A stretch of 48,616 bases of DNA from a virus. A model generated the notes under the pieces. It saw only the letters and a program-made list of their open reading frames with translations, was not told the DNA's origin and made no database searches. Below, piece by piece: positions 1 through 48,616 of this stretch. The stretch spans positions 1 through 48,616 of the IMG/VR virus record IMGVR_UViG_3300015206_000002. One strand, written 5' to 3'. How positions within the stretch are numbered: position 1 is the stretch's first letter; each line of letters starts with the position of its first letter. The translations under genes were made by a program, and so were the position numbers.

Positions 1-210
1 GAGCAGTCGCGCAAAGACTACGCCGCCGGCCGGATCGGCAAAGACAAACACACGCGGAGCGGGAAGGACCTTCCCTCCGGACGGCCGAAGCGGATCTTCC
101 GCCGCGATGAAGCGCTCGAGCTGAGAAAATCCGGCGCCAGTTTCCGGGCGATTGCGAAAGCGCTGAAAGTTCCGGTTTCGACGGTGGTCGACGCGCTGAA
201 GATCCGGTAA
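1..210 (+). CDS. Serine recombinase/resolvase, C-terminal fragment
   Basis: The reading frame is open from the first base and stops with TAA at 208-210, giving 69 residues, so the gene begins outside the window. The visible part has the basic GRPKR linker followed by a helix-turn-helix (about residues 29-67, LRKSGASFRAIAKALKV then STVVDALK). This is the classic C-terminal DNA-binding domain of resolvase/invertase serine recombinases. The catalytic domain with the active serine is not in the window. It could act as an integrase, resolvase or invertase; the fragment cannot tell which. Confidence 0.8.
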   Translation, partial: EQSRKDYAAGRIGKDKHTRSGKDLPSGRPKRIFRRDEALELRKSGASFRAIAKALKVPVSTVVDALKIR

Positions 211-481
211 AACCCGGCAGGTGTACGGAAAGCCTGTTTTCTGCCCCCCTCTTCCGCGTTGCAATCACGCATTCAGCATCGCCGGATTTTGATGTCCGAT
301 AATGTAGAACTATCCGTACGAAATACCACGTGTTTCGCCTTGTTTTCATCAGCTTACGTGGTCCGGCAAGCGCCCGCCCGCCGCGCGGATTCGCCGCCCC
401 CTCGGGGTACAAAACCCAACAGGGTCACGCGCGCGGAAAAACTTCGCCGGTTTCGTCGCCTCTTCCGCGCGATAATCCTCT
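211..481. other. Gene-poor stretch between the recombinase end and the TerS-like gene
   Basis: No convincing gene. Overlapping frames here are Arg/Pro-rich shadows. A GATAAT hexamer lies 5 nt before the TTG start at 482 and could be a -10 box, but no matching -35 is seen. No clear terminator was found after the recombinase stop. Confidence 0.4.
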
Positions 482-1000
482 TTGCCACGTCGTCCGCATC
501 TCGACACGAAGACCGGTTTTCTCAAGGCGTTCACCACCACGGGGCAGGTTGAAGCCGCTGCTAAAGCTGTGGGCATCGACAGGTGCAACCATTACGACTG
601 GCTCAAAGACGATCCTTTGTATCCCGCGCGCTTCGAAGCGGCCAAGGCCAGGGCCAACGTGAAAACGTCTTCGCTCGCGCTTGTCAAGGCGCGCAGGCAC
701 AGAGCGCTGCGCGACATCGCGGACGGCGCATCCCTCCGACTGCTCGAACAAATTGCAAGGCTCATTCAAGGCGAGGCTTTGCCTCCGGCCGCGGGGACGT
801 TCGCCCCGGCGAAACATTCGCACAGGGGAGCGCCTAAACATCCGGAGCCGCTACCCGATCCGGATGCGGAACTCCACGATCAGATTGCCAGAGAAGGCGT
901 CTTCGGGAAAAGGTACAGAGACTTTGGATCGGCGCCAGCCGAGGTCCAGAAAGTTATCCGCGCGGTCGCCCAACACATGACGGGTGTTCGGAAGCGCTGA
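482..1000 (+). CDS. Terminase-small-subunit-like HTH protein (TerS paralogue)
   Basis: A protein of 172 residues from a TTG start. Residues about 9-60 (FLKAFTTTGQVEAAAKAVGI, then HYDWLKDDPLYPARFEAAKA) align closely with the N-terminal DNA-binding region of the terminase small subunit at 21694-22344 (FLKCVAITGQ, HYDWMRLDPAYPDRFAQAKA). The C-terminal half is unrelated to that protein and ends in a basic tail. Its position next to a recombinase, far from terL, argues against a packaging role; a DNA-binding regulator derived from TerS is possible. The start is uncertain because no Shine-Dalgarno (SD) sequence precedes it. Confidence 0.6.
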   Translation: MPRRPHLDTKTGFLKAFTTTGQVEAAAKAVGIDRCNHYDWLKDDPLYPARFEAAKARANVKTSSLALVKARRHRALRDIADGASLRLLEQIARLIQGEALPPAAGTFAPAKHSHRGAPKHPEPLPDPDAELHDQIAREGVFGKRYRDFGSAPAEVQKVIRAVAQHMTGVRKR

Positions 1001-1117
1001 GCCAACCCCACGCCCTCACGCGCGCGAAAAATCTTCAGCGTTGGCCCGCGGTTTTTCGGCGAGCTTAGTCCGCAAGCTCGTTGGCAAACGCCTAACGTGC
1101 CAGCTTGCGATCCGCGC

Positions 1118-1387
1118 CTAACCCCGGCTGCTTTCGTCGTCCGCCTCGCGACCTGCCCCATATGCCGCCATCGCCAGACCGCCGGTGCCTTCGAGCGCGG
1201 CGATCTGGCGGTCCACCCAGATCGAGGCGTTATGCCAGAGCCTGAGTTTGCGCTCTCGCGAAAGCGCGACGGGCGCGGGTCTCGATGCGGCGTCCTGCAT
1301 TGCGGTCAGGCACGCGATTTCTTCTTCGCCGAGGTCCGGAAGGAAGCGGATCGGCGTGACGAGGTAGGTGTTCTTGTTAGCTGACAT
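1118..1387 (-). CDS. Hypothetical protein (89 aa), leftward
   Basis: An ATG frame of 89 residues, divergent from the gene at 1466. The N-terminal half looks like real protein (YLVTPIRFLPDLGEEEIACL, then AMQDAASRP) with a helical middle (KLRLWHNASIWVDRQIAALE). No family is recognised. The GGAG before the ATG sits only 1 nt away, so translation may start further in or be leaderless. It is isolated on the minus strand at the edge of the early operon. Confidence 0.5.
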   Translation of the reverse strand: MSANKNTYLVTPIRFLPDLGEEEIACLTAMQDAASRPAPVALSRERKLRLWHNASIWVDRQIAALEGTGGLAMAAYGAGREADDESSRG

Positions 1388-1465
1388 TCTCCAAGCCTAG
1401 TACTGTTTGTGCGATAGTTTGCGGGTTTTCGCGCGCGGGCGCGCGAGTTGGGTTAGACTCGCGAC

Positions 1466-2017
1466 ATGGAGGAACCGACCGGCCTGCACGACCTCATCAA
1501 GCTGACGGCCGAGGCGCTGCACGAGCGCGCCGCGTACATCAGCGAGTACGCCGAGACGATCGGCGTTCGGTACGAGGCTGAGCCCGGCCGCTGGCAGAAC
1601 ATGAACCTGGCGGGTACTGCTGCAGAAGAATCCGCCCAAGGGACTCCGCGAGGCGTTCCGGCTGCTGCTCCGCGCCGAAGTGCCGCACCGCAAGCTGCGC
1701 GTGGAGGAGACCTCGCCGTGAGCTGCCCGTTTTACGGCGCTTCGCTCGTGCTGGAGGATCGGGGTCTCGGCCGCGTTGGTCCGGCGCACCTTTTATCGTT
1801 CGGAGAAAGCAATCGCTGCGCGCTGATCACGTCCGCACATTCCCCGTGCTGGATGGAGGTCGGCGAGCAGCGCTCGCCCGACTGGGCAGAATGCCTGCGC
1901 AATCCCGAAGTCGCGGCATCGGTCGCAGCGCTGGGTGGCAAGGCCAATATCATCCGTCAGGCGCTCCACAACCACTTCCTTACCGAGAACATGCACATGC
2001 GGAGTACTCTCACGTGA
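1466..2017 (+). CDS. Two-part early ORF, probably two genes joined by a frame shift
   Basis: One frame is open for 183 residues, but its three thirds differ. Residues 1-50 (helical, MEEPTGLHDLIKLTAEALHE...) and about 85-183 look like real protein, while the middle is low-complexity Ala/Arg/Gly/Pro. In the +1 frame, bases 1605-1721 read as a convincing protein end (WRVLLQKNPPKGLREAFRLL...) and stop at 1721, four bases into a GTG start at 1718. I infer that gene 1 is 1466-1721 with a +1 shift near 1602-1617 (sequence error, mutation or programmed), and gene 2 is 1718-2017. No SD precedes 1466; TAGACT lies 6 nt before the ATG. Confidence 0.55.
   Translation: MEEPTGLHDLIKLTAEALHERAAYISEYAETIGVRYEAEPGRWQNMNLAGTAAEESAQGTPRGVPAAAPRRSAAPQAARGGDLAVSCPFYGASLVLEDRGLGRVGPAHLLSFGESNRCALITSAHSPCWMEVGEQRSPDWAECLRNPEVAASVAALGGKANIIRQALHNHFLTENMHMRSTLT
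1718..2017 (+). CDS. Hypothetical protein, likely separate gene with GTG start
   Basis: This reads the same frame as the C-terminal part of the 1466-2017 ORF, starting at GTG 1718 behind a strong GGAGGAG about 8 nt upstream. It gives 99 residues with Cys at several positions (SCPFYGASL, NRCALITSAHSPCW). The next gene overlaps its stop (GTGA at 2014-2017), which fits the operon's habit of translational coupling. Function unknown. Confidence 0.5.
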   Translation: MSCPFYGASLVLEDRGLGRVGPAHLLSFGESNRCALITSAHSPCWMEVGEQRSPDWAECLRNPEVAASVAALGGKANIIRQALHNHFLTENMHMRSTLT

Positions 2018-2247
2018 GCGCGCCGTGTATTGAGCTCTGCCACTGCGGGAAGCCGCTTCATTATTCCGTCCGGAATACGCAGCTTTACATGGAGCGGATG
2101 GTCAAGCGTTTAGGCGCGCTAACGAAGGTGACCGCTCACAACCGCACGTGGCTCGTTCCGCGCCACTACATCGCGCTGCACGGTCTGAAGTCCGACGAAC
2201 TCGACAAGCTGGGCTTCGAGGAGGTCGCCGATGCCGATACGCCCTGA
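2014..2247 (+). CDS. Small hypothetical protein (77 aa) with HCGKP motif
   Basis: GTG start overlapping the previous stop by 4 bases. The N-terminus carries a short Cys pattern (CIELCHCGKPLHY), then a basic stretch with a winged look (YMERMVKRLGALTKVTAHN) and an acidic end. No family is recognised. It overlaps the next gene by 17 nt, so it is part of the rightward early operon. Confidence 0.6.
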   Translation: MSAPCIELCHCGKPLHYSVRNTQLYMERMVKRLGALTKVTAHNRTWLVPRHYIALHGLKSDELDKLGFEEVADADTP

Positions 2248-2593
2248 ATACCGCGCGTTCTACGGGCGCGAATGGCGCGAGTACCGCACCGCGCTGAGGA
2301 TTCGACGCGGTTCGCATTGCACGCACTGCCTCCGCGAGGTCGATAAGTACCTCAATCTCGCACATACGACCCACGATCCCGCTGCGTCGTCCGTGATGTT
2401 CCTTTGCGCGTCTTGTCATACGCGTTTTGATTCGCGCCATAGGTTGGCCGTATGGCGGCGCAACCGCGCGCGCCGCCACGGGCAGCTGTGGCTGCTGCCG
2501 GAGATCGAATATGCGGCCAGCCCCGCGTGGGCGATTCCGCGCGAGGTCTTCGCTGAGATCGACGCGGGGAGACAGGGGGCGCTGTTTCAGTGA
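2231..2593 (+). CDS. HNH-like zinc-finger endonuclease, small
   Basis: Protein of 120 residues. The core shows C30-x2-C33, then LNLAHTTHDP with H45 and H48, then CASCH with C59, C62 and H63. This matches the zinc-binding plus His/Asn-His layout of small HNH nucleases. Known HNH proteins of this size nick or cut DNA and in phages often assist packaging or act as homing or defence enzymes; which applies here is unknown. It sits among other small Cys-rich early genes, not beside terminase. Confidence 0.65.
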   Translation: MPIRPEYRAFYGREWREYRTALRIRRGSHCTHCLREVDKYLNLAHTTHDPAASSVMFLCASCHTRFDSRHRLAVWRRNRARRHGQLWLLPEIEYAASPAWAIPREVFAEIDAGRQGALFQ

Positions 2594-2907
2594 GCCAGCC
2601 GTTCCTGATGGCGGGGCGCAGCCTCAAGAACTATCGCGAGCTGAACCACGAAATCGAGCCCGGATTCGTCGTCGATTTATGCGTCGCGTGCCAGCAGGGC
2701 ATCGTGTTGTCGCCCGAGGGAAAAGCGCAGCTGGACGCGGCGAAGAAAGACAACCAATACGGCCCCGTCGGCGCGATTTGCACGATGTGCGCGATGCTCC
2801 TTACCCCGCCCGGATCGGAGATCCGCCAGAGCGCCCACGCGCGAGAGCAGGAACGAAACAGCCCCTTCGTCGCGTCCGTGGCCGAGTTTCTCCGGAGGAA
2901 GGCGTGA
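2590..2907 (+). CDS. Cys-pair (zinc-ribbon-like) hypothetical protein
   Basis: GTG start overlapping the previous TGA by 4 bases; 105 residues. Two CxxC pairs (CVAC near residue 31 and CTMC near residue 64) suggest one zinc ribbon. The C-terminus is helical and basic (VASVAEFLRRKA). Function unknown; co-transcribed with its neighbours. Confidence 0.6.
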   Translation: MSQPFLMAGRSLKNYRELNHEIEPGFVVDLCVACQQGIVLSPEGKAQLDAAKKDNQYGPVGAICTMCAMLLTPPGSEIRQSAHAREQERNSPFVASVAEFLRRKA

Positions 2908-3035
2908 ACACACCGCTGCCCGACGGGCGCACCGGAGCAAAGCGGATGGCCGATCTTCTCGCTGCGGGCGGCCGGGTTGTAGTCGGCACCGATGAGTCAC
3001 TCCCGGACGGGATCCGCATCAGGCAGGTGGGCTGA
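2904..3035 (+). CDS. Very small early protein (43 aa)
   Basis: GTG start at 2904 overlaps the previous stop (GTGA) and follows a good SD (GGAGGAA). The product has a short helix (GAKRMADLLAAGG) and a VVVGTDESLPDG segment. Its stop overlaps the ATG of the next gene by one base (TGATG). The coupling and SD support a real gene; no family is known to me. Confidence 0.5.
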   Translation: MNTPLPDGRTGAKRMADLLAAGGRVVVGTDESLPDGIRIRQVG

Positions 3036-3571
3036 TGGCGTGTAACTTTCTCACACTACCGAACGGCGGTACCGCGATCGTTTGCGGCCCTCGCCCGCGC
3101 AGGCGGAAGTGCGCGCAGTGCGGCTGTCCGGACGCGAAGGCGCTCTGCGACTGGCCAATGCTCAAGCCGGTGCGCTTCGAGCCTTTCGATGCGCTGGTCA
3201 TCGACCAGATTCTTGTCCAGGAAGGCGGCTGGAGATGCCACATAAACGACATCGCGCGCGCTAGCGATAGCGAAGCCATCCTTATACACGGGCTGGTGCT
3301 CGACTTGGGGAAATGGGTCAGGCCTCGGGTTTGTGTGCCCTTCGAAACCAGTTTTGCAATCGGACCCGGAAACTTTCGCAAATTCCGCGTGGAAGCGCCG
3401 GCGACCTGCGACAAGCCGTGCTGCTTCCGCTGCCGGATTCACGTCGGCGATGATCGCGATTACTGCTCGGACCATTGGGACCAGATGCGCGCGGGCAGCT
3501 TGGTTCTCCGAAACGAACTCCCGACAGCAAAGCGATCACGGGTAGAAGGGCAGCAGGAGCTTTTCCGATGA
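3035..3571 (+). CDS. Cys-rich hypothetical protein (178 aa)
   Basis: Begins at ATG 3035, overlapping the previous stop by one base. It contains CAQCGCPDAKALCDW near residues 26-40 and CDKPCCFRCRIHVGDDRDYC near 128-147, two probable zinc-binding knots around a central beta-rich part (FEPFDALVIDQILVQEGGW). No catalytic family is recognised. The next gene overlaps by ATGA. Confidence 0.6.
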   Translation: MACNFLTLPNGGTAIVCGPRPRRRKCAQCGCPDAKALCDWPMLKPVRFEPFDALVIDQILVQEGGWRCHINDIARASDSEAILIHGLVLDLGKWVRPRVCVPFETSFAIGPGNFRKFRVEAPATCDKPCCFRCRIHVGDDRDYCSDHWDQMRAGSLVLRNELPTAKRSRVEGQQELFR

Positions 3572-4020
3572 CTGACGAACCGGGCTGGGACGGGAACGCC
3601 GAGAAGCTGCGCTGTCTGATGGTGCTCGATGACGGCATCGCAGAACTGTTGAGTCACCGCGCGGGGCAGGCGTTCTTCAGAGCATTTATCGTGGAGGACC
3701 GCGTTTCCGGCGAAATGCGGATTAAATTCCGCTGGCGGTACAAAGACCCGGATGACAGAATCTGGTGCCAGGCAACGACAGACAAGCGCGGAGATGAAGC
3801 CGTGGAGTTCTTTCGCTCCGCGATCGAAAAGGTACTGCGCACAGCCGCCTCGATGCTAGGACTCTCAATCGGTGTAAACGGGATCAAGGCATTCTTTCCA
3901 CCGGATGACGGCGGCGATTGCGCATCGACTTTGATCTGGCTGGAAATGCGCGACCTGATCGAGATCAGATTCGAACATGCACGTGCCACGGCGGCGTCCG
4001 CGAAGACCCGCCCGGCGTGA
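3568..4020 (+). CDS. Hypothetical protein (150 aa)
   Basis: ATG 3568 overlaps the previous TGA. An alpha/beta protein: an acidic N-terminus, a beta meander (AFFRAFIVEDRVSGEMRIKF), a helix (RGDEAVEFFRSAIEKVLRTA) and an Ala-rich end. No known motif. Position in the early operon is the only clue. Confidence 0.6.
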   Translation: MTDEPGWDGNAEKLRCLMVLDDGIAELLSHRAGQAFFRAFIVEDRVSGEMRIKFRWRYKDPDDRIWCQATTDKRGDEAVEFFRSAIEKVLRTAASMLGLSIGVNGIKAFFPPDDGGDCASTLIWLEMRDLIEIRFEHARATAASAKTRPA

Positions 4021-4091
4021 CGCTGCGCGAGGCGGCGCGGCTCGCGTACGATACGTTTATGGTCCGGAGGGCGGATGCAGGTACAGACTGA
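4017..4091 (+). CDS. Putative micro-ORF (24 aa)
   Basis: A GTGA overlap with the preceding stop opens a 24-residue frame (TLREAARLAYDTFMVRRADA...) that overlaps the next start. The amphipathic helix and coupling are suggestive, but length makes it weak. Confidence 0.3.
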   Translation: MTLREAARLAYDTFMVRRADAGTD

Positions 4092-4296
4092 AGCCGAAGA
4101 ACGCGCGGCACTCTCCTATGAGTTGGGCTGGCTCACTAAGGCAGCGATGGATGTGACCGGCAAATACCCGCGCGTAATCGCCGAGCGGCTGGAAGGCGAT
4201 GGCTTCTCGCTGAACAACATGGAGGCCAGCGAGATCGCGGCCCTTTGCGCCGCGATCCGCGAGGAATTCCCGTCTCTCGATCTCGGGACGCCATGA
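4075..4296 (+). CDS. Small helical hypothetical protein (73 aa)
   Basis: ATG preceded by CCGGAGGG, a usable SD. Predicted mostly helical (EERAALSYELGWLTKAAMDV; EASEIAALCAAIREEFPSLD). No family recognised. ATGA overlap with the next gene. Confidence 0.6.
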   Translation: MQVQTEAEERAALSYELGWLTKAAMDVTGKYPRVIAERLEGDGFSLNNMEASEIAALCAAIREEFPSLDLGTP

Positions 4297-4577
4297 GCGA
4301 AACAGGACTCAACCCGGACGAAGTGGCGAAGAGGGTCGAAGCCTCGCGAGTCGCACGCGGAGCTATCGAAGCGAAGGTCGTCGCTGCAGCCCGCGCCATC
4401 GTGCCGGTGCTTCTGGACGCGGGCCGCGTCAACTCCGCAAAGGAACTTCAGGAGCTTTTCTTCCAGCTTGACGTCGAAGAGGAAAAGCTGAAAGACCTTA
4501 TCCAGGGTAATGCCAAAGCGGCGATCATGGCGTTAACAGCGCATCTGACAGCGCATCTGAAACGCGGAATGCCGTGA
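4293..4577 (+). CDS. Helical hypothetical protein (94 aa)
   Basis: Starts at ATG 4293 inside an ATGA overlap. Long amphipathic helices (PDEVAKRVEASRVARGAIEA; AKELQELFFQLDVEEEKLKD) suggest a coiled coil or a small protein-binding factor. The end has a repeated TAHLTAHLK. Function unknown. Confidence 0.6.
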   Translation: MSETGLNPDEVAKRVEASRVARGAIEAKVVAAARAIVPVLLDAGRVNSAKELQELFFQLDVEEEKLKDLIQGNAKAAIMALTAHLTAHLKRGMP

Positions 4578-4666
4578 CTCCGGCGCCGAAGCGGGAGCCA
4601 CCGCAGGGCTCCGCGGCGCCGCGCGAGTGGGTCGAACACAAATGTACTAAGTGCATTGACTACTGA
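4574..4666 (+). CDS. Putative micro-ORF with CxxC (30 aa)
   Basis: GTGA overlap start; the product is Pro-rich then HKCTKCIDY. A single CxxC at the end and coupling to the previous gene are the only support. Confidence 0.3.
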   Translation: MTPAPKREPPQGSAAPREWVEHKCTKCIDY

Positions 4667-4687
4667 AACGCGCAATCATAAACCCAT

Positions 4688-4978
4688 ATGGCAACAAAAA
4701 CGATGGGCACCAAAGGCACGAAAAAAGCAAAGACCGGCGGCGGCACGCCCGCGGTCACGAAAACCACGGGAGCGGCCGGCGGCATGAACGGCGCCGCGAA
4801 ACCGGGCGCACTGATCACGGCAGCGCTCAGCGGCTGCGCGGCGAACATCCGGAACAGCATCAGAGGATACCTGAAGCTCACCACAGAAGAGCGCGTCCTC
4901 TGGACTACGGCGCGGAACGCAGCGATCGGCGCCGAGAAACGCGAGATTGCAGCGGCGGCGAAAGCGGCGGCAGCGTAG
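4688..4978 (+). CDS. Lys/Ala/Gly-rich basic protein (96 aa)
   Basis: The N-terminal 40 residues are a low-complexity Lys/Thr/Gly tail (MATKTMGTKGTKKAKTGGG), followed by a helical domain (LITAALSGCAANIRNSIRGY, then TEERVLWTTARNAAIGAEKR) and an Ala-rich end. This resembles small nucleic-acid-binding proteins in general shape only. It is the last gene of the first rightward run; no SD is obvious. Confidence 0.5.
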   Translation: MATKTMGTKGTKKAKTGGGTPAVTKTTGAAGGMNGAAKPGALITAALSGCAANIRNSIRGYLKLTTEERVLWTTARNAAIGAEKREIAAAAKAAAA

Positions 4979-5010
4979 AAGGCTTCTTAGCGCACGTAGC
5001 CGCCACCCGT

Positions 5011-5045
5011 GCGAGCATTTGCAACTCTCGATTGCAAATGCTTGC
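5011..5045. promoter_or_regulatory. Inverted repeat, likely operator
   Basis: Arms GCGAGCATTTGCAA (5011-5024) and TTGCAAATGCTTGC (5032-5045) pair at 13 of 14 positions around a 7-nt centre. No T-run follows, so a terminator is less likely. It lies about 40 bp upstream of the promoter at 5084. The sequence after it (TTGCATGGGTCCGCA) resembles the minus strand near 15940-15965, where another promoter sits, hinting at a shared regulator. Confidence 0.55.
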
Positions 5046-5083
5046 ATGGGTCCGCACGGGGTTGAATTAAAGATTTTCGCGTC

Positions 5084-5113
5084 TTGACATAACTATTGCG
5101 ACTTCGCTATAGT
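5084..5113 (+). promoter_or_regulatory. Strong sigma-70 promoter, leaderless transcript predicted
   Basis: TTGACA at 5084-5089 and TATAGT at 5108-5113, spacer 18 nt. The ATG at 5120 is only 6 nt past the -10 box, so the mRNA should begin at or next to the start codon. No SD exists between them. Confidence 0.75.
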
Positions 5114-5119
5114 CATTTC

Positions 5120-6067
5120 ATGAGCGAAGAGACGACAGTCGAAATCGAACTCCTGCCGGGAAAGCGTGGAGACGCGCCCGTTATACGCGGGAACGTGTGT
5201 ACGACCGTCCTGCTGAACGATCTCTCTGACTGGGGATTCGCGGGCTTCAACTTCGCGCCGGAACTCCTGCGCCAGTTTCGCGGCGCCTTACGCGGACACA
5301 TCGCGCGCGGCGGACTCAGCGGAAACGGGATTTTCTGGACCCGCCGGGAACTCCACCGGGTGTTGCACGTCTTCAACCAGCTTCGCGATTATGCGGGCGA
5401 AGTCATTTATGTCGGAGCCACGGACGCCGAGGGCAGCGACATCGAAGCAACCACGCGCCACGAGCAGATGCACTCTGCGCAGCGCAGGCTTGGCGCGAAC
5501 GGGGTGGATAACGGCCACGCCGGTGATCCGGAAGCGTTCCTGTCTCATCCCCTTGCGGTCAAGACCGCGAAGGCGCTCACCGACGATCTGAACTACGAGG
5601 ACGACCCCGACACGCTGGTTTCGGAAATCGGGGCGCATCTGGTCGAGGGAGCTGACGGTGCTGTTCGGATGGGACTCACGGAAGAAGAGGGCAGGGAATT
5701 GGCACGGTTTTACTGGACCGCCGTACGCGACCACAATGGCAGCGCCGCCTACCGTCATCGTGCCCTGTTCCCGCTACTTGAACAATGGAGCCTTTCAAAT
5801 GAATCAGATTTCGGAACTAATGGAGAAACGCAACCTCGCGAGGGTAGAGGACTTGCTCAGAGAAAAGGCGCTGCTGGCAAGCCTGCGACTGCCGGAAGAT
5901 GTTCTCAAATTGCTCCACGATCCATTCCTGCGGCGGATGACCGCCAGAGGCCTGGACCGCTCGATGATGCTGTTGCGAAAACTGGACGAGAGCCCGGAAG
6001 CATTCGACGAAGCATGGAGGAACATCGGCAAGAACGACAAACCGCCTCCGCAGGAGTGATCGCGTAA
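5120..6067 (+). CDS. Putative zinc metallopeptidase (HExxH)
   Basis: Start ATG 5120 chosen because it lies 6 nt after the -10 box; upstream TTG codons lie inside the promoter. Residues 114-118 are HEQMH (HExxH zincin motif) followed by SAQRRLG; a Glu in SEIGAHLV (about residue 169) could be the third zinc ligand. Residues 1-222 look like real protein. The last ~90 residues (after SLSNESDFGT) are low-complexity and coincide out of frame with the much more protein-like gene at 5799-6059, so the natural C-terminus may have been altered by a frameshift. Early expression suggests modification of a host protein, which is inference. Confidence 0.6.
   Translation: MSEETTVEIELLPGKRGDAPVIRGNVCTTVLLNDLSDWGFAGFNFAPELLRQFRGALRGHIARGGLSGNGIFWTRRELHRVLHVFNQLRDYAGEVIYVGATDAEGSDIEATTRHEQMHSAQRRLGANGVDNGHAGDPEAFLSHPLAVKTAKALTDDLNYEDDPDTLVSEIGAHLVEGADGAVRMGLTEEEGRELARFYWTAVRDHNGSAAYRHRALFPLLEQWSLSNESDFGTNGETQPREGRGLAQRKGAAGKPATAGRCSQIAPRSIPAADDRQRPGPLDDAVAKTGREPGSIRRSMEEHRQERQTASAGVIA
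5799..6059 (+). CDS. Small helical protein overlapping the metallopeptidase end
   Basis: ATG 5799 opens 86 residues in a different frame from the 5120 gene. The sequence is well-behaved and helical (MNQISELMEKRNLARVEDLL..., DRSMMLLRKLDESPEAFDEA) and rich in Leu/Glu/Arg. GGAG lies 9 nt before the ATG (5788-5791), a usable SD. Function unknown. The 261-nt out-of-frame overlap is unusual for this genome, where neighbours overlap by 1-20 nt. Confidence 0.55.
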   Translation: MNQISELMEKRNLARVEDLLREKALLASLRLPEDVLKLLHDPFLRRMTARGLDRSMMLLRKLDESPEAFDEAWRNIGKNDKPPPQE

Positions 6068-6071
6068 ATCA

Positions 6072-6326
6072 ATGATCGATGCTTCGCTCCTCTACACGAC
6101 CTCGACCGCGGCTGAAAAGCTGGGCGTGACCCAGCAACGGATACGCGCGATGATCGCGGCGGGGCGGCTGAGCGCGACGCTGGTAGGATCGGTTTACCTC
6201 ATCACGCCGGAGCAGCTCGACGCGGTGCGCGACCGAAAGCCGGGACGACCGCGCGGTAAACTTCAACGGACGAAACCGGAGAAGCTGCCGCGCCCGCGGC
6301 ATAGCAGCACAGCCCAACACTCATAA
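6072..6326 (+). CDS. Excisionase/MerR-type HTH DNA-binding protein
   Basis: 84 residues. Residues about 9-50 (TTSTAAEKLGVTQQRIRAMI, then AAGRLSATLVGSVYLITPEQ) form the winged helix of excisionase-like HTH_17 proteins, followed by a basic tail (GRPRGKLQRTKPEK). Last gene of the 5120 operon. A role as excisionase or transcription regulator is likely; the partner integrase would be the recombinase at the left edge, if functional. Confidence 0.7.
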   Translation: MIDASLLYTTSTAAEKLGVTQQRIRAMIAAGRLSATLVGSVYLITPEQLDAVRDRKPGRPRGKLQRTKPEKLPRPRHSSTAQHS

Positions 6327-6543
6327 TTTAATGTGATCGTCGAACCGGGAAACCGAGAGACCGCCCGCCGCCGGTCTTCGCCGTTCGTTCGCTTTTCAGC
6401 GCAAGCCGATGAAAAGACGGGCGTGATAGTGCCGTTTCGATTGAGTAACAAAGGACACGCGGTTTGTTTCGTCTGCAGAAAATAATGATGTCTGAAAATA
6501 CCGAAAACCGGAATAAAGAACTATGATTTCGGATAATGGCTTG
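6327..6543. other. Convergent intergenic region
   Basis: No gene seen between the converging genes at 6326 and 6544. The sequence is locally A-rich toward 6480-6535, and a short GACCG/CGGTC stem is present near 6359-6376, but there is no convincing intrinsic terminator. Confidence 0.35.
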
Positions 6544-7083
6544 TCAGGCCCCCACGAAACGCGCGGTGAACTGGTCGTATAAAAACGCCATTACACGCTC
6601 GCGCCCCTCGTCTTCGAGAACGGCAAGTTCGCCGTCCAGCGTTGCCAGGATTCGCGCCGTGGCGTCTCCGGCGACCTCCACAAACCGGCGGGGCGGGGAA
6701 GCGATCAGCCGCCGCACGATGGGGGCGAGATCGTGAAGCCACTCAGCGCCCTCGCTGACGATGCGCGCGACCTCTTCCCAGTCCCCGCGCTTCGCATTCC
6801 AGCTCCAGAGCAGGTGCAGATACCGGTACTGTCTGCCGCCGTAACCGTCGGCCCTCCTGTGCAGCCGCCCCGCGCGGTCCTGGCCTGCGAATTCGATGAG
6901 CAGCGGGATTTCCGGATATTCCGGCGTGGGATGCAGCGCGGCCTCATCGATGTCCGCCCCGCAACGAAAGAGGGGCCCCTCGAAGTCCGCACGGCCGTTG
7001 ACCCGCGTGACGCGCAAAACGAGCTGGGCGTAGGTGCGCTCGCGGCGGCTCTCGGAGGTGCGCGGAATGCGGACTGGGGCCAT
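6544..7083 (-). CDS. Hypothetical protein (179 aa), leftward
   Basis: ATG at 7083 preferred over an upstream in-frame start because residues before it look random. The product is alpha/beta: TYAQLVLRVTRVNGRADFEG, then PLFRCGADIDEAALHPTP, a Trp/Tyr-rich segment (YRYLHLLWSWNAKRGDWEE) and a helical C-terminus (RILATLDGELAVLEDEGRER). No family recognised. It is alone on the minus strand and may be a separately regulated accessory gene. Confidence 0.6.
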   Translation of the reverse strand: MAPVRIPRTSESRRERTYAQLVLRVTRVNGRADFEGPLFRCGADIDEAALHPTPEYPEIPLLIEFAGQDRAGRLHRRADGYGGRQYRYLHLLWSWNAKRGDWEEVARIVSEGAEWLHDLAPIVRRLIASPPRRFVEVAGDATARILATLDGELAVLEDEGRERVMAFLYDQFTARFVGA

Positions 7084-7226
7084 CGTCTCGAACGTAACGG
7101 GAAACGCACACGAGAGGCTAGCCGGGGCGTACCAGCGGTACGTACAGTACGGCGACTTAAGTTGAGTGCGGGAATCCGGAGGGACGACTCGACAAAGGGC
7201 AGTCCGGCGGATTATCATCGGCTAAC

Positions 7227-7415
7227 GTGGCTACTCGCGAACAGACTCCGGAACGGAGGGAGGTCCTCCGCCGTGCGCAGGCAAAATTCCGGGACAAGAA
7301 ACGCGGGCACCCGCCCATGAGCAGAAGCGCAAGCGCGCGTATCGCGTCGGTGGCATTTTGGGCGGCAGTTCGGGCCGCGAAGATCGGGACATGTGAGCCG
7401 GGGAGTGAAGCGTGA
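7227..7415 (+). CDS. Small basic protein (62 aa)
   Basis: GTG start. The N-terminal half is strongly basic and helical (TPERREVLRRAQAKFRDKKR), then SRSASARIASVAFWAAVRAA. It could bind nucleic acid. Divergent from the 7083 gene; promoter not clear. Confidence 0.4.
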   Translation: MATREQTPERREVLRRAQAKFRDKKRGHPPMSRSASARIASVAFWAAVRAAKIGTCEPGSEA

Positions 7416-7444
7416 CGCTGTTCCCCGCCCCCGTCTCTGGCTGC

Positions 7445-7468
7445 CCTTCCCCGCATCCGCGGGGAAGG
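7445..7468. terminator. GC-rich perfect hairpin
   Basis: CCTTCCCCGC (7445-7454), loop ATCC, GCGGGGAAGG (7459-7468): a perfect 10-bp stem. No T-run follows, so it is either a weak terminator or a structured leader element after the 7227 gene. Confidence 0.4.
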
Positions 7469-7495
7469 AGGCGGAACTCGACAATAATATACGTT

Positions 7496-7534
7496 ATCGG
7501 AAGTTGGGTCGTAAACTCAGACCCAGCTTCCGAT
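7496..7534. promoter_or_regulatory. 14-bp inverted repeat with 11-nt loop
   Basis: ATCGGAAGTTGGGT (7496-7509) pairs with ACCCAGCTTCCGAT (7521-7534), 13 of 14 with one G-U if RNA. It follows the hairpin at 7445 directly. Likely a terminator/antiterminator pair or an operator; no reading frame of quality crosses it. Confidence 0.45.
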
Positions 7535-7697
7535 TACGCACGACCTCGCCACGCTCGTTCTGAGCGGCTGCGAAATCCTATCGTCATAAGACCGCCTCCG
7601 GCGCACCACACCTGCTGAAGTCTTCTTGGTTTGAGCCCCTTGGGACCAGCGAGTGTGAGCCATAAAAGGTTTTGCGCCGTTTTTTACGAGGCTAAGT

Positions 7698-8606
7698 TTG
7701 GCCACGCGTTTACGAGACGCTGACCAAACAACTATTTTAAAGGCCTTCCGGCACCAAATCAACGCTCGCGCCCCGCGGTCCGCGCAGTTGCCTGTAGCGG
7801 AGCGCTGTATTTCTTACCCCTCGCCATCGCCCACGCCGATAGAGTCAGGAACCGCCCGTGAGGGTGTGCGTCATCCCGTGCGCGTCAACACGCCCGCGTC
7901 CCCCACTCTGCAGGATCGGGTAATAGTCGGCGAATACCTGCAGTCCGTCTGGCGTAGCTGGACCGGATCTCCGCTCGATTCCGGATACCTGGCCGGGATG
8001 CTGGCAGCTCTCGTCGACACGCCGTTCGAAGCTCTGCAGAATGCGCTCGAGTCTCTCAGCAGGAGCGGCTCGGCCCCCCGATCGCCCGCCGGGCTCGCGG
8101 CTGTCGTCGCCAGCGTTTCCGCAAAATACTCCAGGCGCGCGATATGGAAGCGCGCGCGCGCCATGAAGGACGCCTTCGGCTCGACACCTGCCGCCAGCCG
8201 CCAACAGGTGCGGCTCAGCCCCACCGAACGGGAACGGCTGATCGCGATGCCGCTCAACAGGCGGTTTCCGGAATGGGCGGCGAACGCGTCGATCGCAGTC
8301 ACTCTGCGCCGCAAGACCTGGAGCGACGTCCAGCACCTCGCGATCCTGCAGGTGCTGAAGTACTCGTTCGCGAATGAGCATCGGCCGGCCTCGTGGGCGA
8401 ATCCACGGATCGACGAGCTCGCGAAGGAATCCGGTTACCCGAGCGACGATCTCGAACTACAGCTGTGGCAGGCGGCCATCGCCGGGCTGGTCGAGCGCAG
8501 ACGGGTCCGGGGCCAGTGGCTGTATACGGCAGTCCCGGAGCGCTGGAGCGAACTCCCGGACTATCCCTCAGCCGCCGCACCGCTGACGAAGGGAGCGACC
8601 GGATGA
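7698..8606 (+). CDS. Winged-helix-like hypothetical protein, possible replication protein
   Basis: 302 residues from TTG 7698, which has GAGG 7 nt upstream. The first 70 residues are Pro/Ser-rich and might be leader; a GTG at 7866 is an alternative start. Residues about 75-145 are helical (RVIVGEYLQSVWRSWTGSPL...). The C-terminal region (TWSDVQHLAILQVLKYSFAN; IDELAKESGYPSDDLELQLW) reads like a winged helix. First gene of the run that leads to the protein at 9723, so a replication-initiation role is plausible but unproven. Confidence 0.55.
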   Translation: MATRLRDADQTTILKAFRHQINARAPRSAQLPVAERCISYPSPSPTPIESGTAREGVRHPVRVNTPASPTLQDRVIVGEYLQSVWRSWTGSPLDSGYLAGMLAALVDTPFEALQNALESLSRSGSAPRSPAGLAAVVASVSAKYSRRAIWKRARAMKDAFGSTPAASRQQVRLSPTERERLIAMPLNRRFPEWAANASIAVTLRRKTWSDVQHLAILQVLKYSFANEHRPASWANPRIDELAKESGYPSDDLELQLWQAAIAGLVERRRVRGQWLYTAVPERWSELPDYPSAAAPLTKGATG

Positions 8607-8746
8607 GGACTCCCCCGCCCTGCCCTGCCCCGCCGCCTGCCGAGGCCAAACCCGCGCCATTGCCGCCGCTGAACGTCTGGCCCGCCGCCCTGCGTGTGCC
8701 GCGCCCGGCACAGCCGGTACTGCGGGCGAAAGGCGCCGGCGCATGA
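8603..8746 (+). CDS. Pro-rich small protein (47 aa)
   Basis: ATG 8603 overlaps the preceding TGA. Very proline-rich (PPPCPAPPPAEAKPAPLPPL). Its last bases (GCGAAAGGCGCCGGCGCATGA) nearly repeat at the end of the next gene. Coding is supported mainly by position and coupling. Confidence 0.4.
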   Translation: MRTPPPCPAPPPAEAKPAPLPPLNVWPAALRVPRPAQPVLRAKGAGA

Positions 8747-9009
8747 GGTACGGCAAGGCGTCAGAGCCGCTCCGGTACGAACCGAGTCCCTGGTACGACG
8801 AACTGCGCGCCCGGCTCATCGCCCGACCCCGGCCGGGCGATCTCGAAAACCCGCATACCGAACCGCTGCCGGACGACGTCAGCGTTCGCGGCATGCGCGG
8901 CAAGATCCGGAGCGCGCCGCGTCCCCTGCTTTCCCCGTCCGCCTTTTTCGGTCCGCCGAGACCGCCGGCGCGCCCGACGGGGTTTGCCGCGCGAAAGGCC
9001 GGCGCATGA
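8743..9009 (+). CDS. Small hypothetical protein (88 aa)
   Basis: ATGA overlap start. Contains SPWYDELRARLIARPRPGDL and a Pro/Arg-rich tail ending ARKAGA, similar to the RAKGAGA end of the previous gene. The near-identical 3' ends suggest a short local duplication. Function unknown. Confidence 0.5.
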   Translation: MRYGKASEPLRYEPSPWYDELRARLIARPRPGDLENPHTEPLPDDVSVRGMRGKIRSAPRPLLSPSAFFGPPRPPARPTGFAARKAGA

Positions 9010-9305
9010 TTACACGCTGCGCCTGCTGTGGGGGATACTACTGGCGGTACCGCGCCGATTTCCCTCCCGCGCTGTTTTGCTCCTGGGCGTGTGCGGAGCG
9101 CGCCCGCGCGCTGCCGCAGCCTGAACCCGAAGCGGTGTTGTCGGAGCTGCTCCTGCACCTGCGGATGCGCCACGTTCCATGGGGCGCGGGCGAGCATCGC
9201 TCGTGGCGAGCGGAACATTTCGGCAAGAATCCCCTTCTCTTCTCTGAGCCCGCCGATTGCGATGAGTGCTGGGAGCTCGAACTCCTGCGTGAGGTCGCCG
9301 CTTGA
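9006..9305 (+). CDS. Zinc-finger small protein (99 aa)
   Basis: ATGA overlap. N-terminal CACCGG at residues 5-10 and FCSWACAERA at 24-33 form a probable four-Cys site, like FCS/MYM-type fingers. A helical middle follows (AVLSELLLHLRMRH), then a second Cys pair (CDEC). DNA or protein binding is likely. Confidence 0.55.
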   Translation: MITRCACCGGYYWRYRADFPPALFCSWACAERARALPQPEPEAVLSELLLHLRMRHVPWGAGEHRSWRAEHFGKNPLLFSEPADCDECWELELLREVAA

Positions 9306-9565
9306 CGAGCCGCGTGCGCTCCATCCTCTACCCCGAGCCGTGGTGGGAATGTTTCGTGTGCGGATCGTACGAGAGGTGTCCGCACCGGGAACACGAGCTG
9401 GTCCAGTGGATGCACGCCGCGCCGTCGCTCGCGCAGATCGCCGCGTCGCGTCCGGAGCGCGTCGCGCCGATACTGCCCGTACGAGCAGTATCCGCCGCCG
9501 CCGGGCAGCTCGAGTTGTTCGCGCCCGCCGACATCCTGGGTCGATACGACAGGAGGCGCGCGTGA
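9302..9565 (+). CDS. Cys/His small protein (87 aa)
   Basis: TTG start in a TTGA overlap. A WWECFVCGSYERCPHREHEL segment near residues 14-33 gives C-x2-C-x5-C-x-H, a small zinc knot. The end has the short motif GQLELFAP, which looks like a beta-clamp-binding type peptide (QLxLF) used by proteins that dock on the DNA polymerase sliding clamp; this is inference. Confidence 0.5.
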   Translation: MTSRVRSILYPEPWWECFVCGSYERCPHREHELVQWMHAAPSLAQIAASRPERVAPILPVRAVSAAAGQLELFAPADILGRYDRRRA

Positions 9566-9726
9566 AGCTGCTGATCGCTGCGCTCCTCGCGGGCGGCGGG
9601 ATCCTCGGCGGCCTGGCGCTCGGGCTCGACGGGCGGTACGCGGCCGCGCTGGGGTTCTCGGGTTTGACGATGGTTTGCGCGGGCGCCTGGCTGCTCTACG
9701 ACAGCGTCGACGGGAGGCGGTTTTGA
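9562..9726 (+). CDS. Small membrane protein, two TM helices (54 aa)
   Basis: GTG start with AGGAGG 5 nt upstream. Two hydrophobic segments: residues 2-21 (LLIAALLAGGGILGGLALG) and about 28-46 (ALGFSGLTMVCAGAWLLY). A turn with charged residues separates them. Function unknown; in the replication region, so not an obvious holin. Confidence 0.55.
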   Translation: MKLLIAALLAGGGILGGLALGLDGRYAAALGFSGLTMVCAGAWLLYDSVDGRRF

Positions 9727-10835
9727 CTCCCAAGCCCTCAACCCGCCCGAAGTTCAACCCGGCGCTGTATTGCAAGCGCCCGGCCGAGGTCGAGCCGAAC
9801 AGCCCGCTGCCGAAATTCGGTAGCTGGGTTCAGCACGCCATGATCATGAGCGATGGCGTGATTTATCAGGCGATGGAATCGCTGAAGCCGGTGTTTCTCC
9901 CGGGTGGCCTTGAGCGGGGCGGCCAGGGCAGGCTTCTCCGCGACGCGAGCATCACGAAGATCGCGGCGGCGACCGCGCCTTTCACTTACGACGGGCAGCC
10001 AATGCCGCGCCGGACCGTCGCGCACCGGCTGGAGGCGATGACACTGAAGGGCATCATCATCCCCTGGGAGGAATCGCGCGCGAAGACGTCGCCCGTGGGA
10101 ACGAGCTGGCGGCTGCCGAACTATGACGAGATCCTCGGCTCCTGGGCAGCGAATCCCAAGATCGGGACCGTGCCGCCGCGCGCGTTTTACGTGTTCGGCA
10201 AGGGTAAGCGCCTCTTCTCTCCCGAAGAGATGGTGAGCTGGGGTCTCGATCACGCCGCCGCTGCGCGACTGCCGAACGCGCAGGCGACGCGCGTCAGGAC
10301 CGGCATTCAGGACGAGGTTACGGGCCCCGCCGCCGCGTCCGCGCCACCCGCTCCCGAGGTCAGCGCGGAACTCGATCTTGAACCGCTGAAAGACGCGCTT
10401 ATCGACGCGTGCAACGGCGCGAGCATAAAGGATGCGGAGTTCGTGTGGCGGGAAGTGGTCAAGACCACCGGGAAGAAACCCGCGCCTCCCGTCGAGGACG
10501 TGGCCGAGATGGCGCGCGAAATCGGACGCGACTGGCGCAAGACGGCGGGTTCGCGGAAGCCGCTGAACGTCGGCCTGCTTGAGAAGAGAATCGGGGGCAA
10601 GGTCGAGCGCTGGCTTAAGGCGCGAGCCCAGACCGAGAGGCAACTCAAAGACCAGAAAACATGGGCGCGTGAAGCGCGGATCAACGAAATCGCGGACGCG
10701 ATCCGGCAGGTTGAACGGCCCGACACTCCCGAGGACGACCGAGGTGCCTACCGCGCGTGGATCGCCGCCAACGAGCCGGACGAGGTCGAGGCTGCGCGGC
10801 GGGTTCTCGCCGACATAAAGGCCCGAAGTGCATGA
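9723..10835 (+). CDS. Phage replication-type winged-helix protein
   Basis: 370 residues from TTG 9723 in a TTGA overlap. The N-terminal region (GSWVQHAMIMSDGVIYQAME; ITKIAAATAPFTYDGQPMPR; HRLEAMTLKGIIIPWEESRA) has the layout of a MarR/RepO-like winged helix used by phage replication initiators. A linker rich in Ala/Pro follows, then a long charged helical C-terminus (RARAQTERQLKDQKTWAREA) that could recruit a helicase. The exact family is not certain. Confidence 0.6.
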   Translation: MTPKPSTRPKFNPALYCKRPAEVEPNSPLPKFGSWVQHAMIMSDGVIYQAMESLKPVFLPGGLERGGQGRLLRDASITKIAAATAPFTYDGQPMPRRTVAHRLEAMTLKGIIIPWEESRAKTSPVGTSWRLPNYDEILGSWAANPKIGTVPPRAFYVFGKGKRLFSPEEMVSWGLDHAAAARLPNAQATRVRTGIQDEVTGPAAASAPPAPEVSAELDLEPLKDALIDACNGASIKDAEFVWREVVKTTGKKPAPPVEDVAEMAREIGRDWRKTAGSRKPLNVGLLEKRIGGKVERWLKARAQTERQLKDQKTWAREARINEIADAIRQVERPDTPEDDRGAYRAWIAANEPDEVEAARRVLADIKARSA

Positions 10836-11155
10836 GCCCTTTCAAATACGAGGAGCCGTGCGCGTTTTGTTTTGCGAAGCCCACCGCATGGTGCCACTTT
10901 CCGATTCACGGGCGAACCAAGGATGGATACAGCATGTCCTGCATGCGTTTCGTCTGCTATCGCCACGCCCACGAACCTGACGACGGCGTTGTCTACTGCC
11001 TCGGGATGCACCTCGTCGCGAGCGAAACCGTACTTCGGCCCGTGAACCCGCATATCGCCGATCTGGCGGACCGCGCGCCCGATCTGTGGAACCCCACCAG
11101 GTCCCGATTCAAACCTCTTCGCGCCCCCGGCGAAGGCCGCCGCAGCCGCAAGTAG
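10832..11155 (+). CDS. Cys/His-rich zinc-binding protein (107 aa)
   Basis: ATGA overlap. Cys and His at 10, 13, 21, 22, 26, 37, 42, 45 and 47 make a dense zinc-binding N-terminus (PCAFCFAKPTAWCHFPIHGR). The C-terminus is basic (RSRFKPLRAPGEGRRSRK). Last gene of the run, immediately before the operator array. Confidence 0.55.
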   Translation: MSPFKYEEPCAFCFAKPTAWCHFPIHGRTKDGYSMSCMRFVCYRHAHEPDDGVVYCLGMHLVASETVLRPVNPHIADLADRAPDLWNPTRSRFKPLRAPGEGRRSRK

Positions 11156-11202
11156 CCCTTTCACCAGACCCGCTTCCGGACCGTCGACCAGCCTCAAAAG
11201 GA

Positions 11203-11296
11203 AAATGGCACAGTCTGTGCCATTTAAAAAAGCAATGTGGCACAGTCTGTGCCGGATTGGTGAACGAAATGGCATAGTCTATGCCGTAATGGCACA
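11203..11296. promoter_or_regulatory. Array of three palindromic operators plus a half-site
   Basis: Copy 1 is centred at 11214 (core GGCACAGTCTGTGCC, perfect palindrome for 23 bp, 11203-11225). Copy 2 at 11239-11253 is the same 15-bp core. Copy 3 at 11271-11285 is GGCATAGTCTATGCC, changed symmetrically in both arms. Centres are exactly 32 bp apart (11214, 11246, 11278), about three helical turns. A half-site ATGGCACA lies at 11289-11296. Such symmetric change and phasing imply a dimeric protein binding cooperatively on one DNA face. Confidence 0.75.
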
Positions 11297-11644
11297 CCCC
11301 CTCCTTATTGCCTTAGTTTCAAGTCTTTAGAGACGTAGTAGTCAAGCACCTGCTCCGCTTCCAGGAAAGCAAGCCTCCGATCCGACCGCTCCGGCTACGC
11401 CGAGCGCTTTCCATGACGGCGAGCCCGGCAGCGCGCTCGGCGTTCCGCCTGCGCGTCTACGAATAAGGAAGCGCCTGACGGCGCGTCTCTTTAACCCATA
11501 CCTGGAACTTCCACCAGCTCCGGAAACCGAATCTGGGAATGGGAGTGGCCAAAATCCACGCGCGCCGCGCCCTTCCCACCAGCGGCACCCCGCCGCGAGC
11601 GCGGCCGCCCAGGGTCAAAACCGGCGAAACCCGGCGCGACCGCG
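11297..11644. other. Gene-poor stretch after the operator array
   Basis: No convincing gene. It holds an inverted repeat GCCGAGCGC (11399-11407) / GCGCTCGGC (11433-11441) and a terminator-like stem GCGCC-TGAC-GGCGC at 11471-11484 followed by GTCTCTTT. Confidence 0.4.
11471..11491 (+). terminator. Possible intrinsic terminator
   Basis: A 5-bp GC stem with TGAC loop, then GTCTCTTT. Short stem and imperfect T-run make it a moderate candidate for ending rightward early transcription. Confidence 0.35.
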
Positions 11645-11920
11645 TTACTCCAAAAGTCCGGAAACACGGGCGGAGCGCACGGAAACTCCGGGGATAATCG
11701 GCTTCGACGGGGTGCGGGGATGCCGGGAGGTGTTGCGGCGTGGCGTGCCGGGGAGCGTGAGGCGGACGAGGCGCGAAGGCCAGCTTTCGTATCGAGCCAG
11801 TGAAGTTCGAAGGAGCGCCTTTGCGTATGCCTCGATTTCTTTGTCAACGGAGAAATCTGCCGAAGGCGGCAGGAAATCGAAGATCGTGCGCACCACTGCC
11901 GGATCCAGCCGCTTTTCCAC
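11645..11920 (-). CDS. Hypothetical protein (91 aa), leftward
   Basis: GTG start at 11920. The first 50 residues look real (DPAVVRTIFDFLPPSADFSV, then DKEIEAYAKALLRTSLARYE); the tail is Arg/Pro/Ser-rich. No family known. It is divergent from the sigma factor at 12000 and could share a control region. An overlapping longer minus frame (11491-12012) looks like a shadow. Confidence 0.4.
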   Translation of the reverse strand: MEKRLDPAVVRTIFDFLPPSADFSVDKEIEAYAKALLRTSLARYESWPSRLVRLTLPGTPRRNTSRHPRTPSKPIIPGVSVRSARVSGLLE

Positions 11921-11962
11921 CCCGCCAGCATATCGCGTACCGGCGCGTCAGGGAACCGTAAA

Positions 11963-11992
11963 GTGATCCAATCCGACGTACAATAGATCACA
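11963..11992. promoter_or_regulatory. Inverted GTGATC/GATCAC pair before the sigma gene
   Basis: GTGATC and GATCAC are inverted and separated by 18 nt, overlapping a TACAAT hexamer near 11981 that could be the sigma gene's -10 box. No good -35 is seen, suggesting activation or repression at this site. Confidence 0.35.
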
Positions 11993-11999
11993 CTCCTAT

Positions 12000-12665
12000 A
12001 TGATTCCCCCAAACGTGGTTTCTATCGCGTCCGGCGGCCATCGTGAACGCGTCATCCGCCGTCGCGACGAGCTTGCCCTCGCCCATCTGTCGCTGGTCGA
12101 CGGCCTTGCGCGCAAAGTTCACCGCAGCCTTCCGCCGTCATTCGATTTGTGCGACCTGATTGGGGAGGGGTTGCTCGCGCTGTGCGCCGCCGCCCTCCGC
12201 TACCGGCCGGACGCCCACGGCGGAGCGCCGTTTTCGGCGTTTGCGCGGAAGGGCATCCGCGGCGCGATGTTGGAAAGTGTGAGGCGAAAGCGATATGTCG
12301 AAAACACGCGTCCGGGCCTCGAGGTACTGGCCGAAACGAAAACCGGCCGGGAGCGGGAATTCGGATCCAGGTTCGATTTTTTCGACGAGACCGCCGCTCT
12401 CGATCGCGCCGCTACCGCCGCCGTCGCCGAGGAAGCGCTGGACGCCGCGAGGTTGAGGCGTCGCATAGCCGACGCCATTTCGTGGCTGCCAGCCGCCCAG
12501 CGTGCGCTGCTCGGGCACTACTACGGACCGATGGAACCGACTATCGGGATCGTTGCCAGGTCCCTCGGCCTTTCGCGCGCCGCGGCACTTGAACTGCACG
12601 ACGAGGCGATCGCCGCCGTGAGAGCGCGATTAACCGGCGGCGCCGTGGAGCGGATCGCGGCGTAG
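12000..12665 (+). CDS. Phage-encoded sigma-70 family RNA polymerase sigma factor
   Basis: 221 residues. Region 2 spans about 23-97: LALAHLSLVDGLARKVHRSL, then DLIGEGLLALCAAALRYRP (core-binding 2.2) and FSAFARKGIRGAMLESVRR (promoter melting and -10 recognition). Region 4 spans about 158-212: ISWLPAAQRALLGHYYGP then IGIVARSLGLSRAAALELHD, a helix-turn-helix for -35 recognition. The spacing without region 1.1 and the IRGAMLESVRR form resemble FliA/WhiG-type sigmas. It would redirect host polymerase to phage promoters. No SD precedes ATG 12000; inverted GTGATC/GATCAC sites lie just upstream. Confidence 0.85.
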   Translation: MIPPNVVSIASGGHRERVIRRRDELALAHLSLVDGLARKVHRSLPPSFDLCDLIGEGLLALCAAALRYRPDAHGGAPFSAFARKGIRGAMLESVRRKRYVENTRPGLEVLAETKTGREREFGSRFDFFDETAALDRAATAAVAEEALDAARLRRRIADAISWLPAAQRALLGHYYGPMEPTIGIVARSLGLSRAAALELHDEAIAAVRARLTGGAVERIAA

Positions 12666-12672
12666 TCGAGAA

Positions 12673-12759
12673 TGTCAATTTAACTTGACACTCTCGGAGA
12701 TGAACCCTTGCAGGCGGGTGCAGGAAAAAATCGCAATGGTCTGCGCGGCGCTGCACGGC
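12673..12759. repeat. Dispersed ~90-bp element, copy A
   Basis: Begins with the palindrome TGTCAA-N6-TTGACA, then GATG, TTGCAGGCGGGTGCAG, AAAAAATCGCA and CGGCGCTGCACGGC. The same blocks in the same order occur at 14912-15006, and the GC-rich half again near 15346-15388. Copy A sits between the sigma factor and the GH13 gene, so it may be its control region or a replication/packaging site. Confidence 0.6.
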
Positions 12760-12775
12760 GTAAGCTGAAGCTACC

Positions 12776-14563
12776 GTGAGCGCTGCACTTATCACCTGGG
12801 GACGCTTCTTCGACCCGGCCGGAAACAAGGTCACGGTGCCCGCGCCGTCGACCAACCCCGGCGCACCATGGCTGTGGGATTTCCTTACCAGTCAGGCTTC
12901 TGATCTCCGCCAGTGGTTCAACGCGTGGCAGTTACCTCCCGTTTCCAAAGCGCAGGGTGGCGCTGGCGCTGGCTGTGACGGGTACGAGGTTTACGACCTT
13001 CGCGATATAGGGAGCAAAAATCAGCAGGGGAGCATCCCATCGCGGTACGGTTCACGCGAGTCTTTGCTGCGCGCGATCGCCACGGCGCATGCCAACGGGA
13101 TCGAAGTGCAGCTGGATATTTCGATGCACCAGATCGGCGGAGACAGCAACGGTTTTCTGCAATATTTCGGCAGCGACGGGAAAACGAAAAACGGCCGCGG
13201 CGCCATCACGCCCGGCGAGCTCCGCGGCAATACATCGTGGAACCCGGCTACCAAAGCCTTCAACGATCCGATCCCTCCGTTCTCGAGGGAAGATGCGGTT
13301 CCGGTCCCGTTCTACGATTATCCGTTCGGCCGCGAGCGCGTGTTCCAGAACTGCCAGCCGCCGCGGAAGTCGATTAACGACTGCGTCGATTTCGGCAGCT
13401 GGCTGCTGCGGTCTACCGGCGCGCGCGGGCCGCACCGATTTGACGATGTGAAGGGAACGTGGGCGCCGTTCGTCGCGGAATGGATGAACTCGGGCGAGAT
13501 GGCGCGCCAGCAGTTCTACAGCGAGTTTTATGCCAGCGCAGCGGACGCCGCCGCATGGGCAAACAACTATCCGATGTCGGGTCGGAGCGGCCTGGAAGAC
13601 TTTGACGCGCACTACGCTATCCAGGATGCCTGCAACAACGGCAACGCGTGGGCGCTCAACAGGGGCGGCGGCTTCAGCTGGCTTCCGGATTTATTCTGGC
13701 CTTTTGTCGAAACTCCGGATACCGACACGAGCCGGTCCCCAGGCGATCAAACTCCTGGCCAGCAGGTAGTTCTCAATAAACTTCTCGGCTACCTCTACCT
13801 CCTCACCATTCCGTGCCGCTGCGCGCTCGTCTACGCGAAGGATTATTTCGGATCGAACGTGTGGCCCGGCGCCTATGGTCTGAAGAAATCGCTGGACCCG
13901 ATGCTGTGGTCCGCGAGGCGGATGGCGTTTGGCGAAATGACCACACAATTCTGCGACAGTAAGGCAATTGTGCTGCAGCGCAACGGGCAGGGCGGCGTGA
14001 TCGGGAACAGTCCAGGGATGCTCAGCTGCCTCAACTTCGACACGTGGAACCGGCGCAAGCTCACCGTGCCGACGTGTTTCTGGCCGGGTACGCAGTTGCA
14101 CGATTTCCTCGGCCATCACGAGGACATCGTGGTAAGCAGCAACCAGACCGCCACCTTCACGATTCCGTCCGACGCTTACAACGCCGGGCAAAGCTCGATG
14201 TGCTTCTCATGGGCTGGAATCGAGGGCAGCGTTTACGAACTCGTTTCGCGCCCGACGACGCAGGTCTTCGAAGGCGCGGCCGATCTGGATATCGGCCCGG
14301 CGCCGCCCGGCGTTTACATGCCGGTCGGGCGCATCTCCTGCGCGGCGGGAACGAATCTGAAGCTCAGCGTGGCGCTTCCCGCCGGCGCGGAAGAGGCATC
14401 GATCTGGGTCACGGATCCCGCCGGGGGTACACTCGTTTCGGAACCCGCGACGTCGCTGTCGCTGAAGATCCGGACCAGCGGCTGGTACTCGCTCAGCATC
14501 AGCGCCGTCGGCGCCGTCGCCGTGCCCTTCGCGCTGACCGCGACCTACACGGCGCCGCGCTGA
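12776..14563 (+). CDS. GH13 alpha-amylase-like glycoside hydrolase
   Basis: 595 residues from GTG. The sequence follows the (beta/alpha)8 barrel of GH13 amylases: GYEVYDLRDIGSKNQQGSIP near 69-88, AHANGIEVQLDISMHQIGG near 105-122 (conserved region I position), HRFDDVKGTW at 220-229 with nucleophile-type Asp223 after Arg221, and YSEFYA near 248-253 offering Glu250 as acid/base. The third acidic site aligns with FVETPDT (Asp315), where the usual NHD His is replaced by Pro. The C-terminal ~140 residues are beta-rich. It most resembles cytoplasmic AmyA-type enzymes. It may attack an alpha-glucan capsule or host glycogen; activity is uncertain because of the altered site. No signal peptide. Confidence 0.8.
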   Translation: MSAALITWGRFFDPAGNKVTVPAPSTNPGAPWLWDFLTSQASDLRQWFNAWQLPPVSKAQGGAGAGCDGYEVYDLRDIGSKNQQGSIPSRYGSRESLLRAIATAHANGIEVQLDISMHQIGGDSNGFLQYFGSDGKTKNGRGAITPGELRGNTSWNPATKAFNDPIPPFSREDAVPVPFYDYPFGRERVFQNCQPPRKSINDCVDFGSWLLRSTGARGPHRFDDVKGTWAPFVAEWMNSGEMARQQFYSEFYASAADAAAWANNYPMSGRSGLEDFDAHYAIQDACNNGNAWALNRGGGFSWLPDLFWPFVETPDTDTSRSPGDQTPGQQVVLNKLLGYLYLLTIPCRCALVYAKDYFGSNVWPGAYGLKKSLDPMLWSARRMAFGEMTTQFCDSKAIVLQRNGQGGVIGNSPGMLSCLNFDTWNRRKLTVPTCFWPGTQLHDFLGHHEDIVVSSNQTATFTIPSDAYNAGQSSMCFSWAGIEGSVYELVSRPTTQVFEGAADLDIGPAPPGVYMPVGRISCAAGTNLKLSVALPAGAEEASIWVTDPAGGTLVSEPATSLSLKIRTSGWYSLSISAVGAVAVPFALTATYTAPR

Positions 14564-14586
14564 ACGGATTCGGCGGACAATAGGCC

Positions 14587-14766
14587 ATGGACCCACTGGC
14601 AGCCGAATTCAGCGAATACGTACAGGTCGCGGCGTATTACGCGTGGCAGAAGCGCCTCGCCGCCGCCAATGCGCAGGGCGATGCGATTACCGGCGGCGCC
14701 GATTCCGACTGGCGCGAAGGCGAGAAGCAGATCGTCGCGTTCGAAGAAACGCCGGCAGTTCCGTGA
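14587..14766 (+). CDS. Small DUF2934-like protein (59 aa)
   Basis: ATG with TAGG just upstream. The pattern VAAYYAWQKRLAAANAQG followed by DSDWREGEKQIVAFEE resembles the short DUF2934 family (helix, G, DW-x-AE). Function of that family is unknown. Next gene overlaps by GTGA. Confidence 0.45.
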   Translation: MDPLAAEFSEYVQVAAYYAWQKRLAAANAQGDAITGGADSDWREGEKQIVAFEETPAVP

Positions 14767-14927
14767 ATCGCCGAGCCGTTACGGGCGCTTCGGCGGCCGT
14801 GGCGCTGTCTGGGCAGACGGCGCTATGCCAACGGAAGACCACCGTGAGACCAACGGAAAGCCAACGAAAAACCACCGAAGAGCCACCATTCTCGCCCGCG
14901 TGGCTCGACGCCGTCAAGTTTAATTGA
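14763..14927 (+). CDS. Small protein spanning an 11-bp tandem repeat (54 aa)
   Basis: GTGA overlap start. The middle encodes repeated QRKTT/TES units (LCQRKTTVRPTESQRKTTEE) because of the DNA repeat at 14828-14887. The coding claim is weak; the DNA repeat may be the functional feature. Confidence 0.35.
   Translation: MNRRAVTGASAAVALSGQTALCQRKTTVRPTESQRKTTEEPPFSPAWLDAVKFN
14828..14887. repeat. 11-bp tandem repeat, about 5.4 copies (iteron-like)
   Basis: Units CCAACGGAAGA, CCACCGTGAGA, CCAACGGAAAG, CCAACGAAAAA, CCACCGAAGAG and a final CCACC. The 11-bp period equals one DNA turn, so all copies face the same side. This is typical of iterons in replication origins, though a simple coding repeat is possible. 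Confidence 0.65.
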
Positions 14928-15006
14928 CACTACCCGCGCGATGGGAAATCCCATGCAGACGCGTGCAGTAGAAAAAATCGCACGCGCCCGCACGGCGCTG
15001 CACGGC
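14912..15006. repeat. Dispersed ~90-bp element, copy B
   Basis: Starts with GTCAA-GTTTAA-TTGAC (palindrome), then GATGGGAAATCCCATGCAG, GCGTGCAGTA, AAAAAATCGCA and CGGCGCTGCACGGC, matching copy A block by block with small indels. It covers the end of the 14763 gene and abuts the stop of the leftward operon. Confidence 0.6.
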
Positions 15007-15191
15007 TATCGCGGTTCGGCAATAGAAACATCGCTCTGCATCGCTGCATAGCGCTCCAGGGAAAGCTCGTCTTCGGTTTCGATCAGCGCGTTCAGCAGCT
15101 CGTCGATCAACGCTCTCAGTTCGTCGGCGTCGCCGAGGCGCGAACGCTCGTCGATGCGTCTCGATCTCCGGCACCTTTCGCAATCGCACAT
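15006..15191 (-). CDS. Small acidic helical protein with N-terminal Cys (61 aa)
   Basis: ATG 15191. CDCERC near residues 2-7, then a helical acidic part (ADELRALIDELLNALIETED). Follows the truncated P-loop gene by one base. Last gene of the leftward operon; function unknown. Confidence 0.5.
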   Translation of the reverse strand: MCDCERCRRSRRIDERSRLGDADELRALIDELLNALIETEDELSLERYAAMQSDVSIAEPR

Positions 15192-15192
15192 T

Positions 15193-15336
15193 TCAGTGCC
15201 CCGCCGCGGAGAGTTCTTCGCAGAGGACTGTTCCCAGATTCGTTTTTCCCATGCCCTTGCCGCCGTAGACGATCAGCGTCGACGTGATCGCATCCAGGGG
15301 CAGGGTCAGCTCCGGAGACAAACGCAGCCCTTTCAT
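15193..15336 (-). CDS. Truncated P-loop ATPase (HerA/DUF87-like N-terminus)
   Basis: 47 residues from ATG 15336: a beta strand (STLIVYGGKGMGKTNLGTVL) carrying Walker A GGKGMGKT, then CEELSAAGH and stop. This matches only the N-terminal part of HerA/FtsK-like ATP-binding proteins (VxGxxGxGKTN...LxEEL); Walker B and the rest are missing and not found downstream. It is either a remnant or a minimal nucleotide-binding peptide. ATGA overlap with the upstream gene. Confidence 0.55.
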   Translation of the reverse strand: MKGLRLSPELTLPLDAITSTLIVYGGKGMGKTNLGTVLCEELSAAGH

Positions 15337-15563
15337 TTCGGAACGCTTGCAGCGGCGTGCAGTTGCCCGCGTCTGCACGGCGCTGCAACCCGCCGCCGCG
15401 GTCGAACGCGGGGAGCGGGCGCCGCAGATACCGTGACGGGGATGGAAGTGACTTTGAGGCTGACGAGACTGTCGAGCAGCCCGGCCTCTTCGAGCGCCGC
15501 CGTCGCGCGGGCGGTGATTTCTTCTTCGCTGAGATCGGTAAGGATCGCGAACGAGCCCTTCAT
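15333..15563 (-). CDS. Small hypothetical protein (76 aa)
   Basis: ATG 15563. Starts with MKGSFAILTDLSEEEITARA, then a helix (ATAALEEAGLLDSLVSLKVT) and a basic low-complexity tail encoded over the GC-rich copy C repeat. Coupled to its neighbours on both sides. Confidence 0.5.
   Translation of the reverse strand: MKGSFAILTDLSEEEITARATAALEEAGLLDSLVSLKVTSIPVTVSAAPAPRVRPRRRVAAPCRRGQLHAAASVPK
15346..15388. repeat. Dispersed element, partial copy C
   Basis: CTTGCAG, GCGTGCAG, TCTGCACGGCGCTGCA occur in the same order as in copies A and B, but the A-run and the TTGACA palindrome are missing. It lies inside the 15333-15563 gene and just upstream of the P-loop start. Confidence 0.45.
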
Positions 15564-15775
15564 TTCGCGAACGCCTCCCGCTTTCCGATTTGCGTCAGCG
15601 CGTCGCGATTGAACATCCAGCGCGGATTCTTCTCCGTGCCCAGATTCATTCCGCCGCCATATCCGCCCTCGCGCGCCTGCTTCAGCAGCCACGCCCGCGA
15701 CAGGCCGCTGTAGTCTGCGGCCTCCGCCGGAGTGAGCCACGGCTTCGGCCCAGGCAGCGCGGGCGCGCCATGCAA
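15560..15775 (-). CDS. HTH (excisionase-like) DNA-binding protein, 71 aa
   Basis: TTG start. KPWLTPAEAADYSGLSRAWL then LKQAREGGYGGGMNLGTEKN and RWMFNRDALTQIGKR is a full HTH_17/excisionase-like winged helix. It overlaps the end of the upstream HTH gene by 94 nt in another frame, so the two may once have been a single two-HTH protein. Confidence 0.6.
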   Translation of the reverse strand: MHGAPALPGPKPWLTPAEAADYSGLSRAWLLKQAREGGYGGGMNLGTEKNPRWMFNRDALTQIGKREAFAK

Positions 15776-15927
15776 AGCAGTGCGAAGCGATGCTGCGGCA
15801 GTCGGGCGTCGGCCACGTACTGCGCGACCGTGCGCTTCGATTTGCCGAGGTATTCCATGACTTCGGCCTTTGTCATGGCGGGCGGCGTGGGGACTGTTGC
15901 AGGCTGTGCAGCTGCACTGGTTGGCAT
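15682..15927 (-). CDS. HTH regulator at the head of the leftward operon (81 aa)
   Basis: ATG 15927 sits 9 nt after a -10 box. Residues about 18-45 (MTKAEVMEYLGKSKRTVAQY, VADARLP) form an HTH. After residue about 50 the sequence becomes Arg/Cys-rich and overlaps the next HTH gene in a different frame, so the C-terminus may be out of its original frame. Role: likely the regulator of the divergent promoters here. Confidence 0.55.
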   Translation of the reverse strand: MPTSAAAQPATVPTPPAMTKAEVMEYLGKSKRTVAQYVADARLPQHRFALLCMARPRCLGRSRGSLRRRPQTTAACRGRGC

Positions 15928-15936
15928 ATGTTTGCT

Positions 15937-15965
15937 ATGGTACGCACCCATGCGATCACTTGCAA
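15937..15965 (-). promoter_or_regulatory. Leftward promoter of the HTH operon
   Basis: On the minus strand TTGCAA (15965-15960), 17-nt spacer, TACCAT (15942-15937). The ATG at 15927 follows 9 nt later, so the leader is about 0-3 nt. Nearby TTGCAAGC and CATGGGT blocks resemble those downstream of the inverted repeat at 5011. Confidence 0.55.
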
Positions 15966-16021
15966 GCAAAAAAATGCACGCGCTCGCACGTGTCAGCATG
16001 GCCTTGCAGGGGAGGCAACGA

Positions 16022-16198
16022 ATGCGGGACGGGTTTAATGACATCGTAAGCGGCTGGACCCTTGTGGATGACTGGGATGACCTGACAGACAGGATCGAGC
16101 GTTCGGCAGAATGGGTCGCCGCCAATGGCCCGCTTCAGCCAGATGAAGAGGCCACCATCAAACTGATGATCGAATCCCAGATAGCGCGGGGGGAGTAA
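16022..16198 (+). CDS. Small acidic helical protein (58 aa)
   Basis: ATG 16022 chosen because GGGGAGG lies 6 nt upstream; earlier in-frame ATGs lack SDs. FNDIVSGWTLVDDWDDLTDR then ERSAEWVAANGPLQPDEEA. Divergent from the leftward HTH operon; may be a small regulator. Confidence 0.5.
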   Translation: MRDGFNDIVSGWTLVDDWDDLTDRIERSAEWVAANGPLQPDEEATIKLMIESQIARGE

Positions 16199-16212
16199 GT
16201 CCGAATCGCGCC

Positions 16213-16226
16213 GTGCCGACTATACC
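16213..16226 (+). promoter_or_regulatory. Repeated promoter-like motif, copy 1
   Basis: GTGCCGACTATACC. Identical to the motif at 20698 and near-identical to that at 16762. Its TATACC ends 5 nt before ATG 16232, which has no SD, so this looks like a -10 region feeding a leaderless mRNA. The GCCGACTA core resembles the -10 of FliA-type promoters (GCCGATAA). Confidence 0.5.
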
Positions 16227-16231
16227 TGCAG

Positions 16232-16687
16232 ATGGCAACAAAACCCGCCGCAACAAAGCCCGAAGTACTGCCCGTACCGGCAGTACCGGTACCCGCCACG
16301 CCCGATCCGATGGTCGCGCTTCTCGCCCCCATGGTCGACGAACTCGGTGACATCGAAACCCGCCTGGCGCCGCACCGATCCTTCATCGCCCGCGAAGACG
16401 CTCTCCGCAAACAGATCCGCGCAGGTGCCGACTCGCCGGCGAAAGCGGCCGCCGCCGAGATCCCCGTCCACGGCGTGAGGTTCGACGTGATCCTCGGCCC
16501 GCGCGCCCTCGAACGCGCGATCGATTTCAAGCTGTTGGTGAAGCTGCTCGGCGCCGCGGCGTTTTCGAAGTTCGCCAGATGCGGCCTGGGAGATCTCGAG
16601 AAGCACGCGCCCGGGATGGAAATCGCCTGCGTGAGCAGCGCAAATACGGGCGCGCGATCGCTGAAGGTTTTCGCGAAAGCGGCGTAA
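16232..16687 (+). CDS. Hypothetical phage protein (151 aa)
   Basis: Begins with a Pro/Val-rich tail (EVLPVPAVPVPATPDP), then a helical-beta domain: MVALLAPMVDELGDIETRLA, AAAEIPVHGVRFDVILGPRA, KLLVKLLGAAAFSKFARCGL. The end is beta (IACVSSANTGARSLKVFAKA). Not recognised. Probably translated from a leaderless mRNA at the motif described at 16213. Confidence 0.55.
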   Translation: MATKPAATKPEVLPVPAVPVPATPDPMVALLAPMVDELGDIETRLAPHRSFIAREDALRKQIRAGADSPAKAAAAEIPVHGVRFDVILGPRALERAIDFKLLVKLLGAAAFSKFARCGLGDLEKHAPGMEIACVSSANTGARSLKVFAKAA

Positions 16688-16761
16688 GGTCCGCGTCCTC
16701 TTGTTTGTTCATGGGCCTTTTCCTTCGGTATTCTAGCGTGCCGCAAGCGCCTTTTTGCGTT

Positions 16762-16775
16762 GTGCCGACTATGGC
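16762..16775 (+). promoter_or_regulatory. Repeated promoter-like motif, copy 2
   Basis: GTGCCGACTATGGC, 49 nt ahead of the membrane-protein start at 16811. Shares GTGCCGACTAT with copies at 16213 and 20698. Confidence 0.45.
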
Positions 16776-16810
16776 ATCGTGCAACATAACTTCTTTTCCG
16801 GCGCCTCCTC

Positions 16811-17293
16811 GTGATCGCGCTCGCCCTCCGCAGCGCTGCTCTTACAGGCGTAGGAGCGCTGCTCATCATTCCGGGTACGCCCGAATCCATCGCGATGTGG
16901 GGAGTGCTCATCACGTCAGTTGCCGGCCTTCTCAGGCAGGTAATCGTTGAACGCTCCGCCCGCCTGGAGCGCCTCGACGCGCATAAGTTCGCCATGGACG
17001 ACCGCGCCTCGGCCGATGCCGCACGCGCCGCGCTGCAGAACGGCCTTGCCGAGAATACGGCCATTACGCGGCAAGTAAGTCAGCAGGCCGCAGCCAACGG
17101 ACGAAAAGCCGAAGCCGCCTACGCGGTCAGCGCGGAGGGTCTCAGGACGGCGAATAACGTCAACGAGAAAATCGCATCCATCGCCGCCGCCGCCCTTTCG
17201 CTGGACCGCGGCACGGCCCTGCGCGATGCCGCCTCCGCCCGCGCCGATACGGCGGGCATCCGGGAAGCGATCTCGCATATCGGAGCCGCATGA
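16811..17293 (+). CDS. Membrane protein with coiled coil, possible holin or anchored phage protein
   Basis: GTG start, 160 residues. Two hydrophobic stretches (about 3-21 ALALRSAALTGVGALLIIP and 28-43 AMWGVLITSVAGLLRQ) are followed by a long charged Ala-rich coiled coil (residues 45-155). The next two genes include a single-TM protein. A lysis role (holin/spanin-like) is possible from the context, but no endolysin is recognised nearby. Confidence 0.5.
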   Translation: MIALALRSAALTGVGALLIIPGTPESIAMWGVLITSVAGLLRQVIVERSARLERLDAHKFAMDDRASADAARAALQNGLAENTAITRQVSQQAAANGRKAEAAYAVSAEGLRTANNVNEKIASIAAAALSLDRGTALRDAASARADTAGIREAISHIGAA

Positions 17294-17400
17294 AGGGCTA
17301 CGTCCGCCGCCGCCGCCCGGAGTGGCTGTGGATCACGGCTCTCGTGATCGCGTTCGGATTTGCCGTATTCGCCAAAGTCATGGCCGAGGCGTCCCGTTGA
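17290..17400 (+). CDS. Single-TM small protein (36 aa)
   Basis: ATGA overlap. Basic N-terminus (KGYVRRRRPEW), then one TM helix (LWITALVIAFGFAVFAKVMA). N-in topology by the positive-inside rule. Could assist the membrane protein upstream. Confidence 0.5.
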   Translation: MKGYVRRRRPEWLWITALVIAFGFAVFAKVMAEASR

Positions 17401-17702
17401 AGCGCGATCGCAACTCATACCATTTCGCCGCCTATGCGCCGCGCCGCGGCAACTGCATCGCGTTCGCACTGCGGCGCTTCCGCGACCGCGGGGGATACCT
17501 CGTCGCGCGGAAAAGCCACTGGGGCTGGTGGTGGCACGTGCTCTGGTCCGCAGACCTGATTCACTTTCAGGAATTCGTGCCCGTCGTGCCGAGCCACAAG
17601 CAATCGTGGCCACCGCTCTGGTTCGAAGGCTACGTCCGCCACACGACCGCGCCCGACCAGCAGGAACTGAACGCCGCGGCCGCGGCCCGCAGGCTCGCAT
17701 GA
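17397..17702 (+). CDS. Hypothetical protein with Cys and His-Trp motifs (101 aa)
   Basis: TTG start in TTGA overlap. GNCIAFALRRFRDRGGYLVA then KSHWGWWWHVLWSADLIHFQ. The conserved-looking Cys, Gly-Gly and WWWHxLW are typical of a small phage protein group seen near lysis genes; papain-like chemistry is imaginable but unproven. Confidence 0.5.
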   Translation: MKRDRNSYHFAAYAPRRGNCIAFALRRFRDRGGYLVARKSHWGWWWHVLWSADLIHFQEFVPVVPSHKQSWPPLWFEGYVRHTTAPDQQELNAAAAARRLA

Positions 17703-17929
17703 CCGTGTCGGCGTTCCTTGTCGATGTCGCGCGGATCTTCGATCAGCCAACATTCGACAGCTTTATGGCGCGCCAGTGCAGGGATTTCGCCACAATCGCA
17801 CTCAACCTGGAAGATGCCGACCGCCGGCGCCGCGAAGATCTCGCCGCCACGGCCGCCACGGCAACGCGGGCGGGGCTCGCCACGCTGGCGAAAGAACGAA
17901 AAAAGCGGGCGGCGCGGGCGATGAAGTAA
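17699..17929 (+). CDS. Helical small protein (76 aa)
   Basis: ATGA overlap. ARIFDQPTFDSFMARQCRDF, then an Arg/Ala-rich coil (RRRREDLAATAATATRAGLA) and basic end. Ends 2 nt before the convergent brnA-like gene stop. Function unknown. Confidence 0.5.
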   Translation: MTVSAFLVDVARIFDQPTFDSFMARQCRDFATIALNLEDADRRRREDLAATAATATRAGLATLAKERKKRAARAMK

Positions 17930-17930
17930 A

Positions 17931-18230
17931 TCAGCGCTTCGGCTGGAGCTCCGCCGTCATGTGCTCCCGAAGGATTTCATTGATGCGGGTCAGATGGCCT
18001 TCGCCCTTCGACTTCAGCCAGCGAAGCACGTCGGAGTCAATGCGGATCGAAACCGGAGTCTTAACCGGGCGGTAGAATCTGCCGATCGTGGCGTTCGCCC
18101 AGAACTCTGGCGGCATCACCGGAGCATCGGGGTCCGCGTTGTCGAGGCTCTTGTCGCGCTCCTCGTACGCCTTCCTGATCTCGTCCGTGATCTTAATTGT
18201 GGACGTGCGCGGTACAGGTTTGGATCTCAT
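17931..18230 (-). CDS. BrnA-family antitoxin without BrnT partner
   Basis: 99 residues. The C-terminal half (PVKTPVSIRIDSDVLRWLKS then KGEGHLTRINEILREHM) is the ribbon-helix-helix of BrnA antitoxins, preceded by the usual DxPxxPPEFW segment. BrnA normally neutralises the BrnT RNase and represses its own operon. No brnT is adjacent; instead it overlaps higA by ATGA, making a third gene in that operon. A BrnT homologue lies 20 kb away at 38046 with a different antitoxin. Confidence 0.75.
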   Translation of the reverse strand: MRSKPVPRTSTIKITDEIRKAYEERDKSLDNADPDAPVMPPEFWANATIGRFYRPVKTPVSIRIDSDVLRWLKSKGEGHLTRINEILREHMTAELQPKR

Positions 18231-18550
18231 ATTTTCCCGGCCTGATCGGCGAGGCCGGTGATCCGCACGCTGCCGTCCGCGAAGTTCGCGCGGATCTCCA
18301 GTTCGCCGCCCATCGCCCTGATGAAATCGGCCAGCGTTCGCACGTACATATCCGTGCGGCGCTCTATCTGCGAAATGGCGGACTGGTTTTTGTTCAGCAT
18401 ATGTCCGAGATGCTGCTGTGTGAGATTGCGCGCCTCGCGGACCCGGCTCAGCGGCATCTCCTCGATAATCTCTTTCACGAGGGCGTCCCGCTCGGCGATT
18501 TGTTTCGGCGTCATCTTCGCCTCAAGTTCACGGAAATTACGTCGCGGCAT
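18227..18550 (-). CDS. higA: HigA-type Xre antitoxin
   Basis: 107 residues. ALVKEIIEEMPLSRVREARN then LTQQHLGHMLNKNQSAISQI and ERRTDMYVRTLADFIRAMGG form the HTH_Xre domain with the HigA-type tail GGELEIRANFADGSVRI. It would bind the toxin and repress the operon promoter. It starts directly after the higB stop (TAAATG). Confidence 0.8.
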   Translation of the reverse strand: MPRRNFRELEAKMTPKQIAERDALVKEIIEEMPLSRVREARNLTQQHLGHMLNKNQSAISQIERRTDMYVRTLADFIRAMGGELEIRANFADGSVRITGLADQAGKI

Positions 18551-18910
18551 TTACAGTAAACCTTCTTTCTTCAGTTCAGTCAGGTGCTCGTCATAGAGGC
18601 GGTCAGCCACGGGAACATTGACCTCATACCAGCGCTGATCGCCCGTCTTATCGCCGCCCAGCAGGAGAATGCCGGTACGAAGCGGGTTGAACGCGTAAAG
18701 CACCCGGTATGGCCTTCCCTCGACCTGGATGCGCAGTTCGCGCATCTGCGAATGGCGCGATCCGGCGACACCGGAGGAGTGCGGAAACGAGAGCGTCACA
18801 CCAAACCGGCGAAGCAGATCTATGCTGACGGCGACCTTCGTCTGCTCGTTTTCGGTCAGATCGTCCCACCAGCCCGCAAACTCTTCAGTAAATTCGATCT
18901 CAACCGGCAC
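18551..18910 (-). CDS. higB: HigB/Gp49-like toxin (RelE/ParE superfamily)
   Basis: 119 residues from GTG 18910. The family signature is clear: HSQMRELRIQVEGRPYRVLY then AFNPLRTGILLLGGDKTGD and RWYEVNVPVADRLYDEHLTE. Such toxins cleave mRNA on the ribosome. GTG lies 6 nt after the -10 hexamer TATAAT with no SD, so translation is predicted to be leaderless. The promoter has been broken by the IS at 18923: the -10 remains but the -35 is 1.7 kb away. Confidence 0.8.
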   Translation of the reverse strand: MPVEIEFTEEFAGWWDDLTENEQTKVAVSIDLLRRFGVTLSFPHSSGVAGSRHSQMRELRIQVEGRPYRVLYAFNPLRTGILLLGGDKTGDQRWYEVNVPVADRLYDEHLTELKKEGLL

Positions 18911-18914
18911 TCTT

Positions 18915-18922
18915 TAATTATA
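18915..18922. repeat. Left target-site duplication of the IS
   Basis: TAATTATA, identical to 20620-20627. Eight bases is the expected duplication size for IS1595-family elements. Confidence 0.85.
18917..18922 (-). promoter_or_regulatory. higB: Orphaned -10 box of the higBA operon
   Basis: Minus strand TATAAT, 6 nt before the toxin GTG. It is part of the left target duplication. The IS end supplies no -35 at the right distance; a TTGTCA/TATAAT pair inside the IS end has a 14-nt spacer, too short to be strong. Confidence 0.6.
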
Positions 18923-18945
18923 GGGAATTATATACATAAATACCC

Positions 18946-18974
18946 TTGACAAGAGCGGGGTAACAAAGTATCAT
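18946..18974 (+). promoter_or_regulatory. Internal promoter of the IS
   Basis: TTGACA at 18946-18951, 17-nt spacer, TATCAT at 18969-18974. It would drive the passenger and transposase genes with a leader of about 80 nt. Confidence 0.7.
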
Positions 18975-19059
18975 TGAGGTATAGCAAGCCAGCCGATTGG
19001 CGGAATCGGTAGACGACCAAACAGCCCTCCCGATGCGGGGGCAGGAAAAGAGACTCGAT

Positions 19060-19545
19060 ATGTCAACCACCACCGAAAACACGATCATTGACCAATTAAC
19101 CGCTGCCGTCGCAGCCAGGAAGGACAGCTTGGTCCAGCTTCGCGGGCGAATCGAAAAACTCATCGCGCCACTGCCAGTAGGCGTTGTACTGGCGGACGAT
19201 GCAGGCGAGATCGGTAAAATCCGACGCGTCTGCACTGGCGCAAGCCAGTGGGGCAACCAAACTTGGAACGTGACGATCAAAGGTAAAGGTCTGATCGCTG
19301 ACAGGAAATTGGTCAGCGAAACTTGCGAACGATCCTACTGGGATGGCAACAACATGCACCACCATTCGACTGAGCCATTTTGCCTCTATACCGGATCTGA
19401 AATGGATATGTATGATAGCGAAGAACTGAATTGGCTGTCTGGCCGTGACACGCGAGCACTCGCCCTCCGGTTGCCCCGCGCGATTGAGCGCTACATCGAA
19501 GAATGCAAAGCGGAAGAAGTCGCCAACAAAACTACGGCGGTCTAA
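19060..19545 (+). CDS. IS passenger protein (161 aa), unknown
   Basis: ATG 19060 follows GGAAAAGAG; an upstream GTG frame extension (18997) is less likely. Residues 10-35 are helical (IIDQLTAAVAARKDSLVQLR), then a beta-rich domain (IGKIRRVCTGASQWGNQTWN) with a His/Cys-containing loop (NNMHHHSTEPFCLYTGSEMD). Co-oriented and 2 nt before the transposase ATG. Some IS1595 elements carry passenger genes; the function of this one is not known to me. Confidence 0.65.
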   Translation: MSTTTENTIIDQLTAAVAARKDSLVQLRGRIEKLIAPLPVGVVLADDAGEIGKIRRVCTGASQWGNQTWNVTIKGKGLIADRKLVSETCERSYWDGNNMHHHSTEPFCLYTGSEMDMYDSEELNWLSGRDTRALALRLPRAIERYIEECKAEEVANKTTAV

Positions 19546-19547
19546 AG

Positions 19548-20474
19548 ATGAGCAAATCCACCATCAGCACGTTTCAACTTTTCGAGCGGTTTCCCGATCA
19601 GGAAGCAGCCCGAATCTACCTGGAGGGCCGACTCTGGCCCTCCGGCCCCACCTGTCCGCAGTGCAAGTCTGGCGACCGCGTGACAACGCGCCCCAAGGGT
19701 TCTTATCGTTGCGGTGCGTGCAATAAATTCACGTTCACCGTGCGTGACGGCACGATCTTCGGAGCGTCAAAAATTCCCCTCCACAAATGGGTTTACGCGA
19801 TGTACTTGTTGGTCACCGCACGCAAAGGTATCTCCTCCATGCAACTCGCGAAGGAAATCGGCATCACTCAAAAGTCCGCATGGTTCATGCTTCAGCGCCT
19901 CCGAGAGGCGTGCTCCACGCCCGACAACATCGATAAACTGCGGGGCATCATCGAGATCGACGAAACTTTCGTAGGCGGGAAAGAGCGCAACAAACACGAG
20001 CATAAGAAACTGAAGGCAGGGCGCGGCAGTGTCGGTAAGACTCCGGTGCTCGGAATGCGCGAACGCGGTGGCCGCACCCGCGCGATGGTCGTCACATCAA
20101 CCGATGCCGGAACGATCCAAAACGAAATCCATGGAGCGGTAGAGGCTGGATCGCAACTCTACACCGATGAGTTCGGAGCGTATTCGGACCTTGACGGTCT
20201 GTTTTTCCATCACGCCACATGCAACCACAGCGCGAAGGAATGGGTCAACGGCGCGGCGCACACGAACAGCATCGAGTCCGTTTGGGCGGTCCTGAAGCGC
20301 GGGTTGCACGGCGTCTACCACCACGCCAGCGCAAAGCACCTACACCGCTACGTCGATGAGTTCGCCTGGCGGCTGAACGAGGGCAACGTAATCATCCACA
20401 CCCTGCGCCGTCTGGATTCGTTTGTCGATGCGGTAGTCGGGAAGCGCATCACGTACAAAGAGGTGATCGCATGA
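19548..20474 (+). CDS. IS1595-family ISXO2-like transposase
   Basis: 308 residues. N-terminal zinc ribbon: CPQC at 36-39 and CGAC at 55-58, followed by FTVRDGTIFGASKIPLHKWV, a hallmark of the family. HTH-like segment (GISSMQLAKEIGITQKSAWF). Catalytic triad: Asp138 in IIEIDETFVGG, Asp207 in LYTDEFGAYS, and Glu243 in NSIESVWAVLKRG. All are present, so the enzyme should be active. It inserts the element by cut-and-paste with 8-bp duplications. Confidence 0.92.
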   Translation: MSKSTISTFQLFERFPDQEAARIYLEGRLWPSGPTCPQCKSGDRVTTRPKGSYRCGACNKFTFTVRDGTIFGASKIPLHKWVYAMYLLVTARKGISSMQLAKEIGITQKSAWFMLQRLREACSTPDNIDKLRGIIEIDETFVGGKERNKHEHKKLKAGRGSVGKTPVLGMRERGGRTRAMVVTSTDAGTIQNEIHGAVEAGSQLYTDEFGAYSDLDGLFFHHATCNHSAKEWVNGAAHTNSIESVWAVLKRGLHGVYHHASAKHLHRYVDEFAWRLNEGNVIIHTLRRLDSFVDAVVGKRITYKEVIA

Positions 20475-20605
20475 GCGACACCTCGACGCCGCGTGAACTG
20501 GATGTAATCGCTGATATCGTACTGGCTTACAAGCCAAAACCTAAGACGAAGGCTCAACAAAAACGCGCGCGAAAGGCTAAGAAAAATGCAAAGTCGGGGC
20601 AGTAA
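20471..20605 (+). CDS. Small basic IS-associated protein (44 aa)
   Basis: ATGA overlap with the transposase. LDVIADIVLAYKPKPKTKAQ then a Lys/Arg/Ala tail. Its stop lies inside the right terminal repeat. Similar small basic ORFs accompany some IS1595 transposases; a DNA-binding helper role is inferred. Confidence 0.6.
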   Translation: MSDTSTPRELDVIADIVLAYKPKPKTKAQQKRARKAKKNAKSGQ

Positions 20606-20619
20606 TGTATATAATTCCC

Positions 20620-20627
20620 TAATTATA
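20620..20627. repeat. Right target-site duplication of the IS
   Basis: TAATTATA, matching 18915-18922. Confidence 0.85.
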
Positions 20628-20650
20628 AGCTGGACGTAATATCATGTCAA
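20622..20650 (-). promoter_or_regulatory. Displaced near-consensus promoter of the higBA operon
   Basis: Minus strand TTGACA (20650-20645), 17-nt spacer, TATAAT (20627-20622): a perfect consensus pair. Removing the IS and one duplication places this TATAAT 6 nt before the toxin GTG. It now fires leftward into the IS, antisense to the transposase. Confidence 0.75.
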
Positions 20651-20697
20651 GCTTATTGAACGTGAATCCGCCCCGCCGAATCGTGTTTTTTTCGCTC

Positions 20698-20711
20698 GTG
20701 CCGACTATACC
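20698..20711 (+). promoter_or_regulatory. Repeated promoter-like motif, copy 3
   Basis: GTGCCGACTATACC, identical to copy 1 (16213), 49 bp past the displaced higBA -35 and upstream of the NusG paralogue. A T-run and TCGC precede it. Confidence 0.5.
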
Positions 20712-20759
20712 TTCAGCGGCGCTGATTTTCTTTCGTTTCTCAGCGCCCGTGATCAAGGC

Positions 20760-21350
20760 TTGCAGAGCGAAAACCCTATACGCGGCGCTATTGGGACTCA
20801 CGGGCACGAAGTGCACGTGGATTCCGCGACGCCACCACGCGTGGGCATGCCATCTCCCCGGTGGTTCGCTCTGCAGGTTCGGTCGCGCGCAGAATTTTGC
20901 GTGGCCGATGAACTGAAAACCGATGGCTTCGAGTTTTTCCTTCCGACGTTCACGGAACGAATCCGCTGGTCGGACCGCGAGAAAACCACGGTTCGGCCGC
21001 TCTTCCCCGGATATCTGTTCTCGCGGTTCACCGCATCGCAGGCATCTGCAATCCGGCAAACACGCGGCTTGGTAAAAGTCCTGTCAATCGATCAGCAGCC
21101 CGTTTCCATTTCCGACGATGAAATCGCGTCATTGCGGATTCTCGTCGATTCGCCTGCGCCAGTGACCCCGTGTCGATATCTTTCAGGGGTTCCTGTGCGT
21201 GTCGAATGCGGACCCTACGCGGGAGCGACCGGCGTCGTGATCAGCACACGGGGAAAGTCGTTTCTGACGATCAACATCGAAACGATGGGACGCGCGTGCA
21301 GGGTCGAATTCGACATCGCGGATGTGAAAAAGACAAGCAAAATTGAGTAG
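20760..21350 (+). CDS. NusG-family transcription factor (phage NusG/UpxY paralogue)
   Basis: Up to 196 residues. NGN domain about 34-125: PRWFALQVRSRAEFCVADEL, then FFLPTFTERIRW and TTVRPLFPGYLFSRF, TRGLVKVLSI. KOW domain about 143-190: GVPVRVECGPYAGATGVVIS then SFLTINIETMGRACRVEFDI. NusG paralogues such as RfaH, UpxY and LoaP bind RNA polymerase and suppress termination in particular long operons. Its place directly before terminase points to late-operon processivity. TTG 20760 is the longest start; ATG 20847 (MPSPRWFALQV) fits the usual NusG N-terminus equally well. Confidence 0.85.
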   Translation: MQSENPIRGAIGTHGHEVHVDSATPPRVGMPSPRWFALQVRSRAEFCVADELKTDGFEFFLPTFTERIRWSDREKTTVRPLFPGYLFSRFTASQASAIRQTRGLVKVLSIDQQPVSISDDEIASLRILVDSPAPVTPCRYLSGVPVRVECGPYAGATGVVISTRGKSFLTINIETMGRACRVEFDIADVKKTSKIE

Positions 21351-21521
21351 ATGACAACCCAGACCCTTATCGCCAACACCATCGCGCAGCTTGAGACGCG
21401 CCTCGCCGCCGTCAAGATCGAGATCGCGTATCTGAAGCGCCACGGGAAACCGGCGGGCGGGATTCTGCGCGGCCTCGACGGGCGCCGGTTCGCAAGCGTC
21501 GGCGAAATCAAAAAGTTATGA
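21351..21521 (+). CDS. Small coiled-coil protein (56 aa)
   Basis: ATG directly follows the nusG stop. IANTIAQLETRLAAVKIEIA is a short coiled coil, then GGILRGLDGRRFASVGEIKK. Conserved-looking phage small protein; function unknown. ATGA overlap with the next. Confidence 0.5.
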   Translation: MTTQTLIANTIAQLETRLAAVKIEIAYLKRHGKPAGGILRGLDGRRFASVGEIKKL

Positions 21522-21679
21522 AACCACTCGACCAGACACTCCTTGACCTTCTCGCGGCAGCGCCCGGCGTTGCGCCGATCTTCGTCCATTCCGCGAACGC
21601 CACCGCCGTCCTCAACGTCTCTGAGGAACTTTTTGCGGGCATCCTCGCCCGGTTCGCGCCGAAGCCGGCCGCCGCCTAA
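21518..21679 (+). CDS. Small hypothetical protein (53 aa)
   Basis: ATGA overlap. QTLLDLLAAAPGVAPIFVHS then VLNVSEELFAGILARFAPKP. No family known. Precedes TerS by 14 nt. Confidence 0.5.
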   Translation: MKPLDQTLLDLLAAAPGVAPIFVHSANATAVLNVSEELFAGILARFAPKPAAA

Positions 21680-21693
21680 TCGCGCATCCGACC

Positions 21694-22344
21694 GTGAAAC
21701 CGCTCAAACCCGGGAAGCCGAAGGGCAAGCAAAGCAAGCGAAAACGCGCCCAGGTCCGGCTGCTCGACAAGAAACGCGGGTTTTTGAAATGCGTCGCCAT
21801 CACGGGGCAGATCACCAAAGCCGCTCTGATGTGCCAACTCGACCGGTCGCTCCATTACGACTGGATGCGCCTCGATCCGGCCTATCCGGACCGCTTCGCC
21901 CAGGCCAAGGCAATGGGCGAGGATGCGTGGGAAGACGAGGCTACGTCGCGCGCAATGGACGGCGTGTATGTGCCGAACGTCTTCCAGGGAAAATTCATCT
22001 TCCCCGTGGAGGCGTACGAAATCACGCCCGCCGTTCCCGCCGGCGACTGGAAAGACGAAGGCGCGAAACCGGAAACGCCCGCCGTCATGGGCTGGCGCAA
22101 CGTGCCGGGCGCGCTGCCGCTCGGGACGTGGGTTAAGTCGGACAACCTGCTCACGACGCTGCTCAAGGGCTCGAAAGCGAAATACCGCCAGAACTTCACG
22201 GAGTTAACCGGTAAAGACGGCGCGCCGCTGGTACCCGACGAAATCCGAGTGACCTTTGAAAGCGATCCAGCCAGCGAAAGCAATCCAGCAGGCGAAGCGC
22301 TTAGACCAATGGATCACGACCCAGAGGTTCCCGGCCCGGCTTAA
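21694..22344 (+). CDS. terS: Terminase small subunit
   Basis: 216 residues from GTG. Basic N-terminus (KPKGKQSKRKRAQVRL), then a helix-turn-helix region (GFLKCVAITGQITKAALMCQ, SLHYDWMRLDPAYPDRFAQA) that would bind the packaging site. The C-terminal half has the helical WKSDNLLTTLLKGSKAKYRQ (TerS-type oligomer part). Overlaps terL by 89 nt. Its N-terminal region is shared with the protein at 482-1000. Confidence 0.8.
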   Translation: MKPLKPGKPKGKQSKRKRAQVRLLDKKRGFLKCVAITGQITKAALMCQLDRSLHYDWMRLDPAYPDRFAQAKAMGEDAWEDEATSRAMDGVYVPNVFQGKFIFPVEAYEITPAVPAGDWKDEGAKPETPAVMGWRNVPGALPLGTWVKSDNLLTTLLKGSKAKYRQNFTELTGKDGAPLVPDEIRVTFESDPASESNPAGEALRPMDHDPEVPGPA

Positions 22345-23623
22345 GGGCCTCTTTCGAAAGGCCAGATACAAGATCCTTCACGGCGGCAGAGGCTCCGCAA
22401 AGTCGTGGAGCATCGCGCGGGCGCTCCTGATACTGGGAGTCTGGTTACGTCTTCGGATCATCTGCGCGCGTGAATTTCAGAACTCGCTCGCCGACAGCGT
22501 CCACCAGCTTCTGGTGGATCAGATAGAGGCTATCGGGCTTTCGGCCTTCTACCGCGTAACCGAAACCGAGATCGTCGGCCGAAACGGCACAAAGTTCGTA
22601 TTCAAGGGCCTCCGGTCGAATATATCGACCATCAAGAGTTTTGAGGGCGCCGACATTGTCTGGATCGAGGAAGGTCAGAGCGTAAGTAAGCACTCGCTCG
22701 ATGTCCTGATCCCGACGATCCGCAAGCCGGGCTCGGAGATCTGGGTGTCGATGAACCCCGATCTCTTCGAGGACGATCCCTGGCAGCGCTTCGTTGTCTT
22801 CCCGCTCGCGGATTCGTTTGTTCGCCAGATGAACTGGTCGGACAATGCCTGGTTCCCGGAAGAACTCCGCAAAGAAAAAGACCACCTCAAAGCGCGCGAC
22901 CTCGACGCCTACGACAACATCTGGGAAGGCAAATGCCGCTCCCGCGTCATCGGCGCGCTGTGGACGAAGGAAATCTTCAACGCGCAGCGCGAGGCGGCGC
23001 CGGTAAGTGAAGAGGAACGAACCGCGCTTCTCGCCACTCTGCAGCGGGTCGTGATCGCGGTCGATCCATCGGGCTGCTCCGGTCCCGAAGATAAGCGCAG
23101 CGATGAAATCGGCATCGTGGCCGCGGGCCTCGGCTATGACGGCATCGGGCGCATTCTCGAAGACGCCAGCGGCCGCTATTCGCCGGAAGAATGGGGCGCG
23201 AAGACCTGGGAGCTTTTCGACCGCTGGAAGGCGGATAAGGCGATCGGCGAAAAGAACTTCGGCGGCGAAATGGTCGCATCGACGCTTCGAACTGCGCGAA
23301 AGAACGGCCCGATAAAACTCGTAAATGCCTCGCGTGGCAAGACGCAGCGTGCCGAACCCGTCGCGGCGCTCTATTCGCAGGGCAAGGTCCGGCATCTAGG
23401 GAATTTTCCGGAGCTCGAACGGCAGTATTGCCTGTTCTCGACCGGCGGCTACGTGGGCGCGAAGTCGCCGGATCACGCGGACGGGGGCATCTGGGCAATT
23501 AGCGAACTGATGCTGGATGTCGCGGTGGGCGAGGGACTCTTCGAGTATTACGGCGGCCTGATCGCCGAAAAAGAAGCTGCGGAAAAAGCCGCGAAAGACG
23601 AAGCGCTGAAACGATTCCTATGA
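22256..23623 (+). CDS. terL: Terminase large subunit (PBSX-type)
   Basis: 455 residues, normal length. Walker A GGRGSAKS at 43-50 (HGGRGSAKSWSIARALL), adenine-type motif region CAREFQNSLADSVHQLL, Walker B with catalytic Glu IVWIEEGQ at 134-141, coupling motif WVSMNPD. The nuclease domain starts at IAVDPSGC (Asp270) with further acids in KRSDEIG and SPDHADG. It cuts and pumps phage DNA into proheads. Start TTG 22256 is the longest option; a later start is possible because the first 30 residues overlap terS. Confidence 0.93.
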   Translation: MKAIQPAKAIQQAKRLDQWITTQRFPARLKGLFRKARYKILHGGRGSAKSWSIARALLILGVWLRLRIICAREFQNSLADSVHQLLVDQIEAIGLSAFYRVTETEIVGRNGTKFVFKGLRSNISTIKSFEGADIVWIEEGQSVSKHSLDVLIPTIRKPGSEIWVSMNPDLFEDDPWQRFVVFPLADSFVRQMNWSDNAWFPEELRKEKDHLKARDLDAYDNIWEGKCRSRVIGALWTKEIFNAQREAAPVSEEERTALLATLQRVVIAVDPSGCSGPEDKRSDEIGIVAAGLGYDGIGRILEDASGRYSPEEWGAKTWELFDRWKADKAIGEKNFGGEMVASTLRTARKNGPIKLVNASRGKTQRAEPVAALYSQGKVRHLGNFPELERQYCLFSTGGYVGAKSPDHADGGIWAISELMLDVAVGEGLFEYYGGLIAEKEAAEKAAKDEALKRFL

Positions 23624-23820
23624 ACAAACAATATCTGCTGCAGTTTTTCGAGTACGCTCACCTTCCCGCCCACCTCCAGGCCGTGAGCAAACCTTTCGGT
23701 GAACTTGCCCGGCAGATCGAGGACACTCTCCCGAACAATCCGGAGAAAACCGTTGCGCTCAGGAAGCTGCTCGAAGCCAAAGACTGCGCCGTACGCGCCC
23801 TTCTCTTCAAACAGGACTAA
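23620..23820 (+). CDS. Acb2/Tad1-type hairpin small protein, candidate anti-CBASS sponge
   Basis: 66 residues, ATGA overlap with terL. FFEYAHLPAHLQAVSKPFGE then LARQIEDTLPNNPEKTVALR and KLLEAKDCAVRAL. The layout F-x-Y-x-H/P...Q...LA-x2-I...P-x3-E-x3-ALxKLxEAxxxAxRA matches my memory of the Acb2/Tad1 helical hairpin domain, whose members bind cyclic nucleotide signals of CBASS and Thoeris defence. Family assignment is from pattern memory only; a plain structural phage protein is the alternative. Confidence 0.55.
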   Translation: MNKQYLLQFFEYAHLPAHLQAVSKPFGELARQIEDTLPNNPEKTVALRKLLEAKDCAVRALLFKQD

Positions 23821-24000
23821 ATGATCGCCGAAAAACTCAATCTCTTACGTCTTCCGGCCCGCCACGCCTTCGCGGACGCGCTCTTTCTCGCCGGCCTCGC
23901 GCTGGTCGCCTACGGCATTTCGCGCTGGTCGGTGCCCGCCGCGCTGATCTTCGGCGGCGTGGCGCTCGCCTACGTTTCGATGCTGGTGGGACGGGATTAG
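23821..24000 (+). CDS. Small membrane protein, two TM helices (59 aa)
   Basis: ATG right after the previous stop. TM1 about 16-34 (FADALFLAGLALVAYGIS), TM2 about 38-55 (VPAALIFGGVALAYVSML). Possible holin or inner membrane effector by size and topology. Confidence 0.5.
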   Translation: MIAEKLNLLRLPARHAFADALFLAGLALVAYGISRWSVPAALIFGGVALAYVSMLVGRD

Positions 24001-24003
24001 GCG

Positions 24004-24228
24004 ATGTTGCGCTGCACGGCGTGCGGCATGGAAGTGGTTGTTTCCGATGTCTGCCGCGAACTGAAGTGCGGATGCGCGCGCCTCTCATTCGCGCGATGGC
24101 TGGATCCTGCCGGGACTTTCGCCGATTCGGGTTTTGCGCGCCCGATCGACTTCCGCCGGAATCGCGAAGAAGAGATCGCCCTCGGGCGGCTTCTCTCGTG
24201 GCCGTCCTTCTGGCTCACGCGGTTTTAA
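24004..24228 (+). CDS. Zinc-ribbon small protein (74 aa)
   Basis: MLRCTACGMEVVVSDVCREL then KCGCARLSF gives a four-Cys ribbon at residues about 4-25. The C-terminal part is helical. Ends convergently with the leftward genes beginning at 24837. Confidence 0.5.
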   Translation: MLRCTACGMEVVVSDVCRELKCGCARLSFARWLDPAGTFADSGFARPIDFRRNREEEIALGRLLSWPSFWLTRF

Positions 24229-24436
24229 CGCGCATGCCTTCTTCGTCGTAGGCCACAACCCGCGGCGAGCGCATCCACCTTCCGAGCGCGTCAGGATCGT
24301 CGAAAAGGAATATGACGGAGTCGTCGAACCGGCGCACACAGCCGGAACCGTCCGACTGCAGCAGCAGAAAAAGCCCGTCGATCCGGAGCGTGCGCTCCGC
24401 CCGGCCAAGCGATCGCAGAAGGGCGCCCGTGTCCAT
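24215..24436 (-). CDS. Small hypothetical protein, leftward (73 aa)
   Basis: LLRSLGRAERTLRIDGLFLL then LQSDGSGCVRRFDDSVIFLF and DDPDALGRWMRSPRVVAYDE. Compact beta-rich protein with a well-formed start 3 nt after the upstream stop. Third gene of a leftward trio placed inside the late region. Confidence 0.55.
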   Translation of the reverse strand: MDTGALLRSLGRAERTLRIDGLFLLLQSDGSGCVRRFDDSVIFLFDDPDALGRWMRSPRVVAYDEEGMRVKTA

Positions 24437-24438
24437 CG

Positions 24439-24690
24439 TTACTGGACCAGTTTACTGTCTGTTTTCACGGCGCTGCAAGCGATCTGCGCTTTTGCTTCCA
24501 CGGGACTGACCAGCCCGGCCATCAGATCGCGCAACAGAAACTCCGTGCGATGGATCGCCGCGCCGAGATCGTCCGGATACGTTCCCGTGTCCTTATAGAT
24601 GCGGTTCCGGCAGATAACGAGCCTCTTGATAATCAGCGCCAGTTCGCGCTGCGCCGCCGCGAGAACCTGGTCCGGGGTGGCCTTAGGCAT
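24439..24690 (-). CDS. Small helical protein, leftward (83 aa)
   Basis: TPDQVLAAAQRELALIIKRL then VICRNRIYKDTGTYPDDLGA and FLLRDLMAGLVSPVEAKAQI. GAGG lies 9 nt upstream of ATG. Function unknown; middle gene of the leftward trio. Confidence 0.55.
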   Translation of the reverse strand: MPKATPDQVLAAAQRELALIIKRLVICRNRIYKDTGTYPDDLGAAIHRTEFLLRDLMAGLVSPVEAKAQIACSAVKTDSKLVQ

Positions 24691-24837
24691 CTACGCTGGC
24701 CTCTTCGGGCAATTCGCGACGTGGCCCGGATAATCTCTCGCGCCGAAGTCCTCCCTGCAAAAGGGACACGGCGTCAGTTTCTTTTTTCGGCCGCCGCCGG
24801 GTGCCCTTGTTTTTGCCACGCCCGCTAATTGTTGCAC
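24691..24837 (-). CDS. Zinc-finger micro-protein, leftward (48 aa)
   Basis: GTG 24837 (or GTG 24819). Basic start (RAPGGGRKKKL) then CPFCREDFGARDYPGHVANC, a C-x2-C...H-x4-C finger. Stop TAG is followed directly by the next ATG. Only 24 bp separate its start from the divergent portal start, so the promoters overlap. Confidence 0.5.
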   Translation of the reverse strand: MQQLAGVAKTRAPGGGRKKKLTPCPFCREDFGARDYPGHVANCPKRPA

Positions 24838-24861
24838 AAATAAGCAGCTAACTCAACTCAA

Positions 24862-27270
24862 ATGTTATTGCAGAAAATGCCCGCGCTGGTTGCGGGCGCC
24901 ACACGCACGCCGATCAGCGCCGCCGCCCTCGCCCTCACCTCGCGCGGCCTCGTTGGCTCGACGCAGGCGCTCATCGCAGGCGTTTCCGCGGGCGACTGGT
25001 TCGGACCCGGCCAGCCGCTGCCCGCCCTCGCGCCGGCCGGCACGGAACCGCGCGCCAAAGACTACGAATTTTCGATCAATACCCAGTTCCAGACGCGTCG
25101 CACGGAATCCGGCGTCTCCTACGCCCAGCTTCGGGCTCTCGCGCGCGGATACGATCTTCTGCGGCTGGTTATCGAGACCCGTAAGGACCAGGTCGCAGCG
25201 ATACCGCTGACAATCCGCGTCCGCAAGGAAGACGGCGAGCCGCATGCGGCAGCGAAGAAACGCAATCTCGAAGATCCCCGCATTAAAGAGCTGACCGCGT
25301 TCTTCCGCAGTCCGGACGGCACCGGCTGGCAAACGTGGATCCGCAAAGCACTCGAAGATGTGTTCGTCGTGGACGCGCTGTCGATTCTGCCGCGGTGGAA
25401 CCTGGCCGGAAAGATCGGGCGGCTTGAAATCATCGACGGGGCCACCATCGACCGGAAGTTTGACGCGCAGGGCCGCACACCGGAACCCCCGAGCGTGGCC
25501 TACCAGCAGATTCTCAAGCAACTGCCGGCCATCAATCTCATGGCTCCGCTTCCCTTCGCACTGCGTTCGATTGTTGGCGCGGGCACAACCTTAGATGCGA
25601 ACGGCCTTCCGATGGCGGAGCTGGTGTACCGGCCGCGCAACGTGCTGCCCGATAAATTCTACGGTCTTGGCCCGGTGGAGCAGATTGTAACCACCGTCAA
25701 CATCGCGCTGCGCCGCCAGATGTCGCAGCTTTCCTTTTACACGGACGGCAACATCAACGATGCCCTGATCTCAGTGGATGAGTCGTGGGGAGCCGCTGAG
25801 ATCAAGCGATTTCAGGATATGTACGACGGAACTGCCGGCGATCAGGCCGCGCGGCGACGTACGAGATTTATGCCCGCGTGGAAAGCTATTTGTTTTCCAC
25901 GCAACGAGGTCCTCAAGGACGAGTTCGACGAGTGGCTGGCCCGCATCGTCTGCTATGCGTTTTCTGTAGCGCCCACGTGGGCGGTGAAACAGAACAACCG
26001 CGCAACCGCGCAGCAGTCGGCCGAGACGGCGGATGAAGAAGGTCTGGCGCCGATTCTGAACTGGATTGAGGAGCTTGTTACCGATCTCATCAGGACCTTC
26101 TGGGGCTACGACGATATCGAAGCCAGCTTCCAGGACAAGGTGGATCCGGATCCGCTGAAGCGCGCGCAGGTACATCAGATTTATCTCGATGAGGAGGTCC
26201 TGACTCCCAACGAAGTCCGCGAGGAGCTGGGCCGGGACCCGATTCCGGGAGGCGATACTCCCATCGCTCCGCCGGCGACCGAACTGCCGCTGGCGGAGAA
26301 GGCACTCCGGGGTTTGCTGAAGAAGACGAAGCGCGAACTCTTGCTGCTCGCCAAGGCGGACGAAACGCCCCCAAAATCCCTGGCGGTGTCGCCGGACCAG
26401 GACTTTCCGGGCCGCGCCACCGCCGAGTCGGATATTGAAACGATTCTCGCCGCCGCGTTCGACGCCCTTCGCGAAAAACTGCCGGGAACGGTCGCAGACG
26501 CCTACGAACTGGTTTTGCCGCAATCTGTCGCGGTCGTGAGCCCGGTGGCCACGGGCAGCGGGACATCTCCTGCAGGCAGCAGCGTTGCGACCGGGAAGAC
26601 TGCCGATGAGGTGTCCGACGACATCGCCGAAGCGGCGCGCGAAGTAGCCGCTGAGATCGCTGAGTCGCTGGACCTCAGCGCGCTGGACGAGGTCGCCGTT
26701 CCCGTTGAGGACGCGCTGAAAGGCGTTGCGATCAAAGCGGCGCGCAAAGCTCTCCGGTCGCTTGAGATCACGGACAAGGGCCTGTTCAACCTGGCCAATG
26801 AAAACGCCGCCGCCTTCGCGCGCGATCGCGGAGCCGAACTGGTCGGGCGTAAGTGGGTCGACGGCGAACTGGTGGAGAATCCGGACGCCCGGTGGGCTAT
26901 CACGGAATCGACCCGCGACAAAGTACGCGACCTGGTCGAGCGGGCTTACACGGAAGGCATGACGCCGGCCGAACTGAAAGAAGAAATCGAAGACAGCACC
27001 GAATTCAGTGCCGGCCGCGCAAAGCTGATCGCAAAAACCGAAACGGCGAAAGCATCGGTTTCGGGCACGATCACCGGCTGGGCGGCCTCAGGTCTCGTCA
27101 CCGGGAAGCAATCGCTTCTCAGCGACGATCACGACCTTGATGACGAGTGTAACGACGCAGCCGAAGAGGGCGCGATTCCGCTCGACGAAGATTTCTCAAC
27201 CGGCGATGACGGACCTCCGTATCACCCGGGCTGCAACTGCAGCCTGATCGCCGTGCTGGCCAAAAAATAA
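24862..27270 (+). CDS. Portal protein fused to MuF-type minor head domain
   Basis: 802 residues. Residues about 50-480 are a portal: YAQLRALARGYDLLRLVIET, VFVVDALSILPRWN, VYRPRNVLPDKFYGLGPVEQ, and YAFSVAPTWAVKQNNRATAQ, the usual portal wing and stem features. After an Ala/Glu linker, residues about 600-800 are a phage Mu F/SPP1 gp7 domain (RDRGAELVGRKW, ITESTRDKVRDLVERAYTEG, then PYHPGCNCSLIAVL). Portal and MuF are usually separate genes, so this is a fusion. It forms the DNA entry ring and carries internal head protein. Confidence 0.85.
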   Translation: MLLQKMPALVAGATRTPISAAALALTSRGLVGSTQALIAGVSAGDWFGPGQPLPALAPAGTEPRAKDYEFSINTQFQTRRTESGVSYAQLRALARGYDLLRLVIETRKDQVAAIPLTIRVRKEDGEPHAAAKKRNLEDPRIKELTAFFRSPDGTGWQTWIRKALEDVFVVDALSILPRWNLAGKIGRLEIIDGATIDRKFDAQGRTPEPPSVAYQQILKQLPAINLMAPLPFALRSIVGAGTTLDANGLPMAELVYRPRNVLPDKFYGLGPVEQIVTTVNIALRRQMSQLSFYTDGNINDALISVDESWGAAEIKRFQDMYDGTAGDQAARRRTRFMPAWKAICFPRNEVLKDEFDEWLARIVCYAFSVAPTWAVKQNNRATAQQSAETADEEGLAPILNWIEELVTDLIRTFWGYDDIEASFQDKVDPDPLKRAQVHQIYLDEEVLTPNEVREELGRDPIPGGDTPIAPPATELPLAEKALRGLLKKTKRELLLLAKADETPPKSLAVSPDQDFPGRATAESDIETILAAAFDALREKLPGTVADAYELVLPQSVAVVSPVATGSGTSPAGSSVATGKTADEVSDDIAEAAREVAAEIAESLDLSALDEVAVPVEDALKGVAIKAARKALRSLEITDKGLFNLANENAAAFARDRGAELVGRKWVDGELVENPDARWAITESTRDKVRDLVERAYTEGMTPAELKEEIEDSTEFSAGRAKLIAKTETAKASVSGTITGWAASGLVTGKQSLLSDDHDLDDECNDAAEEGAIPLDEDFSTGDDGPPYHPGCNCSLIAVLAKK

Positions 27271-27471
27271 ATGCAAACCCTCGCAGCTCTCGCAGCAACG
27301 CAAACCCTCGTAGTTCCCGCAGCCGACCTGCCGCGCGCCGAGGCGGTCCTCCGCCGCGTCCGAAAAGCGGCCGCGCGCGCAGGCAACTGGACCTGCCCCG
27401 TCTGCAAAGAGCGCACGATCAGCGCCAACGCGGCCATGTGCCTCGCCTGTTCACAAATTCCCAAGGAGTAA
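27271..27471 (+). CDS. Zinc-ribbon small protein (66 aa)
   Basis: ATG abuts the portal stop. Ala-rich N-terminus, then WTCPVCKERTISANAAMCLA CS: two CxxC pairs. Likely a small head-associated or regulatory protein. Confidence 0.5.
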   Translation: MQTLAALAATQTLVVPAADLPRAEAVLRRVRKAAARAGNWTCPVCKERTISANAAMCLACSQIPKE

Positions 27472-27475
27472 TTTC

Positions 27476-27652
27476 ATGTCACAAAACGCAACCACCATCG
27501 CCGCAGTCGCGGCGGCCAAGGCCGCCCACGTGGCGGCAAGCGTAACCGAAAATACTGCGAAGGCGACCCTTGCCAGCGCCGTTGTGGCAAAGTCCGTCGC
27601 CACCGCGGGTCTCTTCGCCGCTCTTGCTGCAGATGACAGCCCGGCCAAGTAA
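27476..27652 (+). CDS. Ala-rich small protein (58 aa)
   Basis: AAGGAG 7 nt before the ATG, a strong SD. TIAAVAAAKAAHVAASVTEN then TLASAVVAKSVATAGLFAAL. Low-complexity, helical; possibly a scaffold or decoration component. Confidence 0.55.
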   Translation: MSQNATTIAAVAAAKAAHVAASVTENTAKATLASAVVAKSVATAGLFAALAADDSPAK

Positions 27653-27940
27653 ATGACAACCAACAAAACCCCCGGCACTCCCAACGTGGCGCAGGCGATG
27701 CACGGCCAGATGGTCGCCGCGGCCGCTTCACGCAATGCCCTCGCGCTCGCCGCGGACCGCGTCACGAAAGCCAAGGCGCATGCCGAGGATCTTTCGACCG
27801 CCATCCGGGTCGAAGAGATGCGCAGCCGCGACCTGAAGGCGCAGCGCGCCCTCGCCGTGGATGAACTGGAAGCTGCTGTCCAGGCGCACGATATCGCGGT
27901 TCGCGCCGATCAGGCAGCCCGCGCCGTCCCCGCCGAATAA
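27653..27940 (+). CDS. Coiled-coil small protein (95 aa)
   Basis: ATG follows the previous stop with no gap. Continuous charged/Ala helix (ALAADRVTKAKAHAEDLSTA, EEMRSRDLKAQRALAVDELE). Head assembly helper by position. Confidence 0.55.
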   Translation: MTTNKTPGTPNVAQAMHGQMVAAAASRNALALAADRVTKAKAHAEDLSTAIRVEEMRSRDLKAQRALAVDELEAAVQAHDIAVRADQAARAVPAE

Positions 27941-27978
27941 CCCGCAGCGAATTTAAATCAGGGGCATTGTCCCCGCTA

Positions 27979-28005
27979 CCGCCGCGAGGCGGAAGGAGCA
28001 GCACA
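27979..28005 (+). promoter_or_regulatory. GNRA hairpin leader, copy 1 (protease)
   Basis: CCGCC (27979-27983), loop GCGA, GGCGG (27988-27992), then AAGGAG SD at 27993-27998 and TTG start at 28006. Preceded by GGGG-CATTGT-CCCC. Two further copies at 29468 and 33030 share stem position, tetraloop class and SD register. Confidence 0.8.
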
Positions 28006-29358
28006 TTGAAGAACACATTTCTACAGCTCTCGAAGGTCGAAGAGCAGGCGGACGGCACGTGCATCGTACGCGGTACCGCGACCGCGGAACAGCCCGATCT
28101 GGTCAACGAGATCTTCGACTGGGCCACAGGTAAACCGCAGGTCGAAAAATGGCGCGACGCGGCACTCAGGCGCAGCGCGGGCAAGAGCCTCGGAAACATC
28201 CGGGCCATGCACGGCAAGGTAGCGGCGGGCATCGCCCGATCGATCTCTTTCGACGACGGCGCCAAAACCATCGAACTCGAAAGCCATGTGATCGATCTCG
28301 CGGAAGCCGCCAAGTGCATCACGGGCGTTTACACCGGCTATTCGATCGGCGGCGATTACCTCGGCGATCGCTGGCCCGATCCGGTTATCAAGGGCGCCAT
28401 GCGTTATACACCTTTGCTCGCCGAGATCAGCCTGGTCGACAGCCCCTGCCTCGAAACCGCCACATTCTCGTATGTGAAAGCGGATGGGGCCACCTCGCTG
28501 CGCAAGTTCGTACAGCCGATTCACGTCGCGGGCAAGACCGCGCTCTCCGCCGCCGACGTGACCCGCCTCGCGAAAGCCGTCACGGATCTCGCCACGGCTA
28601 AGGCCGGGCGCGCCGCTTCGGCCGAAGCGCTCGTCAAGCAACTCGCGCTGCGCAAGAGCATGTGGGACGTCGGAACGCTGGCCAGCATCATGGCCCAGAT
28701 CGCCTACATGGAAGAGTCGCTCACCTATGAGGCCGACTTCGAAGGCGACGCCTCGCCCATCCCCGCTCAGCTGCGCACCGCGCTGATCGCCCTCAAGCAA
28801 ATCTTCATCGACCTGGCCACGGAAGAAGTGACCGAACTGGTCGGCGAAACCCCGGAAGCGGCGGCCAAGGCCGCAGCGACCCAACTCAATAAGGAGGTGG
28901 CCTCTATGGTCACAGAACTGAAAAAAGCGATTGCAATGGCCGGAGCTTCCACCGACCCCGAAATGAAAAAAATGGAAACGCACCTGAAAGCGATCGGCGC
29001 CCACGTCGACAAGATCGCGAAATGCCACGCCGATATGGCGGACAGCATCAGCGCGCTGCAGGGCACCGAAAAGCCGGAACCCACCGCAGACGAAAAGAAG
29101 GAAGCCGAAAAGGCCGCGGCCGCGGGCACGCTCAGCAAAGCCAATGACACGCGCTTTGCGTCGATCGAAACATCGATTGCCAAGACCAACGAAGTCCTCG
29201 GGCTGATCGCGCAGCGCCTCGTCCCGACCACCGTTTCCACGGTCGCCGTGGCGAAGACTGCCGATGTCGCGGGCGCCGCTGCGCCTGCTGCCATCACGGA
29301 CCCCACCGAAGCGATCAAGGCCGCGCACGCCGCGGGCATGACGCGCCGGCTCGCGTAA
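28006..29358 (+). CDS. Prohead protease fused to scaffold protein
   Basis: 450 residues from TTG 28006 (upstream TTG 27967 would read through the leader hairpin). Protease domain about 8-150: GTATAEQPDLVNEIFD, AMHGKVAAG with His69, GVYTGYSIGGDYLG with Ser113, and LLAEISLVDSPCL, the ISLVDxP signature of XkdF/U35-type prohead proteases. The remainder is long charged helix, as in scaffolds. A strong internal SD at 28891 allows separate production of the C-terminal scaffold from ATG 28906. The protease matures the head by cutting scaffold and possibly capsid. Confidence 0.8.
   Translation: MKNTFLQLSKVEEQADGTCIVRGTATAEQPDLVNEIFDWATGKPQVEKWRDAALRRSAGKSLGNIRAMHGKVAAGIARSISFDDGAKTIELESHVIDLAEAAKCITGVYTGYSIGGDYLGDRWPDPVIKGAMRYTPLLAEISLVDSPCLETATFSYVKADGATSLRKFVQPIHVAGKTALSAADVTRLAKAVTDLATAKAGRAASAEALVKQLALRKSMWDVGTLASIMAQIAYMEESLTYEADFEGDASPIPAQLRTALIALKQIFIDLATEEVTELVGETPEAAAKAAATQLNKEVASMVTELKKAIAMAGASTDPEMKKMETHLKAIGAHVDKIAKCHADMADSISALQGTEKPEPTADEKKEAEKAAAAGTLSKANDTRFASIETSIAKTNEVLGLIAQRLVPTTVSTVAVAKTADVAGAAAPAAITDPTEAIKAAHAAGMTRRLA
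28891..28897 (+). promoter_or_regulatory. Internal ribosome binding site for nested scaffold
   Basis: AAGGAGG, 8 nt before in-frame ATG 28906. It is as strong as the SD of the parent gene and lies exactly where the helical scaffold part begins. Confidence 0.7.
28906..29358 (+). CDS. Nested in-frame scaffold protein (150 aa)
   Basis: Same frame and stop as the protease gene, starting MVTELKKAIAMAGASTDPEM. Charged helix with a central HLKAIGAHVDKIAKCHADMA stretch and a C-terminal Ala/Thr part. The arrangement matches the lambda C/Nu3 logic, in which an internal start gives extra scaffold without protease. Expression from this site is inferred from the SD. Confidence 0.6.
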   Translation: MVTELKKAIAMAGASTDPEMKKMETHLKAIGAHVDKIAKCHADMADSISALQGTEKPEPTADEKKEAEKAAAAGTLSKANDTRFASIETSIAKTNEVLGLIAQRLVPTTVSTVAVAKTADVAGAAAPAAITDPTEAIKAAHAAGMTRRLA

Positions 29359-29434
29359 GCAAAAGAACCTTCGGGCGGCGACGGTCGTGGGCAGTTGCCC
29401 TTCAGAGATAGGCGCCGTAAACACTTCAACCCCC

Positions 29435-29453
29435 GGGAGGGGTCATCCCTCCC
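29435..29453 (+). promoter_or_regulatory. 7-bp hairpin before the capsid leader
   Basis: GGGAGGG-GTCAT-CCCTCCC, perfect. No T-run. It lies 15 nt upstream of leader copy 2 and may protect the 5' end of a processed capsid mRNA. Confidence 0.45.
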
Positions 29454-29467
29454 ACCAGACCCAACTA

Positions 29468-29493
29468 CCGCTGTGAAGCGGAAGGAGCAACAC
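29468..29493 (+). promoter_or_regulatory. GNRA hairpin leader, copy 2 (major capsid)
   Basis: CCGCT (29468-29472), loop GTGA, AGCGG (29477-29481), AAGGAG at 29482-29487, TTG start 29494. The stem's closing pair is T-A here and C-G in copies 1 and 3: a compensatory change. Confidence 0.8.
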
Positions 29494-30987
29494 TTGGACC
29501 CTGTAACTATCGATCAGACGCTGGAGCTGCTCAAGAGCGCCCAGACAAATCCGCTGCAGAAAGCGGGCATCACCACCGGTACCGGGCTCGTCGCATACGA
29601 TCTCGAACCCACTGCAAAGCTCCTGTACCCGGTCCTCACGCCGTTGCGCAACGAGATTCCGCGCGCATCGACCGTTCCGGGCGCCGGCCTCGCGCTCAAC
29701 TGGAAAGTCGTCACCGCGATTAACAACACCAATGTCTTCGCGGGCGTTTCAGAAGGCAACCGCGGTGGCGTGATCTCCATCGCCGAAGCCAACAAGATCG
29801 CGACCTATAAAGGTCTTGGCCTCGAAAACTCCGTCACGTTCGAAGCGGATTACGCCTCGCGGGGATTCGACGACGTGAAGGCTCTCGCCGTTCGCCAGGG
29901 TCTCGAATCCCTGATGATCGCCGAAGAGATCATGATCGTCAACGGCAACACCAGCCTGCAGCTCGGTACGACCAACACCCCAGTGGGCGTGGGTTCAACC
30001 ACCGGCGGACTGCTCGCGGCGACGACTTACTTCGTCTATGCCGTTGCCCTGACCTATGACGGTTACCAGCGCGCAGGCGTGGCGACCGGCGTTGTCACCG
30101 GCGTGGCCAAGATCAACGCCGATGCTTCCATCGACACGTTCGGCGGCGGCGCGGCAAAGGTCAGCGCCGTATCGAACACGGTAACCACCACGGGTTCGAC
30201 CGGCTCCATCGCGGTGAGCTGCACCGCGACTCCGGGCGCTTTTGGTTATGCCTGGTTCTGGGGCACCACGACCGGCGTTGCCAACGCAACCCTCGGCGCG
30301 GTCACTCTGACCAACACCTTCACCATCACCGCAACCGCGACCGGAACTCAGCTGGCCAATTATACGGTCACGCTGAACAGCGTCGTCTTCGCCCTCTCGG
30401 CCGACAATTCGACCAACGCGCTCGCCTTCGACGGCCTGATCACTCAGGCGATCGCCGGCGGCGGCTACGTTCGCTCGCTCGACGGCGCAACCCTGACCTC
30501 CGACGGTCTGGGCGGGATCGTCGAAATCGACGTCCTTCTGAAATACATGTGGGACAACTTCCGCATCGCGCCTGAAGTCATGCGCGTTGGCGGGCAGTGC
30601 GCCCGCGACATCACGAAGAAGATCCTCGCCGGCAACGTGAACCCGGCTTACCGCGTGAACGTCACGCAGAACGGCCTTGGCCAGCTCACCGGCGGCAACC
30701 TTGTCACCGATTACCTGAACAAGTTCGCGCTGGGCGGCGCAACCGTTCTGAAAATCGAACTGCATCCCTACATGCAGGACGGTTCCATCTTCTTCGACTG
30801 CAAGAAGAACCCGTACCCCAACTCCAACGTTGGACAGGTACGGCGCATCATCACCCGCCAGGAATACAACCAGACCGAATGGCCCCTCGTCTCGCGTAAA
30901 TACCAGTACGGCGTTTACGTGGATGAATGCCTGCAGGTTTACGTTCCGCAAAGCTTCGCGCTTCTGACCAATATCGCTGCAGGCTAA
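29494..30987 (+). CDS. Major capsid protein, HK97-type with Ig-like insertion
   Basis: 497 residues from TTG 29494. N-terminal helix and arm (PVTIDQTLELLKSAQTNPLQ), then PTAKLLYPVLTPLRNEIPRA and the E-loop/P-domain region up to about 160. Residues about 165-310 are a Thr/Val/Gly-rich beta domain (TTGGLLAATTYFVYAVALTY..., TFTITATATGTQLANYTVTL) inserted into the fold. The A-domain follows (GGIVEIDVLLKYMWDNFRIA, LKIELHPYMQDGSIFFDCKK). It is the most abundant virion protein, which fits the special leader. Confidence 0.85.
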   Translation: MDPVTIDQTLELLKSAQTNPLQKAGITTGTGLVAYDLEPTAKLLYPVLTPLRNEIPRASTVPGAGLALNWKVVTAINNTNVFAGVSEGNRGGVISIAEANKIATYKGLGLENSVTFEADYASRGFDDVKALAVRQGLESLMIAEEIMIVNGNTSLQLGTTNTPVGVGSTTGGLLAATTYFVYAVALTYDGYQRAGVATGVVTGVAKINADASIDTFGGGAAKVSAVSNTVTTTGSTGSIAVSCTATPGAFGYAWFWGTTTGVANATLGAVTLTNTFTITATATGTQLANYTVTLNSVVFALSADNSTNALAFDGLITQAIAGGGYVRSLDGATLTSDGLGGIVEIDVLLKYMWDNFRIAPEVMRVGGQCARDITKKILAGNVNPAYRVNVTQNGLGQLTGGNLVTDYLNKFALGGATVLKIELHPYMQDGSIFFDCKKNPYPNSNVGQVRRIITRQEYNQTEWPLVSRKYQYGVYVDECLQVYVPQSFALLTNIAAG

Positions 30988-31005
30988 ACCAGCCTGTTTG
31001 ATCCA

Positions 31006-31074
31006 GTGGCGGAGGCCACCAGCTCGGTGAAATGCCGCGATCCCGTGGGGAGACAGTGAAGCCGGGCAACCGGC
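31006..31074 (+). terminator. Two hairpins after the capsid gene
   Basis: GTGGC-GGAG-GCCAC at 31006-31019 and GCCGG-GCAA-CCGGC at 31061-31074, the second closed by a GNRA tetraloop. No T-run, so attenuation or 3'-end protection is more likely than full termination. Confidence 0.4.
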
Positions 31075-31120
31075 GCTCCCTCTCCCTGCAGGCACTTCTG
31101 CAATCCATTCCGCGCCGTTT

Positions 31121-31984
31121 ATGCCGATTCTTTCCACTCCGCTCGACCTGACTACGCTCGCGCTCGCGAAAACGTGGGCGACGATCACAGGCAACACTAC
31201 CGACGATCTGGTCCAGCAGCTCATCACTGCCGCCAGTCAGCAGATGATTGCGTACATGAGCCGGAATCCGTGCGTGGCGACCTATACAGAGGTGCGCGAC
31301 GGCAACGGCAACGATTCGCTCTCACTCTGGAACTGGCCCATCATTTCGGTGTCGGCGCTGACCATCGCGGATCAGCGCTTCAGCTGGAACGGCGATCCGG
31401 TCTGGCCGCTCAGCGGCAACCCCGAGACCATTTCCTCCTCGACCAACGCAATAACCCCCGGGTTCATTGTGGACTCCGGGCCCGCGTATACCGCGCCCGC
31501 GCGCATCACGCTCGTCGGCTACCGCTTCACGCGCGGCCGCAGCAACGTGACGATCAAATACCAGGCCGGGTATACGCAGACCTTTGGGGAGACGCAGACC
31601 ATCGCGGCCGGCACGGTCACCCTGAACAATGCTGCCACCTTTGTGGCGAATTTCGGCGTGTCTTACGCCAACGGAACCGCTTTCACGCTGGTGGCCACCG
31701 CACCGGCGGCCGGGCAGTACACGGTTTCGGCGAAGGGCGTTTACGGCTTCAACGCCGCCGACAATACGCAGGCGGTCACGGTCACCTACCAGTTCGGCCA
31801 GGTCCCTTATGACCTCGTGCAGGCCTGCAATGAGATCGTCGGGCAGGACCTGCGGCGACGTTCCCACATCGACGAAGACAGCGTCGTGGTGGCCGCGCAA
31901 AGCACGAATTACAGCCGTCTGGCTATCCCGCGCAAGACCCAGATGGTTCTCGACACCTATCGCCAGCGGATGGTGATGGCTTGA
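31121..31984 (+). CDS. Head-tail connector (gp6-like) with inserted beta domain
   Basis: 287 residues. N-terminal helical part (TTDDLVQQLITAASQQMIAY), then YTEVRDGNGNDSLSLWNWPI, and a C-terminal LVQACNEIVGQDLRRR, as in HK97 gp6-like adaptors. Residues about 165-230 form an inserted beta module (FVANFGVSYANGTAFTLVAT, APAAGQYTVSAKGVYGFNAA) that recurs in the major tail protein and tail-tip protein. It sits on the portal to form the connector. Confidence 0.7.
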   Translation: MPILSTPLDLTTLALAKTWATITGNTTDDLVQQLITAASQQMIAYMSRNPCVATYTEVRDGNGNDSLSLWNWPIISVSALTIADQRFSWNGDPVWPLSGNPETISSSTNAITPGFIVDSGPAYTAPARITLVGYRFTRGRSNVTIKYQAGYTQTFGETQTIAAGTVTLNNAATFVANFGVSYANGTAFTLVATAPAAGQYTVSAKGVYGFNAADNTQAVTVTYQFGQVPYDLVQACNEIVGQDLRRRSHIDEDSVVVAAQSTNYSRLAIPRKTQMVLDTYRQRMVMA

Positions 31985-32093
31985 TTAAACCTACAGCGGA
32001 GAGGTAGGCTCCAGGATTTCACTGGAAGTCGAAATACGCGCATCTCCCCGCCGCTGCCTTATTTTATCCATTCAGTCGTCCTCTGACACGATC
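31985..32093. other. Intergenic region with possible long stem
   Basis: CAGCGG near 31995 and CCGCTG near 32055 can pair imperfectly (with GAGAGG and TCTCCC next to them). No gene seen. Confidence 0.35.
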
Positions 32094-32546
32094 ATGATCC
32101 AGGCCACAATCGATTCCGCAGCCCTCACCACGCGCCTCGCGCAGTTCGGTCCGAAGATTCAGGCGAACGTCGAGCGCTCTCTCCGCCAGATCGTAATCGA
32201 AGGCCAGTCCGAAATTGTGCGCGACAAGCTGCACGGCGGCAATCCGCTGTTCTCGCGGTCCGGCAACCTCGCGCGCGCCGTCCAGCAGGACGTTGCCTCT
32301 GATGGCGATGCCATCGTGGGAACGATTGGCGTGGACCGCACCGCGCCCTACGGCTACGTCCACGAATACGGCGGCACATACGATGTCCGCGAGCATATCG
32401 CGACCAGCCGCCTTGGCAAGCAGTTCTCGGTTAAGGCGCACACAGTGACCTATCCGGAGCGCTCGTTCCTCCGCTCCTGGCTGACCGACAACCTCGTCGG
32501 GATCCTCGCGCAGGTGGAACGGGCAGCGCAGGAGGCGGTCGCGTAA
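32094..32546 (+). CDS. HK97 gp10-like neck/tail component
   Basis: 150 residues. LRQIVIEGQSEIVRDKLHGG then NPLFSRSGNLARAVQQDVA and YGYVHEYGGTYDVREHI, the R-TGxLxxS...YAxxVExG layout of HK97 gp10 proteins. It joins head and tail. Overlaps the next gene by one base. Confidence 0.7.
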   Translation: MIQATIDSAALTTRLAQFGPKIQANVERSLRQIVIEGQSEIVRDKLHGGNPLFSRSGNLARAVQQDVASDGDAIVGTIGVDRTAPYGYVHEYGGTYDVREHIATSRLGKQFSVKAHTVTYPERSFLRSWLTDNLVGILAQVERAAQEAVA

Positions 32547-32992
32547 TGGCCGTTCCGTCCCCGCTCGACTTCGAAGCGATCTTTGCCGCGTCCTTCGCGC
32601 TCTTCTCCAGCGTGACCGGCCTGAAGACCTTTTCGCGCCGGCTGGTCACCTGGGACAAGGTTTCGGCCGAAGACCAGCCCGCGCTGTTTCAGCGTGAACT
32701 GCGCTTCACCGCGATCCAGAACAACGTTGGCCTGACGGCTAAGTGGCACCTGTTCGGCGAAGTTGTTATCTACGCGAACGCCGGCAGCGATCCGGATATC
32801 ATCCCGTCGCAGGCGCTGAACGCGCTGATCAACCAGGTGCGCGCCATCTTCGAACCGCCGCCCAACGCGCGCCAGACCCTCGGCATTCCGAACGTCCTCG
32901 AGGCCGTCATCGTGGGCGACATCCTCATCGATGAGGGCGTGACCGACGGCCAATCCATCGCATTAATACCCTTTCGCATCACGGCGCATTAA
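32546..32992 (+). CDS. Tail terminator/completion protein
   Basis: 148 residues. FEAIFAASFALFSSVTGLKT, then QPALFQRELRFTAIQNNVGL and ANAGSDPDIIPSQALNALIN; a short alpha/beta protein between neck and major tail protein, as tail terminators usually are. Confidence 0.6.
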   Translation: MAVPSPLDFEAIFAASFALFSSVTGLKTFSRRLVTWDKVSAEDQPALFQRELRFTAIQNNVGLTAKWHLFGEVVIYANAGSDPDIIPSQALNALINQVRAIFEPPPNARQTLGIPNVLEAVIVGDILIDEGVTDGQSIALIPFRITAH

Positions 32993-33029
32993 AGCGCCCG
33001 CAGTCTTCATAAATCCAAACCAATTACTA

Positions 33030-33056
33030 CCGCCGTGAGGCGGAAGGAGCAACACC
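33030..33056 (+). promoter_or_regulatory. GNRA hairpin leader, copy 3 (major tail)
   Basis: CCGCC (33030-33034), loop GTGA, GGCGG (33039-33043), AAGGAG at 33044-33049, ATG at 33057. Preceded by a GGCGC...GCGCC stem near 32986. Confidence 0.8.
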
Positions 33057-33797
33057 ATGAGCGCAGCTTATACATTCGGATCCGGCGACATTTTCCTGAT
33101 TCCCTTCGGCGGAGCGGCCGCCCCGAACCCGACCCCGATGAAGGTCGGAACCCTCCAGGATGTCTCGATCGACATCAGCTTCACGATCAAAGAACTCTAC
33201 GGCAAGAACTCGTTTTCGGTCGCTAACCGGCGCGGTAAAGGCAAGATCGAGTGCAAAGCGAAGTTTGCCAATATTACCGCCAAGCTTCTGAACGACGCGA
33301 TGTTCGGGCAGACGATTGCCGCTACCCAGATCATTCCGGTGATCGATGAGCCCGGCACGCCCGTCACGCACGTTGTGACCGTTACGGGTTCGGCCACCTT
33401 CCTGACGGACCTCGGAGTGGTCGATGTGGTCACGGGCCAGTCCATGATCCTGGTGGCGTCCACACCGGCGGCCGGGCAGTATATGCAGGCATCCGGCGTT
33501 TACACGTTCACGTCCGGATTCGCGGATCTGGTGAAGATCAGCTACGAGAAGAGCTCGACCTCCGGGCAGGCGTTCACGATGCCGAACGTGCCCATGGGAG
33601 CCTCGCCGCTCTTCATGGTGGTCTTCAACGAAATCGATGCGCCCACCGGCAACCAGATGACGGTCACGCTGAATTCCTGCGTGGCATCGAAGCTGTCGCT
33701 GGCGTCGAAACAGGAAGACTTTATGATTCCCGAGTTCGATTTCACGGCATTCTCCGATGCCAGCGGGAACGTCTTCACCTGGGAATCGACCAACTAA
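33057..33797 (+). CDS. Major tail tube protein
   Basis: 246 residues. Starts with a beta sandwich (TFGSGDIFLIPFGGAAAPNP, VGTLQDVSIDISFTIKEL) and GKNSFSVANRRGKGKIECKA, typical of siphophage tube proteins. A central module (LVASTPAAGQYMQASGVYTF) is related to the module in the connector at 31121, even at DNA level (ACCGGCGGCCGGGCAGTA). End: EFDFTAFSDASGNVFTWEST. Confidence 0.75.
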   Translation: MSAAYTFGSGDIFLIPFGGAAAPNPTPMKVGTLQDVSIDISFTIKELYGKNSFSVANRRGKGKIECKAKFANITAKLLNDAMFGQTIAATQIIPVIDEPGTPVTHVVTVTGSATFLTDLGVVDVVTGQSMILVASTPAAGQYMQASGVYTFTSGFADLVKISYEKSSTSGQAFTMPNVPMGASPLFMVVFNEIDAPTGNQMTVTLNSCVASKLSLASKQEDFMIPEFDFTAFSDASGNVFTWESTN

Positions 33798-34100
33798 GTG
33801 CCCAAAGTAAAATATGCCGGCGTTCCGGTAAACGACCTCATCGTGCCTGCCCTCTCCATCGGGCAGGCCGAGGAGTTCGACGCCCTCATCCAGACCGTGG
33901 CGCCGCTCGAAAACGAGCAGCGTACCGCCTACGCGAAGCGCCTGCTGCCGCTGGTCGCGGTCGCCGTGCGCCGCAACTATCCCGACATGACCGACGCGGA
34001 GGTGGCCCGCGAACTCGACTTTGACTCGTTTAACGGCGCCGTACGCGCCGCGCTGGGCCTTTCCAACGCCACGACTCCCGCCAAAACGCGGGGGGAATAG
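33798..34100 (+). CDS. Tail assembly chaperone (upstream, gpG-like)
   Basis: 100 residues from GTG. LIVPALSIGQAEEFDALIQT then RRNYPDMTDAEVARELDFDS; acidic helical protein like lambda gpG. The last codons (CGG GGG GAA TAG) include six Gs at 34090-34095, a likely -1 slip site leading into the downstream frame. Confidence 0.65.
   Translation: MPKVKYAGVPVNDLIVPALSIGQAEEFDALIQTVAPLENEQRTAYAKRLLPLVAVAVRRNYPDMTDAEVARELDFDSFNGAVRAALGLSNATTPAKTRGE
34090..34096 (+). promoter_or_regulatory. Programmed -1 frameshift site, G-run
   Basis: GGGGGGA. A one-base backward slip joins the upstream chaperone to GIDAGDEPTDWPAVFGRLIT without a stop, matching the G/GT logic found in most long-tailed phages. Confidence 0.6.
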
Positions 34101-34132
34101 ACGCCGGCGACGAACCCACGGACTGGCCTGCG

Positions 34133-34399
34133 GTGTTCGGCCGGCTGATCACGTCGACCGGCTGGACATACGAGTACGTGCGCGATGAATTCGATCTGAC
34201 GGGCCTGCGCCGCATGTATCGGTACTGGTCGGAGCATCCCCCGGTGCACGAGCTCGTTGCCGGGTACATGGGGATCAGCGCGCCCAAGAAATCCAGAGCC
34301 AAAGCCAGCAGCAGCCTGCGCGACTTCGCGTCCGAGATGGGCGCGAGTTTCAACGGAATAAAGAAGACGCGCCCGAAAAAGCCACCAGATGCCGGATAA
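34133..34399 (+). CDS. Tail assembly chaperone, frameshifted domain (T-like)
   Basis: 88 residues if started at GTG 34133, but more likely expressed as an extension of the 33798 protein by the -1 slip. TGWTYEYVRDEFDLTGLRRM then YRYWSEHPPVHELVAGYMGI and a Lys-rich end (KKTRPKKPPD). The helical, basic C-terminus is typical of gpGT tails, which bind the tape measure. Confidence 0.65.
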   Translation: MFGRLITSTGWTYEYVRDEFDLTGLRRMYRYWSEHPPVHELVAGYMGISAPKKSRAKASSSLRDFASEMGASFNGIKKTRPKKPPDAG

Positions 34400-36950
34400 C
34401 GTTGTAGAGATCAAAGTCGCGGCCACCGGTGTCTCGGAGGCGGGCGCGCAGTTCGAAGGCTTCTCGGAGGAAGTAAAAGCGGCGCTTCAGGCGATCTCCG
34501 CCACTGCGGGAGTAACCGCGGGCGATCTAAATATCCTGCAGGCGGTAATGAAGGCCGACCAGGAGGCGGGGATTGCGCTGAGCGCAACGCTGAAGGATGT
34601 GGCTTCCGCCAATGGCGCGTTTTCGGCCGCAGTGCGCGAGGCTGCTGCCGAAGCTGCGGTTAGTGCGACGGCAACGCAGGAGGTTGCAGCAGCAGCTGAG
34701 CATCTCGCTCCCGCAATGACGGAAGCGGCGGGGGCGACCACAGAGGCGGCAGCCGCAACAAGAAAGTTTGCATCGGACGCGACTCAGGCCCGTTTCGCCG
34801 CCCAGCTTCTGGCCAAGGACATAGGGGTCCCCCTTCCGCGGGCGCTGTCGAGCGTTGCTGCGCAGTCGTCTATCCTTGGGCCGATTCTTGCGAACGCGTT
34901 CCCGATCATCGGTGCCGTTGCGCTTGCCGAGATTCTGTACAAGGTTTATGAGCGGACAGATCCGCTCATCGCAGCCGAAAAGAATCTCGCCGAGGTTACG
35001 AAGAAGGCTAACGCGGAATTTGAGCAGCTGTCCAAGACGTTCGAGCACCTGAAGATCGAGGAGGCGACCCTCGAACTTGGAAAACTCGCGGGTTTGAAGG
35101 TGGGTGCTTTCTACGCCGAAACAACCGCCGAGGAGGACAAGGCCCGTATCAATTATTTGTCCGGACTCATTGACCGTACCAAGCAGAAAATCAAAGACGA
35201 TCTCAGTTTTCAGGAGGCCGGGGCGCTCGTAAATATTCTCCAGACGTTCAATCCGCTGACGGCGACCATTAATTATCAGAACAATCAGGATGCAAAGGCG
35301 CAGATAGAGAACCTGAAGGCTTTCCAGATTGAATTTAGCATTCTTAGCGCCAAGGCTAAGAATGCCGCGGAGCAGAAGCGTGTCGACGACGACAAGGGCA
35401 AGAACGATTCAGCGAGGGATGCTGGGGGCCTGACCAATGCGCGCATTTCCAACGCAATCGCGCAGGCGTCCCAGGTTGCCCGAATAGCGACAGAAACCGC
35501 GGAAGTCGGACTCAGAGTCGAAAAGACGGAGGCCGATGCAAAGATCGATCTGATGAGCGATGCGCACGCCCGCGCGATCGCTGCAGCAACCGAAGACGTT
35601 ACCATCGCGACCGAACGCGCCGACCAGCTTGCCAACATCGACAAGCGCGAACTGGACGCGCACGTCGCTCTCCTTCAGCAGCAGAAGAAGACGGCCGGAG
35701 CGGGCAAAGATCCAGCGGAGCGGGCGGCCGCGGAACTGCGGATCGACGGCGAGATCGCGGCCGCAAAAGCTAAATTTGCGGAACAGACCATACAGCTTTA
35801 CGGCGCCGTGTCCGAAGCCGAGGCAAGGCTCGACCAGGTACAGGCGACGCAGCAGCGCGAGCGACTGGCTGAAAAGAACGAGGCCGAAGAAAAAGCATTT
35901 GATACGAGTCTGAGCCTCGAGGCAGAGTACTCGCGAAAAATCGTTGAAGCGCAGAGGAAGACGGCCGAAGAGGCAAAGAAAGCCGCGGCAGACCAGCGAA
36001 AATCCGTGGAGTACGGCTCTGCGGGCAAGATCGGTGGTCTCGAAGACCAGCGCACGGAAATCCAGACCAAGAAAGACGAGTCGACGTCGCCGACCGATCA
36101 GATTAAGTATCTTGAGCAGCTTAAGGAACTTGACCGTCAGATCATTCAGGAAAAGGAACAGACCCAGATCCGGCTCATCCAGCTCGATTCGCTGAACGAT
36201 CCCTCGAAGGTCGCGCAGGACCAGGCTAAGCTCACCGCGATACAGGCGGCGGGCCAACGCACGATGGCTAAGGATACCGAGGCGATCTACAAGGATGTCC
36301 AGAAGAATGTCGCCAGCGTTGTGCACTCGATCGGCGACGATCTCACCTCCAACGTCAACAAGTGGATCACCGGGCAGGAAAGCTTCGGCAAGGCCATGGA
36401 TGGTGTCTGGAAAAACCTTGCGACGAGCGCAATCACCAGCATCGAGCACATCATTGAAAAGCAGCTGGAGCAAATCGCGATCCAGCAGATCCTGAAGGCC
36501 CTTGGCGTCGACACATCAAACGCCGGCCAGCAGGCCGCCAACAACCAGAAAATTGCCACCGGGAACGCGGGCCTCGCCAGCAGCGACGCCGCGCTGGCTG
36601 CCGGTTCGATCTTTGCTTATACCCTCGCCGAAGGCGGCAACCTGCCGGACGCTCTGGAGCAGGCAGCGATCGCGCTGGCCATCGGCGAAAGCTTCGCGGG
36701 CCTCGCTTCCGTCTCCGCCATGTCCGGTGCCGACCTTCCGAATCACAATACCCTCGGCTTCCTTCACCCGCGCGAGATGGTGCTGCCGCAGTCGCACGCG
36801 GACGTGATCCGCGGCCTCGCCGCCAATGGCGGCGCGCGTACGAGCTCGTCAAACGTAAACGTGGGAAGCGTGAATTACAGCGGCCCGCAGATGCCGGAAA
36901 AGCATTTTAAGCAGATGGTGAAGCGCCTGCAAAGGAACGCGAACGCCTGA
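34389..36950 (+). CDS. Tape measure protein
   Basis: 853 residues. Ala/Glu-rich coiled coils over most of the length; one hydrophobic stretch near residues 165-185 (ILGPILANAFPIIGAVALAE). The C-terminal part is Ala-rich with a hydrophobic LAAGSIFAYTLAEGGNLPDA, then HNTLGFLHPREMVLPQSHAD, a common end motif of tape measures. Length predicts a tail of roughly 120-130 nm by the usual 0.15 nm per residue. Overlaps the chaperone by 11 nt. Confidence 0.85.
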   Translation: MPDNVVEIKVAATGVSEAGAQFEGFSEEVKAALQAISATAGVTAGDLNILQAVMKADQEAGIALSATLKDVASANGAFSAAVREAAAEAAVSATATQEVAAAAEHLAPAMTEAAGATTEAAAATRKFASDATQARFAAQLLAKDIGVPLPRALSSVAAQSSILGPILANAFPIIGAVALAEILYKVYERTDPLIAAEKNLAEVTKKANAEFEQLSKTFEHLKIEEATLELGKLAGLKVGAFYAETTAEEDKARINYLSGLIDRTKQKIKDDLSFQEAGALVNILQTFNPLTATINYQNNQDAKAQIENLKAFQIEFSILSAKAKNAAEQKRVDDDKGKNDSARDAGGLTNARISNAIAQASQVARIATETAEVGLRVEKTEADAKIDLMSDAHARAIAAATEDVTIATERADQLANIDKRELDAHVALLQQQKKTAGAGKDPAERAAAELRIDGEIAAAKAKFAEQTIQLYGAVSEAEARLDQVQATQQRERLAEKNEAEEKAFDTSLSLEAEYSRKIVEAQRKTAEEAKKAAADQRKSVEYGSAGKIGGLEDQRTEIQTKKDESTSPTDQIKYLEQLKELDRQIIQEKEQTQIRLIQLDSLNDPSKVAQDQAKLTAIQAAGQRTMAKDTEAIYKDVQKNVASVVHSIGDDLTSNVNKWITGQESFGKAMDGVWKNLATSAITSIEHIIEKQLEQIAIQQILKALGVDTSNAGQQAANNQKIATGNAGLASSDAALAAGSIFAYTLAEGGNLPDALEQAAIALAIGESFAGLASVSAMSGADLPNHNTLGFLHPREMVLPQSHADVIRGLAANGGARTSSSNVNVGSVNYSGPQMPEKHFKQMVKRLQRNANA

Positions 36951-37561
36951 TGTCTCAACCGATATTTCCCGTCCTCATCGGCGAAGAGTGGGGCATCGTC
37001 CGTAAGCAACTTTGGTCGACCATCGTGCAGGAAGCCGCCTCCGGCTACACGGTGCGCATCGGCGTTTACCCGTTTCCGCGCTATCAGTGGACTTTGTCCT
37101 TTTCGATGCTCGACGCGTCCGCGACCGATGAGCCCGGTCTCGCCGCGGACTTCCAGACGCTGTTCGGATTCCTGAATTCACTTTTCGGCCGAACGCTGCC
37201 CTTCCTCTATAAGGACGAGTACGATAGCCACGTTTCCGCGCAGCCCATCGCGACCGGCGACGGCGCGACGGTTGCTTTCCAGCTTCAGCGCACTTTCGGC
37301 GGGTCGACCGATCCGGTCTTTGCGCCGATCGCGGCCGGCCTTGTGGTCACGGTCGCCGGCACGCCAACCAGCGTGACCGTAGACGTTACTTCCGGCGTGA
37401 TCACGTTCGGCAGCGCCCCGGCGAGCGGTGCCGCGATCGCGGCCACGTTCTCGTATTACTGGCGATGCTTCCTCGACGATGACGAAGGCCAGGAGTTCGG
37501 GTACTTCGATTTCAACGGCGTGGAAATGAAGAAGCTGACGTTTACGAGCTGCCGGGCGTAG
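36950..37561 (+). CDS. DUF2460 tail protein (GTA ORFG12-like)
   Basis: 203 residues. FPVLIGEEWGIVRKQLWSTI, then YTVRIGVYPFPRYQWTLSFS and TLFGFLNSLFGRTLPFLYKD match DUF2460, the distal tail protein that links tube and hub in GTA-like tails. The C-terminal half is a beta domain (VTVAGTPTSVTVDVTSGVIT). Overlaps tape measure stop by one base. Confidence 0.75.
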   Translation: MSQPIFPVLIGEEWGIVRKQLWSTIVQEAASGYTVRIGVYPFPRYQWTLSFSMLDASATDEPGLAADFQTLFGFLNSLFGRTLPFLYKDEYDSHVSAQPIATGDGATVAFQLQRTFGGSTDPVFAPIAAGLVVTVAGTPTSVTVDVTSGVITFGSAPASGAAIAATFSYYWRCFLDDDEGQEFGYFDFNGVEMKKLTFTSCRA

Positions 37562-37562
37562 A

Positions 37563-37745
37563 TCACGTACAGCGATGGCCCCGCGTTTTCGCGCGCGTCA
37601 GTGTCATGGCTCCGCAGGCGCAACGTTCCTTCTTCGATCGCGGACGACCCGATCCCGGCCGCGGGCCGCCGCTGCCGCCGTTCGTTCCTCCGGAGAAGGT
37701 CTTCCGGCTCAGGCTGGCCATGCGCCGCTTCGCCGACAGCGACAT
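37563..37745 (-). CDS. Small basic Cys protein, leftward (60 aa)
   Basis: ATG 37745 or 37721. SLSRKTFSGGTNGGSGGPRP then SGRPRSKKERCACGAMTLTR and GHRC. The CACG...HRC end is a possible zinc knot. It lies downstream of brnTA on the same strand; a plus-strand frame here is a rival, so the call is tentative. Confidence 0.4.
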   Translation of the reverse strand: MSLSAKRRMASLSRKTFSGGTNGGSGGPRPGSGRPRSKKERCACGAMTLTRAKTRGHRCT

Positions 37746-37765
37746 ATTGCGCGTGCGCGCGGGAG

Positions 37766-38065
37766 TCACCTGGCCACCTCAATTGCCGCGAGAGCCTTTT
37801 GCAGTGTCTCGACGACAAGGTCGTTCATGGGTACGCGTTTGCGGGCAGCCAGGTCGGCGAAGTAACGGCGCAGGTCCTCCGGCAGGCGGACCATGGGACC
37901 GCGATAGAACAAGCCGCGGACCGCACCCGGGGGGAGTTCCTTAATCTCGGGAATGTCGGAGAAATCGATTTCGGAGTCCGGCTTATCCAGTAGCGATAGG
38001 ATTTCCTTTTTCTGCTGCTCAGAGAGCGGCTTCCAGAGTTCTTCTTCAGAAACCTGCTTTAACAT
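37766..38065 (-). CDS. brnA: BrnA-like antitoxin (partner of BrnT)
   Basis: 99 residues, ATG 38065 behind a strong AAGGAG. DSEIDFSDIPEIKELPPGAV then VRLPEDLRRYFADLAARKRV and MNDLVVETLQKALAAIE. The DxxIDFSDIPEI and ribbon-helix-helix C-terminus are typical of antitoxins encoded after BrnT. It overlaps brnT by 20 nt. Confidence 0.75.
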   Translation of the reverse strand: MLKQVSEEELWKPLSEQQKKEILSLLDKPDSEIDFSDIPEIKELPPGAVRGLFYRGPMVRLPEDLRRYFADLAARKRVPMNDLVVETLQKALAAIEVAR

Positions 38066-38336
38066 AGAGTCTCCTTTCGGGCTTCGTGGCTGGGCGTGCG
38101 GAAATGATTCGGATCACCTGTTCCGCGCCCTTTTCGGTAAAGGTGTGAACAACCGTAAGGAACAGCAGCGTTCCCGTAACGTACCCGATGGCGTGCCAGC
38201 GTTCTTCCCCGTCCTCGATCCGCTCGATGAACAGAACGATATTCGGATCGGTGAACACGCCTTTGGCGGTATCGAATGAAACGCCGTGCTTTTCCTGGTT
38301 CGTTTCGTTTTTCGCGTCGTCCCATTCGAATCTCAC
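38046..38336 (-). CDS. brnT: BrnT-family RNase toxin
   Basis: 96 residues from GTG 38336. FEWDDAKNETNQEKHGVSFD then AKGVFTDPNIVLF, GEERWHAIGYVTGTLLFLTV, and IRIISARPATKPERRLY: the full BrnT signature including the FEWD, KHGVSF, ERW and ISAR motifs. BrnT is a RelE-like ribonuclease. GTG is 6 nt after the -10 box, so translation is probably leaderless. The module sits inside the tail operon, transcribed against it. Confidence 0.85.
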   Translation of the reverse strand: MRFEWDDAKNETNQEKHGVSFDTAKGVFTDPNIVLFIERIEDGEERWHAIGYVTGTLLFLTVVHTFTEKGAEQVIRIISARPATKPERRLYVKAGF

Positions 38337-38342
38337 AACTCA

Positions 38343-38372
38343 ATAATAGCATTGCTGGATTGATTCTGTCAA
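38343..38372 (-). promoter_or_regulatory. Strong promoter of brnTA
   Basis: Minus strand TTGACA (38372-38367), 18-nt spacer, TATTAT (38348-38343), then 6 nt to GTG 38336. Same geometry as the higBA promoter and the promoter at 5084. Confidence 0.75.
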
Positions 38373-38393
38373 TCGGAATTTAAACGAATTCTA

Positions 38394-39872
38394 ATGAAAT
38401 CCGCCTCCACAGCGCTCGGCAACTTCCTGCTCTCCGTGCAGGGCCTTTCGCCCGCCAATACGCCGATCGCGCCGGTTGCCTCGTTCTGGTTTGCGGACCT
38501 TTTCACGGTCACGCGCCTTGACGGCATCGTGGCGCGCTGGACCTCGTGGGGACTGCCGCTGACTGTCGGCGGCCAGACCTTCACGGCGTTCGGCCCGTAC
38601 CTCCGCCGCACTTCCGTTTCCTGGGGGACCGGCCTCGATAACAAGTCGATGAAGATCATGCTGGGCGCGGATGCGACGATGCAGATCGGCCCGAGCGGCC
38701 GGATCATCCCGGTTATCCAGGCGCTGGCGCAAGATCTCTTCGCGAGCGCCACCGTCCGCGTTGATCGGCTGATCATGCCCACGCCCGGCGATACGTCGCT
38801 CGGCACCTACAACCTCTGGCTTGGCATTGTGGGCGACGTGGCGGTGAAGCGCGCCTCCGCCGAGATCACAGTAGACAGCCAGTTGATCCTGCTGAACGTG
38901 CAGGTTCCGCGCGCCGTTTATTCGCCCGGCTGCCGGCACGTCTTCGGCGATTCGAGCTGCACGTTCGATCTCTCAACCGTTACCAGCTCTGGCACCGTTG
39001 TATCGGGCGGCAACCGCTTCGTCATCGCGTCGAACCTCGCGCCACCAGTGGCGCCGCTGCCGCCCGCGAGCGCGCCCTCGCTTACTTTCAGTCACAACAG
39101 CCTGATCAATATTGCCGCGCGCACCGTTTGGGTCACAGTGACCTATACGGGGACGACGGTCGAGACAGTGGCCGGTCCGGAGTCCTCAATCGCGATGGGC
39201 CCGAGCGACCTGACCGTGGTTGCATCTCCCCCGGCAGAAGCAAATGCCACCGGCTACAACGTTTACATTGGCGGCGCCCCGGGCGACGAGACGCTGCAGA
39301 ACGCGACGCCGATCGCGATAGGAACCAGCTATACGGAGGCCTCCGTTGGCTTCACGCAGGGCGTGTCGCCGCCCATTGCCGGATTTGGAGGCTTCTACGC
39401 GGAAGGCGTTATCGCTTTCACGTCGGGCGTGCTTAGCGGCCTTGCGCGCCAGGTGCAGGCGTCGGACGGCAGCGGTAATATCACCTGCAGTTCCGGCTTT
39501 CCCCAGGCGCCGGCGATCGGCGACACGTTTACTGTGCGCCGCGGCTGCTCGAAGACGTTATCAGCGTGCACCGGATATTCGACGATCGTCGGTATAACAG
39601 CCGCATCGCAGTCCGGCGGCAACACCACGTACTCCTACACGATTACGTCCGGACCCCCTCTCGCGACAGGCGGTCTTATGGGCATCACAGGGATGGTGGC
39701 CAGCGGGAATAACGGGACTTTCGTAATAACGGCTCTCGGTTCAGGGACGTTCACCGTGGTCAACGGCAGCGGCGTTACTGCCTCCGCCCAAACCGGGACT
39801 GGAATAAGGTCGCAGCTTATCAACTTCGGCGGAATGCCGTTCATCCCGCAGCCGGAGTCCTCGGGTGCTTAG
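38394..39872 (+). CDS. DUF2163/FAD-type tail hub protein (GTA ORFG13-like) with insertions
   Basis: 492 residues. N-terminal DUF2163: FWFADLFTVTRLDGIVARWT, then TAFGPYLRRTSVSWGTGLDN, VPRAVYSPGCRHVFGDSSC. C-terminal part has GCSKTLSAC and NFGGMPFIPQPE, the usual FAD-like end. Between them are an inserted Fn3-like domain (AARTVWVTVTYTGTTVETVA) and a second insertion (STIVGITAASQSGGNTTYSY) that splits the conserved C...C and FGGMPFIP motifs. It is a baseplate hub component. Confidence 0.75.
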   Translation: MKSASTALGNFLLSVQGLSPANTPIAPVASFWFADLFTVTRLDGIVARWTSWGLPLTVGGQTFTAFGPYLRRTSVSWGTGLDNKSMKIMLGADATMQIGPSGRIIPVIQALAQDLFASATVRVDRLIMPTPGDTSLGTYNLWLGIVGDVAVKRASAEITVDSQLILLNVQVPRAVYSPGCRHVFGDSSCTFDLSTVTSSGTVVSGGNRFVIASNLAPPVAPLPPASAPSLTFSHNSLINIAARTVWVTVTYTGTTVETVAGPESSIAMGPSDLTVVASPPAEANATGYNVYIGGAPGDETLQNATPIAIGTSYTEASVGFTQGVSPPIAGFGGFYAEGVIAFTSGVLSGLARQVQASDGSGNITCSSGFPQAPAIGDTFTVRRGCSKTLSACTGYSTIVGITAASQSGGNTTYSYTITSGPPLATGGLMGITGMVASGNNGTFVITALGSGTFTVVNGSGVTASAQTGTGIRSQLINFGGMPFIPQPESSGA

Positions 39873-40326
39873 CGGCCGCTTCGCGCCCAGCGAAACGGAG
39901 CAGCGGGCGGCGGTCCTCGCGGAAGCCCGCTCGTGGATCGGCACGCCCTTCGCCATGGGGCAGGCCTCGAAGGGCTACGGCGTCGATTGCGGACTCTTCC
40001 TTGCGGCCTGCTATCGGGCCGCGGGAATCGAACTGCCGGTCGGCTTCGGACTCTTTCGCCACGACTGGCACCTCCACACCAAAGAGGAGCGATACCTCGC
40101 AATCGTCGAGGCGCACACCCACCGGGTGGCCACCCCGCAGCCGGCCGACATCATGATCGTCCGGACACATCAGAAAGCCCCCTTCAGCCACAGCGGAATC
40201 GTGCTGGCGTGGCCGCTGGTCGTTCACGCCGCATGGTTCCGCGGTTCCGGCGCCGTGGGCGAGTTCGACGCCGGCCGCGGCCCGGCCACGCGCTGGGAAA
40301 CGCGGTTCTATTCGCCGTGGGTCTGA
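39865..40326 (+). CDS. NlpC/P60 tail peptidase (GTA ORFG14-like)
   Basis: 153 residues. Cys42 in GYGVDCGLFLAACYRAAGIE, His109 in FSHSGIVLAWPL and a second His121 (VVHAAW) form the expected catalytic triad type. It would cut peptidoglycan as the tail penetrates the wall. Start GTG 39865, overlapping the previous stop. Confidence 0.8.
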   Translation: MLSGRFAPSETEQRAAVLAEARSWIGTPFAMGQASKGYGVDCGLFLAACYRAAGIELPVGFGLFRHDWHLHTKEERYLAIVEAHTHRVATPQPADIMIVRTHQKAPFSHSGIVLAWPLVVHAAWFRGSGAVGEFDAGRGPATRWETRFYSPWV

Positions 40327-40448
40327 AGCTCGGTATAAATATCGCTCAGTTTGTCCATGATCGCCCACTCGACGTTTGAGATGTCTTCTTCGCCGTAGTT
40401 GAGTCCGAACTCCGCAGCCAGCGCTTTCTTTCTCTTCTCGTTCAGCAT
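40308..40448 (-). CDS. Small leftward protein (46 aa) inside the tail operon
   Basis: Missed by simple size cut-offs. KRKKALAAEFGLNYGEEDIS then VEWAIMDKLSDIYTELQTHG. Well-formed amphipathic protein with AAGGA just before ATG. It fills the 131-bp gap between the NlpC gene and the tail-tip gene on the other strand. Function unknown; a small moron-type gene is possible. Confidence 0.5.
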   Translation of the reverse strand: MLNEKRKKALAAEFGLNYGEEDISNVEWAIMDKLSDIYTELQTHGE

Positions 40449-40457
40449 TCCTTCATC

Positions 40458-43400
40458 ATGTCCCTTCTGTCCGGCAGTTCGAACGCGTCCTCCAATAAGG
40501 AGCTCTTCGGGTACTTCGCCCAGAGCTCGATTTTTGGCGCGTGCATCCCCGTGGTCTACGGGACGATGCGAACCACCGGCAACGTGATCAACACGTTCCG
40601 GTTCTTTTCGCAGCCGGCGCTCGCGGGCGGGAAAGGCGGAGGCAAGGGTGCCGGCAGCAAGGGCGGAAGCAACTTCAATTACTGGACCGGGTTCCTTGAA
40701 GGCATTTCGATGGGCCCCATCGAAGGCATCCTCACGGTCTGGATGGATCGCACGGTTTACAAGCCGTCGACGGTCACCGAAACAATCACCGTTCCCGGCA
40801 CGGGAATCTACGCGGTCGCCAATCCCGGCTTTTTCATGGGGACCGGGGTGCAGTCCTTCGTCACGTTCTCACACACGGTGAACGATTACGGATCGCCCGG
40901 ATCCACAACGATCAGCGGAACGCAGACCGTGCCGCTGGTCGAGGTTCCGTCGAGCCCAGGCCCCGGCCAGTTCAGCGTGGATTCGCTCGGCAACTACACG
41001 TTCAACGCCGCCGATATCGGCATCCAGGTGCAGATCGGATACGCCTTCATGGCGCTGGGCGGCACATCGGATCCGCCCCCGATCGTGCAGCTTCAGTTCA
41101 CGCTTTTCCTCGGCACTCCGGGCCAGGCGGCGTGGACCTACTCGACGCCGGGCCTGCAGAACCTCGGATACACCGACCTCGCTTACATCGCATGCGAAGA
41201 GTTCCCGCTGGGCAGCTCCGCGGTGCTGCCGAACTTTTCCTTCGAGGTAGTCGGCAAGCTGGTATTTCCCGCCGCGGGCGTGCTCGACTGCGACCCCATG
41301 GCGATTTTCGCGGACTTCCTCTGCAACGGCGCGTACGGCGCCAACTTCCCCGCGGGCCTGCTGGGCTCTCTGACCGAGGCCTCAACCTACTGCCTGGCAA
41401 ACGGGATCTTCTGTTCCGCGCTCTACGATTCGCAGCGCTCGGCCGCGAGCTGGCTGGCGGAACTCCTGATCATCGCGAATGCGGAGGCCGTGTGGTCTGA
41501 CGCCACGCTGAAACTGCGGTCGCGCGGCGACACCACCGCGGTCGGCAACGGCGTTATCTTCACGCCCGGCACTCAACCCATCTACGAGCTTGACGATGAC
41601 GATTTCATCGCGAAGCCCGGCGAAGAGCCGGTCGAGTTCGACCTTCCCACATCGCAGGACGCCTATAATTCGCTGAAAGTCGAGTGGTCGAACCGCGGCA
41701 ACGGCTACCAGGCGGAGCCGATCCCCGCGCAGGACGATTACGCGATCCAGCTGTACGGCATCCGGGAAGCGTCGCAGATCAGTCTTCACGGAATAACAGA
41801 ATCGGCCGTAGCGGCAAAAGTCGCGCAGGTCCAGCTGAAGAAACTGGTTTACGAGCGCGGTACCGCGAAGTGCACGCTCGGCATGTGGTACTGCCTGCTT
41901 GAGCCGATGGACATGGTGACTGTCACCGATGTCGGGCTCGGATTCGATCAGCAGCCGTTCCGGATCGACACCATCGACGAAGACGATCAGGGCCAGCTTG
42001 CCATCGTGGCGACGATCTTCCCATGGTCGATCTCTCAACCCACCCTGCATCCGAAACAGCCCACCGGCGGCTACATCCCGCCGTTCTACGCGCAGGCCGG
42101 CAGCGTCAACGCGCCGATCTTTTATGAGGCACCGCAGCAATTGACACAACAAATCGGACTTGTTATCTTCATCCTCCTTTCAGGCGGCCCGAACTGGGGC
42201 GGCTGCAGCGTTTACGAGAGCGCGGACGGCGTATCGTACGACTTCGTCGCCCGGCATGCGGCGCGATCGACGGACGGCGTTCTCACCGCCTCTCTGCCGT
42301 GGTCTCCGGATCCGGACACCACCGACACCCTCGCTGTCGATCTGGTCCAGTCGATCGGCGCGCTCGAAAGCTACAGCCAGGCGCAGGCGGACAAGTTCGT
42401 GTCGCTGGCGCTGGTCGGTCAGGAGCTGATTGCCTACACCACGGCCACTCTGGGCGCGGGATACAACTACAATCTGACCGGCTATCTGCGCCGCGGCCTG
42501 TTCGGCACGACGGCAACGGAGCACGCCTCCGGAGCGCGGTTCGCGGCGCTCGACGGCACGGAATTTCAGGACTCGTATCAGACCACCGACATCGGGAAAA
42601 CGCGCTGGTATAAGTTCACCTCGTTCAACCTCGCCGGCCAACTCGAGGAAGACATCTCGACCGTCACGGCGTACCCGTGGTCGATCCAGGCGCCCTACAC
42701 GCGCGGTCCGCTCGCGCTTCAACCCTTCGCGGACAAATACAGCTTCGGACCCAGCGGATACGCGCCGCATCTCGATCAGGTGAATGGCGGCAACACCATC
42801 GCGATCTCCGCGACGCCACCCGTCAACACGTTTTCGCAGGTGGTCATTGCTCCGGTCATCGACTACAACGCCCTGGTGACAGCGACCGGCGGAAACCTGC
42901 CACACGAGACGCTTATCGCACAGGTCTTCGCCATCGATTCGGCCGGCGGTTACGGGCCCGGCTCGAACTTCACGGAATGGACGACCACAAACCTTACCTC
43001 GCTCGCGACCTTCAATGTCGCGCTGCCGGCAGGATCCGCCGGGTACGAGTTGTTCATCGGCAAGGACATCGACCACCTGCAGGGCCAGGGAGCGGTCTCA
43101 GGGACGCCGTCAAGCATTACCGTCACTATCCTCACCAGCATTCCCTACGGGCCTCCGGACGGGCGTGCCGTGGCCTGGCATGCGCGCGGTAAGAGAGTCA
43201 TTCACGCGGGTATCGCGGCGGCCACGGTTGTGTCCTCCACGCTCTCGACCGTCGTAATCGGCATCCCGTCCGCGGCGACGCTGAACGAATTCGCGGGCCG
43301 CTATCTGATGCTCATCAGCAAGTACGGACTGCCATCGTCGCAGCCTCTCGCGCTCATTCCCATCGGCGGCAGCGATACGGGATTCCCGAACTGCACGCTC

Positions 43401-43967
43401 AGCGTATTGTCGCCCCAGGGTCTGGAGGTGGGCGCAGGCGACGAGGTGCTGATCATGACCCGCTCGACGAGCGCCACCGCGACCAGCATCACTGACACCG
43501 GCTGGCTAAGTCCGTTCGCGCCCGGCGGCCTCGATGCGGGCGCCAGCGCGGGAAATATCCTGCGCGTGCTCTGGGACGTGACCGGCTCGGCTCTGCCGGG
43601 CGATTCCGTCGTGATCACGGGCAATACGAGCGACGAGCACACCGTCACGCCATGGCCGAACGGGATCCCCGGTACCGGGACGATCTACATCGAAGAGGAA
43701 CGCGCCTGGCGGCAGGACGTGATCACGACGCAGTCTCCCAATTCCATTGCGCCCACCGCCACGCCCGCGCCGGTACCGCTGGCGACGATCAGCGCGACGG
43801 ATCTGGCGGGCTATGTGGCGCTGGTCGAACTGCTCGCGCAGGACGCCGACCGAAACGATTCGCCGGAGTTCGGCGACGGCTTCCGGATGATCTTTGTCGT
43901 GCCGCAGACCACGGATACGCCTGGCGCGATTCCGGTTACCAATAACGGAAATCCGGTGAACTACTAA
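40458..43967 (+). CDS. Tail-tip/hub protein (GTA ORFG15-like, gpJ analogue)
   Basis: 1,169 residues. N-terminal Gly-rich loop (GGKGGGKGAGSKGGSNFNYW) and LEGISMGPIEGILTVWMDRT, then a beta module (PSSPGPGQFSVDSLGNYTFN) akin to that in the connector. Residues about 250-560 hold the hub (AEVWSDATLKLRSRGDTTAV-like, EFDLPTSQDAYNSLKVEWSN, RGTAKCTLGMWYCLLEPMDM). Later Fn3-like and Thr/Gly-rich domains probably present the receptor-binding face. It caps the tail and carries the spike. Confidence 0.8.
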   Translation: MSLLSGSSNASSNKELFGYFAQSSIFGACIPVVYGTMRTTGNVINTFRFFSQPALAGGKGGGKGAGSKGGSNFNYWTGFLEGISMGPIEGILTVWMDRTVYKPSTVTETITVPGTGIYAVANPGFFMGTGVQSFVTFSHTVNDYGSPGSTTISGTQTVPLVEVPSSPGPGQFSVDSLGNYTFNAADIGIQVQIGYAFMALGGTSDPPPIVQLQFTLFLGTPGQAAWTYSTPGLQNLGYTDLAYIACEEFPLGSSAVLPNFSFEVVGKLVFPAAGVLDCDPMAIFADFLCNGAYGANFPAGLLGSLTEASTYCLANGIFCSALYDSQRSAASWLAELLIIANAEAVWSDATLKLRSRGDTTAVGNGVIFTPGTQPIYELDDDDFIAKPGEEPVEFDLPTSQDAYNSLKVEWSNRGNGYQAEPIPAQDDYAIQLYGIREASQISLHGITESAVAAKVAQVQLKKLVYERGTAKCTLGMWYCLLEPMDMVTVTDVGLGFDQQPFRIDTIDEDDQGQLAIVATIFPWSISQPTLHPKQPTGGYIPPFYAQAGSVNAPIFYEAPQQLTQQIGLVIFILLSGGPNWGGCSVYESADGVSYDFVARHAARSTDGVLTASLPWSPDPDTTDTLAVDLVQSIGALESYSQAQADKFVSLALVGQELIAYTTATLGAGYNYNLTGYLRRGLFGTTATEHASGARFAALDGTEFQDSYQTTDIGKTRWYKFTSFNLAGQLEEDISTVTAYPWSIQAPYTRGPLALQPFADKYSFGPSGYAPHLDQVNGGNTIAISATPPVNTFSQVVIAPVIDYNALVTATGGNLPHETLIAQVFAIDSAGGYGPGSNFTEWTTTNLTSLATFNVALPAGSAGYELFIGKDIDHLQGQGAVSGTPSSITVTILTSIPYGPPDGRAVAWHARGKRVIHAGIAAATVVSSTLSTVVIGIPSAATLNEFAGRYLMLISKYGLPSSQPLALIPIGGSDTGFPNCTLSVLSPQGLEVGAGDEVLIMTRSTSATATSITDTGWLSPFAPGGLDAGASAGNILRVLWDVTGSALPGDSVVITGNTSDEHTVTPWPNGIPGTGTIYIEEERAWRQDVITTQSPNSIAPTATPAPVPLATISATDLAGYVALVELLAQDADRNDSPEFGDGFRMIFVVPQTTDTPGAIPVTNNGNPVNY

Positions 43968-46115
43968 ATGCCGACGCAGGCGTCCCAGCTATCGTCCGAT
44001 TTCCTCGGAGACCACCTCTCCGTAAAGATGTTCGGCGCGGTCTGCGATGGCGTAACCGACGACGCGGCGGCGATCAACGACGCGATCTCTGCGGCGATCC
44101 ATACGGGCAAGGACGTTCTGATCCCCGGCCTTTGCGGGATCGGGTCAACGATTACCGGGACCGGATCGGGCTACGCGGCAACGTCGGCAACATCGATCAC
44201 GCCCGCAACCGGATCTATCACTTTCACGACGCAAACCGGCCTCTATTACAAGGCGGGCGATCACGCGCGGGCGTCGAGCGCGGGCAGCGGGGCGTTTCTG
44301 GACGGCACCGTTTCGTCCTACTCAGGCACCACGCTGATTATCAGCGTGACTTATAAAGGCGGCAGCGGCGCGCACACCGATTGGGCGTTCTCGATCATTG
44401 GCGCGTACCTCCTTCGCGGGACCGGCATGAAGGAGTCATCCACGCCAACGAGCGGACTGAAGAAACTCGCGAATATCGTCGCGCTTCAACTCGTCGGCCC
44501 TGACATCCACATTCGCGACTTAGCCGTGATTGGGTATTCAGGCGGTGACACAACGGACGGAATCTGGGTTGGCGATGCGACTCACGATGCGAGTAACGCG
44601 CAACTGGCGCGGATATTTGTGAACCTGGTGGGCGGGCATGGCATCCTGATGGGCCAGGCCAACGGAGTAGATTTTAATGTCGTTTGCCTGGCTTGCGGCG
44701 GTGACGGCGTTCTCATGGCAGACCTGGCGGGGACCGGTAATTCGAATGAATGCTACGGCCGGATCGGTGCGGTAGGCTGCGGAGGATGGGGAGTTGAGCT
44801 TCAGGGATCAAGCGGAAACCTCCTGCATATCGATTCAGAAGGCAACGGTTTGCATAATGCGCTTGGTGGTGGAATCCTCAATAACTGGACCTACAACAAT
44901 CTGACGGTCTACACCGAAGGCAACGGCCTCCTGCCAACAGTCAATGTCTCGGCCGTCACGCAGGCGAACCCGGCGCAGGTCACGACCAGCGCTTATCACG
45001 GATTGCAGACGGGCCGCTCGATCCATTTCGCGGGCGTGGGCGGGATGACGCCGTTGAATGCGCTGTTTTCGGGCGTGCAGGTATCCGTCATCGGCTCACC
45101 GATCACCGCAATCACCCAAGCCGGTTCGGCAGCAGTCACCACTCTGTACCCGCACAACTTCACAACGGGCGATACGGTCGGCTTCACCGCAGACATTCAG
45201 GGCATGACGCAGATACGCGGACTTACCGGGACTGTCACCGTTACGGGGCCGAACGCCTTCACCGTCAATATCAATTCTTCGGCATTCGCCGCCTTTATAT
45301 GGCCGGGTGGCGCTGGTCCTGGTGGTGGGTGGGTCACTGAAGCCTACACTTTCACAATCGCGGTGGATACGACGGGATTCAGCGCCTATACTTCGGGCGG
45401 GACCATCCAGCAGCAGACGGGCATCTTCCTCGGTCTCAGCGGATTCGGTTCGACCATCAAAGGCATCATCCACGAAGGGACCATCTTCAACCAGGGGAAC
45501 GCGGGGGGCGTTTACTGGGATCAGCTTCGCAACACTTTCTCGTATCCGCAGGGCGCGGGCGCGCTTTCGGGACCATCAATCGATCTCAATAACGCGACGG
45601 GGCCAACGCAACTGACGATGGAGCAATCGGCGTCACAGGGGAGTACGAGCCTCGTATCGATGCGCGACACATCCGCGAATCCGCTATGGGTTATTGATTC
45701 AGGCGGGGCGTTTAAGGTCTACAACGGATTTCAGTCTTTTCGCTACGCCAGCAGCGACAAGTATGTGAGTCTCGGCTACCATCCCACGCTCGACTACACC
45801 CTGATCGATTCCTTCGACAGCGCCGCCGGCACCTCGAAGCCCATCGTCATCGGCGCGGCCAACTCCAACTCCCGCCTGCTCCTGCACGGCGACACGGATG
45901 ACGGGACGACGGCGGTACAGATCAACGCGGGCGACCTGAAGGTTCCGGCTGGAAACGTTATCACGGGCGCAACTGACATGGCGAGCCTGCTGGCTCTGAC
46001 CGCTAGCCTGCAGGCGCAGATTAACGCCTTGGTCGCAGGCAAGGCGGATCACGGTGGCGCACTGACCGGCACGGCAAACCTGACCACCGGAGTGGTTACC
46101 GGCTTCGTGACATAG
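43968..46115 (+). CDS. Tail spike, pectate-lyase-type beta-helix
   Basis: 715 residues, start ATG directly after the hub stop. The N-terminal motif FGAVCDGVTDDAAAINDAIS (about 22-41) is the Pectate_lyase_3 entry used by many depolymerase spikes. A long Gly/Thr-rich right-handed helix follows (GGHGILMGQANGVDFNVVCL). A small coiled segment near the end (LLALTASLQAQINALVAGKA) may trimerise the protein. It likely binds or degrades surface polysaccharide. Confidence 0.8.
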   Translation: MPTQASQLSSDFLGDHLSVKMFGAVCDGVTDDAAAINDAISAAIHTGKDVLIPGLCGIGSTITGTGSGYAATSATSITPATGSITFTTQTGLYYKAGDHARASSAGSGAFLDGTVSSYSGTTLIISVTYKGGSGAHTDWAFSIIGAYLLRGTGMKESSTPTSGLKKLANIVALQLVGPDIHIRDLAVIGYSGGDTTDGIWVGDATHDASNAQLARIFVNLVGGHGILMGQANGVDFNVVCLACGGDGVLMADLAGTGNSNECYGRIGAVGCGGWGVELQGSSGNLLHIDSEGNGLHNALGGGILNNWTYNNLTVYTEGNGLLPTVNVSAVTQANPAQVTTSAYHGLQTGRSIHFAGVGGMTPLNALFSGVQVSVIGSPITAITQAGSAAVTTLYPHNFTTGDTVGFTADIQGMTQIRGLTGTVTVTGPNAFTVNINSSAFAAFIWPGGAGPGGGWVTEAYTFTIAVDTTGFSAYTSGGTIQQQTGIFLGLSGFGSTIKGIIHEGTIFNQGNAGGVYWDQLRNTFSYPQGAGALSGPSIDLNNATGPTQLTMEQSASQGSTSLVSMRDTSANPLWVIDSGGAFKVYNGFQSFRYASSDKYVSLGYHPTLDYTLIDSFDSAAGTSKPIVIGAANSNSRLLLHGDTDDGTTAVQINAGDLKVPAGNVITGATDMASLLALTASLQAQINALVAGKADHGGALTGTANLTTGVVTGFVT

Positions 46116-46123
46116 GAGATTTT

Positions 46124-46291
46124 ATGACGGTTTTTCTGATGATCTACCTTTCGACGGGAAACCTCTATAAAGGCGCTTCGACCCCGATGGCCTTATCGGA
46201 CGCGCAGGCGCTGCAAACGCTCCTGCAGGCGGGCGGTACTTACGCCGCCGTCCTCCACAACAGCAGCGACGGCACACTCTACACCGGATAA
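46124..46291 (+). CDS. Small hypothetical protein (55 aa)
   Basis: TAGGAG then ATG, a strong SD. FLMIYLSTGNLYKGASTPMA then LQTLLQAGGTYAAVLHNSSD. Compact; probably a tail-fibre associated or chaperone protein. Confidence 0.55.
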   Translation: MTVFLMIYLSTGNLYKGASTPMALSDAQALQTLLQAGGTYAAVLHNSSDGTLYTG

Positions 46292-46321
46292 CCCCGGCGC
46301 GCCCGCGCCCGTGTTGGTGTC

Positions 46322-46597
46322 GTGCTGATGGATGGAGGCTTCACCAGCGCTACTGGGCCTGGATATGAAATCAGCCTCATTCTCGGCAACCCTTCAATCG
46401 CTGTATTTTCTGAAAACTGGGCACAGGCTGGGGTTGAACTGCGGACGTCACTGGGCGCCGCGCCCATCGTCGATTACGCCAGCGTTCTCCCGCTGCCCAT
46501 CGCGCCGATCGATATCAACGTTGTCATCCCTTTGCTGAACACTTACCTGATGCCGCTGCGCGAAGCCGGCGCTCTGACGGGCAATTCCGCGTACTGA
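46322..46597 (+). CDS. Hypothetical protein (91 aa)
   Basis: GTG start (ATG 46328 also possible). GGFTSATGPGYEISLILGNP then ENWAQAGVELRTSLGAAPIV and INVVIPLLNTYLMPLREAGA. Beta-rich; no family. Confidence 0.5.
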   Translation: MLMDGGFTSATGPGYEISLILGNPSIAVFSENWAQAGVELRTSLGAAPIVDYASVLPLPIAPIDINVVIPLLNTYLMPLREAGALTGNSAY

Positions 46598-46609
46598 TCC
46601 GCGCCCCGT

Positions 46610-46634
46610 GCCCGGCCGGGCAGGGCAGGGCAGG
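46610..46634. terminator. Short palindrome between convergent genes
   Basis: GCCCGGCCGGGC (46610-46621) followed by GGGCAGGGCAGG microrepeat. Could act as a weak bidirectional stop between genes at 46597 and 46635. Confidence 0.3.
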
Positions 46635-46940
46635 TCATTCCACCTTTACGCCTTCGCCGCACGTGCGGCAGGTAAACGCAAGCATCCGGCTGAAGCCGGG
46701 AAACAGATTCGCCGCTCCGCACTTCGGGCAGATCTCGCTCGCCACATCGAGCGTAAGCTCCATCTGATCCATCGTCCGCGTGAGATCCGCGGCCGGGACC
46801 GTCCGCACGATCACGCCGCATTCGTTGCACGTGATATCCGACATGTCGCCACGTTCGATGCCGAACAGCAGCCCGCAGCATTCAGGATCTCCGAAATCAG
46901 AGTGCGGCACTATGTCTTCCGGATACTCGCGTGGCTCCAC
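46635..46940 (-). CDS. Zinc-ribbon protein, leftward (101 aa)
   Basis: GTG 46940 is the longest start; ATG 46844 (MSDITCNECG) is an alternative. ITCNECGVIVRTVPAADLTR, then EICPKCGAANLFPGFSRMLA and CRTCGEGVKVE: three CxxC pairs. From memory, similar proteins are common in soil bacteria such as acidobacteria. Likely regulatory or accessory gene. Confidence 0.6.
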   Translation of the reverse strand: MEPREYPEDIVPHSDFGDPECCGLLFGIERGDMSDITCNECGVIVRTVPAADLTRTMDQMELTLDVASEICPKCGAANLFPGFSRMLAFTCRTCGEGVKVE

Positions 46941-47020
46941 GTGATCAGCGTACCTCCCGGATTTGCATTATGCGCTCCGCGCCCGTAACACCCGCTTTCT
47001 AACCACCAAAGGAAAATCTC

Positions 47021-47455
47021 ATGCGAAAACACCTCCAGGGCCTCGCCCTTTTCATAACCGCGTCGGCGCTCTTTCTTCTCTGCGGGGCGCTGCCCGCGTT
47101 CGCGCAGAGCACGGCGACGTGTACAACCGCGACGCCTGCGATCTGCACCCTCTTCCCGCCCAGCAATCCCAGTCAGATCCGTCCGCAGATCGTGGCTACG
47201 TCGCCGACCGCGATCACAACCGTGGATGCATATATTTCGCTGCTCACGTTTAATAACACAACCGGCGGCCCGCTGGTCGTCACGATCACCGACAGGCAGG
47301 GTACGCCGGTCGAGGTGCCTGGCTCAGGCGCGAGTATCGCCGCCGGGCAATCGTACGTGATTGCGTTTCCGGGGGCCGGGTACTGGTGCCCCGGTGGATT
47401 CGTCGTGAGCACCACGGCTACAGGAGTAAAGATGTACGGAGCGTGGCGCCAGTGA
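47021..47455 (+). CDS. Secreted protein with signal peptide (144 aa)
   Basis: AAAGGAAA precedes the ATG. Signal peptide 1-28: MRKHLQGLALFITASALFLL then CGALPAFAQS with A-x-A before the cut. The mature part is Thr/Ala-rich beta (IVATSPTAITTVDAYISLLT, GSGASIAAGQSYVIAFPGAG). Unknown function; exported by host machinery. Confidence 0.65.
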   Translation: MRKHLQGLALFITASALFLLCGALPAFAQSTATCTTATPAICTLFPPSNPSQIRPQIVATSPTAITTVDAYISLLTFNNTTGGPLVVTITDRQGTPVEVPGSGASIAAGQSYVIAFPGAGYWCPGGFVVSTTATGVKMYGAWRQ

Positions 47456-48072
47456 GAACGCGACGCTGGCTCGCCGCGTTCGCGCTGGCGGTTCTTTGCC
47501 TCGCGTGCCGCGGATCGCACGCGCAGGTCACGTCGATCCCGGCGGCCGGCAGCAGCGCGGGCGGAACCTCGATCAAGAACCTCGACACCAACATCATGGC
47601 CGCCGCCAACATCAACGGCGTGGGCGCCGCGACGTGGGAATGCGCGACGAACTGCGGCGTGCCGGATACCTCGCTCTTCACCGGCACGGCGAACGGGGCG
47701 GTCCTCAACGTCACGGGGGTGACGACGCCCAACGCGCAGCGGCAGTTCGTGTTGCCGGGCGGTTACGCGAATCAGGCGGTGACCGTCGAGATGCACTATT
47801 TGACCTCGACTGACACCAACACCGGCCATTCAGGCACCTGGACCGTTACGTACTCATGCGGCGTGGAACTGATCGGGCCGACCTTCGCGGCCGCGGGCGG
47901 CGCCATATCGCTGCCAGGCATCGCCACATCAACGCAGGAAGCTATCGTGACGGCTACCTTCACCCCCTCCGGCTGTGCGGCTGGCACGCGCATGGCGATC
48001 AAAAGCGTCTGGTCGCAGGGCACGCTGACGTATCTCGCGGCGGTGGGACTGAGGCTCTATGCGACTTTCTAA
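47452..48072 (+). CDS. Secreted beta-rich protein with signal peptide (206 aa)
   Basis: GTGA overlap start. Signal 1-24: RTRRWLAAFALAVLCLACRG then SHAQV; a Cys at position 18 could also fit a lipoprotein. Mature part is Gly/Thr/Ala-rich (SSAGGTSIKNLDTNIMAAAN, FTGTANGAVLNVTGVTTPNA, LTSTDTNTGHSGTWTVTYSC). May be an extracellular adhesin. Confidence 0.65.
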   Translation: MRTRRWLAAFALAVLCLACRGSHAQVTSIPAAGSSAGGTSIKNLDTNIMAAANINGVGAATWECATNCGVPDTSLFTGTANGAVLNVTGVTTPNAQRQFVLPGGYANQAVTVEMHYLTSTDTNTGHSGTWTVTYSCGVELIGPTFAAAGGAISLPGIATSTQEAIVTATFTPSGCAAGTRMAIKSVWSQGTLTYLAAVGLRLYATF

Positions 48073-48616
48073 GCTCGCGTTCCTGCTGGCGCTGGCGTGC
48101 CCCGCGTGGGGCGCGTTTACGGACTGCTTTCCGCTCGTAGTTCAGTCGTCCAAGGTCGGCTCGGCGGCGGTTTCGAACTACATCATGCTCGTCGCCGGGA
48201 CGTATCCCTACATGGGGACCGTCGCGAATGGGGGCGTGGTAACGAATGCGAGCGGCTTCGATATCGGGTTCTTCGGCGACTCCGGATGCTCGACGACGCA
48301 ACTGAACTGGCAGACGCTCGCATGGAACGGAACGTCTGGAGCGGCGCAGTATAAAGTTCAGATCCCGACGCTGGCGGCATCCGCAACCACCACAATTTAT
48401 GTGGCTGTCGGTAACGTCACATGGGCCACGGACCATTCGAACGCAACCGGTACTTACGACACTGGTTATGACGGCGCGTACACGTTCAATGACAATGCGG
48501 CCTCGACTTCCATTGCAGAGTCCACGTCCGGCGCGCATACGGGCACGAACTCGGTCAACACGTCCACGAAATCCGTTGCTGGTCCGTGGGGCGCGGCAAA
48601 TACCGCCCTGAGTTTC
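48059..48616 (+). CDS. Secreted DUF2341/lectin-like protein, cut by window end
   Basis: Starts at ATG 48059 (overlapping the previous gene by 14 nt) and is open to the last base (186 residues). Signal peptide MRLSKLAFLLALACPAWG. Then SNYIMLVAGTYPYMGTVANG, QYKVQIPTLAASATTTIYVA and VGNVTWATDHSNATGTYDTG, a pattern like DUF2341, which is usually followed by a concanavalin-A-like (LamG) domain; AYTFNDNAASTSIAESTSGA fits the start of such a domain. Confidence 0.6.
   Translation, partial: MRLSKLAFLLALACPAWGAFTDCFPLVVQSSKVGSAAVSNYIMLVAGTYPYMGTVANGGVVTNASGFDIGFFGDSGCSTTQLNWQTLAWNGTSGAAQYKVQIPTLAASATTTIYVAVGNVTWATDHSNATGTYDTGYDGAYTFNDNAASTSIAESTSGAHTGTNSVNTSTKSVAGPWGAANTALSF

Follow-up and report, generated by a model that had tools for sequence, protein, structure and literature searches.

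An array of three perfect palindromes at exact 32-bp spacing in an undescribed phage, probable binding sites of a symmetric protein

The analysis covered the whole of IMG/VR virus record IMGVR_UViG_3300015206_000002 (48,616 bases, the window). The features around the array, together with one protein encoded further upstream, are as follows:

6072 to 6326: excisionase-family HTH_17 protein
9723 to 10835, plus strand: 370-aa protein of the early region, candidate binder or initiator by position and inspection
10832 to 11155, plus strand: small Cys/His-containing protein of 107 aa without a family, directly upstream of the array
11156 to 11999, no strand: stretch of 844 bp without a convincing gene, in which the tested ORFs score negative for coding
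11196 to 11345, no strand: locally AT-rich stretch that holds the array (56% A+T versus a mean of 38%)
11203 to 11225: palindrome 1, perfect over 23 bp as AAATGGCACAGTCTGTGCCATTT, with the core GGCACAGTCTGTGCC at 11207 to 11221 and its centre at 11214
11239 to 11253: palindrome 2, GGCACAGTCTGTGCC, perfect over 15 bp, centre 11246
11271 to 11285: palindrome 3, GGCATAGTCTATGCC, perfect over 15 bp, centre 11278, with two compensating changes
11290 to 11296, plus strand: half-site TGGCACA, read directly from the sequence
12000 to 12665, plus strand: sigma-70 family factor (Sigma70_r2; FliA/WhiG-like), the next gene downstream

Both copy-to-copy steps are exactly 32 bp, and all three palindromes, two of GGCACAGTCTGTGCC and one of GGCATAGTCTATGCC, are exact, as a sequence-only reading of this DNA had described them. 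The third copy indeed keeps its symmetry despite changed arms, its two differences falling at mirror positions where they compensate each other. The half-site that the same reading placed after the palindromes is present, but it starts 20 bp past the start of copy 3 and hence lies outside the 32-bp register. From copy to copy, the palindromes agree at 13 to 15 of 15 positions and the upstream spacers at 5 to 9 of 17, and the spacers contain no insertion or deletion. The retention of the palindromes while the spacers diverge fits a symmetric DNA-binding dimer. A symmetric dimer or oligomer acting on one helical face of the array is well supported at the level of sequence by its symmetry, by the compensation in copy 3 and by the exact three-turn spacing, and the earlier proposal of selection by such a dimer stands on these same grounds. 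The array belongs to a familiar class of element, seen here in a tailed phage not previously described, and a symmetric protein probably docks at its palindromes.

The array is also distinct within the record. A search with the palindrome pattern at up to three mismatches returns 10 matches, against 2.6 +/- 1.9 in shuffled sequences, none of which gave as many. The three array copies, each matched on both strands, account for six of these matches, and all the others carry three mismatches. Odd palindromes with arms of at least 7 number 10 where 5.8 are expected, and only the three of the array cluster. Just two neighbouring palindrome pairs within 60 bp arose across 30 Markov shuffles, a count that does not require like sequence between the neighbours. 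No second cluster of three like palindromes occurs elsewhere in the 48.6-kb record, and the motif scan of the genome that the sequence-only reading proposed returns a single array locus.

The genes flanking the array are co-directional. The array begins 48 bp past the stop codon of the 107-aa gene (10832-11155), and 704 bp separate its end from the next plus-strand start codon, that of the sigma-70 family gene at 12000. The coding scores for this gap derive from the record's own codon model, under which the sigma gene is negative too, so an atypical gene may lie within it. By these scores, a leftward gene on the minus strand has no likely start and no convincing end at the array, and no sigma-70-like promoter was found nearby. 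The AT-rich stretch is the fifth richest 150-bp window for A+T in the record and contains no long AT tract; an A-rich tract precedes each of copies 1 and 2. Further into the gap, positions 11690 to 11735 resemble the 5' end of a tmRNA (GGGGATAATCGGCTTCGACGGGG), and elsewhere positions 18989 to 19050 resemble the 5' end of a tRNA-Leu (GGCGGAATCGGTAGACG). ARAGORN and Rfam find no tRNA or tmRNA, including at these two stretches, which are possibly remnants or chance resemblances. An Rfam match to mir-9338 was rejected as far below the gathering score, and Rfam is otherwise empty.

The array was originally placed between replication-type genes and a sigma factor. The downstream half of this description holds, whereas the replication-type genes find no database support. 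For the gene at 9723-10835, which codes well and ends about 370 bp upstream of the array, none of the searches gave a homologue, and there is no match in Pfam, PHROG or NCBIfam, Pfam returning nothing even at E<=10. By eye only, the N-terminal half of its product looks winged-helix-like; AlphaFold models of the full protein and of its N-terminal part are uninformative (mean pLDDT 48 and 35). Since this protein has neither homologue nor family and its models are uninformative, its proposed role as an initiator rests on position and inspection. Of the binders put forward from the sequence, the HTH proteins at 15560 and 15682 match HTH_17 below threshold, the ORF at 15682 also having poor coding statistics, and HigA belongs to a locus with an imperfect inverted repeat of its own upstream that is unrelated to the array. 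This HigBA-like toxin-antitoxin pair (18227-18910, minus strand) consists of a Gp49 toxin and an HTH_37 antitoxin. Among the proteins scanned there is no CI-like repressor or integrase, and no repressor gene adjoins the array.

Several further features were observed downstream. Directly after the sigma-factor gene, the 595-aa product of 12776-14563 (plus strand) shows a relationship to GH13 alpha-amylases, at 1e-39 in NCBIfam and down to 3e-16 against amylases in the PDB; it has no relative in 50,697 phage records, and simple patterns leave the strict GH13 motifs unmatched in it. Between these two genes lies an imperfect 28-bp inverted repeat, GAGAATGTCAATTTAACTTGACACTCTC (12668-12695), possibly a terminator or another operator. 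An IS1595/ISXO2-like transposase at 19503-20474 (plus strand) is 67% identical to one in a viral contig (L025).

The structural genes of the phage are distantly related to those of Brevundimonas phages (capsid 46% identity) and of many viral contigs. The three-copy array of like palindromes is absent from the sampled terminase and capsid relatives and from Brevundimonas phage Polewnik, and the array sequence has no match in phage records. The genes around the array likewise have no relatives in viral contigs, phage records or structural relatives, nor in 385 genomes sampled from the class to which Rhodomicrobium belongs. As to the scan of relatives that the sequence-only reading had suggested, structural relatives lack the array. 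A near-identical motif is arrayed in unrelated phage contigs.

The scan that yielded these contigs required GGCAYA-N3-TRTGCC in two closely spaced copies, and its list of matches is mixed. Arrays of the near-identical TGGCACA-N3-TGTGCCA recur in unrelated phage contigs. The fullest description concerns IMGVR_UViG_3300042450_001464 (L096), which carries six copies at 22-23-bp steps, half of them with a single mismatch, within the following feature:

L096:3706-4431, minus strand: array-bearing ORF, winged-helix-like, with weak HTH_36/GntR matches

The L096 array runs in frame and yields repeated GGTQCARGVAQGV peptides. Its ORF adjoins a DnaB-like helicase gene and lies near a beta clamp gene, with a LexA_DNA_bind gene coming after, and is a candidate in-gene origin of the lambda-O kind; a search for relatives of its winged-helix-like protein returned only the protein itself. 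In L098, a three-copy array lies 540 bp past a Prim-Pol/VapE gene, and the arrays of L043 and L099 have DnaC/SSB-like and DnaB genes 4-7 kb away. In L093, three copies at 42-bp steps, two exact and one imperfect, are spread around the start of a ribbon-helix-helix-looking gene. Other matches are of different kinds. Three TGGCATA-N3-TATGCCA palindromes in Roseibium (L091:1986-2075; steps of 44 and 30 bp) precede a GntR-like gene, opposite a transporter operon, and are likely an operator array. In contigs of Nocardioides guangzhouensis (among L045-L092), GGCACA-N3-TGTGCC palindromes occur genome-wide in pairs or more at 44-bp steps and are a dispersed, REP-like element family; Gordonia and Nocardioides matches fall at more than one place per genome. 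The two-copy scan gives no ground for claiming conservation of the motif, many matches being dispersed or tandem repeats or the Roseibium GntR-like operator array. No paper containing the exact motif was found.

Our favoured reading, held tentatively and at slightly less than even confidence, is that the palindromes are iterons at the origin of phage replication, of the lambda-O kind. At least three evenly spaced, near-identical inverted repeats in direct array, one of the traits of such an iteron origin, are present here. We favour this reading because the array is a single locus, is locally AT-rich and follows a possible initiator gene, and because the L096 array sits in a replication gene cluster. 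Each palindrome would be occupied by a dimer of a phage-encoded initiator, for which the 370-aa protein is the best candidate. With copies 32 bp or three helical turns apart, the dimers would stack along the same side of the double helix, wrapping it and melting the neighbouring AT-rich DNA for helicase loading, as lambda O does at ori-lambda. Against this reading, the 370-aa protein has no BLASTP resemblance to the L096 protein, capsid and terminase relatives carry no such array, and several of the motif-scan matches are unrelated tandem or dispersed repeats. In addition, the L096 array also precedes the LexA_DNA_bind gene and may have an operator role there, and the Roseibium triple array, by inspection in front of a GntR-like gene, indicates that motifs of this class can be operators.

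An extension of the origin reading, which we consider rather unlikely, is that TGGCACA-N3-TGTGCCA is an iteron motif common to several unrelated phages of high-GC hosts, with varied helical-turn spacing: two turns in L096, three in the present phage and four in L093. If this were so, the origins of these phages and their dimeric initiators would form an undescribed family, with proteins too far diverged to be recognised as related. The replication genes of the present phage have no recognisable relatives; an origin at this locus would mark its replication start and offer a 15-bp bait for the initiator, and if the array is an operator, the same bait becomes a handle on the regulator.

The array could instead be a cooperative operator of a dimeric regulator, encoded by phage or host, acting on a promoter that would lie in the 11.2-12.0-kb gap and drive the sigma-factor gene; we regard this as a real but doubtful possibility. 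Operators classically combine perfect symmetry with compensating changes and phasing on the helix, the next gene encodes a sigma-70 family factor, and the motif class has counterparts at gene starts, in the Roseibium triple array and in L093, where by inspection the copies overlap the 5' end of the ribbon-helix-helix-looking gene. The surroundings argue against it, with no promoter-like site nearby, the next plus-strand start 704 bp off, co-directional flanking genes, no convincing leftward gene, no adjacent repressor and only one such locus in the record. OR-like operators consist of dyads over promoters beside repressor or antirepressor genes, an arrangement that the array does not show. The lysis/lysogeny or early/middle switch first envisaged here finds no direct support for similar reasons, namely the distance to the start codon and the lack of a promoter-like site and of any CI-like repressor or integrase among the proteins scanned.

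Distinctly unlikely is a site for another symmetric protein, be it partition or centromere-like, recombination or packaging. Dyads at a single locus and on one helical face would suit ParR/ParB-like or excisionase-type proteins, and the phage does encode the excisionase-family protein at 6072-6326, but the proteins scanned include no ParA, ParB or integrase, and the terminase genes are 10 kb away.

The palindromes might also act as RNA hairpins, in the form of tandem terminators or leader elements, since the compensating changes in copy 3 would preserve an RNA stem as well. On the minus strand all three copies are listed as terminator-like, and copy 1, a 10-bp stem followed by TTTTCCTTTT, qualifies as a terminator by pattern. 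Hairpin energies come to about -12 kcal/mol for copy 1, -9.6 for copy 2 and -6.8 for copy 3. Copies 2 and 3 combine weak stems with poor T-tails. Termination does not call for a trio of nearly identical stems that share one loop and follow each other at exact 32-bp steps, and no convincing minus-strand gene ends at the array, which makes this explanation very improbable. Least probable of all are tandem sigma-54 promoters (TGGCAC-N5-TTGCW): copies 1 and 2 match the consensus at 9/11 with GG-N10-GC spacing and copy 3 at 8/11, but 18 matches at 9/11 occur in the record, mostly outside the array, the -12 element has no TTGC and thus departs from what defines such a promoter, no gene starts within 700 bp after the array, and the symmetry and compensating changes would go unexplained.

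Among known systems, the origin of the PLE satellite has semi-palindromic iterons of the RepA_N type, which lie in non-coding DNA and are recognised by a dimeric initiator (PMC7145576). The phage array resembles it in being a direct array of inverted repeats in apparently non-coding DNA, but differs in that no RepA_N protein was detected in the phage. Lambda OR likewise lines up three dyads, of 17 bp each, along roughly one face of the helix. In the lambda record, however, OR lies between the divergent cI and cro genes and within 30 bp of the cro start, whereas the phage array is near no start and has no neighbouring repressor. The lambda iterons lie inside gene O at 20/24/23-bp steps, away from any start, so that in its setting far from starts the phage array resembles the lambda iterons rather than OR. 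Lambda iterons are directly arrayed inverted repeats of 18-19 bp, and in lambdoid phages the iteron is an imperfect inverted repeat of about 19 bp with A-tracts included; three have been reported to suffice in lambda, and lambdoid relatives have six-iteron origins (PMC7466680). Like the lambda origin, the phage array is a small direct array of evenly spaced inverted repeats in the early region, in surroundings that are locally AT-rich though free of a long AT tract. It differs in lying outside a gene, in its 32-bp rather than 20-24-bp steps, in its unrelated sequence and in having an initiator that is a candidate only. The L096 array, in turn, differs from it in having six copies at 22-23 bp within a winged-helix-like ORF whose product is dissimilar to the 370-aa candidate. 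The two nevertheless share the half-site TGGCACA/TGTGCCA, the 3-bp centre and multiple helically spaced copies, and the L096 array lies in a replication module, where its position in an ORF beside a DnaB-like helicase gene is the layout of lambda O.

Follow-up and report, generated by a model that had tools for sequence, protein, structure and literature searches.

A GNRA-capped hairpin abutting the Shine-Dalgarno sequence precedes genes for major head and tail proteins in unrelated uncultured phages

In this study, we analysed a short RNA leader, here called element B, in the viral contig IMGVR_UViG_3300015206_000002 (the window, i.e. the whole stretch of 48,616 nt) and in other phage genomes. 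Element B is a small hairpin running directly into the Shine-Dalgarno sequence (SD), and it is far more widespread than first noted, standing in front of the genes for major head and tail proteins in many otherwise unrelated uncultured phages. Judged from sequence comparison, it is probably an element, hitherto unrecorded, that controls translation of the virion proteins made in largest amounts. Leaders acting in cis are known as a kind; the SD-tied hairpin described here, often accompanied by a second upstream hairpin (element A), is not in Rfam 15.

Within the window, element B occurs three times on the plus strand: at 27975..27998 (GCTA-CCGCC-GCGA-GGCGG-AAGGAG) 5' of gene 1, at 29464..29487 (ACTA-CCGCT-GTGA-AGCGG-AAGGAG) 5' of the gene for the major capsid protein (MCP) and at 33026..33049 (ACTA-CCGCC-GTGA-GGCGG-AAGGAG) 5' of the gene for a putative major tail protein. 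The earlier note had described the 20-mer cores of these copies (27979-27998, 29468-29487 and 33030-33049) as instances of CCGCY-GNRA-RGCGG-AAGGAG, and all three match exactly, with no other match at up to three mismatches in the 48.6 kb, where 0.27 would be expected by chance at three mismatches. The features read from these cores could likewise be confirmed, namely the GNRA loops (GCGA, GTGA and GTGA in copies 1 to 3), the exchange of the loop-closing pair (C-G, T-A and C-G) and an AAGGAG that begins at the base after the 5-bp stem, at a spacer of 0, in every copy. The conserved unit starts four bases further 5', with RCUA. AAGGAG and start codon are separated by 7, 6 and 7 nt, the starts (TTG 28006, TTG 29494 and ATG 33057) having been set from the SD and from homologues that align from residue 1. 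The succession of CARCAC and start codon, proposed for all copies, holds directly at the MCP gene (TTG 29494), while at the other two one extra base intervenes, A before TTG 28006 and C before ATG 33057. Covariance model R1 scored the three copies at 41.6 bits (E 9e-11), 40.7 bits and 42.9 bits.

Of the gene identities given earlier (protease/scaffold, major capsid and major tail protein), that of the MCP (29494..30987, +; phrog_13692) is upheld by tblastn matches to annotated major capsid proteins. Gene 1 (28006..29358, +) is a putative prohead protease/scaffold by position only, belonging to phrog_21715 with unannotated function and having no Pfam match, and the putative major tail protein (33057..33797, +) is assigned from its position between a tail-completion gene and a long ORF at 34389 and from its membership in the unannotated phrog_8234. 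The three are almost the only structural genes of the window with an SD; all have AAGGAG, most others none. Among close relatives, L004 and L005 carry B before both homologous genes, with GAGA or GTGA loops in the copies homologous to that of the MCP leader, and L006 carries it before the tail gene, homologous to copy 3. GAGA and GCGA are among the loops of these relatives, and whether the loop is closed by C-G or T-A does not depend on the gene. B is absent where the MCP is more distantly related to that of the window (41-51% identity).

The pattern ACCGCYGNRARGCGGAAGGA retrieved 29 contigs from IMG/VR, with nearly all sites located just 5' of a start codon and nearly all preceded directly by CT, which was absent from the pattern. 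In the stem-relaxed scan CTANNGCNGNRANGCNNAAGGAG, which left three stem pairs free, all three free pairs were complementary in 60 of 82 distinct sites, and a start codon followed 54 of these 60 compared with 7 of the remaining 22. Pair 1 showed all four Watson-Crick types, and pairs 2 and 5 either C-G or T-A. When the flanks alone were prescribed and the stem was left free throughout, at least 35 of 113 distinct sites were fully paired among the matches listed, 28 of the 35 lying in loci already known. Among the matches listed for newly fetched loci, 7 of 85 sites were fully paired where shuffling gave an expectation of 2.5; the true-looking new stems are ACGTC/GACGT, before ORFs of 382 and 409 residues with capsid-like N-termini, and four other fully paired new sites (TTCAA..TTGAG) may be a different thing. 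A scan free of any constraint on stem sequence yielded 78 matches, 62 of which had exactly 5 bp and the SD at offset 0, compared with one in the reversed-sequence control.

After rescanning, the final set comprised 67 sites in 56 loci, upstream of 20 unrelated protein families (single linkage, E<1e-4), with the consensus RCUA - 5-bp stem - GNRA - AAGGAG and an A/C-rich spacer of 5-8 nt to the start codon. Loops were GTGA (33), GGGA (19), GCGA (7), GCAA (4), GAGA (2) and GTAA (2), and some phages have pentaloop copies such as CCGTC-GCGAT-GACGG. Four loci (L084, L098, L102 and L166) hold one copy before the MCP gene and another before the tail gene. The idea that the leader compensates for TTG starts had to be abandoned, since 56 of the 67 copies precede ATG, 9 TTG and 2 GTG. 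It is also extremely improbable that the copies arose by chance or by recent duplication of one leader within the genome: near-identity of the window copies across about 30 nt would fit such an origin, but unrelated phages carry B with other stem sequences and with compensatory changes, and on these database copies the explanation was rejected.

In 33 distinct rows, compensatory changes were found at four of the five stem pairs, and 22 cells were changed on both sides compared with 5.5 in shuffles (0 of 500 reaching this value), where cells count sequences rather than events, two of the patterns prescribed the GC core of the stem and sites were later filtered at ≥4 pairs. The count of 60 in 82 from the free-stem scan is unaffected by this filter for its three unconstrained pairs. 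Further copies and covariation in other phages, whose absence had been set beforehand as speaking against the element, were thus both found. Upon folding in native contexts, the hairpin has a predicted pairing probability of 0.93. G is scarce in linker and spacer (0.18 and 0.05 compared with 0.30 further upstream). The folding energy of the whole leader is not unusual (z about 0), and the case for B therefore rests on comparison and not on stability. In the alignments the structure is well supported, being kept by compensatory change with fixed geometry. Conserved structure, compensatory changes and a fixed place relative to the start codon put B among the cis-acting RNA leaders as a general kind.

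We surveyed the genes downstream of B with 33 representative proteins of <45% identity to each other. Sixteen are major head proteins from six PHROGs (phrog_10, 283, 1005, 29 and 371 as well as phrog_13692 of the window, which is unannotated in PHROGs but matches annotated capsid proteins), and ten match major tail or tail sheath proteins (phrog_158, 1407 and 165). The window tail protein and its L006 relative (phrog_8234, unannotated) probably constitute an eleventh tail protein; the remaining representatives are one gene 1 family, one DNA-ejection match and four proteins to which no function was assigned. In unrelated phages, B is hence found almost exclusively in front of genes for the major head or tail proteins. 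An autoregulatory operator of the type known from T4 genes 32 and 43 or from MS2 was considered and rejected, given 20 unrelated downstream families and several head and tail PHROGs. No protein family was common to all 23 carrier contigs compared, window included, a comparison in which a small factor could be missed as the contigs are mostly partial. HK97-type carriers have a packaging cassette in common, and the P22-like, Mu-like and window phages are without it. An operator for a common phage protein, one form of the protein-binding site suggested earlier, is unlikely, since the carriers compared have no gene in common.

Element A lies further upstream and is located in the MCP leader of the window at 29375..29418 (+). 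It consists of a helix P1 (GCGGCG/CGCCGT), an internal loop (ACG/AGG) and a GUC/GAU helix, exactly as given by RNAfold; an additional GGGC/GCCC hairpin stands in place of the GNRA loop and extends it. It is the top match of the R2 model in the window, weak when taken alone (14.7 bits, E 0.28). The MCP leaders of the window, L004 and L005 have ACGGTCGTG...AGATAGG in common within a changing helix, and the RNAfold core structure of A is identical in all three. The literal core GACGGTCGTGAGATAGGC was found in nine IMG/VR contigs, four of which also carry B, and in all nine its flanks are complementary over a further 5-7 bp and vary in sequence, a pairing that the query did not require. For the general form P1-ACN-GUC-GNRA-GAY-AGN-P1', 44 matches were obtained compared with 5 in reversed sequence. 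A is located at most 155 nt upstream of 38 of the 67 B sites, compared with a mean of 1.05 and a maximum of 5 when 160-nt stretches were drawn at random from these loci. Covariation in P1 of A is strong but partly selected, G.U pairs are present, and the loop is not invariably GNRA, with pentaloops occurring next to the extended loop of the window. Between A and B, the MCP leader of the window contains a middle hairpin (29435..29453, +; GGGAGGG-gtcat-CCCTCCC), which keeps its place and differs in sequence in L004 and L005, a comparison of three sequences only. RCUA, element A and this third hairpin of the MCP leader had been missed by the earlier note.

At 12000-12665, the window also codes for a protein with sigma-70 region 2. 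This protein and the inverted repeats upstream of late genes would be consistent with A and B acting as DNA and serving a phage transcription system as late promoters or palindromic operators. We consider this very unlikely, since orientation and abutment to SD and start codon are fixed, GNRA is found on the sense strand only and A contains G.U pairs.

In Rfam 15, the window searched up to E 5 gave a single sub-threshold match of 24 bits, located elsewhere on the opposite strand; twelve carrier loci gave none at the gathering score, and six A-carrying loci searched up to E 5 gave none at the elements. In L072, a sub-threshold twister-P1 match lies close to, and not at, element A. The CCGC-stem pattern had five matches in cellular genomes of 85,000 species, and no match looked convincingly like a phage leader; four were judged by their context to be chance, and the fifth, from Flavobacteriaceae, reached 36 bits. 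R1 found nothing in 398 Pseudomonadota genomes, which is weak evidence as the set held no positive genome. At the gene starts examined, the leader is missing from isolate phages with related capsids (Xanthomonas PBR31, Rhodoferax P26218, Curvibacter PCA1 and the Bradyrhizobium, Brevundimonas Polewnik and Manatee Spring phages). The best plasmid matches of the IS1595 transposase are scattered at about 45% identity and indicate no host. In the open papers searched, the element is not reported.

Taken together, copies in unrelated phages, covariation, fixed SD geometry and a position in front of genes for major head and tail proteins strongly support the earlier suggestion of a common cis-acting translational element. 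We propose, with a probability of roughly 0.55, that B is a cis-acting leader through which translation of the most abundant virion proteins is strongly initiated. The hairpin would hold the SD out of upstream structure and would stack on, or border, the SD/anti-SD helix, while B, A and the A/C-rich linkers together could form a standby site or barrier by which 30S subunits are preferentially directed to that start. In the window, where most other structural genes are without an SD, B would mark the genes needing most output, and placement at the genes of highest demand suggests raised or precisely set initiation. Structures in the 5'UTR upstream of the ribosome-binding site (RBS) can raise translation in E. 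coli and in vitro, with two acting synergistically; a hairpin alone gave no enhancement, and structures very near the start can inhibit (PMC11087576). For isolated B, RNAfold predicts a weak 2-bp foot, in which CU pairs with AG of AAGGAG around an A.A mismatch; SD bases 2-3 are then unpaired with a probability of only 0.43 and 0.22. In view of this modelled pairing, B could be repressive or conditional. Furthermore, RCUA, the G-C at stem position 3, GNRA and the internal loop of A are conserved beyond what simple exposure of the SD needs, which hints at specific recognition. Foot pairing and excess conservation are the reasons why we do not place activation higher and why we give some weight to a bound factor.

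Such a factor would be a host or widely carried RNA-binding or ribosomal protein to which A and B bind, so that head and tail genes answer a common signal. The features beyond pairing (RCUA, GNRA and the ACN/AGN loop of A) are common to unrelated phages, and tandem GNRA hairpins lie upstream at 38 of the 67 sites. The tip of A, GUC-GUGA-GAU, presumably matches the tip of 16S rRNA helix 36, over 10 nt only, making a ribosomal-protein or rRNA-mimic reading possible. We nevertheless regard binding of a factor as rather doubtful, as the carriers compared have no gene in common and hence no evident common phage factor, convincing cellular copies of the CCGC-stem form, which host targets would give, were not found among the genomes searched, and the loop of A is sometimes non-GNRA. 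Less likely still, B could stabilise or process the 5'-end of the mRNA, with the transcript starting or being cut just upstream and the hairpin blocking decay. A stable hairpin near the start, an unstructured upstream linker that could be a cleavage site and the suitability for high-output genes are in line with this, but neither the zero spacing to AAGGAG nor the inclusion of the SD in the conserved unit is needed for stability.

Beyond strong initiation itself, we tentatively put forward a more specific picture, to be taken as a whole and as possible at best: A and B may form a portable, hitherto unrecorded phage RNA module that recruits the ribosome, directly or via a ribosomal or RNA-binding protein of the host, to the few highest-copy virion genes in phages otherwise mostly without SD and of various head folds and tail types. 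It would be a common signal for high output, which the phages of a single uncultured host group would have passed among themselves or retained by convergence. With element B, the way in which phages reach very high virion-protein output from polycistronic late mRNA becomes open to test. In contigs lacking annotation, B can serve in practice to find the genes for major capsid and tail proteins, and as a naturally occurring part it is a candidate for increasing translation.

Among known systems, lambdoid boxB RNA, the site of the N peptide in antitermination together with boxA, resembles B in its 5-bp stem, its GNRA or GNRA-like pentaloop cap and its occurrence in phage operons. It differs in acting with boxA in antitermination, whereas B adjoins SD and start codon, with no common N-like gene found in the 23 mostly incomplete carrier contigs. 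RiboJ, an engineered and ribozyme-linked insulator, likewise has a small hairpin immediately upstream of the RBS, intended to keep the SD accessible, but has no natural family. The T4 operators of genes 32 and 43 are, like B, phage mRNA hairpins near ribosome-binding sites; they bind the product of their own gene and repress, whereas B is common to unrelated gene products (PMC3014915). As far as it is described in PMC11087576, the standby-site or 5'UTR barrier model (Espah Borujeni 2014, cited therein) resembles A and B in its upstream structures, unstructured linkers and paired action, and the work on an RG4 with a hairpin (PMC11087576) shares this likeness, with two structures acting together. 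Standby and barrier structures are, however, arbitrary and located about 40 nt from the SD, whereas B is a specific conserved hairpin that abuts the SD with no spacer.

In the window, the protein encoded at 12000-12665 matches Pfam PF04542 (sigma-70 region 2) and, weakly, the sigma-factor entry phrog_351, and is possibly a phage-encoded sigma factor. Further along, we observed a complete IS1595-family insertion inside the phage (18915-20627), in which the transposase gene occupies 19503-20474, near-perfect terminal inverted repeats lie at 18921-18945 and 20597-20621, and the 8-bp target duplication TAATTATA flanks the insertion on both sides. Inverted repeats additionally seem abundant in two intergenic stretches, 30988-31120, 3' of the major capsid protein gene, and 31985-32093, 3' of the gene that follows it.

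Among the phage contigs carrying the AAGGAG-linked hairpin (element B; G001-G022), a family of short, secreted-looking proteins (MNFKKTSVLCFVLLALALVPANAQ...) recurs in 11 contigs of differing phage types, which might point to the host group. A different leader, ACTA-TTCAA-GCGA-TTGAG-AAGGAG-ttgct-ATG or close variants thereof, recurs in at least four IMG/VR loci (L228, L244, L269 and L298), where it precedes small, unrelated-looking proteins.

In the leader of a further IMG/VR locus, L072, the upstream hairpin (element A) is located at 835-852 and is accompanied by a second A-like hairpin. Nearby, at 908-993 on the minus strand, lies a sub-threshold match to the twister-P1 ribozyme, scoring 34 bits against a gathering threshold of 67.2.
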